Positions 1 to 64,000 of a stretch of 64,000 bases of DNA are shown piece by piece (the stretch's first letter is position 1; each line of letters starts with the position of its first letter). The stretch spans positions 62,001 to 126,000 of the forward strand of contig VYBN01000028.1 of the NCBI GenBank assembly GCA_009844425.1, read 5' to 3'. The position numbers and the translations under genes are program-made. This DNA comes from Gammaproteobacteria bacterium (GTDB lineage Bacteria > Pseudomonadota > Gammaproteobacteria > Steroidobacterales > Foliamicaceae). The notes beneath the pieces are model-generated. The model saw only the letters and a list, made by a program, of their open reading frames with translations, did no database searches and was not told where the DNA came from.

Positions 1-791
1 ATGCGGGCCTGCTGGTGGTCCTCTTCCTCGATGTACTGCCCCGCCAGGTCGATGGTCCAGTCGCCCGGCTTCCACCTCACGGCTGCGCGCATGTTGAGGT
101 TGTCGTAGCCCGTGTCGTTGCCGGTTGGATGCAGGTTGTCCACATAGCCGTCGCTGGAGGTGAACGCCGCGCCACCGCGCGCGAACAGCTCGTCGTTGAT
201 GGGCACGTTCCCGATCAGGCCGTATTCGTAGCCGCCGTGATTGCCGACGGCCAGCCGGACCTTGGCCATGCCGTTCTCGTCGGGCTTCTTCGAGATGACG
301 TTGATGGCGCCGCCGGTCGCGTTGCGCCCGAAGTAGGTCCCTTGCGGACCGCGCAGGACCTCGATGCGCTCGATGTCGTCCAGGGGCGGATTGGCGCTGC
401 CGCTGGCCACGAAGGCGGTGCTGAAATCGTCGACGAAATAGCCGATGGTGGGCCGGGACTGGATCAGGCGCTCGTTGCCGCCGTTGGTCAGGTCGCCCAG
501 TCCGCGAATCGAGATGTCGCCGTTCTTGTTGCCCTGCTGATCGTTGGCCGTGAACGCAACGTTGGGCGTCATCTCCAGGAAGTCCCTGGCGCCCTTGAAA
601 TTGCTGCGTTCGATCTGCTCGGCGGAGAACGCGGTAATGCTGATCGGCACGTCCTGCAGGGTCTGCTCGCGCCGCTGCGCGGTCACGATGATCTCGTCGA
701 GCGCCTGCGCGCCGTCTTCCTGCGCGGGCAATGACGCCGGCAGGGTCAGCGCCAGCAACGGCAGAAGTGAAAAAACGGTCCTTTTGGTCAT
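1..791 (-). CDS. TonB-dependent outer-membrane receptor, N-terminal part (runs off the left edge)
   Basis: This is the first 263 codons of an outer-membrane, TonB-energised receptor that imports an unidentified ligand. It has a signal peptide (about residues 1-23, ending near LPAQ), then a TonB-box-like segment EIIVTAQRR (33-41). The plug domain follows, with DVPISITAFSAEQI (47-60) and the hallmark LRGPQGTYFGRNATGG (146-161). The barrel lies outside the window. The ATG at 791 is chosen because the signal peptide begins there. The plug resembles the Sphingomonas/Caulobacter-type receptors that often import plant- or algae-derived compounds, but nothing here fixes the substrate. Two direct repeats about 100 bp upstream may control it. 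Family assignment is secure. Confidence 0.93.
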   Translation of the reverse strand, partial: MTKRTVFSLLPLLALTLPASLPAQEDGAQALDEIIVTAQRREQTLQDVPISITAFSAEQIERSNFKGARDFLEMTPNVAFTANDQQGNKNGDISIRGLGDLTNGGNERLIQSRPTIGYFVDDFSTAFVASGSANPPLDDIERIEVLRGPQGTYFGRNATGGAINVISKKPDENGMAKVRLAVGNHGGYEYGLIGNVPINDELFARGGAAFTSSDGYVDNLHPTGNDTGYDNLNMRAAVRWKPGDWTIDLAGQYIEEEDHQQAR

Positions 792-882
792 TGGGTCCCC
801 CTTGTGGGCAGCGCCTGACAGGCCCCGGAGCGCCGCAGGCTCAATGGATCAAAGCGCAAACACTTTACAGCTAAACCTTTTG

Positions 883-913
883 ACCCGTCAATCGGATGTT
901 TCACCCGTCAATC
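883..913 (-). promoter_or_regulatory. Paired direct repeats upstream of the TonB receptor
   Basis: ACCCGTCAATC occurs at 883-893 and again at 903-913, exactly 20 bp (about two helical turns) apart. On the receptor's strand each reads GATTGACGGGT. The spacing suits two protein subunits on one DNA face, about 95 bp upstream of the receptor start. The regulator is unknown. Confidence 0.45.
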
Positions 914-939
914 TGAAAGTAGGAAGCCACTTCGGGGCC

Positions 940-1040
940 GCCTCTTTGTGTGTATTCCTCTCGCGGGAGGCGCCATCCATGGCTCGATTCTCGCTGTCCT
1001 TGCTCCAACGCTCCCACAAGAGGAATACACACAAAGAGGC
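940..1040. repeat. Long hairpin repeat, copy 1 (diverged)
   Basis: A 30-nt left arm (940-969) pairs with a 30-nt right arm (1011-1040) with two mismatches, around a 41-nt apex. The inner end, GGGAG...CTCCC, and the apex words CCATCCATGG and TTGCTCC link it to the copies at 1081, 14803, 16487 and 23792. Its outer arm (GCCTCTTTGTGTG...) is unlike any of theirs. It lies in the gap between the TonB receptor start and the dctM stop, 40 bp from the next copy. Confidence 0.75.
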
Positions 1041-1080
1041 TACAGTCGGCGAAGATCCTGATTAGGGAGGCACTGCTTAA

Positions 1081-1188
1081 GCCGTCTCTATGCCCCCTTC
1101 TTCCGGGAATTTGTGAGCCATGGATGGCGGAACAAAGCTACAGGGATGTATTCATGCGTTTCCCGGAAGAAGGGGGCATAGAGACGGC
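1081..1188. repeat. Long hairpin repeat, copy 2
   Basis: Perfect 28-bp inverted arms (1081-1108 and 1161-1188) enclose a 52-nt apex carrying GAGCCATGGATGGCGGA and TACAGGGATGTATTCATGC. It lies 16 bp beyond the dctM stop, so it would form at the 3' end of the fic-dctPQM transcript. There is no T-run, so terminator function is uncertain. Its apex orientation matches copy 4 (16487) and is opposite to copies 3 and 5. Confidence 0.85.
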
Positions 1189-1204
1189 GAGATCGAAACT
1201 GAAC

Positions 1205-2497
1205 TCAGGACATGAGGTCCGGCAGCAGCAGCGCGATGGCCGGCAGCAGGATCAACAGCGCGAGCCGCAGGAAGTCCGCCAGCAGGAACGGCCCCAGCCC
1301 GCGGAATATCTTCTGCACCGGCACGTCCGGCAGCATCGAGCCGACCACGAAAACGTTCATCCCCACCGGCGGAGTGATGAGTCCGATTTCTGCGACGATG
1401 ATCACGAATATGCCGAACCAGACCGGATCGAAACCGACCCCGGTGAGCACCGGGAAGAAGATCGGCAGGGTGAGCAGCAGCAACGAACTGCTTTCGAGAA
1501 TGCAGCCGAGCGCGAGAAACACGAGGACCGTGATGCCCAATATCGTCATCGCCGAAAAACCGGAATCCGAGATCAGTTCCAGCAGGATGACCGGCACGCC
1601 GGTAATGGTCACGAGGTTGGCGAACAGGAGCGCGCCCAGGAACACGAGAAAGAGGCTGACCGATGTCTTGACGGTGCTGACCAGGGCCTTCATCAAGGCG
1701 GCGACGGTGAGTTGCCGCCGGATCAGTGAAATCACGAGGGCGCCCGCCGCGCCGACGCCGGCGGCCTCCATCGCGGTGAATACGCCGATGTATATGCCGC
1801 CGATGATGAGCGTGAACAGCGCCAGGATCGGCCACACTCCGGTCAGCGAACGCAGGCGCACGCGCCAGCCGCTCCTTTCCCCGGCGGGACCGTAGGCAGG
1901 GCGCCAGCGGGTCACGGCGGAAATCGTGAGCATGTACAGCACGATTGTCAGCAGGCCGGGGAGAATGCCGGCAATCATCATCTTGGCAAGCGACACGCCG
2001 GTAATGAGCGAATAGAAGACCATTCCCACGCTTGGCGGAATGAGAACGCCCAGCGTGCCGCCCACAGCCACGGACGCGGCGGCGAAACCGGGCTCATAGC
2101 GGTAATCGCGCATTTCCGGCACCGAGATCCCCGTCATCGTCGCGGCGCAGGCGTAGCTGGAGCCCGAGATCGCGGCAAAGCCCCCGCTGGCGCCGATCGT
2201 GGCCATCGCCAGGCCGCCGCGGCGATGGCCGAGAAATGCGTAGGCGCACGCGTAAAGGTCGCGCGCAAGCCCGGTGCGCCCGATGATGTTGCCCATCAGA
2301 ATGAACAGCGGCAGTACCGAGAAGTTGTAGTTCGTGGCCGCGTCGAGCCCGACCTGGCCGATCATGATGAAGGCGGCGTCGGGACCGCGCACGAGCGCAA
2401 ACCCGCCCACGCCCACCAGGGCCAGGCTGAACGCGATCGGCAGCCCTGCCAGCAGCAGCAACAGCAGCAGGACGACCGCCGCAACGAAAAGCGTCAC
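1205..2497 (-). CDS. dctM: TRAP transporter large permease DctM
   Basis: This is the large membrane subunit of a tripartite ATP-independent periplasmic transporter, which forms the sodium-driven translocation channel for an organic acid. It is 430 aa, the usual DctM length, almost entirely hydrophobic with about 12 membrane segments. It carries the family signatures GGTLGVLIPPSVGMV (146-160) and, near the C-terminus, GLITPPVGMNVFV. The GTG start at 2497 is chosen because it overlaps the dctQ stop (GTGA) and gives the standard N-terminus VTLFVAAVVLL. It is the last gene of the fic-hydrolase-dctP-dctQ-dctM run and is followed by the long hairpin at 1081-1188. The substrate cannot be read from the permease. 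Confidence 0.95.
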   Translation of the reverse strand: MTLFVAAVVLLLLLLLAGLPIAFSLALVGVGGFALVRGPDAAFIMIGQVGLDAATNYNFSVLPLFILMGNIIGRTGLARDLYACAYAFLGHRRGGLAMATIGASGGFAAISGSSYACAATMTGISVPEMRDYRYEPGFAAASVAVGGTLGVLIPPSVGMVFYSLITGVSLAKMMIAGILPGLLTIVLYMLTISAVTRWRPAYGPAGERSGWRVRLRSLTGVWPILALFTLIIGGIYIGVFTAMEAAGVGAAGALVISLIRRQLTVAALMKALVSTVKTSVSLFLVFLGALLFANLVTITGVPVILLELISDSGFSAMTILGITVLVFLALGCILESSSLLLLTLPIFFPVLTGVGFDPVWFGIFVIIVAEIGLITPPVGMNVFVVGSMLPDVPVQKIFRGLGPFLLADFLRLALLILLPAIALLLPDLMS

Positions 2498-2976
2498 GCC
2501 TGCTCCTCCTCGGGCCCCGATCCGAGGATAAGATCGCCGAGCGCGAAAAGGACGGCGACGCCGGTCGTGACCGCGGCGTAGCCCGCCATCCAGCTCACCG
2601 GAATGCGGATCGACTCGAAATACTCGCCGTTGCCGGAAAAATACGCGGTCTGCCAGAACATCTGGCCGGCCAGAACCGCCAGGGCGCCGACGATGACGAG
2701 TTTGACCGCGAAGTCCCGCCACTTCCTTTGCCCTTGAGTCATACGCCGGTCAAGCAGGCGCACGCGCAGGTGCTCGTCGTCCAGGACCACGAGGGGCAGT
2801 CCGGTAAACACGAGCAGGCAGACCAGGCACTGAACGAGCACGTGACCGCCGGGCACGGGCTGTCCCAGGAAGTAGCGGCCGATCACATCGACGAAGGTCA
2901 GCAGCATCAGCACGATCAGCAGGATCCCAGTGAGCCACCGGAGGACCCGCCTGGAGAGCGAAAGAACAGCCTTCAC
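2494..2976 (-). CDS. dctQ: TRAP transporter small permease DctQ
   Basis: This is the small four-helix membrane subunit that pairs with DctM. It is 160 aa, with hydrophobic stretches at about residues 13-35 (LTGILLIVLMLLTFVDVIGRY), 45-60, 85-105 and 125-150. The FVDVIGRY motif in helix 1 is typical of DctQ. The GTG start at 2976 overlaps the dctP stop by 4 nt (GTGA), and its own stop overlaps dctM the same way, so dctP-Q-M are translationally coupled. An upstream in-frame start would add a basic non-homologous extension inside dctP and is rejected. Confidence 0.93.
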   Translation of the reverse strand: MKAVLSLSRRVLRWLTGILLIVLMLLTFVDVIGRYFLGQPVPGGHVLVQCLVCLLVFTGLPLVVLDDEHLRVRLLDRRMTQGQRKWRDFAVKLVIVGALAVLAGQMFWQTAYFSGNGEYFESIRIPVSWMAGYAAVTTGVAVLFALGDLILGSGPEEEQA

Positions 2977-4082
2977 CGTGTGGTCGTCCCTTCGTCCCCC
3001 GGGACTTCGCCTGCCGTACGCGGCCCGCCGAGCCGCTCGCTCTCGCGCCGCACCTCCTCGCGGAAGTACTGAAGCGCGGCCCCGGCATCCACCCCCGCGG
3101 CCGTGGCCTTGGCCATCCATTCGATGTCCAGGAATGCGGTGGCCTCACGCAGTTCGTCGTCGAACCCGGCGGCCGTCTCCACATCCACGATGCCGGCCGC
3201 CAGCATTTCCCGCGCCGACGCCGCGCCTTCCCTGTTGAATACCCCGGCCGCCCGGCGGGCGTACGCCTCGCCCGAAATCCCGAGTATCGCCGCCTGGTCC
3301 GCGGCGGATATGCCCGACCAGCTCCGGGCGTTGGCGGTCAGGAAAAAACCCCCGAAGCTCAGGCCCACGCCGCCGGTCAGGCGCGTCTGATAGCGAAGAT
3401 ACGGCTGCAGGCCCAAGCGGGTGACGCCGCTGTAGGGCATGCTCACGCCGTCGAGGATTCCGCGCGACAGCGCATCGTGGATTTCCGGCGCGGTCAGGAA
3501 CACGGGAATCGCGCCGACGGCGGACAACAGCCGGGCGCCCACGTCGCTGGGCGCCGCCATCTTGAGCCCGCGTATGTCGTCAAGCCGCTCGATCGGCTTC
3601 TCCACCGTGAACCAGTGCTGGGTGCCGCTGGCGTGCAGCGCCAGCAACCGGGTCCCCGCGAATTCCTCGGCCCTGTGGAGAAAGCGTTCGTGCGTGCGCC
3701 ACAAGGCGACCGAAAGGGCCTCGACGTCGCTGCTGGCCAGAAACGGCGTTTCATTGACCTGCGTCACGACGAAGCGGCCCGGCGTCGAACTCTGGTTGCC
3801 GCCAGCGATATCGACCAGGCCGGCCCAGGCCATGTCGAAGTTGCGGCGGTAGCTGCCCAGCGGCGCCACGCTGAACCTCAGCCTGACCCGTCCTTGCGTG
3901 ACCCGGGCGACCTCCCCGGCCCAGGGCACGAGCACGTCCTTGTGGTAGAAGTGATTCGGCGGCGCGACCTGGTTGACGACCAGTTCAACCGGGTCCGCTG
4001 CGCTTGCCGCCGCCGGCGCGCAAACGAGTATCAGCGCGCCGATCAGCCCGCAAGGCCAGGCGGAGCGGTCCATCGGCGCCAC
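2973..4082 (-). CDS. dctP: TRAP transporter substrate-binding protein DctP
   Basis: This is the periplasmic solute receptor of the TRAP system, 369 aa. A signal peptide (about 1-29, ...PAAASAAD) is followed by a TRAP receptor fold. The start PVELVVNQVAPPNHFYHKD and the central GLKMAAPSD and DGVSMPYSG segments match the family. The usual conserved Arg region is present as LDDIRGLKM. Start ATG 4082 or 4073; both keep the signal peptide. Its stop overlaps dctQ. It lies 21 bp downstream of a secreted alpha/beta hydrolase, suggesting that the hydrolase releases or processes what the transporter imports. The ligand is unknown. Confidence 0.92.
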   Translation of the reverse strand: MAPMDRSAWPCGLIGALILVCAPAAASAADPVELVVNQVAPPNHFYHKDVLVPWAGEVARVTQGRVRLRFSVAPLGSYRRNFDMAWAGLVDIAGGNQSSTPGRFVVTQVNETPFLASSDVEALSVALWRTHERFLHRAEEFAGTRLLALHASGTQHWFTVEKPIERLDDIRGLKMAAPSDVGARLLSAVGAIPVFLTAPEIHDALSRGILDGVSMPYSGVTRLGLQPYLRYQTRLTGGVGLSFGGFFLTANARSWSGISAADQAAILGISGEAYARRAAGVFNREGAASAREMLAAGIVDVETAAGFDDELREATAFLDIEWMAKATAAGVDAGAALQYFREEVRRESERLGGPRTAGEVPGDEGTTTR

Positions 4083-4103
4083 CGGATCGGGCAGGTCAAA
4101 CCC

Positions 4104-5075
4104 CTACGGCGTCACCTTGACCCGCTGCGTCTGCCTCAGCCTGTCGTCCCACGAGCCGGCCAGAAACGCCGCAACGTCCGGGATGACCCGCTCCGGGGCC
4201 TCGACATAGGGGTAGTGCCCCAGTCCCTCGTATTTCTTGAGGAAGCTCGGAGCGGAGGTGATCCAGTGTTGAAACACGTCCCCCTCCAGGTGCATGACGG
4301 TCGGGTTCGCCTTGCCCCAAAGGATCAGTGTCGGCGCCTGTATCCCGGAAAGGATGGACTGGGGATCGCCGGTCTCGAAAAAGTACTTTTCGACCGGCGT
4401 GGTTTCGCCGCGGCGGTTGAGGTCGTACGCAAGATCGACGAACCAGTCCGGTGCGTCGGCGTCGGAGGGAAAATTCTGGTTGACCGAAAATTCCCAGAAC
4501 TCGCGGGGCCTGACCGGCATGTCGTCCCATTGCGCGGTTTCCGGACGCGCCCGGTTCGGGTCCGTGCGCGCCGTCCGGGGCATGCCGGCGGAATTGATGA
4601 GCACAAGCCGCGTGACGTTTTCCGGGAACCGGGACGCGTAACGGAACCCGACGCTGCCCCCGCTGGACGTCGCGACCAGGGCGAACGGTTCGAGATCGAA
4701 CTCTTCCACAAGGCCTTCCAGTATCTCCACGTTGCGTTCAATCAGATTGAACTTGCCGCCGGGCGGCTCTTTCGTCTCCGGCCCGCTCAGTCCCACATTC
4801 GGAAAATCGAACCGAATGACCCGGTAATCATTTACAAGGGCTTCCGTCAGTTCGTCCCAGGCGAGCAGGTTGAAGTACGATGCGTGAAGCAGAATGACGA
4901 CCGGGCCCTGCCCTTCGTCGCGGTAATGAATCTCGGCGCCGTCAATGGTCACGAACCGGGAACTGCCGCCGGCGTATTTCGCCCGAAGCTCCTCAAGCCC
5001 GATCTGCGTCGGATCCTCTGCAACAGCGGAAAGTGAAATGGCCATGGATGCAATTGCCAGAGCAAAATATTTCAT
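4104..5075 (-). CDS. Exported alpha/beta-fold hydrolase
   Basis: A 323-aa esterase/lyase-like hydrolase with a signal peptide (MKYFALAIASMAISLSAVA, 1-19), so periplasmic. The nucleophile elbow is ATSSGG with Ser137. DFPNVGLSG (90-98) follows strand 4, and the C-terminal catalytic His is in GLGHYPYVEAPE. The oxyanion region reads LLHASYFN rather than HG. The ATG at 5075 is chosen because it starts the signal peptide and overlaps the fic stop by 4 nt (ATGA). Lying between fic and dctP, it probably acts on a substrate taken up by the TRAP transporter. The specific reaction is not identifiable. Confidence 0.88.
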   Translation of the reverse strand: MKYFALAIASMAISLSAVAEDPTQIGLEELRAKYAGGSSRFVTIDGAEIHYRDEGQGPVVILLHASYFNLLAWDELTEALVNDYRVIRFDFPNVGLSGPETKEPPGGKFNLIERNVEILEGLVEEFDLEPFALVATSSGGSVGFRYASRFPENVTRLVLINSAGMPRTARTDPNRARPETAQWDDMPVRPREFWEFSVNQNFPSDADAPDWFVDLAYDLNRRGETTPVEKYFFETGDPQSILSGIQAPTLILWGKANPTVMHLEGDVFQHWITSAPSFLKKYEGLGHYPYVEAPERVIPDVAAFLAGSWDDRLRQTQRVKVTP

Positions 5076-6493
5076 AGATTTCGTCCTCGCGTCCACATAG
5101 TTTGCCATGCCGAGAATCGGGATGGCGAAATCCTGAAGCGTGCGAAATTTCCCTCGTGAAGGCTAACAAGCTCTCTCTCCACCAAGTCGCGAAATCGGGA
5201 GCGCCCGTGCTCATCAATACTCTCCTGAGCCCAGGCTACGATATGGGCTGCGGCCTGTCTTTTATTCATGCGTTGGCCAACAACAGCAGTTATAACCTCG
5301 CGCAGTTCAGTGCGGTACTTCATCCGGAACGGGTCGGGCTCCCCAAGGGACTGGCGTACAGCAGCATATCGCGCGGCGGATCTTTTGTATGCCCAGATGA
5401 AAACTTCACGCAACAACTCGATGCGATTCAGTTCGTACACGCCAATCAAGGCGTCCGTGTAAAGTTCCCGCGACAAGTCCTCGAAGGAGAGCGGCGACAG
5501 GTTCGACTTGAGCAGGGGGATGTTGGCGCCCAGCCGGGACACGCGTTTGTTCACATCATCAAAGGGTTGCAGGTACGGAAGCTGTACCATAAAGAAGAAC
5601 GCCTGCTCGAATGGATCACTGATCGCCGAAGCTGTAGCGAGTAGTTGATCGAAACACTCTTCTATCAGTTGCGGCAATTCCAGGGGATGAAAGACCGACC
5701 GGCCAATGCCCACGCCCATTCGCCGAAGCCGGCCCGTCGCCGCCGGGTCTCCCAGGAGATTTTCTGCCAGCAGCGCGTGCAGACTGAGAATGGTGCCTCG
5801 ATTGAAGCCGATACCCCGCGGGTCGTCCACCAGAAACTCGATCGCCTCCTTGTGGTTAAGAATCATCTGGGTTTCGCGCAAATCCTTTCCTTCGGCCTCT
5901 TCGGCGTGGGCGATCAGAAGCTCGGTGTCCAGCAGTGAATACGTATTACCCTCCAGCCGGCTTGAGTTCCAGGACAAGTCGATCAAGAGCCTGCTCAGGA
6001 TCTGCCGGGCATAGGTTCCGGCAAATTGCTCGTCCGCGACCGTTGCGCCTGTGCTTTTCAGTTCAGCACGTTGTTCCGCGGAGAGATAATGGGTTTCATT
6101 AGGGCGGTAGGAATCAAGAAAACTGCGCTTGTAGCCGACTGGACGGCGCTGCTCCAGAGGCAGGCGGACATATTTCCGTATCTCGGTAGCGGGCGCGGAC
6201 AGTTTCGGGGTTGCTGCTGCATGACTGAAGGTAACCTTGACGGGAATGGCTGAGGCTCGTATCGGTATAGGCTGCGGTGCAAGCGTTGGAGCGCGATAGC
6301 GCACCGAGCGCCCGGTTCCCTCCAGCAACAGCAGCTTTTTGTCGACAAGGAACTTAATGCGGTACTGAAGCGTGCGGCGCGGCGGCGGCTTTGTGAGACC
6401 GTCGCTAATCTGCTGCACGCTCAGGCCTTGCGGGTTCTTTCGCAAAACTTCCTGAATCGCCTGGATATCTTTCTCTGGAATCCGCCTTGCCAT
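5072..6493 (-). CDS. HTH-Fic family protein with altered active-site motif
   Basis: A 473-aa cytoplasmic Fic-fold protein. Residues 1-65 form a winged-helix region (LSVQQISDGL...RTLQYRIKFLVDKKLL), suggesting DNA binding. A canonical inhibitory-helix motif S177xxxEG182 (SSRLEGN) precedes the Fic core. The active loop reads QPFDDVNKR (309-317), where the consensus is HPF(D/E)GN(G/K)R: the catalytic His is Gln and the first Gly is Val. Such a protein should be impaired in AMP transfer, so a regulatory role is plausible. It starts the operon running to dctM, overlaps the hydrolase by ATGA, and has paired direct repeats 33-62 bp upstream. Family assignment is sure; activity is uncertain. Confidence 0.88.
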   Translation of the reverse strand: MARRIPEKDIQAIQEVLRKNPQGLSVQQISDGLTKPPPRRTLQYRIKFLVDKKLLLLEGTGRSVRYRAPTLAPQPIPIRASAIPVKVTFSHAAATPKLSAPATEIRKYVRLPLEQRRPVGYKRSFLDSYRPNETHYLSAEQRAELKSTGATVADEQFAGTYARQILSRLLIDLSWNSSRLEGNTYSLLDTELLIAHAEEAEGKDLRETQMILNHKEAIEFLVDDPRGIGFNRGTILSLHALLAENLLGDPAATGRLRRMGVGIGRSVFHPLELPQLIEECFDQLLATASAISDPFEQAFFFMVQLPYLQPFDDVNKRVSRLGANIPLLKSNLSPLSFEDLSRELYTDALIGVYELNRIELLREVFIWAYKRSAARYAAVRQSLGEPDPFRMKYRTELREVITAVVGQRMNKRQAAAHIVAWAQESIDEHGRSRFRDLVERELVSLHEGNFARFRISPSRFSAWQTMWTRGRNL

Positions 6494-6525
6494 GTCGCAA
6501 ATAATTGCGCGAAAAAATTAAATGT

Positions 6526-6555
6526 GCAACTTACACGCTTTGCGCGCAACTTACA
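6526..6555 (-). promoter_or_regulatory. Paired direct repeats upstream of the HTH-Fic gene
   Basis: GCAACTTACA occurs at 6526-6535 and 6546-6555, exactly 20 bp apart. On the gene strand both read TGTAAGTTGC. A small palindrome CGCAA-ATAA-TTGCG (6496-6509) sits right at the fic start. This fits autoregulation by the N-terminal winged helix of the Fic protein, by inference. Confidence 0.45.
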
Positions 6556-6619
6556 ACTCTCTTCATTGACACTCTTTGCATTGAGACCTCCTGGACAATC
6601 AGGAACTCATGCGCTGCAG

Positions 6620-6808
6620 CTATTTGCGCTGGGTGAAGCCCACGATCACGTCGAGCAGGGCGGCGGCGATGAGGCCGAAAAGGATGAAGCCGTTGGCGGC
6701 CAGCATGCCTGACAGCAGGCGGCGGGGCTTTTCGAGCAGAATATCGCCGAAGCCCAGCGTGGTCATCTTGGTCATGGTAGTCACCGTGGGCGGGCTGGAA
6801 GTGTTACT
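6620..6808 (-). pseudogene. Ion-channel pore-loop fragment (5' truncated)
   Basis: The minus strand encodes VTTMTKMTTLGFGDI followed by a hydrophobic helix (GFILFGLIAAALLDVIVG) and a stop at 6620-6622. TTLGFGD matches the selectivity filter of two-helix potassium-channel-type proteins, and the following helix would be the inner pore helix. The outer helix and pore helix that should precede the filter are absent, and the frame closes with a stop at 6809-6811. Read from ATG 6775 it is only 51 aa. I interpret it as a decayed channel gene. A tiny intact membrane protein is less likely because the filter cannot be built without a first helix. Confidence 0.6.
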
Positions 6809-6811
6809 TCA

Positions 6812-7023
6812 GATTGAGGCCGAGGCTCAGGAGCCTAAGGTCGTCGCTCATCAGTTTATGCCGCACCCGGCTGCCGCCCGGCCCGCCTTCCAAGCATCCA
6901 CTCGGCAGCGTCGGCAAAGCTCGACAAGCGCCCGAGCAGCGCGTTGTAGTCGAAGTGGTCGCCGCCAGCCTGCCGCACGGCCGCGGATAGCGCTCCAGGT
7001 CCGGCTCAATAGCGTCGAACAGG
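6812..7023. other. Decayed stretch, no intact gene
   Basis: On the minus strand two frames carry protein-like pieces that do not join without a shift. LVETETLLALFDAIEPDLERYP lies in one frame (about 7000-7055), and a piece running AVRQAGGDHFDYNALLGRL to FADAAEWML lies in another (about 6875-6980). They look like remains of one frameshifted gene of unknown family. No RNA gene or promoter stands out. Confidence 0.35.
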
Positions 7024-7273
7024 GCAAGAAGCGTTTCCGTTTCGACCAATTCCAGCCTGCGCGATGACACGGACCGTTCCGTAAGGAGTTTCCTCGCCAG
7101 AGCCGGCGGCAAGAAGGGCGACTTGTCGCGATTCGTCGATCGTGCGGTGCGGCAGGCCATATTCTGGGAAACGCTCGAATTCGGTCTGGCAACGAAACAG
7201 GGGCCTTACTCCGTGCGAGGCCCAGGCCCTCGCCGACGAGGCAGTCAGGCAAGTCCGTGCGAGTCGTTTATGA
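7024..7273 (+). pseudogene. Broken antitoxin of a PIN-type toxin-antitoxin pair (frameshifted)
   Basis: One frame reads DRSVRSFLARAGGKKGDLSRFVDRAV and continues to ETLEFGLATKQG, the typical core of small ribbon-helix antitoxins partnered with PIN toxins. The expected ending TPCEAQALADEAVRQVRASRL then appears in the next frame and stops at 7271-7273. The shift falls in the G-run at about 7200-7203, consistent with a one-base insertion. No good start codon precedes the core either, so the 5' end is also damaged. The end overlaps the PIN fragment start, as in intact pairs of this kind. Confidence 0.6.
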
Positions 7274-7370
7274 CACCAATGTCCTTATCAGGGCCTTGAT
7301 TTCGGGTTCCGGCCCGCCCGGAAAGCTTCTCTCCACGGTAAAGCGCGGCGGCATGGGCGTCCGAATATGA
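7257..7370 (+). pseudogene. PIN-domain toxin, N-terminal fragment
   Basis: From GTG 7257 the frame reads VRVVYDTNVLIRALISGSG and PPGKLL, the diagnostic N-terminus of PIN-family ribonuclease toxins, with the first catalytic Asp in YDTNVL. It stops at 7368-7370 after 37 codons, so the other three acidic residues and most of the fold are missing. It is therefore non-functional. It overlaps the end of the broken antitoxin upstream, showing that this was once a complete operon. Confidence 0.7.
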
Positions 7371-7442
7371 TGGCGGCGGCGGTACGCCAACCGCGAGTGT
7401 TTCCATTCGCCCAAGCCATTGCGGCCCCCTATAATTCCTCAA

Positions 7443-7898
7443 ATGACCTCCCCTCCCGCAGAAGAATGGGGCCACAAGGACATTGCTTCGCAGTTGCGCG
7501 GCGACGAGGACTTCCGAGGAGAGCAGGCGGGCAGGCCCTTCCCCTACGACGCCGAACGCATTGAAGCGGTCATCATGCACGTCCAGGCGGGCAGCCTGCG
7601 CAAGGTTCGCCCTGAGGATGCGCGCCGCGCCTTTGCCGAAGGAACGTCCGGGACCGCCGCCCTTGATGCGGCTCTCTGCTCACTCCTCTCCGAACTGGAA
7701 CGCGCCGAGCTGCTGGAGGTTTTCCAATGGTGCGGTGCCCCGCCCCGGTCCATCGCGGCCTTCTTCCGGGCGCAGACCCGCTTCTCCTGGACGGTCCCCT
7801 GGGTGCTGAACGCCATGAGCGACAAGGGCTGCGTAGAGCTTCCCTTTGCTATCGAGAAGCGGGTTCTGGCAGGCGATTTCGACTACATGGGCGCGTGA
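7443..7898 (+). CDS. Unknown protein paired with an AbiEii-like nucleotidyltransferase
   Basis: A 151-aa soluble protein I do not recognise. It is acidic-to-neutral and mostly helical-looking, with no membrane segment or signal. It begins MTSPPAEEWGHKD. Its stop overlaps the next gene's GTG by 4 nt (GTGA), so the two are made together. In AbiE-like and MNT-type modules the upstream small gene usually encodes the antitoxin or partner of the nucleotidyltransferase, so that role is inferred from position alone. The start at ATG 7443 is preferred over an in-frame ATG at 7419 because the added residues look random. Confidence 0.6.
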   Translation: MTSPPAEEWGHKDIASQLRGDEDFRGEQAGRPFPYDAERIEAVIMHVQAGSLRKVRPEDARRAFAEGTSGTAALDAALCSLLSELERAELLEVFQWCGAPPRSIAAFFRAQTRFSWTVPWVLNAMSDKGCVELPFAIEKRVLAGDFDYMGA

Positions 7899-8602
7899 AA
7901 ACCGTCGCCCTGCCCCCGCCGCTCGGCGATAGCCTCGCCTCCCTGCTCAAGGCGGTGGAAGACGCCATCGAGGAGCGCGAACTCCGGCTGGGGGGCGGCA
8001 CTGCGCTGGCCGCCCTGTGGAAACACCGGTTCAGCACCGACATCGACCTTGCCTGCGACCCCCGCGTGTTCGAGCGGGCCTTTTCCCGGGAGGGACGCGC
8101 CGAACTGCGTGAACGGCTGCGCCAATGGAGGGAAAACTCGCCCGGCTCCGTTTCGGCCATCCGGCTCTCATTCGGTATTGTCGGCTGGAAGACGCCTGCC
8201 GGGCCGGTGAGCATCGTTCCGTCGAGATTTCCTCCCCGCCCCTCCCCCTGGTCCAACATGCGGGTTGAAGGAACGGAGGTGCGGATCGCCACGGTAGAGG
8301 CTATCCTGAAGGGCAAGATTCACGGCAGGCTGCTTGCCAAAGGAGTCGCCACCCAAAGGGACGGCTACGATCTGGCGGTGGCCTTGCGCCGCAGCCCCAA
8401 GGCGGCGCACAGCGTTTTGGCTGAAGCGCATCCCGAACAATTGCAGGAGGCATTGGCCGCGGCGGAAAATCAGCCGAAGGGGGGCCGCCCCCTCATCAAC
8501 CCCGCCTACCCGGAGATCGCAGCCGACCCCTGGGGGGAGGCAAGAAAAGAGCTGGCCAAAGTGCTCGCCTCCTCGAACAGCGGCGAGATCGGGAGGCGAT
8601 AG
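7895..8602 (+). CDS. Nucleotidyltransferase, AbiEii/AbiGii toxin family
   Basis: A 235-aa protein with the polymerase-beta-fold signature GGGTALAALWKHR (33-45) and STDIDL (47-52), where GG..A..W..R.S.DID is the family motif. Members act as toxins that add nucleotides to tRNA or protein targets in abortive-infection and toxin-antitoxin modules. The GTG start at 7895 overlaps the upstream stop. A KGKIHGRL segment around residue 135 fits the conserved C-terminal Lys region of the family. It lies in the decayed stretch next to ssrA but is itself intact. The partner relationship with the 151-aa protein is inferred. Confidence 0.78.
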   Translation: MKTVALPPPLGDSLASLLKAVEDAIEERELRLGGGTALAALWKHRFSTDIDLACDPRVFERAFSREGRAELRERLRQWRENSPGSVSAIRLSFGIVGWKTPAGPVSIVPSRFPPRPSPWSNMRVEGTEVRIATVEAILKGKIHGRLLAKGVATQRDGYDLAVALRRSPKAAHSVLAEAHPEQLQEALAAAENQPKGGRPLINPAYPEIAADPWGEARKELAKVLASSNSGEIGRR

Positions 8603-8837
8603 CGGCCAGCGGCCGGACGGGCCGCCCTGTATTCCTCGCGGATAGGCTTGCAGCTACCTGCCGGACTTCCGCAGGTTCACGATCTTATTGACCATCCGGC
8701 AATTCGCCGCCCCCGTTTCACCCCCCTTCACACCACCCATTTCATGCGTCCGTTCCACTATGAAGTGCAACGCATGATTTGAAGAAGAGGCCAGGTGACG
8801 GCGATACTCTCCGATATCGAAAGAAGGAGGGTATCCG
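8603..8837. other. Intergenic stretch with a probable IS30-type left end
   Basis: No gene is evident. Around 8755-8780 the sequence CTATGAAGTGCAACGCATG resembles the terminal repeat of IS30-family elements and lies about 60-80 bp before the transposase stub, where a left end belongs. No matching right end was found before ssrA. Confidence 0.4.
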
Positions 8838-9105
8838 ATGGCCAAGGGCTACCATCACCTGACCTACGGTTCACGATGCCAGATTTACGCGCTGAAGAAA
8901 AGCGGGATGTCGGTTCGCGGCATGGCTCGTTTGCTGGGAGTGTCGGCTTCGACGGTGAGTCGCGAGTTGCGGCGCAACCGTGGCTGGCGCGGTTACCGGA
9001 TGAAGCAGGCGCAGCGTTTTTCGGAGGCTCGTCGGCGGGAGGCGTCGTCGCGGCCGCGCAAGCTGACGGTGGAGTTGCGGGGCTGGATTGAAGGGAGGCT
9101 CCGCC
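8838..9105 (+). pseudogene. IS30-family transposase, N-terminal stub
   Basis: About 89 codons match the N-terminal helix-turn-helix of IS30 transposases: HLTYGSRCQIYALKKSGMS, then RGMARLLGVSASTVSRELRRN and LRGWIEGRL. After that the frame turns to unrelated low-quality sequence and the DDE catalytic domain is absent, so it cannot transpose. A good Shine-Dalgarno (AAGGAGGG) precedes the ATG at 8838. The break lies about 100 bp from the 3' end of ssrA. Confidence 0.85.
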
Positions 9106-9205
9106 TCCATTATCGCCGGTGTGCAAGAGGGGGAATCGGCTCTACGGCGATTACAGCGGCCTTTGCGTCGAAGAGCCATAGGGACTCTGACGGAAGGGAA
9201 AGCTG

Positions 9206-9555
9206 TGGAGGCGGCGGGAATCGAACCCGCGTCCGCAAGCGCTACTGCCCAAGGCGCTCTACATGCTTAGCCGCGTCCGAAAAGACGGTAATTCCCCGAC
9301 GGGCAGGAATGAACTACCGCTGTGATCGACTAACTCTTAGCCAGCAGGCGCCGATCCGGTCTGCGGGCGATCCTGTGCAAGCGACGCTCCGGCCTGGCCA
9401 CAGGAAATCCTGGCAGGAACGCTAGCGGTCAAGCCGCTAGAGCGTAGTTGTCGTCGTTGGCAACTATAGGGTTTGCAGGCGGATTTACGAGGAACCCTGC
9501 GCCTCGGCATGCACACCAAGGGTCTCACAGCCCACGTCGAAGCCGTGTCGCCCCC
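9206..9555 (-). ncRNA. ssrA: tmRNA (transfer-messenger RNA)
   Basis: This is the trans-translation RNA that rescues stalled ribosomes. The 5' end reads GGGGGCGACACGGCTTCGAC (from 9555). The 3' end, complement of 9206 onwards, forms an acceptor and T-arm with GGTTCGATTCCCGCC and ends in CCA, which is encoded. The tag frame lies at 9461-9429 and encodes ANDDNYALAA followed by a stop, the tag type seen in pseudomonads and related gammaproteobacteria. Length is about 350 nt. The 3' half borders the mobile-gene debris at 6.6-9.1 kb, and ssrA 3' ends are common integration sites. Confidence 0.97.
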
Positions 9556-9642
9556 GTAGATCGGCTATTGTACTGCTTTGCAACCTGTTCGAACGCCCCC
9601 GTGCCCCGCTCTCTTCGCACCCGTCTGAAACGCCTGCTCCAC

Positions 9643-10575
9643 ATGACCGCGGGAGCGGGAGGGCCCATGGTTGCGGGGCGCTTGCGCCGCCGGTTGTTGC
9701 GCCTGGCCACCTACTCTTCGGTGACCACCGCCGCAATCCTGGTGGTGATCAAGGCCTGGGCCTGGCAGGCCACGGACTCCGTGTCGCTGCTCAGCTCGCT
9801 GGTGGATTCGACGCTGGACGTGCTGGGATCGTTGATCACGTTCTTCGCGGTTACGGTGTCGCTCAAGCCTGCCGACAAGGAACACCGTTTCGGCCACGGC
9901 AAGGCGGAAGGCCTGGCGGCGCTGGCGCAGTCCCTGATCATCGCCACGTCGGCGGTATTCGTGCTGAAGGAGTCGGTGGAGCGGATCCTGGCGCCCGCCG
10001 CCGTCGAGAATGCCCAGACCGGCATAGCGGTCATGGGGGTGTCCGTCGCGATGACGCTGTTGCTGCTCGGGATTCAACGCTACGTTCGCCTCGTTACCGG
10101 ATCCGCCGCAATCGAGGCGGACGCCATGCACTACAGGACCGACCTGGTGATCAACCTGGGCGTGGCCGCGGCGATCGCGGTGGCGGCCTGGCCGGGCGGC
10201 TGGCTGGCGGATCCGCTGGTGGCCGCGGCGGTGATTGCCTACCTGTTGTTCGGCGTCTGGAAGATCGCAAAACACGCGCTGGACATCCTGATGGACCGGG
10301 AGATTCCCGACAAGGACCGCGAGCTCATTACCGAACTTGCGGAGAGCCACCCCGCCGTAATCGACATTCACGACCTGAAGACGCGCCACGGCGGCTCGAA
10401 CTACATCGTGCAGTTCCACGTATTGCTGGACGCCGGCCTGAGCCTGGCCGAAGCCCATGAAATCCTCGACGAGGTGGAGATGCGAATCTTCGCGGAGTTC
10501 CCCGGTTGCGAACTGCTGCTGCACCCCGACCCGGAGGGCTACCACGCCGGCCCCCGCGAATTCGGCAAGGCCTGA
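9643..10575 (+). CDS. Cation diffusion facilitator (FieF/YiiP-like metal efflux)
   Basis: A 310-aa inner-membrane proton-coupled exporter of divalent metals (Zn, Fe or Cd class). Six membrane segments precede a cytoplasmic C-terminal domain. The transport site is D55xxxD59 in helix 2 (SSLVDSTLDV) with H163xxxD167 in helix 5 (MHYRTD). HRFGHGKAE (81-89) is the conserved loop. The cytoplasmic domain includes DLKTRHGGSNYIVQFHVLLD, with metal-binding His residues. ATG 9643 matches family N-termini. ATG 9667 and GTG 9601 are in-frame alternatives, and anything before 9556 would run into ssrA. The two Asp and His/Asp pairs are as in FieF, but specificity is not certain. Confidence 0.9.
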   Translation: MTAGAGGPMVAGRLRRRLLRLATYSSVTTAAILVVIKAWAWQATDSVSLLSSLVDSTLDVLGSLITFFAVTVSLKPADKEHRFGHGKAEGLAALAQSLIIATSAVFVLKESVERILAPAAVENAQTGIAVMGVSVAMTLLLLGIQRYVRLVTGSAAIEADAMHYRTDLVINLGVAAAIAVAAWPGGWLADPLVAAAVIAYLLFGVWKIAKHALDILMDREIPDKDRELITELAESHPAVIDIHDLKTRHGGSNYIVQFHVLLDAGLSLAEAHEILDEVEMRIFAEFPGCELLLHPDPEGYHAGPREFGKA

Positions 10576-10584
10576 CGCCGCCGC

Positions 10585-11622
10585 CTAGACCTCCCGGGGG
10601 ACCTCGTCGGCGAACAATTCCCAGGTGCCGCGAGGGTTGGTGATGCCATCCCAGCCGATTTGCGGCTCGAGCAACTCGGGTTTGTCGCGTTCCAGGCGCT
10701 CCAGCACCACACGCGGAATATTGTCGAGCTTCCCCGAGATCTTGAAGCTGTGCATGCGCCCGAACAAGGCGCCGTCGCGCACGTCCGTCTGACCCATGCG
10801 CATCCACGGCCACCAAGGCGACGTGCGCATGAAACCGGCATGGAAGCGGGCCGACGGATTGCTCCGGTCTTCGAGTTCCGCCGCGGGAATATAGAAGACG
10901 AAATGCTCCGAGGGATTGATCTTGGGCCCGGTCGAAGCCTTGGGCCAGCCCTCCGGCGTAACCGGGTTGGTGTACTCGTGCGCGTATTCCCAGGCGAGCA
11001 AGTACTGATCGTGAACCTTCTCGAACGGCATGATGAACGGGATGACCCCCTCTTCGTTCATGCGGGCGTCGGCCGCGTTCATCAGCGTGTTGTCGTCCGG
11101 AGCGCCGCCCATCGAAAAGCGCGGCATCTCCTCGGTCAGGCGCCCACGCAGGCCGTAGTTGAAGAAGGGAACCACTTCCACGCGCTCGCCGCTGTAGGGG
11201 TTGTCCCAGTAGTCGATGATTTCGCCGCTTGCCAGATCGGTGAAATAGCCAGCCTCGGTGCCCCGGATACGGAGGTGTCCGTTCTCGTCGATCTTGCATT
11301 GCATGTTCCCGCAGCCCACGTAGCCGAACAGCGGGACCAGCTTGTTCACGCCGATACGCGCGAACTGGACGCCCTGGTAGCCGCCGTAGGTGGGCAAATC
11401 GGCGTAGGTGCCCCAGATCTTGCCGAAGGCGTAGAGATTGTCGGCGGGCTTGCTGAGATCCAGCCCCTCGCCTGTGCCCGCCGCCCCGGCGCCTGCGGGG
11501 TCTTCCTCGCTGCCGTTCGGCGCGCCGCAGGCGGTGAGCCCCGCCGCGGCAAGTCCGCCCAGCGCCCCGCCCATCAGTGCGCGCCGGCTGACAACGCTCG
11601 TGAGTATCGAATTCATGAACAT
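10585..11622 (-). CDS. DUF1838 family protein, Tat lipoprotein
   Basis: A 345-aa exported protein of the uncharacterised DUF1838 family. The N-terminus has twin Arg (SRRALMGG, residues 12-19) and a lipobox LTAC with Cys32, so it is probably Tat-exported and lipid-anchored. Features shared with the second copy at 59099-60031 include a Trp-rich motif (SPWWPWMRMGQ here), a KISGKL/NREGT-like segment and C-terminal WELF/WTEY. Function is unknown; the fold is said to be related to catabolic accessory proteins. Downstream of YbdG on the same strand, separated by three tandem hairpins, so probably transcribed separately. Confidence 0.75.
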   Translation of the reverse strand: MFMNSILTSVVSRRALMGGALGGLAAAGLTACGAPNGSEEDPAGAGAAGTGEGLDLSKPADNLYAFGKIWGTYADLPTYGGYQGVQFARIGVNKLVPLFGYVGCGNMQCKIDENGHLRIRGTEAGYFTDLASGEIIDYWDNPYSGERVEVVPFFNYGLRGRLTEEMPRFSMGGAPDDNTLMNAADARMNEEGVIPFIMPFEKVHDQYLLAWEYAHEYTNPVTPEGWPKASTGPKINPSEHFVFYIPAAELEDRSNPSARFHAGFMRTSPWWPWMRMGQTDVRDGALFGRMHSFKISGKLDNIPRVVLERLERDKPELLEPQIGWDGITNPRGTWELFADEVPREV

Positions 11623-11664
11623 GGTCCACTCCCAAAGTTGAACGCTCGATATTACCCCTTAGGT

Positions 11665-11731
11665 GGGAAGGCGTCTCGCCTTCCCCGAGGGCGGAACGCC
11701 CTCGCTCCCAGGATGAAGGCGGGACGCCTTC
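11665..11731. repeat. Three tandem short hairpins of the GGCG-nnn-CGCC type
   Basis: Stems are GGAAGGCG/CGCCTTCC (11666-11684), GAGGGCG/CGCCCTC (11687-11703) and GAAGGCG/CGCCTTC (11715-11731), each with a 3-nt loop. They follow the YbdG stop and precede the DUF1838 gene. The middle unit recurs at 24549-24565 inside the last codons of dnaX. They could stabilise or end the ybdG mRNA. Confidence 0.7.
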
Positions 11732-11736
11732 CCGCC

Positions 11737-12993
11737 CTAAGTGACCACGGGCCGGGCGGTCTCGCGCAGATCGCGTCCCGACGCGCGCTGGAAAACGTTC
11801 AGCCCGAATTCGGGCGCCACCGCCAGAATGTGGTCGAAAAGATCGGACTGCAGGTCCTCATAAGCCTGCCAGTCGGTGGTCGCGGCAAAGCAATAGATCT
11901 CGATCGGCAGTCCGTCGGGACCGGACTGCAGTTGCCGAACCAGCGTGGTGCGCCCGGGATGCACCTTGGGGTGGTTCGTGATGTAGTTGTACAGGTAGGC
12001 CCTGAACGTTCCCACGTTGGTCAGGCGCCTCAGGTTGACGGCCAGCGATTCGGCGCCGATGCGGGTGTTGTACTCGTTGAGTTCGCGGTGTTTGTCGGGA
12101 ATGTAGTTCTCAAGCAGCTTGAACTTCGAAAAGCGCTCGATTTCCTCGTCCTCCAGAAAGCGCACCGAGGCCATGTCGATGTAGACGGAACGCTTGATCC
12201 GGCGCCCGCCGTCCTCGCTCATCCCGCGCCAGTTCCGGAACGAGCCGGTGATGAAGTCCTGCGTGGGTATGGTGCTCAGGGTCTTGTCCCAGTTGCGCAC
12301 GGTGACGGTGTGCAACGCGATATCGACCACGTCGCCGTCCACGTTGTGCGAGGGCATTTCCACCCAGTCCCCGATCCGCACCACGTCGTTGACCGATATC
12401 TGGATGCTGGCCAGCACCGAAAGCAGCGTGTCGCGGAACACCAGCAGCAACACCGCGGTGAGCGCACCCAGGCTGCTCAGCAGTAGCCAGACGGACACTT
12501 CGGCCGCATAGGCCACGATCACCAGGCCGGCAATGATGTAGAGCACCAGCGAGACAGCCTGAGCGTAGCCCTTGAGCGGCAGGCGCGCGTGGGTGCCGGG
12601 CGTGCTCTGAAGGTACAGGCCGGCGGCCTTGAGCACCGACACACCGCCCCCGATCGCCGCCAAGACCACCCAGGCGAAGGCCAGCACGCCGATCGCGTGG
12701 GTCCAGGACGCCCCAAGCTGCGGTTCGAGGGCGCGTACGCCGAAGAACAGGACCAGCGCCGGCGCCAGGTGCGCGAAACGCAGCAGCACCCGCGATTCCA
12801 GCAGCGCCGTGGCGAACGGGCCGGTGGCGGAAGACTGGAGCCGCCGACGGGCCGCCGCGGCAATCACGCCGCGCGCAAGCCAGTCCGCGATCAGCGCCGC
12901 CAGCGCCAGGGCCAGAACGGCCAGCGCCGTCGCCGCGGCCGGGTACTGGGCGAGCCAGCCCTCCGCGGCGGCCCGGATTTCGTCCGGGCTCAC
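11737..12993 (-). CDS. MscS-family mechanosensitive channel (YbdG/MscM-like)
   Basis: A 418-aa inner-membrane osmotic-release channel, close to the 415 aa of E. coli YbdG. About five membrane segments come first. The last, pore-lining helix runs into LLLVFRDTLLSVLASIQIS, followed by the beta domain NDVVRIGDWVEMPSHNVDGD and LHTVTVRNWDKTLSTIP. The DDxV-type PSHNVDGDVVDI segment is characteristic of the YbdG branch. The GTG start at 12993 overlaps the ASCH gene stop by GTGA, so the two are coupled. Osmoprotection is inferred from family. Confidence 0.9.
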   Translation of the reverse strand: MSPDEIRAAAEGWLAQYPAAATALAVLALALAALIADWLARGVIAAAARRRLQSSATGPFATALLESRVLLRFAHLAPALVLFFGVRALEPQLGASWTHAIGVLAFAWVVLAAIGGGVSVLKAAGLYLQSTPGTHARLPLKGYAQAVSLVLYIIAGLVIVAYAAEVSVWLLLSSLGALTAVLLLVFRDTLLSVLASIQISVNDVVRIGDWVEMPSHNVDGDVVDIALHTVTVRNWDKTLSTIPTQDFITGSFRNWRGMSEDGGRRIKRSVYIDMASVRFLEDEEIERFSKFKLLENYIPDKHRELNEYNTRIGAESLAVNLRRLTNVGTFRAYLYNYITNHPKVHPGRTTLVRQLQSGPDGLPIEIYCFAATTDWQAYEDLQSDLFDHILAVAPEFGLNVFQRASGRDLRETARPVVT

Positions 12994-13463
12994 GCCTCTT
13001 TCGGCGAATCCGGTCGCGGGTACAGCAGGCGGAACGATTGCCACATGACGGGCACCTGCTCGTGGAACTCCTGTCCCCGGGACTTGAGCCACTTGCCCCA
13101 GTAGGCGGCGTGAATCTTGCGCCACACCCTCACTTCGCGCGCCGCCGGACCCTCGCCTGCCGTGTGCCGCTCGTTCACCTCGTCGAAAGCCAGTTGCTCG
13201 CAGTCATCCAGTTCGACTACGCAGCGCGGGCGCCGGTCGGCGCCCAGGAACACGATCCGGTCGCCCGGCTCGAGCAGCCCGCCCTCTTCCTCAAGAAGCT
13301 CAACCAGCGAATAGGTGCAGGTCTTCTGCTCCGAAATCACCAGCCCAAGCAGCAAATCGCACATCTCGTGCGTCGATCCCAGCCGCCGCGCCACCAGGCG
13401 ACCGCCGCTCATTGGCGGCACGCCCGCCTCGCTGGCCTTTTGAAGAAATTTTTCGATGTTCAT
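12990..13463 (-). CDS. ASCH domain protein
   Basis: A 157-aa soluble protein with the PUA-like ASCH fold (central KTCTYSL near 47-53, PGDRIVFLGADRRPRCVVEL, and the closing segment with WRKIHAAYWGKW). ASCH proteins bind RNA or modified nucleosides, and some hydrolyse N4-acetylcytidine. The T-x-S and W..H..Y residues seen here are those normally conserved. It is the first gene of a two-gene unit with the YbdG-like channel (4-nt overlap). ATG 13463. The coupling to a channel gene has no obvious functional logic. Confidence 0.8.
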   Translation of the reverse strand: MNIEKFLQKASEAGVPPMSGGRLVARRLGSTHEMCDLLLGLVISEQKTCTYSLVELLEEEGGLLEPGDRIVFLGADRRPRCVVELDDCEQLAFDEVNERHTAGEGPAAREVRVWRKIHAAYWGKWLKSRGQEFHEQVPVMWQSFRLLYPRPDSPKEA

Positions 13464-13543
13464 ATCGCTGCCGGCAACGCTTGCTCAGGAAGTCGGGGAG
13501 TATACTCAAGCGCGTGGCGGAAAAAGGCTTCCCGAGGTTCCGA

Positions 13544-14119
13544 ATGCGGTCCGTGACGGCATTGGGCGCAGTGGCCGTGGCCCTTGCGGGATGCGGCGGA
13601 ACCGTGAACCTCAGCGCCAATTTCCCGGCGCCCATGACCAAGCGCCTGCCGCTCACCGCGCAGGTGCAATACCCGGCAAGCTTGAGCGAGTTCTCGCACG
13701 TGGAAGAGGCGCTGGACACCACCCGCTGGACCATCGCGCTCGGCCGCCCCAGCATACGAATGCTCGACAGCGTCCTCGGCTCCTGCCTGACGCTGGTTCC
13801 GGCGGGCGGCGCCGGACCGGCCCCCGACCTGATCATCGAACCGGAGATCATCCGCTTCGAACTGGGCGTGCCGGGGCGTTCCAAGGTGGACATTCCGGCG
13901 GCCTGGGTTGAATTCGACATCCGCATCACCGCCGCCGACGGCGCTCCACTGACCCGCCTGAAAATTCCCGGCTACGGCGAGGGCTCGCACGGTGGCGGAG
14001 GACTGGGCAGAAACCTCGGCGAAGCGGCCGAATACGCGCTGCGCGACGCCGGCGCGACGCTGACGCAGGAAATCGGCCAGGACGCTGCTATCCTTGCCCT
14101 TATCGGGAGCCGATCATGA
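13544..14119 (+). CDS. Putative lipoprotein, unknown function
   Basis: A 191-aa protein with a short signal ending in a lipobox (LAGC, Cys17), so probably a membrane-anchored lipoprotein. The mature part is rich in beta-like segments, with a glycine stretch (EGSHGGGGLGRN) near residue 155. I recognise no family. Its stop overlaps the next gene (ATGA), so the two are probably partners in the envelope. ATG 13544 is chosen for the signal. A GTG at 13514 would add 10 residues. Divergent from the ASCH gene. Confidence 0.7.
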   Translation: MRSVTALGAVAVALAGCGGTVNLSANFPAPMTKRLPLTAQVQYPASLSEFSHVEEALDTTRWTIALGRPSIRMLDSVLGSCLTLVPAGGAGPAPDLIIEPEIIRFELGVPGRSKVDIPAAWVEFDIRITAADGAPLTRLKIPGYGEGSHGGGGLGRNLGEAAEYALRDAGATLTQEIGQDAAILALIGSRS

Positions 14120-14772
14120 TTAACCGGGAAAAGGCCTTGCGCTGGATGCGATCGATCGCTCCGGCGGTGCTGCTCGGCCTGGCGGCGGGAGTGGCGCCAG
14201 CCGCGGCGCCGGCCGATGAGCAAGCGGAATCGCTGGTCCTGCTCCGCACCAGCTACCTGGCGGGAAACCGTACCGAGGAGGCGTTCGTCAGCTGCGTCTC
14301 GAAGAAGCTCCGCTCAGGCGCGAAGCGTCCGAATATCCATCCCGAGCGCCAATTCGTCGATGAGCTCTATCCCTGGCTGGAACCACGCACGATGCCGCGC
14401 GAAAGCGCCGATCTGAGTGAATTCATGGGACGGCCGGGCGTCGGCGAGGCGATCCGCCGAAAGGGCGTGCGCTACATGGTCTGGCTGAGCGGACAGACGC
14501 TGCGCGAGGGCAGCGGCGGAAGCCTGTCCTGCGCGGCGGGTCCCGGCGGCGCGGGCTGCTTCGGGGTGGCCTGGTGGCAGAACAACTCCGAGTACACCGC
14601 GTCGGTATGGGACATGAACGAACTCAGCGACATGGGCGCGATGAAGGCGAACGTGCGCGGCACGTCCGTCATACCGGCGCTGGTCATACCCGTCCCGATC
14701 ATTGCGCGCACCCGCGAAAAGGCCTGCGACAGCCTCGCGAGCCAGTTACGCGACTACCTAGAACTCGACTGA
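14116..14772 (+). CDS. Exported protein, unknown function
   Basis: A 218-aa protein with a signal peptide (about 1-34, AAGVAPAAAPADE). Four Cys residues in the mature region (VSCVSKK, LSCAAG, GCFGVAW, KACDSLA) suggest disulfides and periplasmic location. The ELYPWLEPRTMPR and RYMVWLSGQTL segments do not match a family I know. It is coupled to the upstream lipoprotein by a 4-nt ATGA overlap and is followed by a small hairpin and long hairpin copy 3. No function is proposed. Confidence 0.65.
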   Translation: MINREKALRWMRSIAPAVLLGLAAGVAPAAAPADEQAESLVLLRTSYLAGNRTEEAFVSCVSKKLRSGAKRPNIHPERQFVDELYPWLEPRTMPRESADLSEFMGRPGVGEAIRRKGVRYMVWLSGQTLREGSGGSLSCAAGPGGAGCFGVAWWQNNSEYTASVWDMNELSDMGAMKANVRGTSVIPALVIPVPIIARTREKACDSLASQLRDYLELD

Positions 14773-14773
14773 T

Positions 14774-14789
14774 CCCCGCCGAAACGGGG
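14774..14789 (+). terminator. Small hairpin after the exported protein gene
   Basis: CCCCG (14774-14778) pairs with CGGGG (14785-14789) across a 6-nt loop, starting 1 nt after the stop. There is no T-run, so termination would be weak or Rho-assisted. It is followed by the long hairpin at 14803. Confidence 0.4.
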
Positions 14790-14802
14790 GCGCTTCGATC
14801 CC

Positions 14803-14909
14803 GCAATCTCATTGCTCCCTTCTTCCGGGAGACGCATGAATCCATCCATGGAGCTTGCTCCGGCATCCCTGCCTCCAATACTCCCTGAAGAAGGGAGCAA
14901 TGAGATTGC
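14803..14909. repeat. Long hairpin repeat, copy 3
   Basis: A 29-nt arm (14803-14831) pairs with 14881-14909 with one mismatch, around a 49-nt apex containing ACGCATGAATCCATCCATGG and GCTTGCTCCGGCATCCCTG. It lies between two convergent gene ends, where a bidirectional terminator would be useful. The inner stem CTTCTTCCGGGAG equals copies 2 and 4, while the outer arm GCAATCTCATTG is unique. Confidence 0.87.
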
Positions 14910-14935
14910 TACGGTAATGCCTTCGGTTCCGGGAG

Positions 14936-16099
14936 CTATTTCCAGCGGGACTTGTCGGACAGGTAGACGCCTGCGTCGTCCAGGTCGGCCGGCAGATACT
15001 CCGAGAACAGGTTCGGCCCGAACTTCGGCACGTAGCGGTCATAGACGGGGCGGTAGAGGTCCCAGTGCACGTCCGGAATCCTGTTGCGCGCCCGGTAGGC
15101 GGCCATCGGAATCGTTGCGCTGATCGGCTGCTCGAAGCCGCTCCTGGCCTCCGCCAGCGTTTCGCCTCCCGGTCCCCAGATGCCGGACCCGCCGCCGCCC
15201 GTATCGCCAAATATGCCGGGCGTGCCGGGCGAATGGGCGTTGTTGACCAGCGCCGTGCAGATGCCGTTGTGCATCGCGCCGGACCGCACGTCGATGTGGT
15301 TGAAGCCTCCCGTGGCGGTGCGCAACATCAGCTCGCAGCCTTTCAACGCAAATGCGCGAATCAGTTCCGGCTCGCGCTGCACCGCGGTGGTGCAGATATT
15401 GCCGTACTTGGTGCGCGTGACCGGGATCACTTCGTCCTCGCCGTACATCTCCACGTATTCGTCAAGGACGTTGTAGATGGTCGTGGTCATCAGTTCGATC
15501 GTGCGCGCGCCGGCCTGGAACACGCCCTTGATGTTGCGCGCCTTCCAGTGCCGCGCCAGCACCTCGCCGTCATCGCCGATGATCGTGGTGATGGACAGGT
15601 TGTGCCCGGGCCAGTCGCTGTCCCTGACGTAGCTGCCGAACACGATGAAGCAGCCGTACTGCCTGGCCTTCTTCGAAATTTCTTCGGTCTCCTCTCCCGG
15701 CACTTCGATGGCGATGCGCTGCACATCGTCGCGATTCCAGTGGAATCGAAATCCTGTAATAGGAAACTCGTGGAAAAACAGTATGTTCTTCGGTAAACCT
15801 GAAGCCTGTGCCATGTCGATAAGATCCAGCATGTGATTCAGGTTGCGGCGCTTGCCGGGACCCGGGTTGGATTCGTCGACCGGTCGAACCACCGACTGCA
15901 CGACGCACAGGCGCACGTTGTCGCTGGCCAGAGGCACGGTGGCGTAGGTGCCGTCGGCGTGTACGGATACGTCTTCACCACCGCCGTGCTCCGCGCCCGT
16001 CGCGCTGCGCGCCGCGATGCCGCCGGCCGCCGCCGTCAGGCCCGTCAGGGCCGCGGCCCGCAGCAGACTCCTGCGGTCGATGCCTGTCCCCTTCGTCAT
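14936..16099 (-). CDS. Carbon-nitrogen hydrolase (nitrilase superfamily), Tat-exported
   Basis: A 387-aa enzyme with a twin-Arg signal (DRRSLLRAAALTGL, 8-21) and thus probably periplasmic, which is unusual for the superfamily. The catalytic triad is visible: Glu111 (FFHEFPITGF), Lys186 (HWKARNIKG) and Cys236 (YGNICTTA). It would cleave an amide, nitrile or carbamoyl bond; subfamily and substrate are unclear. ATG 16099 is chosen because the Tat signal begins there, and MGERA- from 16114 is a possible five-residue extension. It ends 26 bp from long hairpin copy 3, and diverges from a small membrane protein gene. Confidence 0.86.
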   Translation of the reverse strand: MTKGTGIDRRSLLRAAALTGLTAAAGGIAARSATGAEHGGGEDVSVHADGTYATVPLASDNVRLCVVQSVVRPVDESNPGPGKRRNLNHMLDLIDMAQASGLPKNILFFHEFPITGFRFHWNRDDVQRIAIEVPGEETEEISKKARQYGCFIVFGSYVRDSDWPGHNLSITTIIGDDGEVLARHWKARNIKGVFQAGARTIELMTTTIYNVLDEYVEMYGEDEVIPVTRTKYGNICTTAVQREPELIRAFALKGCELMLRTATGGFNHIDVRSGAMHNGICTALVNNAHSPGTPGIFGDTGGGGSGIWGPGGETLAEARSGFEQPISATIPMAAYRARNRIPDVHWDLYRPVYDRYVPKFGPNLFSEYLPADLDDAGVYLSDKSRWK

Positions 16100-16189
16100 G
16101 GCTCTTTCTCCCATGCATTGCGAAACGAAGTTGCATTCTAAAGGCAACGCGCTTGCGGGCCGGCACACGAGTGCGCACAATCGGATGCC

Positions 16190-16465
16190 GTGGGAATGCT
16201 CGGGCGATTGACGCTGCCGTGGATTGCCGGTTCGGTCGGCGCGCTGCTGCTGGGACTGCTGGCCGGCCCGATCGTGGCCTACTGGCTGGGCGAAAAGGCC
16301 GCGGGCGAATACGCCGATCCCGGGGGCCTGCTGGTTTTCTGGACCAGCATCTACGGCGACGCGTTCGGATTCGGAATCGCGGGGCTGGTCTTTCTTTTCG
16401 GGCCCCTGCTCATGTTCCAGATCGGCTGGGCCGCACTCCGCGTCTGGCGCAAATTCGTGCGCTAA
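16190..16465 (+). CDS. Small two-helix membrane protein, unknown
   Basis: A 91-aa protein with two long hydrophobic segments (about 8-32 and 47-78) and a basic C-terminus (RVWRKFVR), so probably inner-membrane with both ends inside. I know no family. Start is GTG 16190 or ATG 16196; neither has a clear Shine-Dalgarno. It ends in long hairpin copy 4, which it shares with the convergent gene at 16609. Confidence 0.6.
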   Translation: MGMLGRLTLPWIAGSVGALLLGLLAGPIVAYWLGEKAAGEYADPGGLLVFWTSIYGDAFGFGIAGLVFLFGPLLMFQIGWAALRVWRKFVR

Positions 16466-16486
16466 AAACGCCAGCGCACCCGCCAC

Positions 16487-16595
16487 AGCCTTCTCGTCGC
16501 CCCCTTCTTCCGGGAGTATTGGAGCCAGGGATGGCGGAGCAAGCTACAGGGATGTATTCATGCGTCTCCCGGAAGAAGGGGGCGACGAGAAGGCT
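16487..16595. repeat. Long hairpin repeat, copy 4 (best conserved)
   Basis: Perfect 30-bp arms (16487-16516 and 16566-16595) flank a 49-nt apex with GAGCCAGGGATGGCGGAG and TACAGGGATGTATTCATGC. It sits exactly between two convergent gene ends (16465 and 16609). The inner stem CTTCTTCCGGGAG is shared with copies 2 and 3. The outer arm AGCCTTCTCGTCG is found only here. Confidence 0.9.
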
Positions 16596-16608
16596 GAATC
16601 GAAGCGAC

Positions 16609-16893
16609 TTAGGGCCAGAAGTAGGCGCCTACGCCGGCCAGCGAGGCCCAGAACAGGCAGAGCGGCGCCCACCGCCAGGCCGCCCGGCTCAGGTGCCCCC
16701 ACATGGCCATTCCGCCCAATGCCGAACAGGCGCCGAACATGGCCGTCGCCACGATGAGAAGCGGCAATTCGGCTTCGAGGCGCGGATAGTCGTCCATGAT
16801 CACCCAGAACGTGAAACAGACGATGGCGAGCCCGGCGAATATGGCCAGGCAACTGCCGAGAAATACGCCGAGAAGAATACCGAAGGGGCGCAT
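16609..16893 (-). CDS. Small three-helix membrane protein, unknown
   Basis: A 94-aa protein, MRPFGILLGVFLGSCLAIF at the start, with three hydrophobic segments (about 4-32, 42-66 and 73-92) and a Trp/Gly-rich C-terminus. I recognise no family. It diverges from prc with 42 bp between starts and converges on the 91-aa membrane protein through long hairpin copy 4. A longer upstream reading in the same frame would run antisense through prc and is rejected. Confidence 0.55.
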   Translation of the reverse strand: MRPFGILLGVFLGSCLAIFAGLAIVCFTFWVIMDDYPRLEAELPLLIVATAMFGACSALGGMAMWGHLSRAAWRWAPLCLFWASLAGVGAYFWP

Positions 16894-16935
16894 GCTGCTG
16901 GTATGATCCGCCGGAAACAAAAACGACTGCTCTAC

Positions 16936-19074
16936 ATGCGAATCATAACTGCGCGCACATCGGGCCGGGCAGGAAAAACGACTCCCGCGGCCCTTGCAAT
17001 GCTGTTGGCGCTCGGCGTCCAGGCGCAGGCATACGCCGCGACCGGCGACAGGCCCGAAACCCTGCGGATCACCGACGGTCACCGCGAAACGGTCCAGCGC
17101 GTCGTGGCCTATGCCGAGCGGGCCCACTACCAGAACATCGCGGTGGACGACAGCCTGTCCAGAGAGACGCTGCGCAATTACATCGACCTGCTCGACGGGC
17201 AGAAACTCTATTTCCTCAAGCACCAGGAGGACTATTTCCTCGACCGGTACGGCGCCCGGCTCGACGACGCGATGGAGCGCGGCGAGCTGGACCCCGTTCT
17301 CGAAATCTACCGGCTGTTCCGGGCGCGCATGACCAGCTATTTCGACTTCGCGCTGGAGTACCTGCAAACCCAACCGGAGCTGAACACGGAGCGGACCTGG
17401 ATCCGCCGCGGCGAGGACAGGCCGCGGCCAGCCAGTCAGGACGAGATGCACGAAGTCTGGCGCGACCGGGTCCGCCACGAACTCATCAATCTCGTTCTGG
17501 ACGAGCGCAGTTACGAAGAGGCCGCCGAGGCGCTGCGCAAGCGCTATGAACGGCAGCGCAAGAGCCTGTACGGGCAGGACGCCGACGACGTGTTCTCCGT
17601 CTTCATGAACGCCTTCACGCACACCCTGGACCCGCATTCCACCTACTTCTCGCCACATAACTACGAGGAGTACCGAATCCAGATGAGCCGCGCCTACCAC
17701 GGCATAGGCGCTTCCCTGGGCGCGGAGGACGACTACGTCCTGGTGCGCGAAGTGCTGCCCGGCGGGCCCGCCGACAAGGATGGGCGGCTGCGCGCCGGCG
17801 ATCGCATAACCGGGGTGGACACTGCCGGCTCGGGCGAGGTAACCGACGTCGTGGGATGGCGCCTCGAGGACGTCGTGGAGCTGATCCGCGGGCCTTCCGA
17901 CACGCCGGTCGTTCTTCGCATCCTGCCGGGTGGCGACGCCGCCGGTAACGAATCGTTCATGCTCGACCTGACCCGCGGACGCGTTCGCCTGATGGGAGCG
18001 GAAAAGGAGTTGCTGAACGTCGAGCGCGAGGGGACCGAATTCAGCGTGGGAGTCGTTCGGATTCCCAACTTCTATTACGACATGGAGGGCCGTCAGGCGG
18101 GGCTGGAGGACTACCCCAGCTCGACCCGCGACGTGAAGCGCCTGATCGGGGAACTGAGGTCCGAGGGCGCGGCCGGCCTGATCCTGGACCTGCGGCGCAA
18201 CGGGGGCGGCCACCTCAACGAGGCGATCTCGCTGGCCGGCCTGTTTGTCGGCCGGGGGCCGGTGGTTCAGGTGCACGACTCGGAGTTTCGCACGCAGGTA
18301 CTGCAGAACCGGCGCCAGCAAACGGTGTGGGACGGCCCGCTGGTGGTGCTGGTGGACCGGCTCAGCGCGTCCGCATCGGAAATCCTGGCTGCCGCCATCC
18401 AGGACTACGGCCGCGGCGTGGTGGTCGGACAGCGCACCTTCGGCAAGGGCACGGTTCAGAACATCTACCAGATTCGCCGGCGCGGCGAGGAAATGCCGGG
18501 GCGCCTGACGCTGACGATGGGCAAGTACTACCGGGTAACCGGCGAGAGCACGCAGCACCGCGGCGTCGCGCCCGACATCACGCTTTCGGCGGCGGCGGCG
18601 GAATTACCCCTGGTGTTCCCGAACCAGGTCATCGGCGAGGACATCGGCGAAAGCGCCAGCGAGAATGCCCTGCCCTGGGACACGATCCCTGAAACCGAGT
18701 ACCGCGGAGGGAGCGTGGACGGAGCTACCCTGAGCATGCTCGTGGCCAATCACCAGAGGCGTGAGTCGGAGGACCCGGACCTGCGATTGCTGAGAGGCCG
18801 CATACAGGCCATGCAGGAACTGACCGGCCGGAAGTCCGAGCCCATCCATCTTGAACGGCGGCGGGCGGATCAGGAGGTTCGCCGGGCGCAAAGGCTGGCC
18901 ATGACCAACGAATGGCTGGCGGAAAACGAACTGCCGCCGATCGAAAGCCTGGAGGAATTGAGAGGCATGGACCTGCCGGACGTGGCCCTGGAGCAGGCCT
19001 CACAGGTCGTTGTCGATCTGTTGCGGCTTCAGGCGGCCTCTTCCCGGGCAACCGCCATCAGTTCGCTGCATTAG
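16936..19074 (+). CDS. prc: Carboxy-terminal processing protease Prc/Tsp (S41A)
   Basis: A periplasmic serine protease that degrades tagged or damaged envelope proteins and trims lipoproteins. It is 712 aa (E. coli Tsp 682). A signal peptide (about 1-34) precedes an N-terminal helical domain, then a PDZ domain around 250-340 (DKDGRLRAGDRITGVD). The catalytic residues are Ser479 (SASASE), Asp490 (QDYGRG) and Lys504 (TFGKGTVQ), with the same spacing as Ser430/Asp441/Lys455 of Tsp. The C-terminal DUF3340-like region follows. ATG 16936 starts the signal; ATG 16903 is an in-frame alternative. This protease can degrade proteins carrying the ssrA tag encoded at 9.4 kb. Confidence 0.96.
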   Translation: MRIITARTSGRAGKTTPAALAMLLALGVQAQAYAATGDRPETLRITDGHRETVQRVVAYAERAHYQNIAVDDSLSRETLRNYIDLLDGQKLYFLKHQEDYFLDRYGARLDDAMERGELDPVLEIYRLFRARMTSYFDFALEYLQTQPELNTERTWIRRGEDRPRPASQDEMHEVWRDRVRHELINLVLDERSYEEAAEALRKRYERQRKSLYGQDADDVFSVFMNAFTHTLDPHSTYFSPHNYEEYRIQMSRAYHGIGASLGAEDDYVLVREVLPGGPADKDGRLRAGDRITGVDTAGSGEVTDVVGWRLEDVVELIRGPSDTPVVLRILPGGDAAGNESFMLDLTRGRVRLMGAEKELLNVEREGTEFSVGVVRIPNFYYDMEGRQAGLEDYPSSTRDVKRLIGELRSEGAAGLILDLRRNGGGHLNEAISLAGLFVGRGPVVQVHDSEFRTQVLQNRRQQTVWDGPLVVLVDRLSASASEILAAAIQDYGRGVVVGQRTFGKGTVQNIYQIRRRGEEMPGRLTLTMGKYYRVTGESTQHRGVAPDITLSAAAAELPLVFPNQVIGEDIGESASENALPWDTIPETEYRGGSVDGATLSMLVANHQRRESEDPDLRLLRGRIQAMQELTGRKSEPIHLERRRADQEVRRAQRLAMTNEWLAENELPPIESLEELRGMDLPDVALEQASQVVVDLLRLQAASSRATAISSLH

Positions 19075-19092
19075 GGCCTGTTGGCCCAGGCC

Positions 19093-19572
19093 CTAAAACG
19101 GCGGCCGGCCGGCCGTGCGCGCCTGCATCGGGCCGTGATGCGAATCGGCCAGAAACTGCAGCCACTTGCCCAGCACGCAATTGCGCCGCCAGCAATCGGC
19201 AAAGCCGTCCGGCGCTTCGCAGCATGTCCCGTAGCGCTGCGACCAGTGCACAACCTCGGCAACCCGTGCGTCGTCGTACAGATTGACGATCAGATCCGGC
19301 TCCGCTTCGCTGTCGCCCTCTTCGGGAAACAGGTAGGTCATGCGCAATACCGTGGTAAACGCCGACCTGCGCTCCACTTCGATGTGCAGTTCGCCGTTCA
19401 CGGGGCTGTGCGAAACGTGCCAGCCCGGCTCGCGCAGAGCATGCCCGAACAGCCGCCACAGGAAGGCGTAGTTGCGTTCGTACACGTCGATCAGCGCGCC
19501 CAGTCCCAGCGGCCGGTTGCCGAGAAGCATGGCCGGGTCCAGTTGCCAGGAGACTTGAGTGAGCGCAAACAT
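19093..19572 (-). CDS. DUF1249 protein (YqiB-like)
   Basis: A 159-aa cytoplasmic protein of the DUF1249 family, found mainly in gammaproteobacteria. Conserved pieces are RPLGLGALIDVYERNYAFLW near residues 20-40, the HIEVERRSAFTTVLRMTYLF strand region, and LIVNLYDDARVAEV. Function is unknown; in enterics the gene sits near nudF and cpdA. ATG 19572 gives MFALTQVSWQLDP. An in-frame ATG upstream adds 14 unconserved residues. It converges on prc with an 18-bp gap. Confidence 0.82.
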   Translation of the reverse strand: MFALTQVSWQLDPAMLLGNRPLGLGALIDVYERNYAFLWRLFGHALREPGWHVSHSPVNGELHIEVERRSAFTTVLRMTYLFPEEGDSEAEPDLIVNLYDDARVAEVVHWSQRYGTCCEAPDGFADCWRRNCVLGKWLQFLADSHHGPMQARTAGRPPF

Positions 19573-19667
19573 GAGAACCCGGAATATAGCAGAATCGAAA
19601 CTGCTTGCACGCACGTCCCGGTGGCGGTAATCTCCGAGAGCGCAGTTCAGGAAAGGAGGAGGGTCGA

Positions 19668-20570
19668 ATGAACGCCGCGACCAGAACGGCCAACGGAGCG
19701 CTGATGCGCCCCCCGCTGCTGGGGCTGATGGCCTGGACCACGGTATTGCTGTGGACGCCGCTCGCGCACACGCTGATGGTGCTGCAATACGGCCAGATGG
19801 GGGTCGTGCCCGCCTATCTCGTGAGCTTCCTCGTCGGCCTGGCCGGCTGGATCATGGTCTGGAAGGGCTTCAAGGCCGACGACCTCCCGGCCACGATTCT
19901 GGGATTCATGGGAGGCGGCCTGATCTGGCTGGGCTGGATGGAAGGATCGTTCGAATTCATGGGACACTGGCTGAATCCGCCCAAGCTCATGTTCATGGGC
20001 ATCGAACTGTTTACCGCCAACCTCCTCCTGCTGCAGGCCACCGCCGTGATCCTGGTCGCCCTGCTGATCTGGCTGGGTTCGAACAAGGACACGCACTGCC
20101 GCATGTTCATGTGGTTCCACCGCAACCTCAAGCTCACTCCGGCGCGCCGCTCGCCGGGCTACAAGCGCCAGTTCTCGCGCATCGTGGCGCTGGAAGTGAT
20201 CATGATCAACTGGTTCTTCTACGTGCTGATCCTGTGGCTGTTCGACCCGCGCGTGCTCGGGCCGTTTCATCCGGCGACGATTGCCGTCGTGTGCGCCGTG
20301 CTGCTCTGGGGGCTGTGGCTGCTGTTCTTCCGCATGCTGCCCTTCCGGCGTCCGGCCGCCGCGCTGCGCTATGCGGTTCCCTGCGCCAACGTGCTGTGGT
20401 TCTGCGTGGAAGCCGGATCCGCGTGGCAGCTGTATACGGAGCCGTGGATCTACCCGTTCCGGTTCCCGTTCACCAACGTGCTCATCCTGCTGGCGTTCCT
20501 CGGCGGGCTGGCGTGGTTCGTGGCCCGGCACAGGGCCGCGTCGGGATCGCAAACCGCAGTAGCGGCATGA
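19668..20570 (+). CDS. Multi-pass membrane protein, unknown
   Basis: A 300-aa integral membrane protein with about eight hydrophobic helices, starting PPLLGLMAWTTVLLW and ending FTNVLILLAFLGGLAWFVARH. The Shine-Dalgarno AAAGGAGG (19652-19659) is strong. A His-containing cytoplasmic loop (DTHCRMFMWFHRNLKLTP) lies mid-protein. I do not recognise the family. Only 10 bp separate it from the MAPEG-family gene, so they are probably co-transcribed. Confidence 0.7.
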   Translation: MNAATRTANGALMRPPLLGLMAWTTVLLWTPLAHTLMVLQYGQMGVVPAYLVSFLVGLAGWIMVWKGFKADDLPATILGFMGGGLIWLGWMEGSFEFMGHWLNPPKLMFMGIELFTANLLLLQATAVILVALLIWLGSNKDTHCRMFMWFHRNLKLTPARRSPGYKRQFSRIVALEVIMINWFFYVLILWLFDPRVLGPFHPATIAVVCAVLLWGLWLLFFRMLPFRRPAAALRYAVPCANVLWFCVEAGSAWQLYTEPWIYPFRFPFTNVLILLAFLGGLAWFVARHRAASGSQTAVAA

Positions 20571-20580
20571 GTTCCCGCCC

Positions 20581-20964
20581 GTGACCTTCGCGCTCTGGTG
20601 CGTGTTTGTCGGCCTGTGGCTGCCGCTGCTATGGTCGATCATGGCGAAATGGGGCTTCCCGAAATACGACAATTCCCGTCCGCGGGACTGGATGGCCAGG
20701 CAGGAAGGCTGGAGGCAGCGGGCGCTGTGGGCGCAGGCGAACGCATGGGAAGCCTTCGCTCCTTTTGCGGCCGCCGTGCTGACCGCGCACTTCACCGGCG
20801 CGGATCAGACCGTGGCGAACTGGCTTGCGGCGCTGTTCATCGTTTCGCGCACGCTGCACGGTGTGTTCTATATCGCCGACCGTTCCAACCTGCGCTCGGT
20901 GGCCTGGTTCTGGGGAATGGTCGCGGTAATCGGGCTGTTTGTGGCTGCCGCCTCAGCGCCGTGA
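20581..20964 (+). CDS. MAPEG family membrane protein
   Basis: A 127-aa four-helix protein of the MAPEG (membrane-associated eicosanoid/glutathione) superfamily. Characteristic features are the NSRPRDW segment after helix 1, ARQEGWRQRALWAQANAWEAF with the conserved A-x-NxxE-like motif, and SRTLHGVFYIADRSNLRS near the end. Bacterial members are mostly of unknown activity; some have glutathione transferase activity. GTG start at 20581 following the upstream membrane protein. Confidence 0.85.
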   Translation: MTFALWCVFVGLWLPLLWSIMAKWGFPKYDNSRPRDWMARQEGWRQRALWAQANAWEAFAPFAAAVLTAHFTGADQTVANWLAALFIVSRTLHGVFYIADRSNLRSVAWFWGMVAVIGLFVAAASAP

Positions 20965-20977
20965 CACGGCGCCAACC

Positions 20978-21520
20978 TCACCGGAACATCGTTTCCCGGT
21001 AATGCCTGAGTTCCGCGATCGAAGCGAGGATGTCGCTCTTAGCGCGGTGCCGATCGTTCTTTTCGACCCCGTCTAGCACCTTGGGACTCCAGTGTCCCGC
21101 AAGAATCTTGATGCTGCTCACGTCCAGGTTGCGGTAATGGAAGAATGCCGCAAGATCGGGCATGGCGCGGGACAGGAACCGCCGGTCCTGGCAGATGCTG
21201 GCGCCGCACATCGGTGAACTCTTCGGCAGGCAATGCTCCTTCAGGAACTCCAGCGTCGTGCGTTCCGCTTCCTCGGTGCTGGTCCGGCTGGCCAGCACCT
21301 CGGCAAACAAGCCCGAGGCCGTGTGCGTGCGGGTGTTCCAGTCGTCCATTTCATACATCACCGACCGCGGCTGATGGATGACAATGCTCGGCCCTTCGGC
21401 CACGGTTTCGAGATCCCCGTCGGTTACGACGGTCGCGATCTCGATGATCTGATCCCGCATCGGGTCCAGCCCGGTCATTTCCAAGTCGATCCATGCCAGT
21501 CGTGATTCTTTCTTGCCCAT
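20978..21520 (-). CDS. orn: Oligoribonuclease
   Basis: A 3'-5' exonuclease that clears di- and short oligoribonucleotides, essential in many gammaproteobacteria. It is 180 aa (E. coli 181). DEDDh catalytic residues are visible: Asp12 and Glu14 in [10 protein letters not shown], the middle Asp in the [11 protein letters not shown] or LDVSS region, and His158/Asp163 in HRAKSDI. ATG 21520 gives the family N-terminus [10 protein letters not shown]. It diverges from rsgA as in E. coli, but the gap holds an unusual inverted repeat (21616-21878). Confidence 0.97.
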
Positions 21521-21615
21521 TAATACTCCGAACAAATTCTCCCGAGTCGTTCGGGCGCGGATTCTAGCCTCAATATGCCGAAACCGGCAGCCATTCCGCA
21601 AAAACACGGAAATCC

Positions 21616-21878
21616 GGTGCCGTGTCAAGCTCATAACGCCGCATCAGAGCGAGCGTAGCGTGGCCCTGCAAGGCGCAGCCGGCACGGAATACTCGCCGTA
21701 TTGCGAACGGCTGCAACGCCGCAGGGGCGCGCTACGCTCGCTCCCGAAGGGCGCGTCCCCCCGGCCCGTGGCCGCGTTGCATCCCTGGGCAATGGGAGGA
21801 ACCATTCCCAGCGGGACGCGCCTTGCCACGAACCGGGGGAGACACGCTGATGCGGCGTTATGAGCTTGACACGGCACC
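21616..21878. repeat. Inverted-repeat element with perfect 32-bp ends in the orn-rsgA gap
   Basis: The 32 nt at 21616-21647 are the exact reverse complement of 21847-21878. The right end contains the rsgA start codon and its first nine codons. Inside, a second pair of arms is diverged but alignable: GCAAGGCGC...TGCAACGC occurs near 21680-21720 and, inverted, near 21775-21825. A third hairpin, GAGCGAGCGTAGCG with CGCTACGCTCGCTC, lies at about 21649-21742. The whole looks like two inverted copies of one repeat, or a non-autonomous insertion. Confidence 0.85.
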
Positions 21879-22755
21879 AGCGCTGGTTACGGCCTGCTAC
21901 GGCCGCCGGGGCCGCATGGAGACCGCCACCGGGGAAGAGTTGCCCTATCTTGCGGCAAGCCGCCGCCACAAGCCGGTTTGCGGTGACGAGGTCCGATTCG
22001 AACTCCGCGACGATGACTCGCCGGCCCTGCTTCGGGATATCCTGCCGCGCCGAAACGAGCTTTCGCGAACCGGCGCCAGGGAACGCACCGAAGTCGTGGC
22101 CGCCAACTTTTCGCTGCTGGCGATCGTTGCGGCGCCGGAACCCGCGCCCGACTATGAACTCGTCGACCGGTTGCTGTGCGCGGCAGCCGGCGCGGGCGCC
22201 GAGGGCCTGATTGTCTGGAACAAGACCGATCTGGGACGCGGAAGGCCTGAGCGCCTGCGCGAATACGAGGCCGCCGGGTTCGAAATCGTTACGGTCAGCG
22301 CGCTGAAGGGTGCGCGGATCAGGCGGCTCAGGCGCCGCCTCAAGGCGCACACGAGCGTGTTCGCGGGACAGTCCGGCGGAGGCAAATCGACGCTGGTGAA
22401 CGCCCTGCTGGGTCGCGAAGCCGCCGCGGCCGGCGAGCTTTCGGTTAAGGCGCGCCGCGGACGCCACACGACGGCGTCGGCGGTGATGTACTCACTGCCC
22501 GGCGGCGGACGCGTGATGGATCTTCCGGGCGTGCGTTCGCTTATGCCTGTCCTGACCGATTACGGTGAGTTGCAGGCCGGCTTTCCGGAGTTCTCCGACC
22601 CTGCCCAGGAATGCCGGTTCGCAAACTGCCGGCATCGGAACGAACCCGGCTGTTCAGTGCTGGAAGCGGTCGCCGCGGGACGGCTGCCGGCCGGACGACA
22701 CGCGGGCTATCTCGCGCTGCTGCGCGAATTCGAGGAACTCGCCGCTACCGTTTAG
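21850..22755 (+). CDS. rsgA: Ribosome small-subunit GTPase RsgA
   Basis: A late-stage 30S assembly GTPase, 301 aa, shorter than E. coli RsgA (350). An N-terminal OB-fold (ALVTACYGRRGRMET, KPVCGDEVRFEL) precedes a circularly permuted GTPase with NKTD (124-127) before the P-loop GQSGGGKST (173-181) and then DLPGVRS. The zinc knuckle is CRFANCRHRNEPGC near 255-268. ATG 21850 lies inside the right arm of the 32-bp inverted repeat, so residues MRRYELDTA come from that element. ATG 21823 would add nine residues. Function is certain; the N-terminus is atypical. Confidence 0.94.
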   Translation: MRRYELDTAPALVTACYGRRGRMETATGEELPYLAASRRHKPVCGDEVRFELRDDDSPALLRDILPRRNELSRTGARERTEVVAANFSLLAIVAAPEPAPDYELVDRLLCAAAGAGAEGLIVWNKTDLGRGRPERLREYEAAGFEIVTVSALKGARIRRLRRRLKAHTSVFAGQSGGGKSTLVNALLGREAAAAGELSVKARRGRHTTASAVMYSLPGGGRVMDLPGVRSLMPVLTDYGELQAGFPEFSDPAQECRFANCRHRNEPGCSVLEAVAAGRLPAGRHAGYLALLREFEELAATV

Positions 22756-22796
22756 CGCCGCGGTCCGGTCGCCGGCGCAACTCCCGGTTGCCCCGA

Positions 22797-23753
22797 CTAG
22801 CCGGGAAACTCGGCGACGCCGGCCAGCGCCCGCAAGGGCTTGGCCTGGCCGGTGTCGATGCGGCCGACGAGCTCCCCGGTCTCCAGGTCGATCTTGAGCA
22901 TGATCCCGGTGAAGATGTTGCTTAGCAGCGCGTAACGGGGATCGCCGCACGACGAGACGTCGGACCAGCCGTATTCCGGCAGCTCGTACTCGCGCATCAC
23001 CCTGCCCTCCTCGTCCAGCATCTCCATCGTGCGGCCGCGGGTCAGCAGCAGCCGTCCGTCGGGCAGGTAGCGCACGGCAATGGCGAACAGGCCGTCGCTG
23101 ATGTCCTCGCCCGGATAGGTCACGAGGTCGTCCATCTGCCGGCCTTCGACCACGTCGTAGCGCATGACGCGCTTGCCCAGTTCCGTGGTGTAGGCGATGA
23201 ACCGCTCGTCCGGATGCAGCGTGGAATGGGTTACGCCCTTGAAGCGGGTCGGTTCGGGAGCGTTCTCGACTTCGAACACGCAATCCAGCTCCCAGTCGGC
23301 GTTGTAGCGGTAGATGTTGCCGTAGCCCAGCACGCCGCTGTCCGGAACCCTCGGAAACTCGACTGTCGTCAGGTTCTCGATGCCGGGTGGCGGCGCTTCC
23401 GCGCACAGATGTTCGCCCAGATAAACGCTGCCGTCGGAGGCGAAACTGGCGCTGCGGTACACGCGCGGCAGAAAATCCTTTCTCGGCAGCTGGCGTCCGG
23501 TAACCGGGTCCACGTGAATGACGAGGTGATCGTCGAAGGCCCACAGCACCCCGTCGCGATCGACCGCCAGCCCTGCGACCAGGTGGCGCGTTCCTTCCGT
23601 ATAGAGAACGCCCTTCGGCTTGCAGTCGGCGTCGTACTGAAGAATGCGCCCGATCCCCGCGTGATCGTCGTGTGGATCGTTCAGCAGCGTGCAGCCGAGA
23701 AAAATGTCCCCGGCCGCAAACGGCTGCATCGTTGATACATGTTCCTCACTCAT
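22797..23753 (-). CDS. Beta-propeller protein (NHL/SMP-30-like)
   Basis: A 318-aa protein without a signal peptide, made of repeated beta-blade motifs (GLAVDRDGVLWAFDD, ASFASDGSVYLGEH, STLHPDERFIAYTT, AVRYLPDGRLLLTRG), as in SMP-30/YncE/NHL propellers. It may be a lactonase or a binding protein; I see no certain metal-site residues. ATG 23753. Upstream (to the right) lies long hairpin copy 5 and then recR on the same strand, so it probably has its own promoter in the 23754-23791 gap or is read through. Confidence 0.68.
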   Translation of the reverse strand: MSEEHVSTMQPFAAGDIFLGCTLLNDPHDDHAGIGRILQYDADCKPKGVLYTEGTRHLVAGLAVDRDGVLWAFDDHLVIHVDPVTGRQLPRKDFLPRVYRSASFASDGSVYLGEHLCAEAPPPGIENLTTVEFPRVPDSGVLGYGNIYRYNADWELDCVFEVENAPEPTRFKGVTHSTLHPDERFIAYTTELGKRVMRYDVVEGRQMDDLVTYPGEDISDGLFAIAVRYLPDGRLLLTRGRTMEMLDEEGRVMREYELPEYGWSDVSSCGDPRYALLSNIFTGIMLKIDLETGELVGRIDTGQAKPLRALAGVAEFPG

Positions 23754-23791
23754 AGACTTCTCCGTAGCAATTTTCGCGGCGAAACGCGTCG

Positions 23792-23903
23792 CGCTGGCTC
23801 CGTTACAGGGTCCTTCCGGGAGACGCATGAATCCATCCATGGAGCTTGGTTCCGCCATCCCTGGCTCACAAACTCCCGTAAGGACCCTGTAACGGAGCCA
23901 GCG
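23792..23903. repeat. Long hairpin repeat, copy 5
   Basis: 31-nt arms (23792-23822 and 23873-23903) pair with one mismatch around a 50-nt apex with ACGCATGAATCCATCCATGG and TTCCGCCATCCCTGGCTC. It starts 20 bp beyond the recR stop. The inner stem differs from copies 2-4 (GGTCCTTCCGGGAG) but still pairs. The outer arm CGCTGGCTCCGTTACAG is unique. Confidence 0.87.
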
Positions 23904-23923
23904 AAGATCGCAAGTGCTTCCAT

Positions 23924-24532
23924 CTAGTCCACCTGCCGGCGCTGGGCCAGCGCCGACGACAGCGTCCCCGAATCCACGTAGCTCAACTCGCCGCCTAGCG
24001 GCACTCCCTGCGCAATGCGGGTGGCCCGGATGTCGCGGCGCTGCGCCATGCGGCCCAGATAGGCCGCCGTGGCCTCGCCTTCCACCGTGGCGCTGGTGGC
24101 GAGGATGAGTTCCCTGATAACGCCCTCGTCCAGCCGTTTCTCCAGCTTTTCGAGACCCAGTTCCTCCGGTCCGATGCCGTCCAGCGGCGAGAGCCGGCCC
24201 GACAGTACGAAGAAGAGGCCGCGATAGGCGCCCGAAGACTCGACCGCGGCCAGGTCCGAAGGCGATTCGACCACGCATAACTGGCTGGGGTCGCGGCCCT
24301 TCGACTGGCAGATCAGGCACAGGTCTCCGTCGGCGAGCATGCCGCAGCGCGAACAGGGCCGGACCGAAGTGAGCGCTTCCGCCAGGCTGCGCGCCAGCCG
24401 CCGGGCTCCTTCGGGCTGGCGGGCGAACATGTGCAGGACCATGCGCTCCGCCGACCGCGGCCCTACCCCGGGCAGGAATTTCAGCGCTTCCAGCAGTTCC
24501 GCCAGCCGCGGCGGAAAGACTCTGGCCGTCAC
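23924..24532 (-). CDS. recR: Recombination mediator RecR
   Basis: The RecFOR-pathway protein that helps load RecA on gapped DNA. It is 202 aa, full length. It has a helix-hairpin-helix (FLPGVGPRSAERM, 19-31), a C4 zinc finger (Cys60, Cys63, Cys72, Cys75), and a Toprim domain (CVVESPSDLAAVE). The GTG start at 24532 overlaps the dnaX stop (GTGA). In most bacteria the nucleoid protein gene ybaB lies between dnaX and recR; here it is absent and the two are directly coupled. Long hairpin copy 5 follows. Confidence 0.96.
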   Translation of the reverse strand: MTARVFPPRLAELLEALKFLPGVGPRSAERMVLHMFARQPEGARRLARSLAEALTSVRPCSRCGMLADGDLCLICQSKGRDPSQLCVVESPSDLAAVESSGAYRGLFFVLSGRLSPLDGIGPEELGLEKLEKRLDEGVIRELILATSATVEGEATAAYLGRMAQRRDIRATRIAQGVPLGGELSYVDSGTLSSALAQRRQVD

Positions 24533-26262
24533 GGTTTGGCCCGGGAGCGAGGGCGTCCCGCCCTCGAATCAGCCCCATCGGCCTGATCCACCGGGCGGAT
24601 GGATCCAACCTCTATCGTCGCGTCGAATATCTCAAGCGACGCCTGAACGAAGGGATCCGCCTTGAACTCTTCCTCGGCTCGCTGCTGGCGCCGGCGCTCT
24701 TCCGCCCGGTTTCGGGCGGCCAGAGTATCCCCTTTACCGGCGCCGGCAATTTCAATCTCGACCTTCCGAACATCCGGCAGTGCAGCCAGAAGCGCTGATT
24801 CCAGTTCCTGCCGCACATCCTCCGTCAGCAGGTTCTCGTGTGCGCCGTCCAGGCGAAGCCGCAGGCATCCACCGCCGGCGTCCACCAGCTCGCTGTGTTC
24901 CGCGATGTCTCCCGAAAGCCCCTCCAGACCGAGTCCGGCCACAGTTTCCGGCCACTCCCCCGGGCTCAGGGCCTCCTCGCCAACAGATGCGCTGACCTCC
25001 TCCCTCGTCCCGTCCTCTTCAGGCGCATCCGGAGCGAGCGCGGCAGGCGCTTCCGGCGCGGGAGCGGCAGGCGCTTCGGGAGCGGATGCGACAGGCGCTT
25101 CGGGCGGGGGCGCGGCAGGCGCTTCGGGAACGGGTGCGGGCCTTGAAGGCGCGCTGGACCGCGTTGCCTTCGCCGCCGATACCGGCCGAAACGCCAGCAT
25201 ACGCAGCAGCGTCATCTCCAGCCCAAGGCCCGGGTCCGGCGCGAGCGCCAGCTTGCTTCGTCCCTGTATCGCAATCTCGTAGCACAGCTGAACCTGGTCG
25301 GCGGGGAGCGCTTCGGCCAGCGGCGCAAGCATCTCGGCGTCGTCATCCTCGTCCAGCACGCCTTCTCCCACGGTCTGCAGCAGCGCCAGCCGCTGCAAAG
25401 CCGCCGCCATTTCCGCCAGGATATTGGCCGGATCGGCGAGGCGCTCGCGCAACTCCCTGGCGCCGTTGAGCAGGGCCTCCCCGTCGCCGCCGGCAAGCGC
25501 GTTGAGCAGGTGCAGGATGCTGGGCTGGCCGGCGCCGCCCAGCATATCGGCCACATCGGTCTCGCGCACCGCGTCGGCCCCGTAGGCGATCGCCTGGTCC
25601 AGCAGGCTCAATGCGTCGCGCATGCTGCCGTTGGCGGCCCGGGCCAGCCGGACAAGCGCCCCTGGCTCGGCTTCGACTCCCTCGCCCTTGCATATTACGG
25701 TGAGCTGATCGCTGATCGTCTCGCTGTCCATGGACCGCAGGTTGATCTGCAGGCAGCGCGAAAGCACCGTGACCGGCAGCCGTTGCGGCTCGGTGGTCGC
25801 GAGCAGGAACTTGACGTGCGGCGGCGGCTCTTCAAGCGTCTTCAGCAGCGCATTGAACGACGAAGCGCTCAGCATGTGCGCCTCGTCGATCAGGTAAATC
25901 TTGTAGCTGCCCGAAGCCGGGGCGTACTGCACGTTCTCCAGCAGCTCGCGGGTCTGCTCGACCTTGGTGCGTGAGGCCGCGTCCACTTCCATCAGGTCGA
26001 CGAAACTGCCTTCCTCGATGCTCGTGCAACTCTCGCACTCGCCGCAGGGTTCCGGCGCCGCGCCTTTCCGGCAATTCAGGGCCGCGGCGAGAATCCGCGC
26101 CAGCGTCGTCTTGCCGACTCCCCGCGTGCCCGCAAACAGCCAGGCGTGATGCACCCGTTCGGCGCTGATGGCGTTGGTCAGCGCGCGCACAGCATGCGGC
26201 TGGCCCTTGACCTCCGAAAACTTTCGCGGGCGCCACTTGCGCGCCAGGACCAGGTAGCTCAT
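24529..26262 (-). CDS. dnaX: DNA polymerase III subunits gamma/tau
   Basis: The clamp-loader ATPase and replisome organiser, 577 aa. Walker A GTRGVGKT (45-52), zinc-binding Cys64, Cys73, Cys76 and Cys79, Walker B LIDEAH (124-129), and sensor LLATTEPQRLPVTVLSRC are all present. After the collar domain (to about residue 370) comes a Pro/Ala/Glu linker built from four 24-bp DNA repeats, then a short tau-type C-terminus. ATG 26262 gives the invariant MSYLVLARKWRP. I did not find an obvious A-rich slippery heptamer for gamma production. The last codons overlap a GAGGGCG hairpin, and the stop overlaps recR. Confidence 0.97.
   Translation of the reverse strand: MSYLVLARKWRPRKFSEVKGQPHAVRALTNAISAERVHHAWLFAGTRGVGKTTLARILAAALNCRKGAAPEPCGECESCTSIEEGSFVDLMEVDAASRTKVEQTRELLENVQYAPASGSYKIYLIDEAHMLSASSFNALLKTLEEPPPHVKFLLATTEPQRLPVTVLSRCLQINLRSMDSETISDQLTVICKGEGVEAEPGALVRLARAANGSMRDALSLLDQAIAYGADAVRETDVADMLGGAGQPSILHLLNALAGGDGEALLNGARELRERLADPANILAEMAAALQRLALLQTVGEGVLDEDDDAEMLAPLAEALPADQVQLCYEIAIQGRSKLALAPDPGLGLEMTLLRMLAFRPVSAAKATRSSAPSRPAPVPEAPAAPPPEAPVASAPEAPAAPAPEAPAALAPDAPEEDGTREEVSASVGEEALSPGEWPETVAGLGLEGLSGDIAEHSELVDAGGGCLRLRLDGAHENLLTEDVRQELESALLAALPDVRKVEIEIAGAGKGDTLAARNRAEERRRQQRAEEEFKADPFVQASLEIFDATIEVGSIRPVDQADGADSRAGRPRSRAKP
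24549..24565. repeat. GAGGGCG-nnn-CGCCCTC hairpin inside the dnaX 3' end
   Basis: The 7-bp stem with a 3-nt loop is the same sequence as the middle hairpin at 11687-11703, including the GCGAGGGCG context. It encodes part of the dnaX C-terminus (GRPRS), implying that the repeat was inserted into or near the coding end. Confidence 0.55.
25040..25135. repeat. Four tandem 24-bp repeats in the dnaX linker
   Basis: Units begin at 25040, 25064, 25088 and 25112, each starting GCGGCAGGCGCTTC or a one-base variant. They encode eight-residue Pro/Ala/Glu units (EAPAAPAP type) in the linker between the clamp-loader core and the tau C-terminus. Length variation between strains is expected. Confidence 0.85.
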
Positions 26263-26372
26263 GGAGCGAAGCCTATCAGAGCGAACGCAACACGTCGAAG
26301 GCCCCGGCATACAATTCAGAGCAACCCCCAAGGCGAACGGTTGGGGCAGCCAAAGATGCGAGGGACAAAGCC

Positions 26373-27830
26373 GTGAGCAAAAAGAAAGTTTCACCATCCA
26401 GCGAGCTTCGCGCCCGCCTGGACCACCCCGTTATCGACACGGACGGGCACATGCTCGAACTTTCGCCGGTGATCTTCGATTACTTCAAGCAGGTGGGCGG
26501 ACCGGAAATGACCGAGGAGGCCTTCACGGACCTGCGTCTGCGCGATGGGCTGAAATGGTACGAAATGGACCGCGCCGCGCACCGGCGCCACAACCTCATA
26601 CGGCCGGCCCACTGGGCGGCTCCGGCGGAGAACACGCTCGACCTGGCGACCGCGATGCTGCCGAAGCTCATGCACGAGCGGCTTCCGGAGATGGGAATCG
26701 ACTATGCGGTCGTCTATCCGACCATCGGCTTCGCGCTGCCCGACATCAAGGACAACGATGCCCGGCGGGCGGCCTGCCGGGCCCACAACCTGATGATGGC
26801 GGACATGTACCGCGGCTTCGAGGACCGCCTGACGCCGGCGGCGGTGATCCCTTGCCAGACGCCCGAGGAAGCCATCGAGGAGCTCGATTACGCCATCGGC
26901 GAACTGAATTTCAAGGTGCCGATGTTCATCAACCTGGTCCGCCGCCCGATCGACGCGGTCGAAGAGCAGGCCCCGGAAATGTCCCGCTACGCCTTCTGGA
27001 TCGATACGCTGGCGTACGACAGCATCTACGATTACGACCCGCTGTGGCAGCGCTGCATGGACCTGAAGGTCCCCGTCACGGCCCACGCGGTCGGACAGGG
27101 GATGCACATGCGCCGGTCGATCAGCAACTACATGTACAACCAGATCGGGCACTTCGCCGACGCCGGTCACGCCTTCGCCAAGTCGCTGTTCTTCGGCGGC
27201 GTGACGCACCGCTTCCCGGAGCTCAACTTTGCCTTCCTGGAATGCGGCGTGGCCTGGGGCGCCAGCCTCATCTGCGACCTCAAGGAGCGGTGGGAGAAAC
27301 GCGGCGCCACGGGAATTCAGCAATTGAACCCGGAGAAAATCGACCGCGAATTGCTCAGATCGCTGTTCGAGCAGTACGGCGGCGAGGTCCTGTCCGGGCG
27401 CGCGCAACAGGGCGCGTTCCTGAGAAAGTTGTCGGAGCACGACGGCGAGGACGATTTCGCGGCCGCCCACGTCAACAGCGTCGAAGACCTGCTCGACCGG
27501 CTGGTGCCAAACTTCTACTACGGCTGCGAGGCGGACGACCGGATGAACGCGATCGCGTTCGACACCCGGCTCATTCCGGGCGGAAGCAAACTCAACGCGA
27601 TGTTCTCGTCGGACTTCGGCCACTGGGACGTCACCGACATGGCCGGGATTCTGAGCGAAGCGCATGAACTCGTCGAAGACGGCCTGATAAGCGACGACGA
27701 TTTCGCCGACTTCGTGTTCCGTCATGCCGCGCGGCTTTTCACGGACATGAATCCGGAATTCTTCGTGGGCACGACCGTGGAGGACGACGTCGCGCAAATG
27801 CTGGCAAGAGACGTGCAAGCCGCCGCCTGA
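26373..27830 (+). CDS. Amidohydrolase family protein (amidohydrolase_2 type)
   Basis: A 485-aa cytoplasmic metal-dependent TIM-barrel hydrolase or decarboxylase. It has the N-terminal metal-site motif VIDTDGHMLE (20-29), a strand/His region CMDLKVPVTAHAVG, the HRFPELNFAFLECG motif typical of amidohydrolase_2 proteins, and FSSDFGHWD near 410, supplying the last Asp. The D-x-D-x-H start places it near the ACMSD/LigW-like enzymes that act on aromatic or phenolic acids. GTG start at 26373, divergent from dnaX with 110 bp between. An FAD oxidoreductase follows on the same strand. Confidence 0.86.
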   Translation: MSKKKVSPSSELRARLDHPVIDTDGHMLELSPVIFDYFKQVGGPEMTEEAFTDLRLRDGLKWYEMDRAAHRRHNLIRPAHWAAPAENTLDLATAMLPKLMHERLPEMGIDYAVVYPTIGFALPDIKDNDARRAACRAHNLMMADMYRGFEDRLTPAAVIPCQTPEEAIEELDYAIGELNFKVPMFINLVRRPIDAVEEQAPEMSRYAFWIDTLAYDSIYDYDPLWQRCMDLKVPVTAHAVGQGMHMRRSISNYMYNQIGHFADAGHAFAKSLFFGGVTHRFPELNFAFLECGVAWGASLICDLKERWEKRGATGIQQLNPEKIDRELLRSLFEQYGGEVLSGRAQQGAFLRKLSEHDGEDDFAAAHVNSVEDLLDRLVPNFYYGCEADDRMNAIAFDTRLIPGGSKLNAMFSSDFGHWDVTDMAGILSEAHELVEDGLISDDDFADFVFRHAARLFTDMNPEFFVGTTVEDDVAQMLARDVQAAA

Positions 27831-27904
27831 GCCGGCGTAGAAGAAGACAGGACACCATAGTCGCGGCGTCAACGGAAAAATAGGTCGAACACGAAGGCGG
27901 GGGG

Positions 27905-29263
27905 ATGCCGAGAAGGATTGCCATCATCGGCGGAGGAGTCTCGGGGCTGGGAGCCGCGTGGGCGCTCAGCCGGCATCCCGACCGGTTCGATTTCCGGCTC
28001 TACGAAGCACAGGCCCAGCTGGGCGGCAACGCCATTACCGCCGACATGCCGCAGGACGACGGCAGTTCCATTCCGTTCGACATCTCCGTCACCGCGCTGA
28101 TCCCCTCCGTTTACCAGCACATCCTGCTGGTCATGCAGCAGCACGATATCGACCTGATCGACACCCGGTTCAGCTACAGCGTCAGGTACCGTGGCGGCGT
28201 CTATGCGCACGATTTCGACTCCGACATCCGCCGCGAACTGCAACCGGAAATCGAGAAATTCCAGAAGCTCCTGAAGCGTCTGCACTGGTTCGGCCGGGTC
28301 AACAACACCCGCTCCAGACTGCTCAACCTGCTGAACCCGTTCAACTACGTCAGCATGGGCACGGTGCTGAACTGGGGCCGGTTCTCGGGAGATTTCCGCT
28401 ACAAGATCCTGAAGCCCATGTTCGTCAACTTCCTGATGGCGACGAACGTGTTCGACATGCCCGCGTCGCTGTTCTCCCGCTACCTGCAGTTCTTCGACAT
28501 CGAGGCCGCGACGCCGATGAAGACCTGGGACCAGGGCACACGGCGCATCTACGAGGCGCTGTCAGGCGGATTCAGGGACAGGATTTACCTGAACCGGCCG
28601 GTCCGGAAGGTGCGCCGGCGCCCGTCGCACGTCCTGGTCGAGGATGAAAACGGCGAGACGGAGCAGTTCGACGACGTGATCTTCGCCTGCAACGCGAACC
28701 AGACACTGATGATGCTGGACGCCCCGACCTACCTGGAGAGCTCGATTCTCTCGTCGATACGCTACGAGAGCGAGCTGCACAACCACACTGTCGTGCATTC
28801 GGACGCTTCGGTCCTGCCTGACAGCGACGTGGAGGCGCTGGCCACGCGGAGCAACCACATCGAACAGTACGGCGCGCGGCCCGACAACTACGAAATCACC
28901 TACATCATGCACAACCAGCAGCCATGGGCGAAACGTTCGGATAAGCCCTGCCTGGTGACCTACAACGCGATCAGCCCGATCGACGAAAGCAGGATCATCA
29001 AAAGGTGGTGGTTCCAGCACGTCGTCCACGACGTGCGGCACATCGCCGTTCTGATTCAGTTGTTCCGCTTCATCCAGGGCAAGAGGCGAAGCTGGCACTG
29101 CGGCGCCCACACACTCATCAACAGCCAGGAAACCTGTTTCGTGACCGGCCTGATCGCGGCCAGGCAGCTCGGCGCCGACTATCCGTTCGAAGACGCCGAA
29201 GCGAAGAAGTGGTTCAACTTCTACGGACGCATGCTGTGCGGCTGGCGGTTCAGGAAAGCCTGA
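27905..29263 (+). CDS. FAD-dependent oxidoreductase (amine-oxidase-like)
   Basis: A 452-aa flavoprotein with the dinucleotide-binding motif IIGGGVSGLGAAWAL (7-21) and an NAD(P)-binding-like N-terminal domain that also reads YEAQAQLGGNA, where FAD ribose is bound. The order of motifs resembles predicted NAD/FAD proteins encoded near cyclopropane-fatty-acid synthases (COG2907), but no such synthase gene is nearby. The C-terminal SWHCGAHTLINSQETCFVTGL segment supports the flavin domain. The Shine-Dalgarno region GGGGG precedes ATG 27905. It may work with the upstream amidohydrolase (74-bp gap). Confidence 0.83.
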   Translation: MPRRIAIIGGGVSGLGAAWALSRHPDRFDFRLYEAQAQLGGNAITADMPQDDGSSIPFDISVTALIPSVYQHILLVMQQHDIDLIDTRFSYSVRYRGGVYAHDFDSDIRRELQPEIEKFQKLLKRLHWFGRVNNTRSRLLNLLNPFNYVSMGTVLNWGRFSGDFRYKILKPMFVNFLMATNVFDMPASLFSRYLQFFDIEAATPMKTWDQGTRRIYEALSGGFRDRIYLNRPVRKVRRRPSHVLVEDENGETEQFDDVIFACNANQTLMMLDAPTYLESSILSSIRYESELHNHTVVHSDASVLPDSDVEALATRSNHIEQYGARPDNYEITYIMHNQQPWAKRSDKPCLVTYNAISPIDESRIIKRWWFQHVVHDVRHIAVLIQLFRFIQGKRRSWHCGAHTLINSQETCFVTGLIAARQLGADYPFEDAEAKKWFNFYGRMLCGWRFRKA

Positions 29264-29293
29264 AGAAGGGGCGCATTCTCGCTATCGAAGCCT

Positions 29294-30205
29294 TCATGAT
29301 TCCTGCCCCTCCAAATGCACGGAGGAACTCCACGGCCCCACCCCGCTCCTCGGCCCCGCCAGACAACCCCGATACAAATCCTCCGCGCTCACTGCCGCCA
29401 CACCCGGTATCACGAGATCGCCCTGGTCGCTTATCCGCATGGCCTGCCACTGGCGGATCTGGTGGTGCAAAGGCGTACTGGGATCGATTGCGTCCTCAAA
29501 TCCAAATGGAATATTGCCGAAAACACCGTTCTCGAAGGCAACCCCCACGCCATAGCGGTAGATCGGATCGTCAGCCTCCAGGTCAATGAGGGGGCGAACT
29601 GAAACAAGCCTGGGCACAGGCCGCTCCGGTTCGCTGCCCCGTTCGATATGCCAGCGGCTCGCTTTGGGGTGTTGTGGCTCATTCTGAATGACAACGGCAT
29701 CCTCCTTCAGCCAGCCCATCTGATTGAGAAAGTCGAGCACGTGCCAGAAGTACATTCGCATCGGGTCGGAGGGCTTGAACCAGCGCAACAGCGCACAACT
29801 GCCGGCCTCCCCCTCTTTCGCAATGCCGCCCCGCAGCAAGTTGTTGCAAATGTGGCGGAAATCAGCCAACACGTCCAGTTCAAGACGCATGAAGTCCGCG
29901 TCTGCCTCCATCGCAGGGCTGAGCCGGGGATGGTACTCCGACTCCCAGAGATCGTTGATTTCCGCGAACCACCCCTTGAATACGGTCTGCATCATCGGAC
30001 CGTAGGGCCGTGTCCGATCAAGAAACTCCTCGCCCGTAAGCATCGGGAACCCGCGCAATTTGGAACCGCCGATCGGCGCATCGGGGTTCTTGTGTATTCG
30101 CGATATGCCGTCCAGAATGAATCCAAGCGAGTCGGCGGCAACGACTACATCGTGCTGAAATCGCTGCCAGTCGCGGACCGATTGTTCTTCGTCAGGCGCG
30201 ATCAT
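29294..30205 (-). CDS. Unknown soluble protein downstream of a TonB receptor
   Basis: A 303-aa protein without signal or membrane segment, rich in Trp and acidic residues (WFKPSDPMRMYFWHVLDFLNQMGW). I do not recognise it. It starts 12 bp after the stop of the TonB receptor at 30218-32635, so it is probably in the same operon, which also holds a hydrolase and another receptor. Its codon use looks normal. Convergent with the FAD oxidoreductase. A role in handling the imported compound is only a guess from position. Confidence 0.62.
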   Translation of the reverse strand: MIAPDEEQSVRDWQRFQHDVVVAADSLGFILDGISRIHKNPDAPIGGSKLRGFPMLTGEEFLDRTRPYGPMMQTVFKGWFAEINDLWESEYHPRLSPAMEADADFMRLELDVLADFRHICNNLLRGGIAKEGEAGSCALLRWFKPSDPMRMYFWHVLDFLNQMGWLKEDAVVIQNEPQHPKASRWHIERGSEPERPVPRLVSVRPLIDLEADDPIYRYGVGVAFENGVFGNIPFGFEDAIDPSTPLHHQIRQWQAMRISDQGDLVIPGVAAVSAEDLYRGCLAGPRSGVGPWSSSVHLEGQES

Positions 30206-30217
30206 TCAACGTGCCGG

Positions 30218-32635
30218 TCAGAAGGACGCCCTCACGCGCACTCCAAATTCCCTCTTCGGGTAACCGGCCGTGAAGGCCTTGCGGCTGCCGCCGGGACCGC
30301 TGGTCGTTCCGTTGGTGTTGGGCAGCACCTTGTTGTCGGTGAGATTGGCGCCGAAAACCTCAACGGTGGTGTTGTCTATCAAGTCGAATCCCAGGCGGGC
30401 ATTGATTCTGAACAACGACTTGGTCCGGTTGAATTCCGAGTAGTCCGCCCACTTCGGGCTCTCGTAGAAGAAATCGGTCCGGAGGTAGAACTTCCGTCCC
30501 GCGAAGTTGCCGAGCATCGTTGGGCTCAACGACGCCGTCCACTTCGGCGTGTTGCGCGCCTCATTGCCGTCGTTGACCACGGACAGCACGCCCGATCCGA
30601 GCACAACAAACTCGTTGGACCCACGCGAAGAGAACGACTCCATGATCGCGTCCACGTAAGTGAGCGTGCCGCGAATGTTGAACCAGTCTGTCAGGTTGCC
30701 TTGCGCTTCCAGATCGATGCCCTTGTACTTGGAATTGCCCGGGCCCCGGAAGGATGTCGTCCCGCCCGTGGGCAACAGAATGACGGACGCGAAGGGCTGG
30801 TATTTCCAGTCGATGTAAAAGACGGCAGCGGTAAAGCCCCAGTTTTGCGTCTGCTGTTTCCAGCCGAACTCATATTGCGTGTTTTCCTGGGGCGGCGTGT
30901 ACAGGCCCAGCGCGGCCAACTGATCGGCCGGGATGATTTCTGGCGCAACACTGTTGACCAACCCGGCTTGCGTCGCAACACCGAGCAGGGAACTGTAGGA
31001 ATAGCTGAAATACGTGGTTGCCCCGTCAAATGGCGTGTAGCTGAAAATCAGACGGGGAATGAAATCGGTGTATTCGTTCCGTTCATTGCACACGGTCGTG
31101 AATGAACAGGGGGCATTGGAGTTGTTGCCCAGCAGGACCGCTATCGCTTCTTCATCGGTGTACCGGGCTTCCGCAGACACCGTCAGATCCTCGGTGAGGT
31201 CGTAGTCCACCGATGCGAACAACGCCGTGGTCCCATTGTCCTGGAAGTCTACCCTTGCACCAACAGGCGAGTTCGGATCCAGCTCCGCCCGGGTTGCCAT
31301 CCAGCCGGCCCGGTAGCGCTGATCATAATCGCTGACGCCAACGAGATACCGGAGTCTTTGATCCTGCGGCGAAGCGATGCGGGCCTCCAAATAGGTTTCC
31401 TGCGTTGCAATTTGAGTCCCGGTAGCACCGACCGTGCCAGGAATTGCTGGAATGCCATACCAGAAATCGACGTTGTTAATGGTTCCCGTGTCTCCACGCG
31501 AAAGCTGAAAGGACAGTGTGTGTTCGGCAACATCGTATTCGCCGCTCAACTGAACTCGGTAAGTCCGGTTAAAGCCGCCGAACTTGTTTGGCGGGTTCTT
31601 GAGAATATCGTATTCCCTGAGCCGTGGGTGAATTTCGTCCAGGGCACGACCAAAAAAATTCTGGCTGGCCGAAGGAGTCCGGGTAATGCCGAACACAAGG
31701 TGCTCTCCGTCGGGGTACTTGCCGCACCACAAGTGAGACCCGCGGAAATCGGTGGCGATAGTTCGGGTAAAGGGAGTGCGTTCGCCCGTAGCCGGGTTCA
31801 GGTACTCGCCCGTATAGACGATTCCGCAATCACTGGCGGCAGTGCCGTGAAACCTCGAATCGACACCGCCGTTGACGCCGCCATCCTCCGCGTCCACGTA
31901 GTATCCGGTGAGTTTAAGGCGAAAGTCTTCGGTGACGTCCATGGTCAGCGTGCCGTTGAAGGTGAGGTCCTTCTGGACGCCGAAGGGCGTGCCGTCCTGA
32001 AAATTGAAATCGCCGGCGTTCTGCTCGTAACCGGCATACAGGCGCAGGCCCACCCGGTCCGAGATCGGGCCGCCTATGCCGATACCCACGATGTACTCGT
32101 CGTGCTGCGACGGCGAATACTGTAGCGTCAGGTCCGCTTCCCACTCGTCGCCGGGAAGCCTGGGGATGTAATTGATGGCGCCGGAAAATGTGTTGCGCCC
32201 GAAGTATGCGGTCTGCGGGCCCTTGATGACCTCGACGCGCTCGACGTCCGTGATGGGCAGGAATCCGCCGCCGGCCGCGATGTACGACCCGTCCCAGAAC
32301 AGGGCGCCCACCTGGGTCGAGGGCGTAATAATCTGCTGGTTCATTCCGCGGACGCGGATTTGCGGATTGACGCGCCCGGCCGTGGCCGTCACCCCGTGAA
32401 AGTCCAGACCCGGAACCAGCTTGGACAACTCATGGAAATCGCCGATTCCGGCCTGATCCAACTGATCCTGCGAAAACGCAGACACCGAGATCGGGATCTC
32501 GTAGATGTTCTCTTCGCGCTTCCGCGCGGTAACGACGATCTCCTCCAGCGAAAGTTCCTGGGCCGAGACGGTTTGCGCCACCGGCAGGGCCATCAGAACC
32601 ATAATCGACAACGCAAGCAGATTTCTTGATTTCAT
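30218..32635 (-). CDS. TonB-dependent outer-membrane receptor
   Basis: An 805-aa receptor with a signal peptide (1-25, VSAQE), TonB box EEIVVTARKREE (31-42), plug (YEIPISVSAF, VIKGPQTAYFGRNTFSGAINY) and a 22-strand-type barrel ending in GYPKREFGVRVRASF with a terminal Phe for BAM recognition. ATG 32635 is preferred because it starts the signal; a longer in-frame start exists at 32677. It is the third gene of a leftward cluster (receptor, hydrolase, receptor, unknown protein). The plug lacks an iron-siderophore signature, so an organic ligand is plausible. Confidence 0.95.
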   Translation of the reverse strand: MKSRNLLALSIMVLMALPVAQTVSAQELSLEEIVVTARKREENIYEIPISVSAFSQDQLDQAGIGDFHELSKLVPGLDFHGVTATAGRVNPQIRVRGMNQQIITPSTQVGALFWDGSYIAAGGGFLPITDVERVEVIKGPQTAYFGRNTFSGAINYIPRLPGDEWEADLTLQYSPSQHDEYIVGIGIGGPISDRVGLRLYAGYEQNAGDFNFQDGTPFGVQKDLTFNGTLTMDVTEDFRLKLTGYYVDAEDGGVNGGVDSRFHGTAASDCGIVYTGEYLNPATGERTPFTRTIATDFRGSHLWCGKYPDGEHLVFGITRTPSASQNFFGRALDEIHPRLREYDILKNPPNKFGGFNRTYRVQLSGEYDVAEHTLSFQLSRGDTGTINNVDFWYGIPAIPGTVGATGTQIATQETYLEARIASPQDQRLRYLVGVSDYDQRYRAGWMATRAELDPNSPVGARVDFQDNGTTALFASVDYDLTEDLTVSAEARYTDEEAIAVLLGNNSNAPCSFTTVCNERNEYTDFIPRLIFSYTPFDGATTYFSYSYSSLLGVATQAGLVNSVAPEIIPADQLAALGLYTPPQENTQYEFGWKQQTQNWGFTAAVFYIDWKYQPFASVILLPTGGTTSFRGPGNSKYKGIDLEAQGNLTDWFNIRGTLTYVDAIMESFSSRGSNEFVVLGSGVLSVVNDGNEARNTPKWTASLSPTMLGNFAGRKFYLRTDFFYESPKWADYSEFNRTKSLFRINARLGFDLIDNTTVEVFGANLTDNKVLPNTNGTTSGPGGSRKAFTAGYPKREFGVRVRASF

Positions 32636-32713
32636 AGGTGTCCCCTCACAGAGATCAATAGATCGAAAGCAGCCCAATGGGGCCGCACAAGCCGAACGGA
32701 TAATACACGTCCC

Positions 32714-33661
32714 TCAGGCCTTTGTCAGAAAGCCCACCACCGCATCGGCCCATTCCTCCGGCATCTGATCGACGATGTCGATGCCGCCACCCTCGAGTTC
32801 CACATAGTCGAAGTCCGGGCGGATCTCCGCGGCCATTTTGGCGTTGGCGTAGATCTGATCGCCGGTGTTGGTGAGGATCATGGTGGGCGCCATGACCTTC
32901 AGCAGGGCCGCATTGTGGTCGTAGATGAACGCGGCGTGGTGGCCGGTCCAGAACGGTGCGTAGCCCTGGAAGCGCTCCACCGTGTAGCGGGTAATGAGTT
33001 TCGGGTCGGGCGTCGCGCCGCCGTCCTCGTACATGCGGTAGCGGGTGGCGAAGGCTTCCTGCATATGGCTGCCGTCGGCCTCGTAAACGAAGTTGATTTC
33101 GCCTGCCTCGACGAACTTGAGGAAATTTCTGCGTTCCTCCTCGATCACCGGCAGAGGACCGTTGATGATCAGCTTGTTCACTCTTTCCGGAAAGAGGATG
33201 GCCGTTTCCGTCGCCACCATGCTGCCCGTGTGGTGGCCGAGAACATCGGCCTTGTCGATACCCAGCTTGTCGAGAACCGAAGGCACCGCCTCGGCCCAGT
33301 CGCTGGCCGTGGGCACATAGGGCATCGGGTCCGATTCTCCGAAACCCGGGGAATCGACGCCGATGGCCCGGATTCCGCGGCGCGCCAGGGGTTCATAGAC
33401 GTTCTCGAACTGGCGCGAGGTCTGCGGCGCCTGGGGACACAGAATCAGGGGTCTTCCTTCGCCCGTGTCGCGAAAGTGAACCTGTCCGCACGGTCCGTCC
33501 GCGTAGCCGCGCCGGGGGACGTAGGGCACGCCCATGGGCCCGGACCTCACCGCCCAGGGGTTGCCTTCCGCCCGCGTCTCCGCGGCGCCGGCGCGGGCCG
33601 CCGACATCACCGCAATCGCGGCTCCGGTGTACTTCAACGTGTCTCTGCGCGTGGCTGTCAT
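32714..33661 (-). CDS. Exported alpha/beta-fold hydrolase with His at the nucleophile position
   Basis: A 315-aa alpha/beta hydrolase-fold protein. The N-terminus TATRRDTLKYTGAAIAVMSAARAGA looks like a Tat signal. The nucleophile elbow, normally GxSxG, reads GHHTGS, so His replaces the catalytic Ser. The oxyanion region is LCPQAPQTSRQF rather than HG. The C-terminal catalytic His region reads GGGIDIVDQMPEEWA without an obvious His. The fold assignment is clear (VDSPGFGESDPMP after strand 4), but classical esterase chemistry looks impossible. It lies between two TonB receptors, so a role with the imported ligand is likely. Confidence 0.82.
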   Translation of the reverse strand: MTATRRDTLKYTGAAIAVMSAARAGAAETRAEGNPWAVRSGPMGVPYVPRRGYADGPCGQVHFRDTGEGRPLILCPQAPQTSRQFENVYEPLARRGIRAIGVDSPGFGESDPMPYVPTASDWAEAVPSVLDKLGIDKADVLGHHTGSMVATETAILFPERVNKLIINGPLPVIEEERRNFLKFVEAGEINFVYEADGSHMQEAFATRYRMYEDGGATPDPKLITRYTVERFQGYAPFWTGHHAAFIYDHNAALLKVMAPTMILTNTGDQIYANAKMAAEIRPDFDYVELEGGGIDIVDQMPEEWADAVVGFLTKA

Positions 33662-33702
33662 GACATATTCCTCCACTGGGGAAACGGATCATATCAGCCG
33701 CA

Positions 33703-36093
33703 CTAGAGGGACCTTCTGATCAGAAACCCGACGGTGCGCGGCTGATTGACCCGGAAGCCCAGCCGCGCGCGGCCTCCCCGTTCGCGATCGAACGAAAGCG
33801 CCGCCTTCTCGTCGGTCAAGTTGTTGACGTACAGGGCGGCTTCCCAGGCGTCCCTGATGATCCCGACACGCACCGCGATCAGCGTGTAGGGATCAAGCTC
33901 CAGATCCAGTTCCGTTACTTCCATGCCGGTGGCGCCGGCATAGGCCAGTCCGGACACGAACCGGCCGGCGCCGGCCACCTGGTCGCCGGGTTGCGTGATG
34001 CGGTCGCCGACGTGCTGCACGCTCGCGAAAACGGAGAGCTCGCTGCCGCCGAACAGATCCACGGAGATCGAGTAGTTGATCGTCGCCGAAAACTGGATCT
34101 CCGGCACGGACGCCAGCCGGTTTCCATCGGCCACGCCGCCAAGCACCCCACCCTCTTCCGCCAGGACCGTGGAGTCGAACTCGGACCGGACCAGGCTGCC
34201 GGCAAAATCGATCTCCAGGCCCCGCGCCGGCGCGAGGTTCAATTCGACTTCCACGCCGCTTGCATGGGCCTCCTCGACGTTAAAGGAGATGCGCGAGGAA
34301 CAGGAGCCGGCATCCAGCGTCGCCTGCAGGTTGTCGATCTCCGCATGAAACACCGCGGCGTTCAGCCGCACGCCGTTGCCCCACTCCGACTTGATTCCCG
34401 TCTCGTAGTTCCAGATGGTCTCGTCGTCATAGACCTGGAAACCGCCGAAGTTCGCCAGGTCCGACCCGGTGCAAAGGTTTGCGTTCAGGGGATCGTTGAC
34501 GCCGCCCGGGCGAAATCCGCGCGCGGCCTGCGCGTTCCAGGTCACGCTTTGGTTGAACCGGAAACTGGCCAGCAGCCGCGGACTGAAGCCGCTGGCTTCG
34601 GTGCTGTCCGTCTGCAGGTCGCTGTTGGAGAACAGCCCGCCGGAGTAGAAACTGCGTTCCTCCTCCCAGTCGTACCAGCGCCCTCCGAGCGTTAGTTCGA
34701 AGCGGTCGGTCAGTGCATAGCTTGCCTCGCCGAACACGGCAATCTGCGAAATGTCGTACGGGAGGTCGGAGTTGTAGGGGCTGTCCGTAAGCGGATAGCC
34801 GTTCATGGCGCCGGCGGAAACGCCCGCCCCGAGCGCTGCATCCACCACGGCGTCATAGCCGGGCGTCGGCAGACGCTGCGCGTAGTCTCTCTGGAGGTCC
34901 GAGTAGAACACGCCGATCAGCCATTGCAAGCGCGACTCGTTTGCCGAGGCCAGATGAATCTCCTGCGTGAACTGGTCGAGTTCCGTCGTGTCCCGGAGGT
35001 TGGACGGTATCGCCACATGCTCGTGGGGGAACCCGAGAGACACCGTGACGCTGCCCACGAGAGCCGACGCGTCGCGGCTCGCGAGAAGCTTTCGGCGCAG
35101 CAGGCTCGATACCGAAGTCAGATCGAATCTCTCTAAGCTTGCGCTCAGCTTGAAGTCGAACAAGGTGGTTTCGTCTTCGAACTCCTCGCCGAGCAGCAGG
35201 TATTGCTCCCGGTCGCCGAGCTGAATGGCCGGCCGGGTGGTCGTGTAGGGGTTGGCGAACAGGTTGAAGACCTCCTCCCGGTTGAAACCATCGGCCTCGA
35301 CTCGCTGGTGGATGAGTCTGGGTAGTACCGAGACCCGGCCGTTCATGTCCCACAGCAGCGACAGACGAACACCGGTTCGGTTCCCCGTATTGACATCGTC
35401 GTTCCGCGACCCGCTTTCCGACAGCGCATCGATATAGCCTCCGTGCTCCGTCGTGTAGCCCACGAGTCGCAACGCGCTGGAATCGGTGATCGCCAGATTG
35501 GCCATGCCCTTCAGGCGCCACCCCGAACCGCCGGCGGCAATCGAATTGAATTCGGCTTCCACGAGTCCGTAGTCCCGCTCCAACTCCGGCCGGTTGGTAA
35601 TGTAGCGGACCGTGCCCCCCACCGATCCGGCGCCATAGAGCGTTCCCTGCGGGCCCCTCAGTACCTCGACCCGGTTCAGGTCGAAAAGGTCGAAGTCGGG
35701 CGTGAACAACGAAAGCGAAACCACCGAGTCATCCATGTAGATGCCGACCTGCTCCTTGACCCCCGGCTGGTCGCGAACGATCTGCCCGGCGGACACGCCG
35801 CGCATGGCCACTTGGCTCTGGCCCGGCCCCAGGTTCTGAACGCTCATGCCGGCGAAGCCGAGCGAAAGGTCTTCGATCCCCGTGGCGCCCGAGCGCGCGA
35901 TCTCTTCTCCCGTCGTTGCCGCCACGGAAAAGGGCACGTCCTGAATCCGTGCGCTACGCTTTGTGGCCGTAACCACGATCTCCTCGATTACGCCCTCCAC
36001 CGGCGCCGGAGATTGCGCCTGGGAAGTCGCACACACGAGCCAGAGCGCCATGAACGTGAGGATTCGGAAAGAGTCGAGCTTGCTGTAGCTCAT
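33703..36093 (-). CDS. TonB-dependent outer-membrane receptor
   Basis: A 796-aa receptor with a signal peptide (about 1-27, ATSQAQ), TonB box EEIVVTATKRSA (37-48), plug with VEVLRGPQGTLYGAGSVGGTVRYI, and a barrel ending LGFRVNQPRTVGFLIRRSL. It belongs to the Sphingomonas-type IroN/Fyu-like class common in degraders. ATG 36093 starts the signal; a longer in-frame start at 36192 adds residues lying over the vapB-side promoter region and is rejected. First gene of the leftward cluster down to 29294. Confidence 0.95.
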   Translation of the reverse strand: MSYSKLDSFRILTFMALWLVCATSQAQSPAPVEGVIEEIVVTATKRSARIQDVPFSVAATTGEEIARSGATGIEDLSLGFAGMSVQNLGPGQSQVAMRGVSAGQIVRDQPGVKEQVGIYMDDSVVSLSLFTPDFDLFDLNRVEVLRGPQGTLYGAGSVGGTVRYITNRPELERDYGLVEAEFNSIAAGGSGWRLKGMANLAITDSSALRLVGYTTEHGGYIDALSESGSRNDDVNTGNRTGVRLSLLWDMNGRVSVLPRLIHQRVEADGFNREEVFNLFANPYTTTRPAIQLGDREQYLLLGEEFEDETTLFDFKLSASLERFDLTSVSSLLRRKLLASRDASALVGSVTVSLGFPHEHVAIPSNLRDTTELDQFTQEIHLASANESRLQWLIGVFYSDLQRDYAQRLPTPGYDAVVDAALGAGVSAGAMNGYPLTDSPYNSDLPYDISQIAVFGEASYALTDRFELTLGGRWYDWEEERSFYSGGLFSNSDLQTDSTEASGFSPRLLASFRFNQSVTWNAQAARGFRPGGVNDPLNANLCTGSDLANFGGFQVYDDETIWNYETGIKSEWGNGVRLNAAVFHAEIDNLQATLDAGSCSSRISFNVEEAHASGVEVELNLAPARGLEIDFAGSLVRSEFDSTVLAEEGGVLGGVADGNRLASVPEIQFSATINYSISVDLFGGSELSVFASVQHVGDRITQPGDQVAGAGRFVSGLAYAGATGMEVTELDLELDPYTLIAVRVGIIRDAWEAALYVNNLTDEKAALSFDRERGGRARLGFRVNQPRTVGFLIRRSL

Positions 36094-36208
36094 CCGGATT
36101 GGCCACAAGTAGGTTAGGTTCACTGCGTATCTTAGGCGTTGACCAAAGCGCCGCGCTGCACCGCGAGTCACAATTGAGACTAGATAAGTCATTATAAATA
36201 GGTCATAC

Positions 36209-36223
36209 TAGTCATCATGACTA
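36209..36223 (+). promoter_or_regulatory. Palindromic operator over the antitoxin start codon
   Basis: TAGTCAT-C-ATGACTA is a perfect palindrome whose right half begins with the antitoxin ATG. A further GTCAT lies at 36188-36192 and a GGTCATAC at 36201, and a TATAAA -10-like box is at 36193. This is the usual layout for autoregulation by a Phd/VapB antitoxin. Confidence 0.7.
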
Positions 36224-36495
36224 CGGTATCGATCTCGGACCTGAAGGCGAACCTGTCGCGCTATATCCGCAAAGTCCGCCGCGGTGGCGAGGTTCAGGTT
36301 CTTGACAGGGGCACGCCAGTAGCCCGCTTGGCGCCGCCGGCGGCTACCGGTGACGGGTTGCGTCAGACGCTCATCCGGACCGGACTGCTGCGGCCGGGCA
36401 AGGGAAAAGCGGCCGCCATTCTGGACGAGGCCCCTATTCAACTGCCCGCCAGCCTGTCGGACGCGCTCATGGAAGATCGGGCCGACCGGCTGTGA
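36217..36495 (+). CDS. Type II antitoxin, Phd/YefM (VapB) family
   Basis: A 92-aa antitoxin. The N-terminal DNA-binding fold reads TTVSISDLKANLSRYIRKVRRGGEVQVLDRG with TPVARL, the classic Phd/YefM sequence. The C-terminal half (GKGKAAAILDEAPIQLPAS) would wrap the toxin. It should bind the palindrome covering its own start and neutralise the downstream PIN ribonuclease. The stop overlaps vapC by GTGA. It is well conserved, so the pair is probably live, unlike the broken pair at 7.0-7.4 kb. Confidence 0.93.
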   Translation: MTTVSISDLKANLSRYIRKVRRGGEVQVLDRGTPVARLAPPAATGDGLRQTLIRTGLLRPGKGKAAAILDEAPIQLPASLSDALMEDRADRL

Positions 36496-36926
36496 GATAT
36501 TGGGACGCATCCGCTCTCGTTCCGCTGGTCGTCGCTGAAGCATCCAGCGACGCAGTGCGCCGTTGGCTTGCCGAGGACGGGCGCATCGTGACCTGGGCCT
36601 GGTCCCGCACCGAGATCGTGGCCGCGATCGAGCGGCGAACACGCGAGGGCCTGCTTTCCCGGCCGCAACGCCGCGAGGTGCTTGAGAGGTTCGCCGCATT
36701 CGCCGACACCTGGGATGAAGTAACCGAAGTCCTGGCGGTCCGGGCCCGCGCGAATGCCTTGCTTGCCCGGCACGCATTGCGGGCTGCGGACGCGGGTCAA
36801 CTGGGGGCGGCCCTTTTGGTGCAGGACCAGTTGGCCGCACCGCTGTCATTCGTATGCCTGGACAAGCGGCTCGCCTACGCGGCGGAACTGGAGAGCCTGC
36901 AGGTAATCCCCGAACCCGCGGCATAG
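36492..36926 (+). CDS. vapC: PIN-domain ribonuclease toxin VapC
   Basis: A 144-aa toxin that cleaves RNA when free of its antitoxin. The four acidic residues of the PIN site are present: Asp5 (YWDASALV), Glu41 (SRTEIVAAI), Asp100 (RAADAGQLGAALL) and Asp124 (FVCLDKRL). GTG start at 36492 overlaps the antitoxin stop. Length and motif order are typical of VapC. Target RNA is unknown; tRNAs or the rRNA loop are usual for this family. Confidence 0.92.
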   Translation: MRYWDASALVPLVVAEASSDAVRRWLAEDGRIVTWAWSRTEIVAAIERRTREGLLSRPQRREVLERFAAFADTWDEVTEVLAVRARANALLARHALRAADAGQLGAALLVQDQLAAPLSFVCLDKRLAYAAELESLQVIPEPAA

Positions 36927-37036
36927 GCCCACTGAGGAAATTGCCAGGAGAATGCTCATCGAACCCGGACAGGAAGGCGGGTGCCAGCGAATTGTGGCGG
37001 AGTCGTAAAATACGCGGAATCCGGGCAGGAGAATCC

Positions 37037-37867
37037 GTGCACAACAGAATGACGACTTTTTCCAAAAAACTCGCCAGGTCCTTTCGTGGGAGCATCGCTC
37101 AATTGTGCGTAGGGCTGGACCCCGATCTGCACAAGATTCCGAACGATCTCCGTAACGCGAAACGGCCCATTTTCGAATTCAACAAACGTGTCGTCGACTC
37201 GGCAAAGAACCACTGCAAGATTTTCAAGCCCCAGGCTGCGTTCTATCACGCGGTTGGCGCGGAAGATGAGCTGGCCGACACGATCCGGTACATCAGGGAA
37301 GAAGTGCCGGATTCGTTTGTGATCCTGGATGCGAAACGAGGAGATGTCGGGCACACGTCGAAGATGTACGCGCTGGAGGCCTTTGACCGCTATGGCGCGG
37401 ACGCGGTAACCGTAAATCCGTTTCTCGGGCTGGATTGCATAGAGCCCTTTATTGAACGCGAGGATCGAGGGGCCATCATCTTGTGCAAGACGTCAAATCC
37501 CGGTTCGGGTTTCTTGCAGGACATGCATGTCGATGGAAACATGTTGTTCGAAAAAGTGGCCGCTGAAGCGGAAGAACTATGGCAAGACAAACAGAACGTA
37601 ATGCTCGTAGTCGGCGCCACTTTCCCGAGGGAAATGTCGCTTACCCGCAAGGCGGCGCCTTCCGTGCCTTTCCTCGTGCCGGGCATCGGCTCTCAGAATG
37701 GCTCTCTGGCCTCGAGCATCCGGAACGGCCGGTCGTCCGTCAGCCCGAACAGTCTGATCATCAGCGCGTCGCGTTCCATCATCTACTCCGGCGGAGGGAC
37801 CCCGGACGGTATCGAGGAAGCGGCCCGCCGGCTTTCCGGCGAAATTGCGGGATACGAAGCCGGGTAA
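37037..37867 (+). CDS. pyrF: Orotidine 5'-phosphate decarboxylase
   Basis: This catalyses the last step of UMP synthesis, converting OMP to UMP. It is 276 aa, of the longer type-2 PyrF form. Catalytic motif DAKRGD (98-103) follows strand 3 (VILDAKRGDVGHTS). CVGLDPD (24-30) binds the substrate, and LVPGIGSQ is the phosphate-binding loop. GTG 37037 is preferred because AGGAG (37027-37031) sits 5 nt upstream; ATG 37049 would leave 17 nt. It is followed 57 bp later by ilvA on the same strand. Confidence 0.94.
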   Translation: MHNRMTTFSKKLARSFRGSIAQLCVGLDPDLHKIPNDLRNAKRPIFEFNKRVVDSAKNHCKIFKPQAAFYHAVGAEDELADTIRYIREEVPDSFVILDAKRGDVGHTSKMYALEAFDRYGADAVTVNPFLGLDCIEPFIEREDRGAIILCKTSNPGSGFLQDMHVDGNMLFEKVAAEAEELWQDKQNVMLVVGATFPREMSLTRKAAPSVPFLVPGIGSQNGSLASSIRNGRSSVSPNSLIISASRSIIYSGGGTPDGIEEAARRLSGEIAGYEAG

Positions 37868-37924
37868 ACAGGCCGTTCCATAAGGCGATCCGGCAAGCTT
37901 GAGTCTCGACCAGGAAGGGTCGAC

Positions 37925-39448
37925 ATGCTCCAGGACTACGTAGAAAGAATCGAGAACTCGCTAGTCTATTCGGCAGCCAATGAGACACCGCTGCAGGCGG
38001 TATCAATACTCTCCCGGCGGCTCGAAAACCGGGTGTTCCTGAAGCGGGAGGATCTTCAGCCGGTCTTTTCCTTCAAATTGCGAGGGGCCTACAACAAGAT
38101 GGCGGGGCTTCCCGCCAATGCGAAAAAGCGCGGCGTCATCGCGGCGTCCGCCGGCAACCACGCCCAGGGCATCGCTCTGGCCGCGAAACGGCTGGACATG
38201 CAGGCGCTCATCGTGATGCCGCAGACCACGCCGCAGATCAAGCTGGAATCCGTTCGCGCCCTCGGGGCGGCCATCGAGCTGCAGGGAAGCAACTATGACG
38301 AAGCATTCGAGTTCGCTCAGCGCAAGGCGGAAGAACTCGGCAGCACCTTCATCCACCCCTACGACGACAAGGACGTGATTGCGGGACAGGGCACGATTGC
38401 AATGGAAATTCTGCGCCGGATGCCGGGGCGGCTGGATGCCATCTTCGTTCCGGTCGGCGGCGGCGGTCTGATTGCCGGCATGGCAGCCTACGTGAAAGCG
38501 CTGCGCCCCGAAATTCGCGTTGTGGGCGTGGAACCGCGGCATGCGGCCTGCATGTCGCGTGCGCTCGAAGCCGGAGAACGTGTCGTTCTCGACGATGTCG
38601 ACCAGTTCGCCGATGGCGTCGCCGTGCGCCAGGTCGGCGAGGAACCGTTTCGGATTGCGCGCAAGTGCGTGGACGAGGTCGTTACGGTCACCCATCGCGA
38701 GATCTGCACGGCCATCAAGGAGATCTTCGACGATTCGCGTTGCATCGCCGAACCGGCGGGTGCATTGGCGCTGGCAGGGCTCAAGCGTTGCGTCGCCCGG
38801 GAAGAATGGACCGGCAAGGTGCTGGTGGCGGTCGTCAGCGGCGCCAATGTGGACTTCGATCGGCTGCGGGGAATTGCGGAGCTTGCCGACCTGGTCGAGC
38901 GCCGCGAGGCGCTGCTCGGCGTGACCATTCCGGAACGGCCGGGAAGTTTTCGCACGTTTTGTCAGGCAATCGGGCAACGGTCGATTACCGAGTTCAACTA
39001 TCGCTACGCCGACGCGGAGAAGGCTCACGTCTTCGTGGGTGTGGAACTGAGGAACGGCCGCTCGGACAAGGAAGAACTGATTGCCGACCTGGCGAATCGC
39101 CGCTACAAGGTCGTGGACCTCTCAGACAATGAAATGGCGAGGATTCACGTGCGCTACATGGTGGGCGGCCGGGCGGTCGGCCTGCGAGACGAGCGGCTGT
39201 TTCGGTTCGACCTGCCCGAGCAGCCCGGCGCGCTGCTGCGCTACCTGACGCGCATGGGCAAGCGCTGGAATATCAGCCTTTTCCACTACCGCAGCCACGG
39301 CGCCGCGTACGGGAGAGTGCTGGCGGGGATTCAGGTTCCGGACGGGGAACTGGAGCCATTTCATACCTTCCTGTCGGAACTGAACTACCCATTCCACGAG
39401 GAGACCGGCAATTCGGCCTACGAACTGTTCCTGGGATCCGATCGATGA
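37925..39448 (+). CDS. ilvA: Threonine ammonia-lyase, biosynthetic
   Basis: Converts threonine to 2-oxobutanoate, the first step of isoleucine synthesis. It is 507 aa, the long biosynthetic form. PLP-binding Lys51 lies in SFKLRGAYNKM, the Gly-rich phosphate cradle is VPVGGGGLIAGMA, and AGNHAQG is present. Two C-terminal ACT-like regulatory domains (GVTIPERPGSFRTF and FRFDLPEQPGALLRYL) give allosteric control by isoleucine and valine. ATG 37925 with GGAAGGG upstream. A GC-rich hairpin follows at 39499. Confidence 0.96.
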   Translation: MLQDYVERIENSLVYSAANETPLQAVSILSRRLENRVFLKREDLQPVFSFKLRGAYNKMAGLPANAKKRGVIAASAGNHAQGIALAAKRLDMQALIVMPQTTPQIKLESVRALGAAIELQGSNYDEAFEFAQRKAEELGSTFIHPYDDKDVIAGQGTIAMEILRRMPGRLDAIFVPVGGGGLIAGMAAYVKALRPEIRVVGVEPRHAACMSRALEAGERVVLDDVDQFADGVAVRQVGEEPFRIARKCVDEVVTVTHREICTAIKEIFDDSRCIAEPAGALALAGLKRCVAREEWTGKVLVAVVSGANVDFDRLRGIAELADLVERREALLGVTIPERPGSFRTFCQAIGQRSITEFNYRYADAEKAHVFVGVELRNGRSDKEELIADLANRRYKVVDLSDNEMARIHVRYMVGGRAVGLRDERLFRFDLPEQPGALLRYLTRMGKRWNISLFHYRSHGAAYGRVLAGIQVPDGELEPFHTFLSELNYPFHEETGNSAYELFLGSDR

Positions 39449-39498
39449 CTCAAGCCGCGGTCGCTGCACTCCTCCGCGCACGCATACGCTCGTGGACG

Positions 39499-39519
39499 AG
39501 GAGGCGCGCCGCGCCTCCT
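39499..39519 (+). terminator. GC-rich hairpin after ilvA
   Basis: AGGAGGCGC (39499-39507) pairs with GCGCCTCCT (39511-39519) across a 3-nt loop, 50 bp after the ilvA stop and 23 bp before the convergent gene end at 39542. No T-run, so it may work in both directions or with Rho. Confidence 0.5.
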
Positions 39520-39541
39520 GATGACCTGGTTGATGACGTGA

Positions 39542-40453
39542 CTATTCGTACTTCTTGTTGACAACTCGGGTGCTGTTTTCGGTGAGTGCCCGGCGCAGTG
39601 TCGCCAGGTGGGAGGAGCCGTACATCACGAAGATGCTGTCCGCTTCCTTCAGCAGCTCCTGAATTCTCTCAAACGCGAAGTGATCGCGGGTCAGCATTGA
39701 GTGATACGACATTATTTGAAGCAGGTTGCTCCGCTCATCGTTGCCCGGTGCGTACGAGGAATTTTCCAGCTCCGAGTAGCTGAGGCCGACCTCGTCTTCC
39801 AGCCATCTCCTGTAGCCGGCTTCATCATATTGCTCGGTTTCCGGCAGGATCGAACGCAAATATTCCAAATGATTGACAACCAGTTCCGGTACATCCTCAA
39901 TACGAAAGTCCTCCTGGCGCTTCGCTTGAATGATCAACCTCGATATTTCGTAACCAACAAAGTCCTCAAGCCCAAGCGTGCCGCTGCTTTGCTCAACAAT
40001 GAATTCCATTTCCTCCATGGTTACAGGCTCGGCTCCCACAATGGCCGTTTTCGCATTCTTGACTTCCGCAATGGCCCAGTGCAACTCGCCGCATTCATAG
40101 AAATCCGGGTTCCGTTCGCAATTCTCCGCTTCACGAACGAAATACTCACGATCGCTTTCACCAATGATGTTGGGCAGTCCTTCGAGAATCAGGATCTCCG
40201 GTTCACATTCCTTGATTACCGCGGCTATCGTCCGGGAGGTAGGGGAATCACGTCGGGGATCATGCTTCGAGGAAACAAAACAGACTCTTTTTTCCCCATA
40301 GTGGAAGATTGTGACGAACGGCGACTCAAAAGGCTCCGCTTCCTGAAGTTCCAGGGACCATCTGTCTATGCCGGGAGTTGCAGCCAGCGCAAGAGCGGGA
40401 GCGAAAATCAGCAAGATCGCAACGCCAAACAAGTTCGCCTTCCAAGAGTTCAT
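39542..40453 (-). CDS. Exported protein, possibly TraB/TIKI-like
   Basis: A 303-aa protein with a signal peptide (1-25, ALALAATPG). The sequence has a His in CFVSSKHDPRRDS (His64), a hydrophobic EILILEGLPNI strand, and a C-terminal FVMYGSSHLATLRRAL. That arrangement resembles TraB/TIKI/ChaN-like metal proteases or heme-binding proteins, where two short His motifs close the site. The match is weak, so the family is only proposed. Lower GC and more acidic than its neighbours, which may indicate transfer. Convergent with ilvA. Confidence 0.5.
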   Translation of the reverse strand: MNSWKANLFGVAILLIFAPALALAATPGIDRWSLELQEAEPFESPFVTIFHYGEKRVCFVSSKHDPRRDSPTSRTIAAVIKECEPEILILEGLPNIIGESDREYFVREAENCERNPDFYECGELHWAIAEVKNAKTAIVGAEPVTMEEMEFIVEQSSGTLGLEDFVGYEISRLIIQAKRQEDFRIEDVPELVVNHLEYLRSILPETEQYDEAGYRRWLEDEVGLSYSELENSSYAPGNDERSNLLQIMSYHSMLTRDHFAFERIQELLKEADSIFVMYGSSHLATLRRALTENSTRVVNKKYE

Positions 40454-40501
40454 CAGCAGTAATCGATTCCTGTTCTTAGCGCCAAGGGATAGTGGAGCCG
40501 G

Positions 40502-40978
40502 CTAGGCGGGCACGATTTCCGGCTTGTGGTGCACCGGGAAATTTACGGAGCGAGCGATGTAACACATCTCGTTGGCCTTGGCGTGCAAACGCATCGCTTC
40601 GTCCGCGTCGCTATTGGCTGAAATGGTGACGCGTGGCCTTAGCGTCACTTTATTGAACTCACCGGATCCATCACGACGCGTCAGCATCAGCCCGTCCGCC
40701 GAGTCCTCATACGCCTCTACAACGACACCGCTGGCTGCGCAAAGATGCAAGTACCAAAGCATGTGACAGGCTGACAGCGCGGCGACGAGCATTTCTTCCG
40801 GATTGTGATGCTTTGCGTCCCCTAAGTTCAGCGGATCGGCCGATCCGCGAATTTTCGCCTTTCCTGCGCAGGCAATTTCGTAGTCCCGCGCGTAGGCGTC
40901 GTACGCGACGGTTCCCGTACCTTTGTTTCCCTTCCAGGTAATTGTCGTTGTGTAAGTGTGTTCTCTTTTCATGGCCAT
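40502..40978 (-). CDS. OsmC family peroxidase
   Basis: A 158-aa OsmC-type thiol peroxidase against organic hydroperoxides. The two redox Cys are Cys71 (AALSACHMLWYL) and Cys139 (NEMCYIARSVNFPV). The helix HHNPEEMLVAALSACH is the family core. ATG 40978 or 40972 (MKREHTY). It is part of a leftward run of small stress and metabolic genes, next to a cupin protein with 21 bp between. Confidence 0.92.
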   Translation of the reverse strand: MAMKREHTYTTTITWKGNKGTGTVAYDAYARDYEIACAGKAKIRGSADPLNLGDAKHHNPEEMLVAALSACHMLWYLHLCAASGVVVEAYEDSADGLMLTRRDGSGEFNKVTLRPRVTISANSDADEAMRLHAKANEMCYIARSVNFPVHHKPEIVPA

Positions 40979-40999
40979 TCCGGACGGAAAGTCAGGTGA

Positions 41000-41338
41000 T
41001 CACTCGCCGCCCTGGGGCCCGTAGAAAATGACCCAGGTTGCCAGGTTTTCGCCGAAATCAAGAAACCGGTGCTCCATTCCGGCGGGCACGAAGAGGAAAT
41101 CGCCTGCATTGAACGGGACCACCTCTTGTCCCATCTGGAACTGTCCCGACCCGCGGATCACCACATAGCATTCGTCCCGACTATGCGGTTGTTGCAGATC
41201 CGTGCCTTCGGGAACATAGAACTCGACCTGAAGCTGGCCCCTTTCCAGCCCGACATGAAACCTGTTTCCTGCCGCATCGGGAATGCGTCGGGCCATTTCG
41301 TCCGGTGTCAACCGGACAGCGTCTCTGAAACTGGTCAT
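41000..41338 (-). CDS. Cupin-domain protein
   Basis: A 112-aa single-domain cupin. Motif 1 is PHSRDECYVVIRGSGQFQMG (first His, Glu and downstream Gly), and motif 2 is AGDFLFVPAGMEHRFLDF (closing His). It could bind Fe or Mn. Its enzymatic or sensory role is unknown. It precedes OsmC on the same strand, so it may belong to the same oxidative-stress unit. Confidence 0.88.
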   Translation of the reverse strand: MTSFRDAVRLTPDEMARRIPDAAGNRFHVGLERGQLQVEFYVPEGTDLQQPHSRDECYVVIRGSGQFQMGQEVVPFNAGDFLFVPAGMEHRFLDFGENLATWVIFYGPQGGE

Positions 41339-41468
41339 AAATCAATTATCTCCGGGCAGGTCGTCGGAGAATAATTTGGCGGCTCCGTGTCCCGTCCCTT
41401 GGCTCCCGCACGGTAGATGAATTCAAGATCAGTTAGGGTTAGTCGTGGGCCAGGTCGCGGGAGGGGCG

Positions 41469-41888
41469 GTGGAGCAGGCGGAATCATCCTCGGTGTATCT
41501 GTTGGCTGCCGATGCGGTTCTGTTGCTGCATGTGCTCTTCGTCGCGTTCGTTATCGGTGGTCTCGCGCTCGTCGTCGCCGGCAAGGCGCGTCGCTGGCTG
41601 TGGGTCCGGAATCCGTGGTTTCGACTGACGCACCTTCTCGCCATAGCGGTGGTGGTGGTTCAGTCATGGTTCGGGGCGATCTGCCCGCTCACGACAATTG
41701 AAATGACGCTCCGCTCCCGCGCCGGCGATTCGACTTATCCGGGATCGTTCGTGGCGCACTGGCTGGAAGCGCTGCTTTACTACCGGGCGCCGGCATGGGT
41801 TTTTGCGGTCTGCTATACGCTCTTCGGAGCCGCGGTCGTCGCAAGCTGGCTCTGGGTGCGTCCGCGCCGTTTCAGGCCCCGTGGGTAA
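41469..41888 (+). CDS. DUF2784 membrane protein
   Basis: A 139-aa inner-membrane protein with four hydrophobic helices, starting SSVYLLAADAVLLLHVLFV. The conserved ICPLTTIEMTLRSRAG motif after helix 3 is diagnostic of the DUF2784 family, whose function is unknown. GTG 41469 is preferred because GGAGG lies 4-9 nt upstream and it matches family N-termini. The in-frame GTG at 41445 is an alternative. Divergent from the cupin gene. Confidence 0.82.
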   Translation: MEQAESSSVYLLAADAVLLLHVLFVAFVIGGLALVVAGKARRWLWVRNPWFRLTHLLAIAVVVVQSWFGAICPLTTIEMTLRSRAGDSTYPGSFVAHWLEALLYYRAPAWVFAVCYTLFGAAVVASWLWVRPRRFRPRG

Positions 41889-41963
41889 ACAGAGCGCCGC
41901 AAGAAAAGCCGCATATCCCTTAGAGGATGCGCATTGGTAATCACCATTGAGGCTCCCGATCCG

Positions 41964-42434
41964 TCACGAACGCCGTATGCGCAGCGTGCGGCCGAAGCCC
42001 CTGGGCGGTTCGGCGTCACCGGCATACGGCGCCAGCTTCTCCATGACGTCATCGGGGAACGGCGCGGACTTCCTGGCCGTCAGGTCGACGTTCATGCACA
42101 GGCACTCGTTGGTCGCAACGAGCTTGTCCTTGCTGGTATCGATCATTCGATGGAAGTAATGGATGCGCTTGGCGTCGTAGTCCACGAGCGTCGTCTCGAC
42201 GCGGATCGCGTCGCCTTCAAACAACTCGCCCAGGTAATCGACGTTGATGCCCAGCGTGAACACGGAGCACCCGCTGGTGTCCGGGTACTCCATTCCGATG
42301 CCCCAGTGCTCGTACGCTGCATCCGTCGCTTCGTCGAAGGCGAGCACGAAGAAGGCGACGTTCATGTGGCCGTTGTGGTCGATCCACTCCGGCTTGATGC
42401 TCGTTTCGTAAAGGAGAACCTTTCCCTCGCTCAT
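41964..42434 (-). CDS. Acyl-CoA thioesterase, 4HBT/hotdog fold
   Basis: A 156-aa thioesterase of the YbgC/4-hydroxybenzoyl-CoA class. The catalytic segment WIDHNGHMNVAFF (18-30, Asp19) begins the hotdog helix. VDYLGELFEGDAIRVETTLVD fits strand 2-3 of the fold. The DHNGHMN form resembles carnitine-related thioesterases. The acyl substrate is unknown. ATG 42434. 34 bp from the PTP-family gene on the same strand. Confidence 0.88.
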   Translation of the reverse strand: MSEGKVLLYETSIKPEWIDHNGHMNVAFFVLAFDEATDAAYEHWGIGMEYPDTSGCSVFTLGINVDYLGELFEGDAIRVETTLVDYDAKRIHYFHRMIDTSKDKLVATNECLCMNVDLTARKSAPFPDDVMEKLAPYAGDAEPPRGFGRTLRIRRS

Positions 42435-42468
42435 CCGTCATTACCGCCCCAGGCTGGATTTCGATTCT

Positions 42469-43050
42469 TCATTGTTCGATATCGCCAAGCTCCAGATTCA
42501 TGATCGACGTCCAGGGTTCCTCCATGGCGGGGAGCCATCTTTGCAGCAACGGCGAAGTGGCCTGCTCGGCCGAAGCCCCCATCCTGAGCATCATGTATCG
42601 ATTGATGAAGGCGGACACACGGCCGCTCACAGTGCAATGAACAAAGACTTTCTCGCCTTCAAAAGCATCCATCAAGTTGAAGAATTTCCGAACATGCTTT
42701 GACGTGGGCGCATCCGAGGGAACGGGTATGTGAATGTAGGACATGCCCAGGGAAGCGGTGACGCTGCCCTCTTCCGGTATCGCATTATCGGAGTCATGCA
42801 TCGCCAGGTTCACGACAACGGAGTAGCCCGCATCGGCGACCTGGGCCAGCTGGCCGACGGTCGGCTGCCCGCCAATGGCGATGTTGTCCGTCATCTCATG
42901 GAAATTCAGTATGTCCTCGACTGTTGTCGAGACTTCTTCGGCCACCAACGGATCCGGCGCGGCAGCCTCGCCGTCCGTCAGCTGTTCCTGAGTATCGTCA
43001 GCATGAGCCATGCCGACGAGAAGAAGCCCGGCTAGAAGGATGGATCTCAT
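42469..43050 (-). CDS. Exported protein-tyrosine-phosphatase-like protein (DUF442/BLH type)
   Basis: A 193-aa protein with a signal peptide (1-17, VGMAHADD). The phosphatase loop is VHCTVSGRVSAF with Cys139 and Arg144, an HC-x4-R spacing seen in DUF442/beta-lactamase-hydrolase-like phosphatases rather than the classical HC-x5-R. IAIGGQPTVGQLAQVADAGYSVVVNL is the typical start of this family. Periplasmic location is unusual for a phosphatase. ATG 43050 chosen because it begins the signal. Confidence 0.82.
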   Translation of the reverse strand: MRSILLAGLLLVGMAHADDTQEQLTDGEAAAPDPLVAEEVSTTVEDILNFHEMTDNIAIGGQPTVGQLAQVADAGYSVVVNLAMHDSDNAIPEEGSVTASLGMSYIHIPVPSDAPTSKHVRKFFNLMDAFEGEKVFVHCTVSGRVSAFINRYMMLRMGASAEQATSPLLQRWLPAMEEPWTSIMNLELGDIEQ

Positions 43051-43450
43051 TTTCGTTACCTCCAATGCGAGTGCCGCAATAGCCTGCCGCACAGGATACC
43101 GGCATGGGTTGGCGCCGGCGCACGCCTGAGTCAAGCGAGCGCGGCAAGATCATCTATTATTCACAGGAATGGGGGCAATGTGGCTGCCGTCACACTACGA
43201 ACTCGAATTTAACTGCCAGCATCCCATGAATCGAACCGACAAACCGCTAGCGAGTGACCGAGCTGCCAACGCTTTAGCAATACTGCGGGGCCACGCGGCG
43301 TGAGTGAGCGATGGCCTAACCTGCAGGAACTGCTCGATCGACGAGATCAACAGGTAAGAGTACGTCGCTACGTCGTCGTGTGCGCCGTTTGGTCTAGAAT
43401 CCTTTTTTATGCTTCGACGCGAACCTGAAATTCCAGCCGATCCTTAAGGG
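43051..43450. other. Intergenic stretch upstream of the methyltransferase
   Basis: About 400 bp with no supported gene. Two tiny frames (43226-43303, and one from GTG 43300) overlap by GTGA but have no recognisable protein features. Base composition is lower in GC than the flanks, which fits a junction of an acquired restriction-modification segment. A TTTTTTAT run at 43402-43409 is near the methyltransferase start and may be part of its promoter. Confidence 0.4.
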
Positions 43451-44809
43451 ATGCGCGCCAATCAGCAGGAGCTCTTCAAGGGGCAACGGATGCCCCGGCA
43501 GCCCGCCACTTCGCGTCCGTCGCGCCGAAACGGCGCAATCAACAACCTCTTGCCAATGGACCGGCCAGCGCATGACTGGTACCGTTTTGTCCTGTCTTTC
43601 CCGCCGCATCTGGTTCGCGACTATGCAGATCGATTTGAGCTGAACTCCGATTCGGTTCTGCTGGATCCGTTCTGCGGCACGGGCACGACCATTGTGGAAG
43701 GAAAGAAGCTCGGGATACCGGCAGTGGGTGTCGAGGCTGTTCCACTATCCTTGCTCGCATCGCAAACCAAAGTTGATTGGAACCCGAATCCGAACCGTCT
43801 TAAGGCCCATGCAAAGTATGTGGCGGAGCGCGTTCTGACCGTGCTCGAAAGCGAGGGCGTCAGCGATGATCCTGACGAAAATCAGGATGCTGGCCGTGTA
43901 GCGAACCTTCGCTCGCTGCCGGAGATGACCTCGAAGCTACTGTTGAAGGGCTCGATCAGCCCGCTCCCGCTTCACAAGGTTCTCGCCCTGACTGAAACCT
44001 TGGAAAGCGAGAAAGATTCCCCCTACTATCGCCACGAGTTGCTTGCGCTGGCCAAGCTCTTGCCGTCGGAGATCGGTAATTTGCGATTCGGGCCAGAAGT
44101 GGGAGTCGGAGTCATGAAGCAGGATGCTCCCGTAGTCAGTTCGTGGCTAAGCCAGATTTGGCGAATGGCGAACGACTTGAGCGCCTTATCTGCAATGCGC
44201 GAAACCCCGGCTAAGGCGCTTGCAGGCGACGCGCGCAATCTCGGCGGGCTGCTGGCGCCCCAGACCGTTGACGCAGTGATCTGTTCCCCGCCCTACCCTA
44301 ACGAGAAGGACTATTTACGTATTGTTCGCCTTGAGTCCGTCCTGCTCAGTCTCATCGACGACAAGCTTCATCTTCGAACATTGAAGCAACGCCTGGTGCG
44401 CTCCAATACGCGGGGAATCTACAAGGGAGACGAAGACGACAATTGGGTCCGTTCGAACCGGAACATCTCCAAGGTCGCCGAGGAGATTGAGGCTAGACGA
44501 ATTGCTCTCGGCAAGGACTCCGGCTTCGAGAGGGCCTACCACCGGGTCACCAAACTCTATTTCGGCGGTATGGCCCGGCACTTTCAGAGTCTCTCCCAAG
44601 CCCTTCGGCCCGGCGCGCGCCTTGCCTATGTGGTTGGCGATCAGGCTTCCTATCTGCGCGTTATGATCCGTACGGGCAAGTTGCTCGCGGAGGTAGCGGC
44701 ATCGCAAGGATATGAAGTGGAAGGAATTGATCTTTTCCGTACGCGGCATGCAACGGCTACAAGTGAGCAACTTCGCGAAGAAGTACTTCTGTTGCGCTGG
44801 CCCGGTTGA
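43451..44809 (+). CDS. DNA methyltransferase (N4-cytosine/N6-adenine type)
   Basis: A 452-aa DNA methyltransferase. The SAM-binding motif DPFCGTGTT lies at 72-80 and the catalytic motif SPPY at 279-282 (VICSPPYPNEKDY). SPPY is most common in N4-cytosine enzymes, though some N6-adenine enzymes use it. FCGTGT before SPPY with about 200 residues between suits the alpha arrangement with the target-recognition region in the middle. A nuclease gene follows 5 bp later. ATG 43451 or ATG 43490, which has a better-spaced AAGGGG. Codon use is less GC-rich than neighbours. Confidence 0.88.
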   Translation: MRANQQELFKGQRMPRQPATSRPSRRNGAINNLLPMDRPAHDWYRFVLSFPPHLVRDYADRFELNSDSVLLDPFCGTGTTIVEGKKLGIPAVGVEAVPLSLLASQTKVDWNPNPNRLKAHAKYVAERVLTVLESEGVSDDPDENQDAGRVANLRSLPEMTSKLLLKGSISPLPLHKVLALTETLESEKDSPYYRHELLALAKLLPSEIGNLRFGPEVGVGVMKQDAPVVSSWLSQIWRMANDLSALSAMRETPAKALAGDARNLGGLLAPQTVDAVICSPPYPNEKDYLRIVRLESVLLSLIDDKLHLRTLKQRLVRSNTRGIYKGDEDDNWVRSNRNISKVAEEIEARRIALGKDSGFERAYHRVTKLYFGGMARHFQSLSQALRPGARLAYVVGDQASYLRVMIRTGKLLAEVAASQGYEVEGIDLFRTRHATATSEQLREEVLLLRWPG

Positions 44810-44814
44810 ATTGA

Positions 44815-45669
44815 ATGCCCCGGAACGGCGATATATCGCAGAACCGCTATATCGACATCATCAAGTGGGTGTTCAAGCGGAACGTCCAGGACGGATCCAG
44901 GGAGGTGAGTTTTCCTCGCGCGCAACTCGTGGAGGCGGCCCGCGACCTTGGCCTTGAGGCGCCAAAGAATCTTGGGGATGTCGTTTATTCAATTCGGTAT
45001 CGAACCGACATGCCGGCGGAGATTGACAATCTTGCCCCTCCAGGGATGACGTGGGCGCTATTTCCCGCCGGTCGAAGCATTTATGCTTTTCGCCCCGTGG
45101 CCGTTAACCAGATTGAACCACGATCGGGACTTACCAAGATCAAGGTGCCTGACTCCACACCCGGACTGATTTCGCGGTATTCGATGTCGGATGAACAGGC
45201 TTTGCTGGCGAAAGTCCGATATAACCGGCTGCTGGACATTTTCACGGGCATGGCTTGCTATTCGCTTCAAAACCACTACCGAACCAGTATTGAAGTTGAA
45301 GGATCGACCGGCGCTCAATCGTTAAGGGCGCAAGTGGAAACGGACGAACTCTACGTGGGGATCGACAGACACGGAAGCCATCACATCCTTCCAGTCCAGG
45401 CAAAAGGCGGCACGGACCGATTGAGCATCATTCAGATCTGGCAGGACTTTCGAGTCGCCAAGCAGAAATTCGAGACACTGACTGCCCGCCCGATAGCAAC
45501 CCAATTCCTCGACGACATGTCAATCGTTCTATTTGAATTCTCGGAATCCGGAGATCAGATCTCAATTGCGAGGGAGCGTCACTATTCGCTGGTCCCGCCC
45601 GAAAAACTCACGGATGAAGACCTGGAAGAATATCGCTACGCCGCTTCACATGCACCTCGAATGGGTTAG
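44815..45669 (+). CDS. Probable type II restriction endonuclease (PD-(D/E)xK fold)
   Basis: A 284-aa protein 5 bp after the methyltransferase. The segment ETDELYVGIDRHG (175-187) followed by HHILPVQAKGG (189-199) fits a PD-(D/E)xK nuclease site, with acidic residues before and Q195-x-K197 at the second half (a known Q variant of the E-x-K). The N-terminus has PRNGDISQNRYIDIIKWVF. Position next to the methylase supports a restriction role. The recognition sequence is unknown. A solitary nuclease-like companion with another role is possible. Confidence 0.72.
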   Translation: MPRNGDISQNRYIDIIKWVFKRNVQDGSREVSFPRAQLVEAARDLGLEAPKNLGDVVYSIRYRTDMPAEIDNLAPPGMTWALFPAGRSIYAFRPVAVNQIEPRSGLTKIKVPDSTPGLISRYSMSDEQALLAKVRYNRLLDIFTGMACYSLQNHYRTSIEVEGSTGAQSLRAQVETDELYVGIDRHGSHHILPVQAKGGTDRLSIIQIWQDFRVAKQKFETLTARPIATQFLDDMSIVLFEFSESGDQISIARERHYSLVPPEKLTDEDLEEYRYAASHAPRMG

Positions 45670-45891
45670 TGATTGTGAGATTGCAATATCCGGACCCCGC
45701 ACGAGATTGCCTTCCTGATTATCGAGAGCTACGGGGAGTCAATGCAGCCCGGCGAGCGGATCAAGATGACCTACAACCCCGGAACCCCGATGAGTGGACG
45801 CTCCATACCGCTGGTCGATGACATTTTCGATAGCGGCAATAGGGCTAGTCTGGCAGTATCTGATATTATTCGACATGCGGAGGGTCGCCAA

Positions 45892-46149
45892 ATGCCGAAC
45901 GTACACCTTACCGAACCAATGGAAGCTTATGTCCGGGGACGGATAAAGTCCGGAGCCTACGCCAACGTGAGTGAGGTCGTACGGGCCGGGATCCGGCTCC
46001 TTATGCAGCAGGATGGCGCACGGCAGTTCTACGCAATGAAGTCGGACATGGCGCGCGCCGTACGTGATGCGGAGGCGGGCCATTTCGATGACTTTGACCC
46101 CCGAGCCTACGAGCCGGACGCTTACCGGACGATTGCTCCCACGCCATGA
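45892..46149 (+). CDS. parD: ParD-type antitoxin
   Basis: An 85-aa ribbon-helix-helix antitoxin. The N-terminus MPNVHLTEPMEAYVRGRIKS and AYANVSEVVRAGIRLL is characteristic of ParD, and the acidic C-terminus (DFDPRAYEPDAY) would bind ParE. GGAGGG (45879-45884) sits 7 nt upstream of ATG 45892. An in-frame start at 45742 would add 50 unconserved residues. The stop overlaps parE by ATGA. It follows the restriction-modification genes. Confidence 0.93.
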   Translation: MPNVHLTEPMEAYVRGRIKSGAYANVSEVVRAGIRLLMQQDGARQFYAMKSDMARAVRDAEAGHFDDFDPRAYEPDAYRTIAPTP

Positions 46150-46463
46150 CGATCCGACTGTCCCGCCTCGTGAAGCGGGACCTGGACGATATCCGCCGCT
46201 ACACATTGGACACTTGGGGGCGCGACCAATGGCTGAAATACTATCGGGGCCTGGTGCGCGCCTTTGAAGACATCATGGCCAATCCCGACGGTGGACGCGA
46301 CCGGAGCCTCCTTGAGGCGGGGCTGCGTTCGATCGACTACGAAAAGCACGTTATTTTCTTCGCGCGGATCTCGGCGGCCGACAATGCGCCGGTGATCCTG
46401 AGGATCGTCCACCAACGCCGCAACATGCCGGCGCTGACCCATTTCGAGGCCCTGGGAGGCTGA
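46146..46463 (+). CDS. parE: ParE/RelE-family toxin
   Basis: A 105-aa toxin with the ParE fold. It starts TIRLSRLVKRDLDDIRRYTLDTWG, where the ..A..DL..I..YT..  pattern is typical, and has the DYEKHVIFFARI strand and the closing ILRIVHQRRNMPAL, which matches I.RVLH.RMD in ParE. ParE poisons gyrase; RelE relatives cut mRNA. ATG 46146 overlaps parD. Confidence 0.92.
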   Translation: MTIRLSRLVKRDLDDIRRYTLDTWGRDQWLKYYRGLVRAFEDIMANPDGGRDRSLLEAGLRSIDYEKHVIFFARISAADNAPVILRIVHQRRNMPALTHFEALGG

Positions 46464-46497
46464 TCAGGCCGATTGCGACGTGTTCAATTCGCGCAGC

Positions 46498-46653
46498 ATG
46501 CACAGGATGGCCGACGGACTGAGCTGGTTCAGCATCCTTGACGAGCCCACTACCGGACTCAGCTCCCGGCGCCATCTTTGCCCGGACTGGGACGATGGCG
46601 TGATACCCAATATCATCCTGCGCGATCTCGGCTACGGACAAGGCCAATCGTGA
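46498..46653 (+). CDS. Small ORF of unknown meaning before the monooxygenase
   Basis: A 51-codon frame (MHRMADGLSWFSILDEP...) ends with a GTGA overlap on the monooxygenase start, like many real pairs here. I recognise no family and it extends openly upstream into parE. It could be a leader gene, a remnant, or chance. Confidence 0.25.
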   Translation: MHRMADGLSWFSILDEPTTGLSSRRHLCPDWDDGVIPNIILRDLGYGQGQS

Positions 46654-47819
46654 AGAGCCCGGATATCGGAATCGTCGGCGCCGGACTGGGCGGCATGGCC
46701 GCTGCCGTAGCGCTGCAGCAGCGCGGTTTCAATGTCACCGTCTATGAACAGGCGGAGGAACTGGGCGAAATCGGCGCCGGCATCACGGTGGGCCCCAACA
46801 TCAGCGTGGTCCTCGCCGGCCTCGGCCTGGAAGATGCGGCGGCATCCTACGCCGACGGCTCCACGACCTTCGGCGCGCTTCACTACAAGACCGGCGAGCC
46901 GATATGGTTCTCGGAGAGGAGTATCGAGCAGGCAATCAAGACCCGGGGCGCACTGACCCGGCACATGCACCGGGCGGACCTGCACAGGGTCCTGGAAGAC
47001 GCGTTCAACATGGAGGGCGACGCCCTTCGCCTCGGACACGAGCTCACGGACATCGGGCAGGACGAAAGCGGCGTAACCCTGCGCTTCGCCAACGGCGCAA
47101 CCGACAGGCGCGGCATCGTCATCGCCTGCGACGGTCTCAAGTCCGTCGTGCGCGACAAGCTGTTTCCCACCGAACCCCCCCGATACACCGGCTACATGGC
47201 ATGGCGCGGCGTGGTCGATGCCTCTGACGTGCCCGGAGTCAGCCACGTTCCCCACTTCGCCTCCTATCCGGCCGAAGGCAGCATGTTCTCCCGTTATCCG
47301 CTGCGCCGGGGCGCCCAGATCAACTGGGTGGCCAACGCCTACCGCCCCGACGACATCGGCGAGGAGAACTGGTATGCGCAGACCGGCATCGACGAGGTCC
47401 TCGAAGAGTTCGCGGACTGGCACGATGACGTCGTGCGCATCCTCAAGGCTTCGCCCGGCGGGAAGTGCCTGCGCTGGGCGCTTTCAAGCCGCCAGCCGCT
47501 CGACGGCTGGATCGCCGGACGCGTCACCCTGCTGGGCGATGCCGCGCATCCCATGACGCCCTTCTACGGAATGGGCGCGGGCATGGCCTTCGAGGACGCC
47601 GCGATCCTCGCCCGCTGCTTAGAAGCGGAGCAGGGCGACTGGCGTGCGGCTTTCGCACGCTACGAGCGGGCCCGGCTCGCACGGACCACCAAATTCCACG
47701 TGCAATCGCTCAAGCGCGGCGGAATCTACATGAGCGCAGACCCGGCCGACCGGGCCAAGCCGCCCACCACCGGCATGGACGCCGAATTCGACTACAACGC
47801 CATGACCGTGAAGATATAG
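46650..47819 (+). CDS. FAD-dependent monooxygenase (salicylate-hydroxylase-like)
   Basis: A 389-aa group A flavin monooxygenase, using NAD(P)H and oxygen to hydroxylate an aromatic or related compound. It has the GxGxxG motif at 10-15 (IVGAGLGGMAAAVAL), the DG motif (ACDGLKSVVRDKLF) near 178-191, and GDAAHPMTPFYGMGAG near 297-312. GTG start at 46650 (VKSPDIGIVG). It is a different sequence from the second monooxygenase at 57142-58317 and has a longer C-terminus. Substrate not determined. Confidence 0.9.
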   Translation: MKSPDIGIVGAGLGGMAAAVALQQRGFNVTVYEQAEELGEIGAGITVGPNISVVLAGLGLEDAAASYADGSTTFGALHYKTGEPIWFSERSIEQAIKTRGALTRHMHRADLHRVLEDAFNMEGDALRLGHELTDIGQDESGVTLRFANGATDRRGIVIACDGLKSVVRDKLFPTEPPRYTGYMAWRGVVDASDVPGVSHVPHFASYPAEGSMFSRYPLRRGAQINWVANAYRPDDIGEENWYAQTGIDEVLEEFADWHDDVVRILKASPGGKCLRWALSSRQPLDGWIAGRVTLLGDAAHPMTPFYGMGAGMAFEDAAILARCLEAEQGDWRAAFARYERARLARTTKFHVQSLKRGGIYMSADPADRAKPPTTGMDAEFDYNAMTVKI

Positions 47820-47876
47820 CGGGCGCGCACCTACCGTAACGACCTGTGCAAGCGCGCCACGCGAGGCGAAGCCCGC

Positions 47877-48353
47877 TCAGTCCGGCTGGCCGTCGGCGCA
47901 GGTGCCGCACAATCCCTTGACCTCCACGACCGCGTTGTCCGGCCGGAATCCGTGCTCGTCCGCGATCCGTGACAGCAACGCCTCCAGCCCGCTCGACTCC
48001 ACCTCGTCTACGTGGCCACACGAGGAACAAAGCAGAAACTGGCTCTCGTGGGCATGGTCGGGATGGTCGCACGGCAAGTAGGTCTGGGCGGATTGCAGCC
48101 GGTGGACAAGGCCGGTCCGCATCAGGAAATCAAGGTGCCGGTAGACGGTCAAAGGCGCGATCTTGCGTTCCTGCCGCTTCTCCAGCAGCCCGATGAGTTC
48201 ATAGGCTGAAACCGCCCGGCGCCGGGCCAGCATTTCCGCATAGACGGCCAGTCGCGCAGGGGTCAGCCGCTCGCCCTTCTCCGCGCAGCGCCCTTCGGCG
48301 AGCTTTCGCCATTTCGCCGCGAGCGGCGCCGCACTCGACGGCAGTCTAGCCAT
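47877..48353 (-). CDS. zur: Zinc uptake regulator, Fur family
   Basis: A 158-aa Fur-family repressor. The winged helix reads RLTPARLAVYAEMLARRRAVSAYEL and TVYRHLDFLMRTGLVHRL. The dimerisation domain has CDHPDHAHESQFLLCSSCGHVDEVES and the C-terminal CGTCADG, two CxxC pairs that bind structural zinc as in Zur. Overlaps the MerC-like gene by 8 nt (48346-48353), which precedes it, and sits opposite a znuD-like receptor. Zur rather than Fur is inferred from this context. Confidence 0.9.
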   Translation of the reverse strand: MARLPSSAAPLAAKWRKLAEGRCAEKGERLTPARLAVYAEMLARRRAVSAYELIGLLEKRQERKIAPLTVYRHLDFLMRTGLVHRLQSAQTYLPCDHPDHAHESQFLLCSSCGHVDEVESSGLEALLSRIADEHGFRPDNAVVEVKGLCGTCADGQPD

Positions 48354-48744
48354 TGCCACATTGTCGCACACAGTTCCAAAGATGCGCCAAACCCAGGAGC
48401 GAGCCGCCGGCGATGGTAAGCGGCTCCTCGTACGACGACACCGCCTCCACGAACGCGGCCAGCAGCAGCAACCCCAGGCCGACCGCTGCCGCACCCACGA
48501 ACAGCCTGTTGCCGGCCGCCGGCAGTGCCTTCCAGATCACCCGGAGGCTCACGGGAACGGCGGTCATAACCAGTACCCGATGCACAAGCTCGCTCTCCGC
48601 GGCCTGGGCAGCCAGTGGCATCAGCGCTGCGAGTACAGGCAGGGCCACACAGTGAAGCACGCACAGCGTCGAGAGCCCAACCGCGCACAGATCCATGCGC
48701 GCTGACGGACCCCATTGAATGCTTTTGATGTCAAACGAAATCAT
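48346..48744 (-). CDS. MerC-family membrane protein
   Basis: A 132-aa MerC-type protein with four hydrophobic helices. The conserved metal-binding Cys motif of helix 1-2 is STLCVLHCVALPVL, as in MerC mercury transporters. Here it is co-transcribed with zur and opposite a zinc receptor gene, so the likely role is zinc rather than mercury uptake. Start is ATG 48744, or ATG 48696 (MDLCAVGLS), which trims 16 residues and matches MerC N-termini better. Ends 8 nt inside zur. Confidence 0.82.
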   Translation of the reverse strand: MISFDIKSIQWGPSARMDLCAVGLSTLCVLHCVALPVLAALMPLAAQAAESELVHRVLVMTAVPVSLRVIWKALPAAGNRLFVGAAAVGLGLLLLAAFVEAVSSYEEPLTIAGGSLLGLAHLWNCVRQCGNG

Positions 48745-48769
48745 GGGACGTATTCTGCCACATCCGATA

Positions 48770-48784
48770 TGTTATATTGTATCA
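48770..48784. promoter_or_regulatory. Zur/Fur-box-like imperfect palindrome
   Basis: TGTTATATTGTATCA is an imperfect palindrome (10 of 15 positions symmetric) of the AT-rich Fur/Zur type. It lies in the 113-bp divergent gap between the merC-zur unit and znuD, where a shared operator would control both. The embedded TTATATTGTATC may also overlap a -10 box. Confidence 0.55.
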
Positions 48785-48857
48785 ATACTTGATCGCGACA
48801 GGCCTTGGCGCCGCGCGTCCCCCGTAGCTTACCTGTTCGTCTATCTGGAGAAGGACA

Positions 48858-51002
48858 ATGAATCGCAAACTACTTTCTTTGCTGGCGGCAGCACCGTTGC
48901 TGACGACAGCCGTGCTCGCGCAAGAAGCGCCCGCAGCAGATGAATCGGAGGCCATCGAGGAGATCATCGTCCTGGCCCACCCGCTGTCGCGCGAAGGACT
49001 CGCGCAGGCCGCCGACGTGCTGGATGCCGACGAGCTCGAGCGCAAGGCGGTGGACAACATCGGCGCGACCGTGGGCAACGAGCCGGGCATCCACAACAGT
49101 TCCTACGGCGTGGGCGCCGGGCGACCCGTCATCCACGGCATGGGCGGCGCGCGTGTGCGTGTGATGGAGGATCGCATCGACACGCTCGACGTTTCCGTCA
49201 GCAGCGGCGACCACGCGGTCACGGTCGACCCCTTCGTGGCCGAGCGCGTTGAAGTCCTGAAGGGCTCGTCCACCCTGCTCTACGGTTCCGGCGCCATCGG
49301 CGGCGTGGTCGATGTCCAGACGGGCCGTATTCCGCAGGAAGTGCCGGAGCACATCAGCGGCGCCCTCGACCTGCGCGGTTCCGACAACGGCAGCGGCCGG
49401 AACGGGTCCTTCCGTCTCGATGGCGGCGCCGGCAATATCGCGTGGCACCTCGACGCCTTCGCCCGCGAGTCGGATGACTACGACATCCCCGGGTTCGCCG
49501 AGTCCGCGGCCCTGCGCGCGCTGGAGGAAGAGGAGCACCACCACGAAGAGGAAGAGCACCACGACGACGAACATGAACATGAACACGAGGACGAGGACGA
49601 ACACCACGAAGAGGAAGAAGCCTACGGGCTTCTGCCGGGCAGCGGCCTTGATGTCCAGGGCGGTTCCGTCGGATTGTCCTTCGTAGGCGATCGCGGCTTC
49701 GTCGGCCTAGCCGCAAGCAATCTCGACTCCGAGTACGGCATCCCCGGCCACAGCCATGCCCACGACCACGGGCACGACGAACACGAAGAGATGGGCCACC
49801 ACGAGGACGAAGAGCACCACGACGAGCAGGGCACTCCCATCGTCGACCTCAAGCAGACGCGCATTGATCTCAAGGCGGCCCTGGCCGACCCGTTCGGCGG
49901 CTTCGAGAGCCTCAACTTCCGGCTCGGCATCAACGACTACGAGCACGCGGAGAACGAAGCCGGCGAGGTGGGCACGATCTTCTCGAACCAGGCCTGGGAG
50001 GCGCGCGGGGAGCTGACGCATGGCCCGGCCGGCGGCTGGCGCGGCACCCTCGGCGTCCAGCTCGGCAACCGCGAGTTCTCCGTGGTCGGCGAAGAAGCCT
50101 TCACACCCCCCGTCGATACGTCGTCCCTCGGCCTGTTCTGGGTCGGTGAGCGCCCGCTCGGCAGACTCGGACTCGAGGCCGGCCTGCGCTATGACCGGGT
50201 CGAGCACGACCCCGCGAACGGCAGCAGCCGCGACTTCAGCGGCGGCAGCGCTTCGCTGGGCCTCATCGTGCCGCTCGGCGACGGCTGGGAGGGCACGTTG
50301 CTGGCCGACTACTCGTCCCGTGCTCCGGTGGGCGAGGAACTGTTCTCCGACAGCCCGCACCCCGGCACGGGTGTTTTCGAGATCGGGGATCCCGGGCTCG
50401 ACCACGAGCAGGCCCGCAACCTGGCGGCCACAATCAGCGGCGGCCGCGACCGCTGGTCGGTACGCGGAACTTTCTACTACACCGACTTTGTGGATTTCAT
50501 CTACCAGGCCGCCACGGATGAGGAGATGGACGGGTTCGCCGTGCGCCGCTACGCCCAGGCCGACGCGACCTTCGCCGGCTTCGAGGTGGAAGGCCGTCTG
50601 ACCGTGGCCGAGTGGAGCGCCGGCCGTCTCGACGTGGGCGTCTTCTACGACATGGTTACGCCGGAACTCGACATCTCCGGCAACGACAAGCTGCCGCTCA
50701 TACCGCCCGACCGGGTCGGCGTGTCCCTCGAGTTCACGAGCGACCGCCTGCGGGCCAACGTGGATTACGTGCGGGCGTCCGATCAGGACGATGTCGCCGA
50801 GTTCGAGTTGCCGACGGACGGCTACAACGACCTGCGCGCGCGCGTCTCCTGGCGTTTCCGCCCGGCCGACACGACGGTCGACCTCTATCTGGCCGGGCGC
50901 AACCTCACCGACGACGAGCAGCGGCTGCACACGTCCGTCGTCAAGGACCTGGCGCCCCAGCCGGGACGCACGGTCGAAGCGGGATTGCGCATGCTCTTCT
51001 AG
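48858..51002 (+). CDS. Zinc-type TonB-dependent receptor (ZnuD-like)
   Basis: A 714-aa outer-membrane receptor with a signal peptide (1-21, VLAQE), TonB box EEIIVLAHPL (34-43), plug (RVEVLKGSSTLLYGSGAIGGVVDV) and barrel ending VEAGLRMLF. Two extracellular-type loops are runs of His, Glu and Asp (about residues 224-255 and 298-325, e.g. EEEEHHHEEEEHH). These are the hallmark of ZnuD, which imports zinc, and the loops probably collect metal ions. Divergent from merC-zur with a Zur-like box between. A hairpin follows at 51035. Confidence 0.92.
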   Translation: MNRKLLSLLAAAPLLTTAVLAQEAPAADESEAIEEIIVLAHPLSREGLAQAADVLDADELERKAVDNIGATVGNEPGIHNSSYGVGAGRPVIHGMGGARVRVMEDRIDTLDVSVSSGDHAVTVDPFVAERVEVLKGSSTLLYGSGAIGGVVDVQTGRIPQEVPEHISGALDLRGSDNGSGRNGSFRLDGGAGNIAWHLDAFARESDDYDIPGFAESAALRALEEEEHHHEEEEHHDDEHEHEHEDEDEHHEEEEAYGLLPGSGLDVQGGSVGLSFVGDRGFVGLAASNLDSEYGIPGHSHAHDHGHDEHEEMGHHEDEEHHDEQGTPIVDLKQTRIDLKAALADPFGGFESLNFRLGINDYEHAENEAGEVGTIFSNQAWEARGELTHGPAGGWRGTLGVQLGNREFSVVGEEAFTPPVDTSSLGLFWVGERPLGRLGLEAGLRYDRVEHDPANGSSRDFSGGSASLGLIVPLGDGWEGTLLADYSSRAPVGEELFSDSPHPGTGVFEIGDPGLDHEQARNLAATISGGRDRWSVRGTFYYTDFVDFIYQAATDEEMDGFAVRRYAQADATFAGFEVEGRLTVAEWSAGRLDVGVFYDMVTPELDISGNDKLPLIPPDRVGVSLEFTSDRLRANVDYVRASDQDDVAEFELPTDGYNDLRARVSWRFRPADTTVDLYLAGRNLTDDEQRLHTSVVKDLAPQPGRTVEAGLRMLF

Positions 51003-51034
51003 CCGTCGTCGTATACTCGGCATCGTGCTTGAAC

Positions 51035-51059
51035 GGTGCCGGGAAGGCCTCCCGACACC
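51035..51059 (+). terminator. Hairpin after the ZnuD-like gene
   Basis: GGTGCCGGGA (51035-51044) pairs with TCCCGACACC (51050-51059) with one mismatch across a 5-nt loop, 33 bp beyond the stop. No T-run follows. It may end or stabilise the znuD transcript. Confidence 0.5.
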
Positions 51060-51270
51060 AGGCTGTGGGGGGTAAGTTGACGACAAACCGGTTCTTCGTC
51101 GCAGCCGGCCTGGTGGTGCTGGCGGAGGAGGTCCTGGCCGCACGCCTGAGCCTGGCCTATCGCGTTCGTTCGGATTGACGCTGAAAGCCCGGCTCCATTA
51201 GGCCCCCACTCGAGGGCAATTCCGGCTAGTATTCGGTCTGCCGCTCGCCGGCTGGCCACGGGGGGAGAGA

Positions 51271-53007
51271 ATGCCTGTCGGATGCCGAAAATTCCTGCTG
51301 TTCGCACTGGCCCTGATCGGGTCCTGGATTGCGGGCCTGACCGTGCCGCCCACCTGGATGGTGGAGCGGGTCGCTCTCGATGCCCAGGCGGACGAATCCG
51401 GGCAGCTCTTCTACCAGGTGCAGGGCGAGTCCGTTTCCTTCAGCCCCGTACCGATGGCGCAGGCGCAGCTCAACCCCGAGCGGGTCGCGGGCTCCAGGGT
51501 AGAGCCGCCGGTACGGGAGGAATACGTGTCCGTCGAGGAATCGGTCGACGGAGAGACCCGAACGGTCTATTACCGGCTCAATGCCGTCTTCCACTTCGGC
51601 TGGCTTTCGCTGCTGCCGGCGCTGGTGGCGGTCCTGCTCTGCTGGGTGACCCGCGAGCCCATCACCGCGCTGCTGGGCGGAGTGGTCTCCGGCGCGCTCA
51701 TCCTGGGCCGGTACGATCTGACCGGCGAAGTGCTGATCCCGTCGTTCGCGACCACCAATTCGGCCAGTATCCTGGTGCTCTACCTGTGGCTGCTCGGCGG
51801 GCTGATGGGCGTCTGGTCGCGCACCGGCGCGGCCCAGGCCTTCGCCGAATTCGTCACGGCGCGTTTCGTGCGCGGACCGCGCTCCGCCAAGCTGGTGGCC
51901 TGGCTCCTGGGCGTGGTCTTCTTCCAGGGAGGCACCGTGAGCACGGTGCTGGTGGGCACCACGGTCAAGCCCATTGCGGACCAGGAACGCGTCAGCCACG
52001 AAGAGCTGGCCTACATCGTCGATTCCACCGCCTCGCCCATCGCTTCGCAACTCGCCTTCAACGCCTGGCCGGGCTACGTCCAGGCCTTCATCTTCGTTTC
52101 CGGCGTGAGCTTCCTGGCCACCGAGTCGGACCGCATCGCCTTCTTCTTCCAGAGCGTGCCTTTCTGTTTCTACGCGATCTTCGCGGTCCTGGGCACCTTC
52201 CTGCTCAGCGTCGAAAAGCCCCTGTTCCTGGGCAAGCAGCTCAAGGAAGCCATGGTGCGGGCGCGCGAGACCGGCGCGCTCGATGCGCCGGATGCGGCGC
52301 CGCTGGCCGCGAAGGAGCTGCAGGGCAGCAACGTGCCGGAGGGCTACAAGCCGCACATCCTGGAGTTCTTCCTGCCGCTGGGGACGCTGATCGCGCTGGC
52401 GGTGGGAACGTTCATCGCTTTCGGATCGCCCAACGTGCACTGGGCGTTCGGCGCCGCACTGCTGCTGGCGGCCGGGATGGCGCTGGCCAAGGGCATGTCG
52501 CTCAAGGACCTGATCACCGGATTTCAGGACGGCATCAAGGGCGTGCTGATCGGGTCGGTGATCCTGCTGCTGGCGATCACGATCGGCGGCATCAGCCGCG
52601 AAACCGGCGGCGGCCACTTCCTCGTCGAGCAACTCGGATCCAGCATTCCGTATTTCATACTGCCGGTGCTGCTGCAGCTGCTGACCATCGTGATCGCGTT
52701 CTCAACCGGCACGAGCTGGGGCACCTATGCCGTGGCGTTTCCGCTCGCCATGCCGCTGGCCTGGGCGGTGGCGACCGGCCAGGGGCTCGCCCACCCGGAA
52801 CTGTTCATGACGCTCTGCTTCGCCGCGGTCATGGACGGCAGCGTGTACGGCGATCAGTGCTCGCCCATATCGGATACGACAGTGCTCAGCTCCGTCTGCA
52901 CGGGATGCGACCTGATGGACCATGTGAAGACGCAAATCCCGCAGGCATCCATCGCCGCCGGCCTCGCCGCCATCTGCTGGACCGGCGTCGCCTTCCTGAC
53001 CGCCTGA
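51271..53007 (+). CDS. NhaC-family Na+/H+ antiporter
   Basis: A 578-aa inner-membrane protein with about 12 helices. Signatures include the [18 protein letters not shown] segment and [19 protein letters not shown] near residue 490, and the [30 protein letters not shown] region, a conserved NhaC feature. It exchanges sodium for protons, or organic substrates in relatives such as malate-lactate antiporters. It has an N-terminal periplasmic insert (residues 30-105). ATG 51271 with GGGGGGAGAG upstream. Convergent with nadX. Confidence 0.9.
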
Positions 53008-53013
53008 CGCCCC

Positions 53014-53805
53014 CTAGAAACGGATGCGGTGCTTTGCCTGCTCCAGCCTGCTGACGACGCTCATTGCCGCAATTGCCGAACTCTTCGGATTGTCGGGCAC
53101 TGCGTTGCCCCTGATCTCGAACGAGAACCGGCCGAAATCGCCCGTAGCCACTACCTCGTGGATGTTCCGCTCCACGTTCGGGTCGGCAATCAGCCTTACC
53201 TGTGTGTCGTCGAACCCGGCGCCGGCAAGCGCGACGGCGGCAGCCACGTTGGCGTTCTCGGGGTATTGAATGGCCGCGGCACGCGCAGTGCCTTCGAAAT
53301 GGACCTGCGCCTCGCCGGCGAGATTATCCAGATCGAGTTTCCCGTCGGCGGGCGAGCCCTTCCAGGCCATCGGTGGCTTGCGGCCGGTGTAGGTGACGGA
53401 CTGAAGGTTGCCGACGCGCGCTGCGCGAAGGCAATCGAGCGCGCCGACCGCGCCGCTGACGAGGTAAAGCTGCGCGTTACCTTGCGCGGCGGCCCGGTCC
53501 AGGTCGCTGTAGAGCTGTGTATCCGCCAGCGCACCTACAGATACCGTCGTAAGGTCGATACCGCGGCGCAGTATTTCGGGTCCGTGGATCTTCAGCGCAA
53601 CGTGGCCCCCGCAGTCGATCATGTGGTCGATGTCGTCGGGCAGGTCGGACGCGGACGAGACGCACACGCAGTCGGGGAACTCGCCGGCGGTCTCCTTTAC
53701 ATTTTCCGGAAGAACGAGCAGCGCACGCACCGCGAAGCCCCTGCGTTTCAGCTCGTCGCGCACGTAGCCGCCAATCGCTCCAGTGCCGATGATTCCAATC
53801 TGCAT
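53014..53805 (-). CDS. nadX: L-aspartate dehydrogenase
   Basis: A 263-aa NAD(P)-dependent dehydrogenase making iminoaspartate or oxaloacetate from aspartate, an alternative entry to NAD synthesis. Rossmann motif GIIGTGAIGGYV (4-15), the catalytic His in ERNIHEVVATGDFG, and ALDCLRAARVGNLQSVTYTGRKPP match the family. The gene follows a fumarate-reductase-like flavoprotein with a 36-bp gap. No nadA or nadC is nearby, so a catabolic role is possible. Confidence 0.9.
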   Translation of the reverse strand: MQIGIIGTGAIGGYVRDELKRRGFAVRALLVLPENVKETAGEFPDCVCVSSASDLPDDIDHMIDCGGHVALKIHGPEILRRGIDLTTVSVGALADTQLYSDLDRAAAQGNAQLYLVSGAVGALDCLRAARVGNLQSVTYTGRKPPMAWKGSPADGKLDLDNLAGEAQVHFEGTARAAAIQYPENANVAAAVALAGAGFDDTQVRLIADPNVERNIHEVVATGDFGRFSFEIRGNAVPDNPKSSAIAAMSVVSRLEQAKHRIRF

Positions 53806-53841
53806 GGTTTTCTCCGTGTTGGGAAAGCAGGATGTCTCGGA

Positions 53842-55341
53842 TCAAAATCTCGAAACGGCGTTCAGCCCGGCGGACCGGCCCGAGATCATGGCTTCCGTCA
53901 GGTAGGTGCCGTTCTGATAAAGGTCGGAAACCATGGAGCCCAGTTGCCCTGCCTCATAAAGTCCCGGAATGGGTTCGCCGGCACGGTTCAGCACTTCGCC
54001 CTTCGGCGTGCGCTTCGCCCCGGCGGACGTGCATACGAGGCCCGGCTTGAGTTCGATCGCGTAATACGGAGGGGTTACGAGAGGCTCAAGCGTTGAAGGG
54101 TCCCTGTTGAAGAGAGTGTCTGTTTTATCAGCGCAAGCGGCGTTGTATTCGGCAACCGTCTTAACCAGCCGATCGGGGTCCCGGCCCAGCTTGAGAGCAA
54201 GGTCCGCAATGGAGCCGGCCCGGACGATCCAGCCTTTCTCCACTTCCCGGCTGTTGTCATCGCTCCAGTCGTACTTCTCGACCGCCATGTTCCAGGTCAT
54301 CCATTTCATGCCCAGACAATTGTTCCTGCGCACGCTCTCGTCGAAGATCATGTGCACGGGCATGACCCAGGCGTGCAGGGTGTCGACGTAGTGGCCGTGC
54401 TGCTTCCACTTGTAGTGCGTGCGGTTGAACGGATAGGTTTCGTTGCCGAAGCGCCGGTCGTCGGCAGCCACTTCGATCCAGCTGTAGCTGACGTAGTCGA
54501 ACGCGCGCATGAACGCGGTTTCGTATTCGGGCACCTTGAAAGCAAGATGAAAACCGCCGGAATTCATGCGGTTGCGCAAATGCCAGAGATCAGCGCCCGC
54601 GCGCTGCAGCATGTGGATACCGTCGCCGGTGTTGTACGGACTGCCGAAGGTAGGGACATCCGTCCACCCCGCGTAATTCCGCTTCATGTCCTCGTTGTGC
54701 TCATATCCGCCGCAGGCCATCACGACGCCACCGCGGGCCTTGACGGCAACCTTCCGGCCGCCGCGCTCGACTACAACGCCGAACACCTCGCCGCTGTCGC
54801 GATCCTGCACCAGGTCCACCGCGGGACTCTCGTACCAGACCGTGACCGGCCGCCTGTCGACATTCTTCCTGAAAGCCTCCCACAGCCCTCCCGGCCGGGG
54901 CAGTATTGTCGCCTGGTCCCTGACCGCCTCCCTGGCGCCCAGATCGGCGAATTCGTAGATGGGCTCGGAGACAAGATATTTCTGATTGGCTTCCCTGGCG
55001 CGCTCTTCGATCCAGGGGTGGAGCTCCATCAGTTCGCTGGCCCAGAACTCGAGCAAGTCCTCCGGAACCGGGTTCGAATAACTCAGGTTGCGCTGATACT
55101 GCTTCATGGCCTCCTTGTCCTTCGGAATGACCAGGCCCTGACCCGAAGCGCGGGAATTCCCCCCGGCGTGCTCCTCCGGCGCCTTCTCCAGTATCAGAAT
55201 CCGGGCGTCGGGCCGAGCGTCCAGCGCCTCGATCGCGGCGGAACAGCCAGCGACGCCAAATCCGACAATGACAACGTCGAATTCCTCCTCCCAACGGATG
55301 CGCTGACCACGATCACCTGTTCTTTCCATTGTTCTCTCCAT
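53842..55341 (-). CDS. FAD-dependent oxidoreductase (fumarate-reductase/3-ketosteroid dehydrogenase type)
   Basis: A 499-aa FAD-binding_2 enzyme. The N-terminal motif VVIVGFGVAGCSAAIEA (23-39), then GGNSRASGQG, and the FAD site VMACGGYEHN and C-terminal GLYEAGQLGSM identify the family (fumarate reductase, ketosteroid dehydrogenase, tricarballylate dehydrogenase). Substrate not determined. No signal peptide. It is upstream of nadX on the same strand, so the pair may convert a dicarboxylate or amino acid together. Start ATG 55341; ATG 55329 is an alternative. Confidence 0.87.
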   Translation of the reverse strand: MERTMERTGDRGQRIRWEEEFDVVIVGFGVAGCSAAIEALDARPDARILILEKAPEEHAGGNSRASGQGLVIPKDKEAMKQYQRNLSYSNPVPEDLLEFWASELMELHPWIEERAREANQKYLVSEPIYEFADLGAREAVRDQATILPRPGGLWEAFRKNVDRRPVTVWYESPAVDLVQDRDSGEVFGVVVERGGRKVAVKARGGVVMACGGYEHNEDMKRNYAGWTDVPTFGSPYNTGDGIHMLQRAGADLWHLRNRMNSGGFHLAFKVPEYETAFMRAFDYVSYSWIEVAADDRRFGNETYPFNRTHYKWKQHGHYVDTLHAWVMPVHMIFDESVRRNNCLGMKWMTWNMAVEKYDWSDDNSREVEKGWIVRAGSIADLALKLGRDPDRLVKTVAEYNAACADKTDTLFNRDPSTLEPLVTPPYYAIELKPGLVCTSAGAKRTPKGEVLNRAGEPIPGLYEAGQLGSMVSDLYQNGTYLTEAMISGRSAGLNAVSRF

Positions 55342-55367
55342 CCGGCGCAGACCGGCACTCTCAACTG

Positions 55368-56462
55368 TTACTTCGGTTTCCGAAGGTACGGATTCTTGAC
55401 CGATTCTGAAAAGTCGTATGAGTCTTTCATCGCCAGCATGTTTGTCCTTTGTTCCAAGTCAGCGCATTTTTCTAGCAATTGCTCAAACGATTCGCCCTCA
55501 TCAAGCAGCATTCCGCTTGCAAGCATGCGCTCATAGTCCGACGCCAAGGCGGCACACGCATCGCCACCAGGTACCAGGCACAAGTCGCCTGTTACGGCAT
55601 CGAGATAGTTCACCGGATTCCCGTCACGATCATTTTCTCGAAAGAACAAGGACTTGTGACGTGCTACCGCCGTTGCGGTCATGCGATCCTGTGCAGACTG
55701 ATCACCGTATCCTGCCTGGTCAAGCTCCGCCAAGTCGCACCAGTGCCTTGAGAATCGTTCCCCTCTCACTCTTTCTTGCAGGCAATAGACATGCACCGCC
55801 GTTGCTTTCTCCCAAAAAGTTCGCTGCGGCAACATCACAGCAGCGTGCGCGGTCGGTAAGGAGAGTTCAGGAAGGCCAATGGCGGCGTCACAAACGATTT
55901 CGCACACACGGCTAGGTTTGCCGCTGCTGCGGGCGCCAAAATCAACCATCACTTGGGGTTTGACGAAAGAATGTCCTTCGAAGACCGGCCTGTAGGTGAC
56001 AAAAAGCCGGTGTTCGCTTACCTCAACGTTGACATCGAAACCCACTCTCTCCATGGCTTCGTTGATCGCTGGAGCAGCCGTCTCTTGAACCCAGGCAGTC
56101 AACCGTGAGTTGACGGTTTTCGACCAAAGCTGGGCTTGGCTCCGACTGGGAGGCAGGGGGTCGTAACCCGTGTTGTCAACGTTAGAACGGCTGACGAGTT
56201 CGGGCGCGAATGCGCGAATGTCATACGTGACGTCTATGTCTTCGGAGAAACGGCGAATCACCTGATAGGCCTTAGATAGGGACGTTCCGCCCTTCAGCGC
56301 GAGATCGCCCCCGAAGGGTTCACTGAACAGAATCTCCATGGTCTGAACCACCCATACGTCCTTCTCGAGTAGATGGGCAGGCCGCCCAGTTTTTTCTTCG
56401 GCAAACGCCAAGGCCTCGCGCCAACCCTCTGGCGAAAGGTTGTTGAAACTCTCCTTATCCAT
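55368..56462 (-). CDS. AbiEii/AbiGii-family nucleotidyltransferase toxin
   Basis: A 364-aa toxin-family nucleotidyltransferase. The active-site motif is LKGGTSLSKAY (56-66) with SEDIDV (73-78), then KSLFFRENDRDG and the C-terminal DYERML helix. Family members transfer nucleotides to tRNA or proteins and act in abortive infection. It overlaps the upstream antitoxin gene by 8 nt (56455-56462). The last 20 residues (MKDSYDFSESVKNPYLRKPK) are encoded by a 62-bp segment that recurs at 60966-61027 as the start of another gene, so the tail is an exchangeable module. ATG 56462. Confidence 0.88.
   Translation of the reverse strand: MDKESFNNLSPEGWREALAFAEEKTGRPAHLLEKDVWVVQTMEILFSEPFGGDLALKGGTSLSKAYQVIRRFSEDIDVTYDIRAFAPELVSRSNVDNTGYDPLPPSRSQAQLWSKTVNSRLTAWVQETAAPAINEAMERVGFDVNVEVSEHRLFVTYRPVFEGHSFVKPQVMVDFGARSSGKPSRVCEIVCDAAIGLPELSLPTAHAAVMLPQRTFWEKATAVHVYCLQERVRGERFSRHWCDLAELDQAGYGDQSAQDRMTATAVARHKSLFFRENDRDGNPVNYLDAVTGDLCLVPGGDACAALASDYERMLASGMLLDEGESFEQLLEKCADLEQRTNMLAMKDSYDFSESVKNPYLRKPK
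55371..55432. repeat. 62-bp shared segment, copy 1 (C-terminus of AbiEii-like toxin)
   Basis: Differs from 60966-61027 at 3 of 62 positions. It encodes the last 20 residues MKDSYDFSESVKNPYLRKPK plus part of one preceding codon. Similarity stops abruptly at both ends. Confidence 0.92.
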
Positions 56463-57060
56463 AAGCCAAGCACTTGCTAACCGGATGAGCCAGCCAGGCG
56501 GGCATGACTCCTTGCAGCGATGCAAACTCCTCTTGATCATTTGCAGCAAGGCTCGGGACCACTTTTTCCAGCGCTTGTTCGATCTCTTGCGGGAACTTGG
56601 GTCCCAGCCAGATCAGCGCGCGCAACAACAACCCTGCGGGACGATCCGGCGCCGACAATTGCCATGCCGGTACATGGCGCAAGACAATCGAACGCCTGCC
56701 GTGCCGCAACGTCCGGTTCGGTCCCGTGGTCCAATAAACAGACGAAACTACGTTTTGCTCGCTAATGCCCAAGATGTTGGCCGCAGCGCCACCGTTCGGT
56801 GCAATGACCTCACCCCAGGATTTGGCGAGCGCTTGAATCAATTGGCTTTCATATGGAGCCCGGCGACCGTAAGGCGTTTCAATGGTTCGCATATAGATAC
56901 CCTGGCAAACTCGCATTAGCAGGCCGCGGCGCACTAGCCGGGACAGCGCCTGACGAACAGCAGTTGAGCTCCCTAGATGCAACAGGGAGTTCGAGCGAAT
57001 GGGAGTTGCTTCAGGAAGCGCTTCGATCCATTCGAGGATTTGGGAAGTGACACTACGCAT
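56455..57060 (-). CDS. AbiEi-type antitoxin/repressor
   Basis: A 201-aa protein with an N-terminal winged helix (TAVRQALSRLVRRGLLMRVCQGIYMR) and a C-terminal domain of the AbiEi/DUF6088 type (YGRRAPYESQLIQALAKSWGEVIAPNGGAAANILG, TTGPNRTLRHGRRSIVLRHVP). It should bind its own promoter, where GTCACAA-N12-TTGTGAC starts 26 bp upstream, and counter the downstream nucleotidyltransferase, whose start it overlaps by 8 nt. ATG 57060. The pair forms a complete AbiE-like module. Confidence 0.86.
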   Translation of the reverse strand: MRSVTSQILEWIEALPEATPIRSNSLLHLGSSTAVRQALSRLVRRGLLMRVCQGIYMRTIETPYGRRAPYESQLIQALAKSWGEVIAPNGGAAANILGISEQNVVSSVYWTTGPNRTLRHGRRSIVLRHVPAWQLSAPDRPAGLLLRALIWLGPKFPQEIEQALEKVVPSLAANDQEEFASLQGVMPAWLAHPVSKCLAYG

Positions 57061-57085
57061 TTCTATTACACTGACTTGTCAAAGT

Positions 57086-57111
57086 GTCACAATACTATAT
57101 ATATTTGTGAC
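57086..57111 (-). promoter_or_regulatory. Inverted-repeat operator of the AbiEi/AbiEii unit
   Basis: GTCACAA (57086-57092) and TTGTGAC (57105-57111) form a perfect 7-bp inverted repeat around a 12-nt AT-rich spacer (ACTATATATATT), 26 bp upstream of the antitoxin start. The spacer holds a -10-like TATATAT. Binding by AbiEi dimers is inferred from known AbiE systems. Confidence 0.68.
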
Positions 57112-57141
57112 TTTACAACAAGTCGTATGTATTGGTTTTGC

Positions 57142-58317
57142 CTACTCGTTTGCTTGCCAGACCAGTTCGGGGGGATGGAAGTGCAGTGTTTTGCGCAGGA
57201 TTCTGCGCAGGTTCCAGGGGCCGAAGGGTGATGCGGCTAAGAGTGTGCGGCACATCGCCAGCGCGCGCTGCTCCCATTGAAAAATGTTTCCGTAGTGCCA
57301 TGAAAGCCTTGTGATCGTCGCTGTTCGCAGGCGACGTCTGTTCTCATAGTCCCTCAATCCGGGTCCCGGGTCTGTCGCGCGCGGAAGGCTGTCTGCGAGG
57401 ACGACCGCGTCCTCAAGGGCCATGCAGGCTCCCTGGCCAAAGGTCGGGGCCATCGGATGGGCAGCGTCGCCGATCAGGCTGACTCGGCCTTGCCCCCACT
57501 GCTTGTCCGGGGGACGGTCAAGAATTTCGTCGACGAGAATCCTCTCCGGGTGGGTTCCGACGATCATTGCACCGAGCTCCGCGGGCAGTTCCCTGGAGAC
57601 TGATCGAAGAAACGCCATGTGATCGTACTCGGCTTCCGCCCAGGCGGCATCGGACGGCTTGTTCCGACACAGGAACCAATAGGCCTCGCCCGGCCTGACC
57701 TCGGGAAACACACCGAGCTGAATTCCGGGAAGCAGCAGCGAGACAACCTCGCGCTTCGTGATCCCGGGCGTTGGGGCCATGCCCCGATAGCAGTAGTACC
57801 GTGCAGAGCGAAGTTTCTGGCTTCCGAACAATGACGACCGGACTACCGAACGGACGCCATCCGCGCCGATCGCAATCTCTCCCGCGGCCTCCGTGCCATC
57901 GGCGAAACGAAGCGTTACGCCGTTCCGGTCCTGTGCGACACCGACACACTCCTTCGCGGTATGCACCTGGTCCGTATCCAGCGCGTCAAGCAGCATTCGC
58001 TGCAAATCGGCCCGATGCAATGCGAGTGACGGCGCGCCGCACGCGCGGGAGATTGCCTCCACGTCGATTGAAGACATCGGCAACCCTTTGGCGGACAGGA
58101 CGTTGATCCGGTGCATTTCCGAGCCCAGCGATCGAACCTGCTTGCCCAGCCCCAGGCTCTCGAGCGCCATGATGGCGTTCGACCATATCGTTACCCCGGC
58201 CCCCACCTCGCGAATCTCCCCGGCCCGTTCAAAAACCCGGGCATTGATGCCTGCGCGGCGCAAGGCTGCGGCCGCCGCCAGACCACCGATTCCACCACCG
58301 ACTATCAGCACCGTCAT
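57142..58317 (-). CDS. FAD-dependent monooxygenase
   Basis: A 391-aa group A flavin monooxygenase. GGGIGGLAAAAAL (7-19) is the FAD Rossmann motif, GADGVRSVVRSSLF the DG motif (about 152-165), and GDAAHPMAPTFGQGACMALEDA near 290 the second FAD site. It would hydroxylate an aromatic substrate. Its start overlaps the HMCES/YedK stop by ATGA, an unusual partner. Only about 30-35% similarity is apparent to the monooxygenase at 46650, so they are not recent duplicates. ATG 58317. Confidence 0.88.
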   Translation of the reverse strand: MTVLIVGGGIGGLAAAAALRRAGINARVFERAGEIREVGAGVTIWSNAIMALESLGLGKQVRSLGSEMHRINVLSAKGLPMSSIDVEAISRACGAPSLALHRADLQRMLLDALDTDQVHTAKECVGVAQDRNGVTLRFADGTEAAGEIAIGADGVRSVVRSSLFGSQKLRSARYYCYRGMAPTPGITKREVVSLLLPGIQLGVFPEVRPGEAYWFLCRNKPSDAAWAEAEYDHMAFLRSVSRELPAELGAMIVGTHPERILVDEILDRPPDKQWGQGRVSLIGDAAHPMAPTFGQGACMALEDAVVLADSLPRATDPGPGLRDYENRRRLRTATITRLSWHYGNIFQWEQRALAMCRTLLAASPFGPWNLRRILRKTLHFHPPELVWQANE

Positions 58318-59060
58318 GTCTGGATCGGTTCCAGCACGCGGGCGTCGTTGTAGTTCGGGTTGTTGACGGCGGTGGAGACGGGCCAGGCCTCCAGGGCCTC
58401 GGAGGATACGGCGGCGACGCTGTCCATGGCCGACTTTGCGGGCGTCTCAAGCCAGGCCTTCTGCGCTTCCGGCGGCAGTATCAACGGCATGCGGTGGCGG
58501 TTGCGGCCGGCGTTGTGAATGCCGCGCATCAGTTCGTTTGCGGGCAGCGTCACGATCGTGCAGGACAGGACCTCCGTGCCGTCGCTCGCGCGTGAGCTCT
58601 CCCAGAGTCCGCCGAACGCGAACCCGCCCTGCCCCTTCAGCCGGATATGCCAGGGCTGCTTGGTCCTGAAGCCGGGCCGCGCCTGCCATTCGTAGAACCC
58701 GGTGGCGTAGATCAGGCACCGCTGCTCGCGCTTCCAGGCGTTGCGGTACGCGTTCTTGTCCGCCATCTCCTCGGAGCGCGCATTGGCGGTGCTGTACTTC
58801 GGCACTTCGCCTCGCGCCCACACCGGGATCAGCGGCCAGATGGCATCTTCGCCGACCAGCTCGTCGCCACGCTGCAGGACGATCGGCACGCGCGTGATGC
58901 GCCGGGGCGAGGCGCGCTTCGACCCGGCGGGAAGCGGCGGTTCGGAAGGGCTGATGTTGTAGCGCGGCTCGAACCCCGCGTCATCAATGATCGAGTAAAG
59001 GACATCGAGCGCGTCCATCCACGCCCTGGGATCGGTGATGATGTTGAATCGCCCGCACAC
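58314..59060 (-). CDS. HMCES/YedK SOS-response abasic-site protein
   Basis: A 248-aa SRAP-domain protein that crosslinks to abasic sites in single-stranded DNA and shields them. The catalytic Cys2 (MCGRF) is exposed after Met removal. Asn93 (TANARSE), Glu124 (GFYEW) and the His of NRHRMP complete the site. It is the full family length. The first gene of a coupled pair with the flavin monooxygenase (ATGA overlap), possibly due to gene shuffling. ATG 59060. Confidence 0.93.
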   Translation of the reverse strand: MCGRFNIITDPRAWMDALDVLYSIIDDAGFEPRYNISPSEPPLPAGSKRASPRRITRVPIVLQRGDELVGEDAIWPLIPVWARGEVPKYSTANARSEEMADKNAYRNAWKREQRCLIYATGFYEWQARPGFRTKQPWHIRLKGQGGFAFGGLWESSRASDGTEVLSCTIVTLPANELMRGIHNAGRNRHRMPLILPPEAQKAWLETPAKSAMDSVAAVSSEALEAWPVSTAVNNPNYNDARVLEPIQT

Positions 59061-59098
59061 GCTGACGCCCGAATTTATTTCTCAGGTGGCCGGGGCGC

Positions 59099-60031
59099 TC
59101 AGACTTTTTCGGGCGTTCGCTTCTGCGGGTATTCGGTCCACAGATTCAGCCGCCCTTCCCACGGCGCCTCGGAATCGAAGATGGTGGGATGCACAGCCTC
59201 GACCAGTTTCCGGTCCGAGACTGAAATCGCGTCCCGGTTCGGGAGCTTCATGCCGTTGGTGTTCCAGACGAGGAAGCCGGGCCGCTGCCCCATGAGCAGC
59301 CAGGGCCACCAGATCATGGACTGATTGAGCGAATAGGTGGCCGACGCCCTGGCGATGGACGGGTCGGCGAGCTCGCGAGCCAGTCCGTTGCTGGTCGTCT
59401 TCTCCGAGTACAGGAGGTCCGGGCCGGAGTATTCGAGCGGCCAGTTCTCCGGATCGAGCGGATGCTTGAGGTAAACGCCGGCGGAATACCGCGAGGTCCA
59501 GACCCGTTCGCCGGCCTGCGACCACTCCATCGCGAACGGGTTGTCGGGGCCGTACCGTGAAAACAGGGAACCGTCGGCGCGCAGGAACGAAGGTCCCTGG
59601 TCCGTCCACAGCGTCTGACCGCGCCCTTCCCGTTGATGAAAGGGACGTACCGTGCGGCCGTTGAGCGGGTTCACGAACGACTCGAGCGGTTCGGTTTCTC
59701 CCTGCCCGTGATAGACGGTGGCTTCCCAGATGCTGATGCGATGGCCTTCCGGCACAACCTCGACCTGACGGCGAATGACCGTGGTGCTGTCGACCAGCCG
59801 AACCGGAGCGCTGCCGGGAACCACGGCTTCCATCGTGCCCTTGTACATATGGAAGATGGTGTCGTCCTCGAGGCTGGCCAGGATCTTGATAAACGCGCGG
59901 ACATGCGACGCGGTCGTCGGAAACTCCAGCCGCGGAGGCGGTGATGCAGCGTCCGCGCGATCGGGAACGAAAAACGAAGTTGCAGCGGCGCCGGCGGTTG
60001 CGAGCGCGGTTCGGCGGGTCAGTAGGGTCAT
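59099..60031 (-). CDS. DUF1838 family protein, exported
   Basis: A 310-aa second member of the DUF1838 family. Its N-terminus TLLTRRTALATAGAAATSFF is a Tat-type signal ending near residue 28. Shared features with the copy at 10585-11622 are a Trp-rich SMIWWPWLLMGQ motif, DEDTIFHMYKGT-like openings, SRYGPDNPFAMEWS, and C-terminal LWTEYPQ. It lacks the lipobox of that copy. The start overlaps the NAD-binding gene stop by ATGA, suggesting shared function. The function of DUF1838 is unknown. Confidence 0.75.
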   Translation of the reverse strand: MTLLTRRTALATAGAAATSFFVPDRADAASPPPRLEFPTTASHVRAFIKILASLEDDTIFHMYKGTMEAVVPGSAPVRLVDSTTVIRRQVEVVPEGHRISIWEATVYHGQGETEPLESFVNPLNGRTVRPFHQREGRGQTLWTDQGPSFLRADGSLFSRYGPDNPFAMEWSQAGERVWTSRYSAGVYLKHPLDPENWPLEYSGPDLLYSEKTTSNGLARELADPSIARASATYSLNQSMIWWPWLLMGQRPGFLVWNTNGMKLPNRDAISVSDRKLVEAVHPTIFDSEAPWEGRLNLWTEYPQKRTPEKV

Positions 60032-60867
60032 GGGCTTCCTCTCAACTGGGCTTCGGTGACGCGCGGCATCGGGCCGCAGGCCGGGACGTTTCCGGAAACG
60101 ACGGGACCTTCATTCGCGCGCTTGCAGATCCAGTGGTCGACCTGCGGCTTGATCGTGGGATCGTCGATGATGAAGGTCTTGTTCAGGCAGCGCTCGGCGC
60201 CGATGCAGGCAACGATCTGCTCGTTCAGATCGACGCGCAGCACGCCGCCGAACTTCGTCAGGTCCGTCGTCATGTAGGACGTGCCGCTGCGCTTGTCGGC
60301 ATCGGGATGAAACGGGTTGGACGGAATCAGCACGCCGACGCGGATGATCGTGTAGGGCACGCCCGAGTCCCGGAGGATATGCTCGGACCGGTTCATGTCC
60401 TGCGACAGCTCATACAGCGGCGGGCTCAGCGGGCAGTCCTCCCTGGGGTTTTCGCCGCAACCGCCGCCGATACTGATGAATTGTTTTATCCCTAAGCGCT
60501 TGGCCCAGGGGACAAAGTTCTCGTACATCTGCGTATAGCTTGCCTCGGTGCCGGGCCAGACCTGCACGGTCTCGAACATCACGTCGAATTGCTGGCCCTC
60601 AAGGGCGGCTGCCACCTCATCCGCTTTCATCGCGTCGCCGACCACGTAGTCCACCGGCACGCCCTCCAGCTTGGAACGGTCGGTGGTGGCCCGCACAAAC
60701 GCCGTGACCTGATCACCCCGCTCGATCAACATCCTGGCAACCGCCGATCCCGCATGCCCCGCCCCGCCAATGATCAACACGCGCTGCTCCGCCGTCGCCG
60801 CGCTCGAGACGACCAAGGCAATCGCCGCAGCAACGCAAAGCCTAGGTCTCAGCCTAAATCCCGGCAT
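60028..60867 (-). CDS. NAD(P)-binding epimerase/dehydratase-like protein, exported
   Basis: A 279-aa atypical SDR-type protein with a signal peptide (about 1-26, SSAATAE) then VLIIGGAGHAGSAVARML (31-48), the NAD-binding motif GGxGHxG, and SIGGGCGENPRED near the centre. Family is NmrA/NAD-dependent epimerase-like. Export of such a protein is unusual. The stop overlaps the DUF1838 start (ATGA), so the two act together. ATG 60867 lies 5 bp from the small-protein stop at 60870. Confidence 0.82.
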   Translation of the reverse strand: MPGFRLRPRLCVAAAIALVVSSAATAEQRVLIIGGAGHAGSAVARMLIERGDQVTAFVRATTDRSKLEGVPVDYVVGDAMKADEVAAALEGQQFDVMFETVQVWPGTEASYTQMYENFVPWAKRLGIKQFISIGGGCGENPREDCPLSPPLYELSQDMNRSEHILRDSGVPYTIIRVGVLIPSNPFHPDADKRSGTSYMTTDLTKFGGVLRVDLNEQIVACIGAERCLNKTFIIDDPTIKPQVDHWICKRANEGPVVSGNVPACGPMPRVTEAQLRGSP

Positions 60868-60869
60868 TC

Positions 60870-61025
60870 TCAACGTTTTTTAATCAGGCCGTGGCCCGGA
60901 CTACGTGCTCGGGCACGCGGCTTAGCAACACTGCCCGCTTTTGCCTTCGTCAACTTCTTCTCCGTCTTCGGTTTCCGAAGGTACGGGTCCTTGACCGATT
61001 TTGAAAAGTCGTATGAGTCTTTCAT
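60870..61025 (-). CDS. 51-aa basic protein sharing its N-terminus with the AbiEii tail
   Basis: A 51-aa protein starting MKDSYDFSKSVKDPYLRKPK, 18 of 20 residues identical to the last 20 of the toxin at 55368-56462. The rest is a basic tail (about 13 Lys/Arg among 31 residues). The MKDxYDFSxxxxxPY start is a known opening of small antitoxins. The ATG overlaps the nucleotidyltransferase stop by ATGA, and a short basic partner suits an antitoxin or nucleic-acid binder. The stop lies 2 bp before the next start. Confidence 0.75.
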   Translation of the reverse strand: MKDSYDFSKSVKDPYLRKPKTEKKLTKAKAGSVAKPRARARSPGHGLIKKR

Positions 61026-61027
61026 CG
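60966..61027. repeat. 62-bp shared segment, copy 2 (start of the 51-aa gene)
   Basis: 59 of 62 positions match 55371-55432. Differences change Glu to Lys and Asn to Asp in the encoded peptide; one substitution is silent. Here the segment begins the reading frame at ATG 61025, whereas in copy 1 it is the C-terminus of a 364-aa protein. Confidence 0.92.
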
Positions 61028-61690
61028 TAAATCGTGTTTTCTTGCGGCATCTTCGTCTCCGATGAGCACAAGGTGTTCGCCCTCGATTACGCGGGTCAAG
61101 AATGGGTTGCGGGCGGCTCGCCTGCGGTCGAACTCCGCAGGGGTGTAGAGAGTTGGGTTGATCTTACGAGCCAGGTTGGCTTCGACAGTGGCAAGCGCCT
61201 CAAACAGCGCCTCCAGCGTCAAATCATCGGCTACGACCAGAAGATCGATATCGCTACTTGCGGTGTCCGTTCCTTTCGCCACGGAGCCGTAGATCATGGC
61301 GAGCGCAATTCTCTCGGCGAGCGGTGCGAGAGCCTGCCGGATAGGCTCCGTCATCGCGACAGTTTTGCGCACCATCGCGCAAAGTTCATCGAATACGGGG
61401 CAGTCGGGGTTCGCCTGGAAGTGCTTCTGCCTGCCGATGTGCTTCACATTAACCAGGCCGCTTGAGACGAGCCGCTTCAGTTCGCGCTGAACAGCGCCCG
61501 AGCCGGAGCCGGTAAGCCGGATCAACTCGCTGGCGAAGAAGCTGCGCACCGGCTGGCCGAACAGCAGCGCCAGAACACGCTGCTGGGTAGTGGTAAAAAG
61601 CGCGTCGGCAAGACCGGTCGGCGCGTCTGAGCGACGGATCGCCTTGCCTCTGGCCGGGAGTGTTGAAGCTGTCCTGCCCATTGCGGGCAT
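61022..61690 (-). CDS. HTH-fused MNT-type nucleotidyltransferase
   Basis: A 222-aa protein with an N-terminal winged helix (QRVLALLFGQPVRSFFASELIRLTG, about 37-61, then QRELKRLVSSGLVNVKHIGRQKHF) and a C-terminal polymerase-beta nucleotidyltransferase with GSVAKG (135-140) and SDIDLLVV (146-153). It is likely to be a self-regulating toxin or antitoxin of the MNT group. Its start (ATG 61690 or 61681) lies inside a 40-bp palindrome (61673-61712) that is the likely operator. Coupled by ATGA to the 51-aa gene. Confidence 0.85.
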   Translation of the reverse strand: MPAMGRTASTLPARGKAIRRSDAPTGLADALFTTTQQRVLALLFGQPVRSFFASELIRLTGSGSGAVQRELKRLVSSGLVNVKHIGRQKHFQANPDCPVFDELCAMVRKTVAMTEPIRQALAPLAERIALAMIYGSVAKGTDTASSDIDLLVVADDLTLEALFEALATVEANLARKINPTLYTPAEFDRRRAARNPFLTRVIEGEHLVLIGDEDAARKHDLR

Positions 61691-61712
61691 ATTATTGCCC
61701 AGAATGGGCAGG
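61673..61712 (-). promoter_or_regulatory. 40-bp near-perfect palindrome over the HTH-nucleotidyltransferase start
   Basis: CCTGCCCATTGCGGGCA (61673-61689) and TGCCCAGAATGGGCAGG (61696-61712) pair at 15 of 17 positions, with TATTAT between. Each arm contains two inverted TGCCC words, so four half-sites are arranged symmetrically. The start codon lies within the left arm. Operator use is inferred. Confidence 0.75.
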
Positions 61713-61732
61713 ATACAAGCCCATCGCTATTG

Positions 61733-63319
61733 CTAATCGACGATACGGTCGCGGAAGGCGGTTTGTTTTTCCACGAAGGGCTCGCGCCAGTCGGGGAAGG
61801 CGTCGCGGAATCTCCGGTTGCGCCCGCCGTAGTAGACCAGCGCCTTGCCGGTGCCGCCGTTCCACAGGTCGAAAACGGGATCGGAATACTCGGAAAAGAA
61901 CGCCGTCAGGCGTGCATCCAGGTCCGCAACAACCTCCGCAAACGCCGGATCGTCGACGAGATTCCTGGTCTCGCCCGGATCGCTGGTCATGTCGTAGAGC
62001 TCGTTTGGCGACGCCAGGAAGCGTTTGGTGTATTTCCACTGCCGGGTCTGGATCACCCGGGTGGAGATGTATTCGAAGAAAACCTCGTCTTCCCAGGCCA
62101 CGTCCTGGCCGCGCAGCATCGGCGCAAAGCTCTCTCCGGGAGAATTGGCGATCTCCAGATGGCCAAGACCCAGGTATTCGAGCAAAGTCGGCAACAGATC
62201 GAACTGATTGACCATGGCGGTTTCCGTCGCACCCGCTTCGATGCGGCCGGGATGGCGAAAGATCAACGGCACTTGCATGTTCGCGTTGTAGGCCGGCTCA
62301 GGTTCGCCCCAGGACGAATTGCCCCATAGGCCAAGCTGTCCCCAGCTTGATCCCTGGTCGGCGAGAAACACCACCAACGTGTCGTCGCGCAGGCCCAGTT
62401 CATCCAGAGCCGCCAAAACCGTGCCGATGCCCTCGTCCACATGCGTCATTTCCGCAGCGATGTTGATCATGGCCGTTGAGTTGTTGAGCGCATCGATGGC
62501 CGACCAGGGATAGGTTCCGCCCTCGGTCGGCTCGGGCGCGGGAGCCGTATTGTTCCTGGCCCATTCCCGCATGTACGGGTGCACCCGGTTCTGCGGCATG
62601 GCGGGAACGTTGTCCTCGTAGTAGTCCGCGTGGCGGGAGACCGGCGGTTGATTCACCGTGGGCGGCAGGATGTACGGCCCGTTGTAGGACAGCCAGAGGA
62701 AGAACGGACGCCGCGCTCCCTTAGCCGGTTCTTCTTCCTTGTAGTGAACAAGGAAGTCGACCGCCCGGCGGGACCAGAAGTCGGTGAGATGTTCGTCCCG
62801 GTCGAGCACGTTATAGGTCTCGCCGTTATCGAAGATCTGCGCATCGACGAAACTGGATGTATGGCCACCGTGGAACGTGGTCCACCACTGAAACCCGAGC
62901 TGGGGTTTCTCATGCCGGCCCAGGTGATACTTCCCGACCAGCCCGGTGTAATAGCCGGCGTCGGCCAACGTCTGCGGCAGGTTGCGGAATTCTTCAATGG
63001 CGGCATAGTCCTCCACCGCGTAACGGGCAGGCAGTCCGTTGTGCACGCCATTGGCCGACGGAATCAGCCCGGTCATCAGCACCGCACGCGACGGCGAGCA
63101 CACACCGGAGGCAGCGTAGGCATGAGCGAACAGCAAACCGTCGCGCGCCAGCTGATCGATATTGGGCGTCCTGATGTCCCGATTGCCATACGCCCCAAGC
63201 AGGTTGGGGCTCTGGTTGTCGGTCATGATGAGAAGGACGTTGGGGCGGTCCTGGGCCGTGGCGCCAGTCGCGAAAAAGGCTGCCAGGCAGGCAGTTGCAT
63301 AGACCATGCGAAAGGTCAT
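61733..63319 (-). CDS. Exported sulfatase
   Basis: A 528-aa arylsulfatase-type enzyme with a signal peptide (1-23, ATGATAQ). The formylglycine motif is CSPSR (Cys74-Arg78), with metal-binding DN (34-35) in IMTDNQSP. VVFLADQGSSWGQ is the second metal site, with DQ in place of the usual DN or DH. It could desulfate polysaccharides or phenols, relevant for marine habitats. A formylglycine-generating enzyme is not in this window. ATG 63319. It starts 1 nt after the BrnA-like ORF stop. Confidence 0.9.
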   Translation of the reverse strand: MTFRMVYATACLAAFFATGATAQDRPNVLLIMTDNQSPNLLGAYGNRDIRTPNIDQLARDGLLFAHAYAASGVCSPSRAVLMTGLIPSANGVHNGLPARYAVEDYAAIEEFRNLPQTLADAGYYTGLVGKYHLGRHEKPQLGFQWWTTFHGGHTSSFVDAQIFDNGETYNVLDRDEHLTDFWSRRAVDFLVHYKEEEPAKGARRPFFLWLSYNGPYILPPTVNQPPVSRHADYYEDNVPAMPQNRVHPYMREWARNNTAPAPEPTEGGTYPWSAIDALNNSTAMINIAAEMTHVDEGIGTVLAALDELGLRDDTLVVFLADQGSSWGQLGLWGNSSWGEPEPAYNANMQVPLIFRHPGRIEAGATETAMVNQFDLLPTLLEYLGLGHLEIANSPGESFAPMLRGQDVAWEDEVFFEYISTRVIQTRQWKYTKRFLASPNELYDMTSDPGETRNLVDDPAFAEVVADLDARLTAFFSEYSDPVFDLWNGGTGKALVYYGGRNRRFRDAFPDWREPFVEKQTAFRDRIVD

Positions 63320-63320
63320 G

Positions 63321-63512
63321 CTATTTGCTCTGTGCGCGCACGTAGCTCTCAAGCACGCGGGTCATCCGGGATTGATAGCCTTTCCCGGATGCCCTGAAGT
63401 AGGCGAACACAGAACGCTCCACGCACGAGGCGACCTTGACTGCTATGATCCTGCCACTCTTGGACTCCGGTACACAAGCTCCGCCACGGAAATCAGGCCA
63501 GTGAACGGACAC
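63321..63512 (-). CDS. BrnA-like antitoxin fragment or small protein
   Basis: A 63-codon frame. Its second half, SVFAYFRASGKGYQSRMTRVLESYV, matches the RHH core of BrnA/CopG-type antitoxins (V..WFRAQGKGYQTRIN.VLRAYV). The first part (SVHWPDFRGGACVPES) does not, and the usual LRLD..V strand reads VKVASCVERSV. It overlaps the start of the ApeA-like gene at 63501-63512. It is probably a truncated antitoxin kept by chance next to the sulfatase. Confidence 0.45.
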   Translation of the reverse strand: MSVHWPDFRGGACVPESKSGRIIAVKVASCVERSVFAYFRASGKGYQSRMTRVLESYVRAQSK

Positions 63513-64000
63513 TTTACTTTTCCATCAAGGGAAACCCTGAGCGGCTCACTTGATGTACAAGAATCAGGCAGCGTTCTATCCGTGTGGGGAGCCTCCGGTG
63601 AATTGGCGTTTTCGGACGCAGATGTTATTGCCGGATTTCTGGCCAATCAGACACCAGTAGCGCTTATGGGCTGCTTTCCTGTCTCCCGAAAGATGTCCAT
63701 AGGACCAAATGGTCCCTCTTGGTCCTACGAAATTCTGCCGCACCACGTAGTCATTGGAACTAGCGAGATTTCGTATCCGGACGAAATAATCGAAAAGGTC
63801 GTATTTGAATTTGATGATGCCTTTTTCTTGTTCAAAAACGATGCCATCGACATCTTGATGCCGGACCCCGCTCAACTCAGCGAATTCATATCTTCGCAAG
63901 ATGATCAGTCCACTCACCCAGTCCAAGTGGGGGATCATCCGGTTGTTTCTTATTACACCGACGCGAACGCGGGTAAGATTTTTTCTGCAGAAACCGTGAT
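63501..64000 (+). CDS. ApeA-like (HEPN abortive-infection) N-terminal domain, partial at right edge
   Basis: The plus frame from GTG 63501 is open to the window end (166 codons). It reads VNGHFTFPSRETLSGSLDV, then a segment with TPVALMGCFPVSRKM, SYEILPHHVVIGTS and KVVFEFDDAFFLF. The order of a GxFxLP-like opening, a G.L strand, a VALxGCFP strand, HxVxxG, then FEFDD fits the ApeA N-terminal domain found before a HEPN RNase in anti-phage proteins. The C-terminal HEPN part would lie beyond 64000, so it cannot be checked. Lower GC than the neighbouring sulfatase, in line with a mobile gene. Confidence 0.6.
   Translation, partial: MNGHFTFPSRETLSGSLDVQESGSVLSVWGASGELAFSDADVIAGFLANQTPVALMGCFPVSRKMSIGPNGPSWSYEILPHHVVIGTSEISYPDEIIEKVVFEFDDAFFLFKNDAIDILMPDPAQLSEFISSQDDQSTHPVQVGDHPVVSYYTDANAGKIFSAETV

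Follow-up and report, generated by a model that had tools for sequence, protein, structure and literature searches.

Paired candidate CsrA hairpins at the tip of a dispersed palindromic repeat whose stem arms change in concert

The window, that is, the whole stretch of 64,000 nucleotides analysed here, possesses five long hairpins with predicted folding energies from -62.5 to -79.6 kcal/mol (Table 1). All five were recognised in the initial annotation, and the location of copies 3 and 4 between convergent genes was borne out. The apex, described there as common to the five, is of a different type in copy 1, which is represented by nine copies in the window's genome (G000); a common apex does hold for a family of 96 copies genome-wide. 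The outer arms were described as unrelated between copies, which does not apply to copies 2, 3 and 4; between copies 2 and 4, 5 differences were counted over the 29 positions of the left arm. The form UACAGGGAUGUA is found exactly in copies 2 and 4, and UCCAUGGAUGGA in copies 3 and 5. Copies 1 and 2 constitute a two-hairpin block (window positions 926-1197) that is repeated elsewhere in G000 and in sister genomes, with further sites such as G000:C6:48559-48814, G000:C25:95091-95352 and G000:C28:7439-7693. The sole Rfam gathering hit within the window is a tmRNA gene at 9203-9555 on the minus strand.

Table 1. Hairpin elements of the window and the two apex hairpins of copy 4
Feature	Position	Strand	Description
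Copy 1	940..1040	-	Apex of another type, its sense strand being the minus strand; contains the hairpin GCC-ATGGAT-GGC
Copy 2	1081..1188	+	Perfect 29-bp stem; hairpin A and hairpin B (UACAGGGAUGUA) at the apex
Copy 3	14803..14909	-	29-bp stem with a single mismatch at pair 6; convergent genes on either side
Copy 4 (main finding)	16486..16596	+	Perfect 31-bp stem and 49-nt apex; convergent genes on either side
Hairpin A of copy 4	16524..16535	+	GCC-AGGGAT-GGC; candidate CsrA site
Hairpin B of copy 4	16545..16556	+	TAC-AGGGAT-GTA; matches the CsrA SELEX consensus RUACARGGAUGU
Copy 5	23792..23903	-	31-bp stem with a single mismatch

The whole-genome apex search proposed in the initial annotation retrieved 96 copies from the 3.03 Mb genome by an apex-only pattern with at most three mismatches, and the reversed-pattern control gave 0 matches in the same genome. 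The apex occurs in both orientations, as claimed earlier (53 forward and 43 reverse). Near-perfect stems of at least 24 bp are present in 94 of the copies, 93 of them with 27-32 bp and one with 37 bp; the exceptions are a half copy (L025) and a copy with a 16-bp stem (L237). Among the 94, 47 have no mismatch in the stem, 33 have one, nine have two, three have three and two have four. Every stem position is paired in at least 94% of the copies except pair 6 (79%), which is mismatched in 20 of the 94, mostly through a change in the left arm, as if a mismatch here were tolerated or kept. Sequence entropy of the arms is highest in the middle and outer stem, up to 1.8 bits per pair, and lowest in the five pairs adjacent to the apex. 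Ten copies with identical apex have arms averaging 63% identity, with a minimum of 43%. Within genomes, 126,341 comparisons of stem pairs gave differences on both sides in 43.1% of cases and on one side in 3.3%. As regards the terminal repeats of a MITE, a flank consensus is common to many copies and the arms are common only in part.

Matches to the element were found in all eight other genomes of the genus and in none of ten other genomes of the order (E<=0.001). A shorter core was detected in 18 of 274 genomes of the class, including that of the window, with 0 reversed-control matches in the table. An exact 22-base core retrieved 88 stretches from sponge-associated and other gammaproteobacterial MAGs, Cellvibrionaceae, Microbulbifer and Marinimicrobium, as well as from Pseudomaricurvus, Teredinibacter, Stutzerimonas and methanotrophs, most of them with the same architecture. 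Identical arms in MAG records suggest that the host of the window is itself a sponge-associated gammaproteobacterium. The plasmid collection searched with copy 2 gave no match. Three genomes (G265, G100 and G168; L299-L312 and L319-L338) possess the same apex on stems that vary less from copy to copy and contain more mismatches. In the sponge MAG PNGco_C_bin10 (L068, L097, L111, L149), some stems extend to 43-46 bp with zero mismatches.

The evolution of the two arms was followed in 169 copies from nine genomes, comprising 94 from G000, 43 from G006 and 32 from the others, whose catalogues are incomplete. Alignable arms, with at least 70% identity, were found in 31 of 39 orthologous pairs of the same orientation, where some sites enter more than once. 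These pairs provide 911 stem pairs, 67 of which changed on both sides and are still paired, 22 on one side, and three on both sides with loss of pairing; 6.7 two-sided and 142.6 one-sided changes would be expected under independence. Taking one pair per site (31 of 35 sites) gives 72, 27 and 3 of 913 stem pairs, respectively, and in a control of pseudo-pairs from the flanks, 10 two-sided and 249 one-sided changes were counted among 2784. Stricter thresholds of arm identity lower the ratio of two-sided to one-sided changes, as expected, to 46:21 (0.80), 32:17 (0.85) and 12:10 (0.90). Two-sided changes at adjacent pairs number 15, against 7.8 expected. The 67 comprise 37 transitions and 30 transversions, and since transversions cannot pass through a G-U intermediate, this route alone does not account for them.

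The changes are also polar along the stem. The eight pairs nearest the apex show one two-sided and 14 one-sided changes, and the pairs from the ninth outward show 71 and 13 (Fisher p=6.8e-9). Mismatches among the 94 copies are likewise denser in the inner stem (34 of 752, with 20 at pair 6) than in the outer stem (34 of 2028). Fold-back priming by the bases proximal to the tip predicts such a polarity; because the inner pairs are also the most conserved, constraint on them could account for part of it. In a further 16 orthologous pairs the two apexes point in opposite directions. Arms of such orthologues are at least 88% alike at four sites (L018/L248/L291, L029/L251, L051 and L250 versus L292, and L234/L252), so here the apex was turned over in place. 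An excess of two-sided changes and inversion of the spacer in place, the latter at four sites with arm identity of at least 0.88, are both features expected from template switching.

The concerted change might also be due to selection on an RNA stem, where single stem-breaking mutations would be kept rare and later compensated, as in structured RNAs, and the stem would function as a 3' barrier, processing site or terminator. Gene context, assigned to the 94 copies by an ORF heuristic rather than by annotation, comprises 32 convergent, 54 tandem and eight divergent gaps, and the surplus of convergent over divergent gaps speaks for such selection. Changes in orthologous pairs are also fewer in the apex (34 of 1138, 3.0%) than in the arms (87 of 1346, 6.5%) and the 12-nt outer flanks (72 of 504, 14.3%), and G-T or T-G constitutes 14 of the 34 outer mismatches in the 94 copies. 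The latter, however, show no clear excess over the eight A-C types. Two-sided changes reach a near-neutral frequency, yet few one-sided intermediates are seen at about 94% flank identity, and the 30 transversions have no route through G-U. No T-tract (at least six T in 10 nt) follows the stem on either strand in any of the 94 copies, so these elements are not ordinary intrinsic terminators. Inversion of the apex in place is also left unexplained by selection, which we consider an unlikely cause. The earlier statement that pairing is kept while sequence drifts thus stands as a description; the two-sided excess, the transversions, the polarity from tip to outer stem and the apex inversion fit template switching better than selection.

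Turnover or conversion between copies, by which other family members would overwrite whole elements or arms so that both arms change together, was weighed as well. Four of the 35 orthologous sites do carry wholly different arms, apex subtypes change as units (L007 versus L056), and some of the new arm states are present in other copies. When a context of five bases on each side is required, however, 44 of the 67 two-sided changes have neither state at another site among the copies compared, 19 have one and four have both. Conversion from other copies is therefore not the whole story. With a three-base context the numbers are 23, 22 and 22; conversion may thus explain some of the changes, as 23 of 67 (five-base) or 44 of 67 (three-base) have a state elsewhere. 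The apex also remained unchanged in several pairs with two-sided changes (L005/L031, L186/L246, L222/L265 and L008/L035), and as the general cause conversion appears quite improbable.

CsrA is a global RNA regulator, and hairpins with A(N)GGA loops are the form bound by the RNA-binding protein CsrA/RsmA. The apex of the family consists of two short hairpins with such loops, at a distance of 21-23 nt from GGA to GGA. In 86 of 94 copies, a stem of three Watson-Crick pairs (GCC/GGC, GGC/GCC or GAC/GTC) closes the A(N)GGA loop of hairpin A, and in the other eight cases mostly a nested hairpin lies within the loop. In L029, L192, L196, L204, L205, L211 and L229 this second small hairpin removes the GGA from the loop of hairpin A; L264 and L040, the orthologues of L204 and L205, are without it. 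Hairpin B has three Watson-Crick pairs in 92 of 96 copies through three pair states and an ANGGA loop in 94 of 96, a conservation that is partly built in by the search pattern. A wider set was composed of the 126 out of 147 hairpin B matches whose outer stem measured 15 bp or more, some of them from the genus of the window. In this set, GGA is present in 108 of the 126 hairpin A loops, and these loops sit on 75 different stems; the strict count of A(N)GGA inside the called loop is lower (55), because the stem finder often pairs the outer A of the loop with T.

The CsrA consensus obtained by SELEX is RUACARGGAUGU, with six-base loops, AC/GU pairing and an ANGGAN hexaloop, and CsrA bridges sites 10-63 nt apart (PMC7652899). 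Hairpin B matches this consensus and the spacing of the two GGA falls within the bridging range of the dimer, and on these sequence features the apex looks like a double CsrA landing site. Minimum-energy folds of four apexes, including that of copy 4, contain hairpin A in all four and hairpin B in none, and the stability of these apexes is only 0.9-1.2 standard deviations below that of shuffled sequences. A single csrA match is present in the window's genome and in each of the other eight genomes of the genus; its presence says little, as csrA is also found in eight of ten relatives of the order without the element. The A..GGA core shows three changes between orthologues against 6.2 expected, which is suggestive only.

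In tandem settings the GGA strand is sense in 28 copies and antisense in 26, which gives no support to a selected function within the individual host transcripts; the copies may act jointly as a pool of decoys, or the element may have a role of its own. No account of such repeats as CsrA sites was found in the limited library of literature searched. The lack of sense bias and the mobility of the element would also suit an apex that is a DNA signal for a mobilising enzyme, with a coincidental likeness to CsrA sites. Against this, two separate hairpins retain A(N)GGA loops on varying stems across genera, at a spacing that suits a CsrA dimer; a pure DNA signal is accordingly quite doubtful.

The family is a dispersed, mobile palindromic element. 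Its length is about 105-112 bp, and up to about 157 bp is missing from empty sites when the flank absent there is included. Copy number differs between G000 (96) and G006 (44), and in sister species the sites of the window contain either no element or a different one. At the sites of copies 1 and 2, no element is found in five of six genomes compared, and one different element in G001. The hairpin is absent at the site of copy 3 in six of eight genomes and at that of copy 4 in four of six, with different elements in G006 and G001 at both sites; the missing block there includes about 25 nt beyond the hairpin on each side. At the site of copy 5, five genomes have no element, G006 retains a left-edge remnant and G004 is covered on one side only. 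As for target site duplications, the short length and the divergence of the orthologous gaps prevent exact placement of the element's ends. The search of G000 for a Y1 transposase of the REP/RAYT type (PF01797) gave 0 matches.

The initial annotation had suggested, as one of two options, that insertion or repair duplicated the local flank in inverted orientation, for which an empty site with a single arm would speak and arms common to other copies would not. Such common arms were found in part. In 25 site-by-genome checks (20 for copies 1-4 and five for copy 5), the empty sites of the window hold neither arm, and the best match to an outer arm was never above the best of 40 shuffled arms. The site of copy 5 in G006 does end with the first bases of the left arm, which we interpret as a deletion remnant because this stretch is missing from five other genomes and because arms of the copy 5 family, together with their flank, are present at other loci. 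With no arm at orthologous empty sites and a stem length constant near 27-32 bp, inverted duplication of the target flank fails for the sites of the window and can practically be dismissed. An apparent match of the L030 arms to local sequence is most readily explained as the leftover of an earlier element at this place. At the site shared by L030 (G000), L250, L051 and L292, the G000 flank apparently retains part of an older element's arm beside the newer element.

Taken together, we favour, with a probability of roughly 0.6, a mobile palindrome that carries tandem candidate CsrA hairpins at its tip and whose long stem is kept paired by template switching. The observed basis is the copy number, the presence and absence at sites, the two-sided arm change, its polarity, the apex inversion and the match to the CsrA consensus. 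Replication would stall at the hairpin, and the nascent strand would fold back and prime on the bases proximal to the tip. One arm would then be copied from the other, as in quasipalindrome correction, which would either remove a mutation from the arm where it arose or transfer it to the opposite arm, and the stem would remain paired despite the drift of its sequence. A template switch that crosses the apex would invert the apex. The GGA strand would be transcribed mostly from neighbouring genes, giving a candidate RNA for binding by a CsrA dimer, and the element RNAs may act as many small decoys or as local sites in 3' regions. A fuller statement, held more tentatively and at somewhat below even odds, is that a mobile double candidate CsrA site is present at about 100 places, its stem being kept paired mainly by template switching and not by selection, and its compensatory changes arising by mutation alone.

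Selected RNA structures are conventionally recognised by the covariation of their stem pairs. Strongly covarying arms that also bear footprints of arm-to-arm copying indicate that covariation can come from DNA replication, and the family offers tens of dated natural sites for measuring covariation made in this way. If the tentative statement is true, compensatory changes, which are usually accepted as proof of a functional RNA, would here arise by mutation alone. Two likely CsrA sites at about 100 places would, moreover, confront a global regulator with a large number of additional binding sites, which would vary between lineages.

Several known systems resemble the family in part. No Rfam gathering hit was obtained for the hairpins of the window or in 20 loci tested, including the CsrB/Rsm families. 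When copy 4 was compared permissively with Rfam, the matches were mostly microRNA precursor models with scores under the threshold, which we read as chance similarity of a long stem. The CsrA-sequestering sRNAs CsrB, RsmX, RsmY and RsmZ have repeated GGA hairpins in common with the family, whereas the latter has two sites per copy, many copies, a long stem and no T-tract terminator. Ysr224 (RF02770) is annotated on the strand opposite to the apex of the family, and the strand complementary to its consensus bears the same apex. Its model matches L321 (E 4.2e-5, 32.9 bits) and L317 (E 5.7e-4, 28.9 bits), against a gathering score of 70 bits, and this annotated sRNA looks like the opposite strand of the L321/L317 element type. 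YPAL/RU-2 and ERIC are intergenic mobile palindromes of 100-200 bp with filled and empty sites, as here, but the accessible text of PMC2229807 and PMC2267715 mentions neither CsrA sites nor concerted arms for them.

The closest known family is the TwoAYGGAY RNA (RF01731; Weinberg 2010, PMC2864571), a predicted and unvalidated CsrA binder with two AYGGAY-loop hairpins and an external stem of low sequence conservation (PMC4333381). The elements here follow the same plan, including the sequence-variable external stem. A search of the window's genome with RF01731 gave 32 matches at E<=10, the best with 33.5 bits against a gathering score of 43 bits, and 17 of them lie at catalogued elements (13 of the 96 and four of the copy 1 type). 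One below-threshold match is at the position of copy 1, and copy 4 has no match at E<=10. As none of the 32 reaches the gathering threshold, we describe the family as working like TwoAYGGAY RNA and not as a member of it. Loops in the family are mostly AGGGAT or ATGGAT, with many G at the second loop position in contrast to the pyrimidine of TwoAYGGAY, and high copy number and mobility are features of the family that the accessible text of PMC4333381 and PMC2864571 does not describe for TwoAYGGAY. Arm homogenisation, multibase compensatory change and inversion of a spacer or loop are reported as marks of template switching (PMC8794818, PMC7202029, PMC8604942), and the family matches these quasipalindrome marks, which are seen here in bacterial repeats at tens of orthologous sites. 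Overall, we regard the family as a mobile variant, present in many copies, of a candidate CsrA-binding RNA that is already known.
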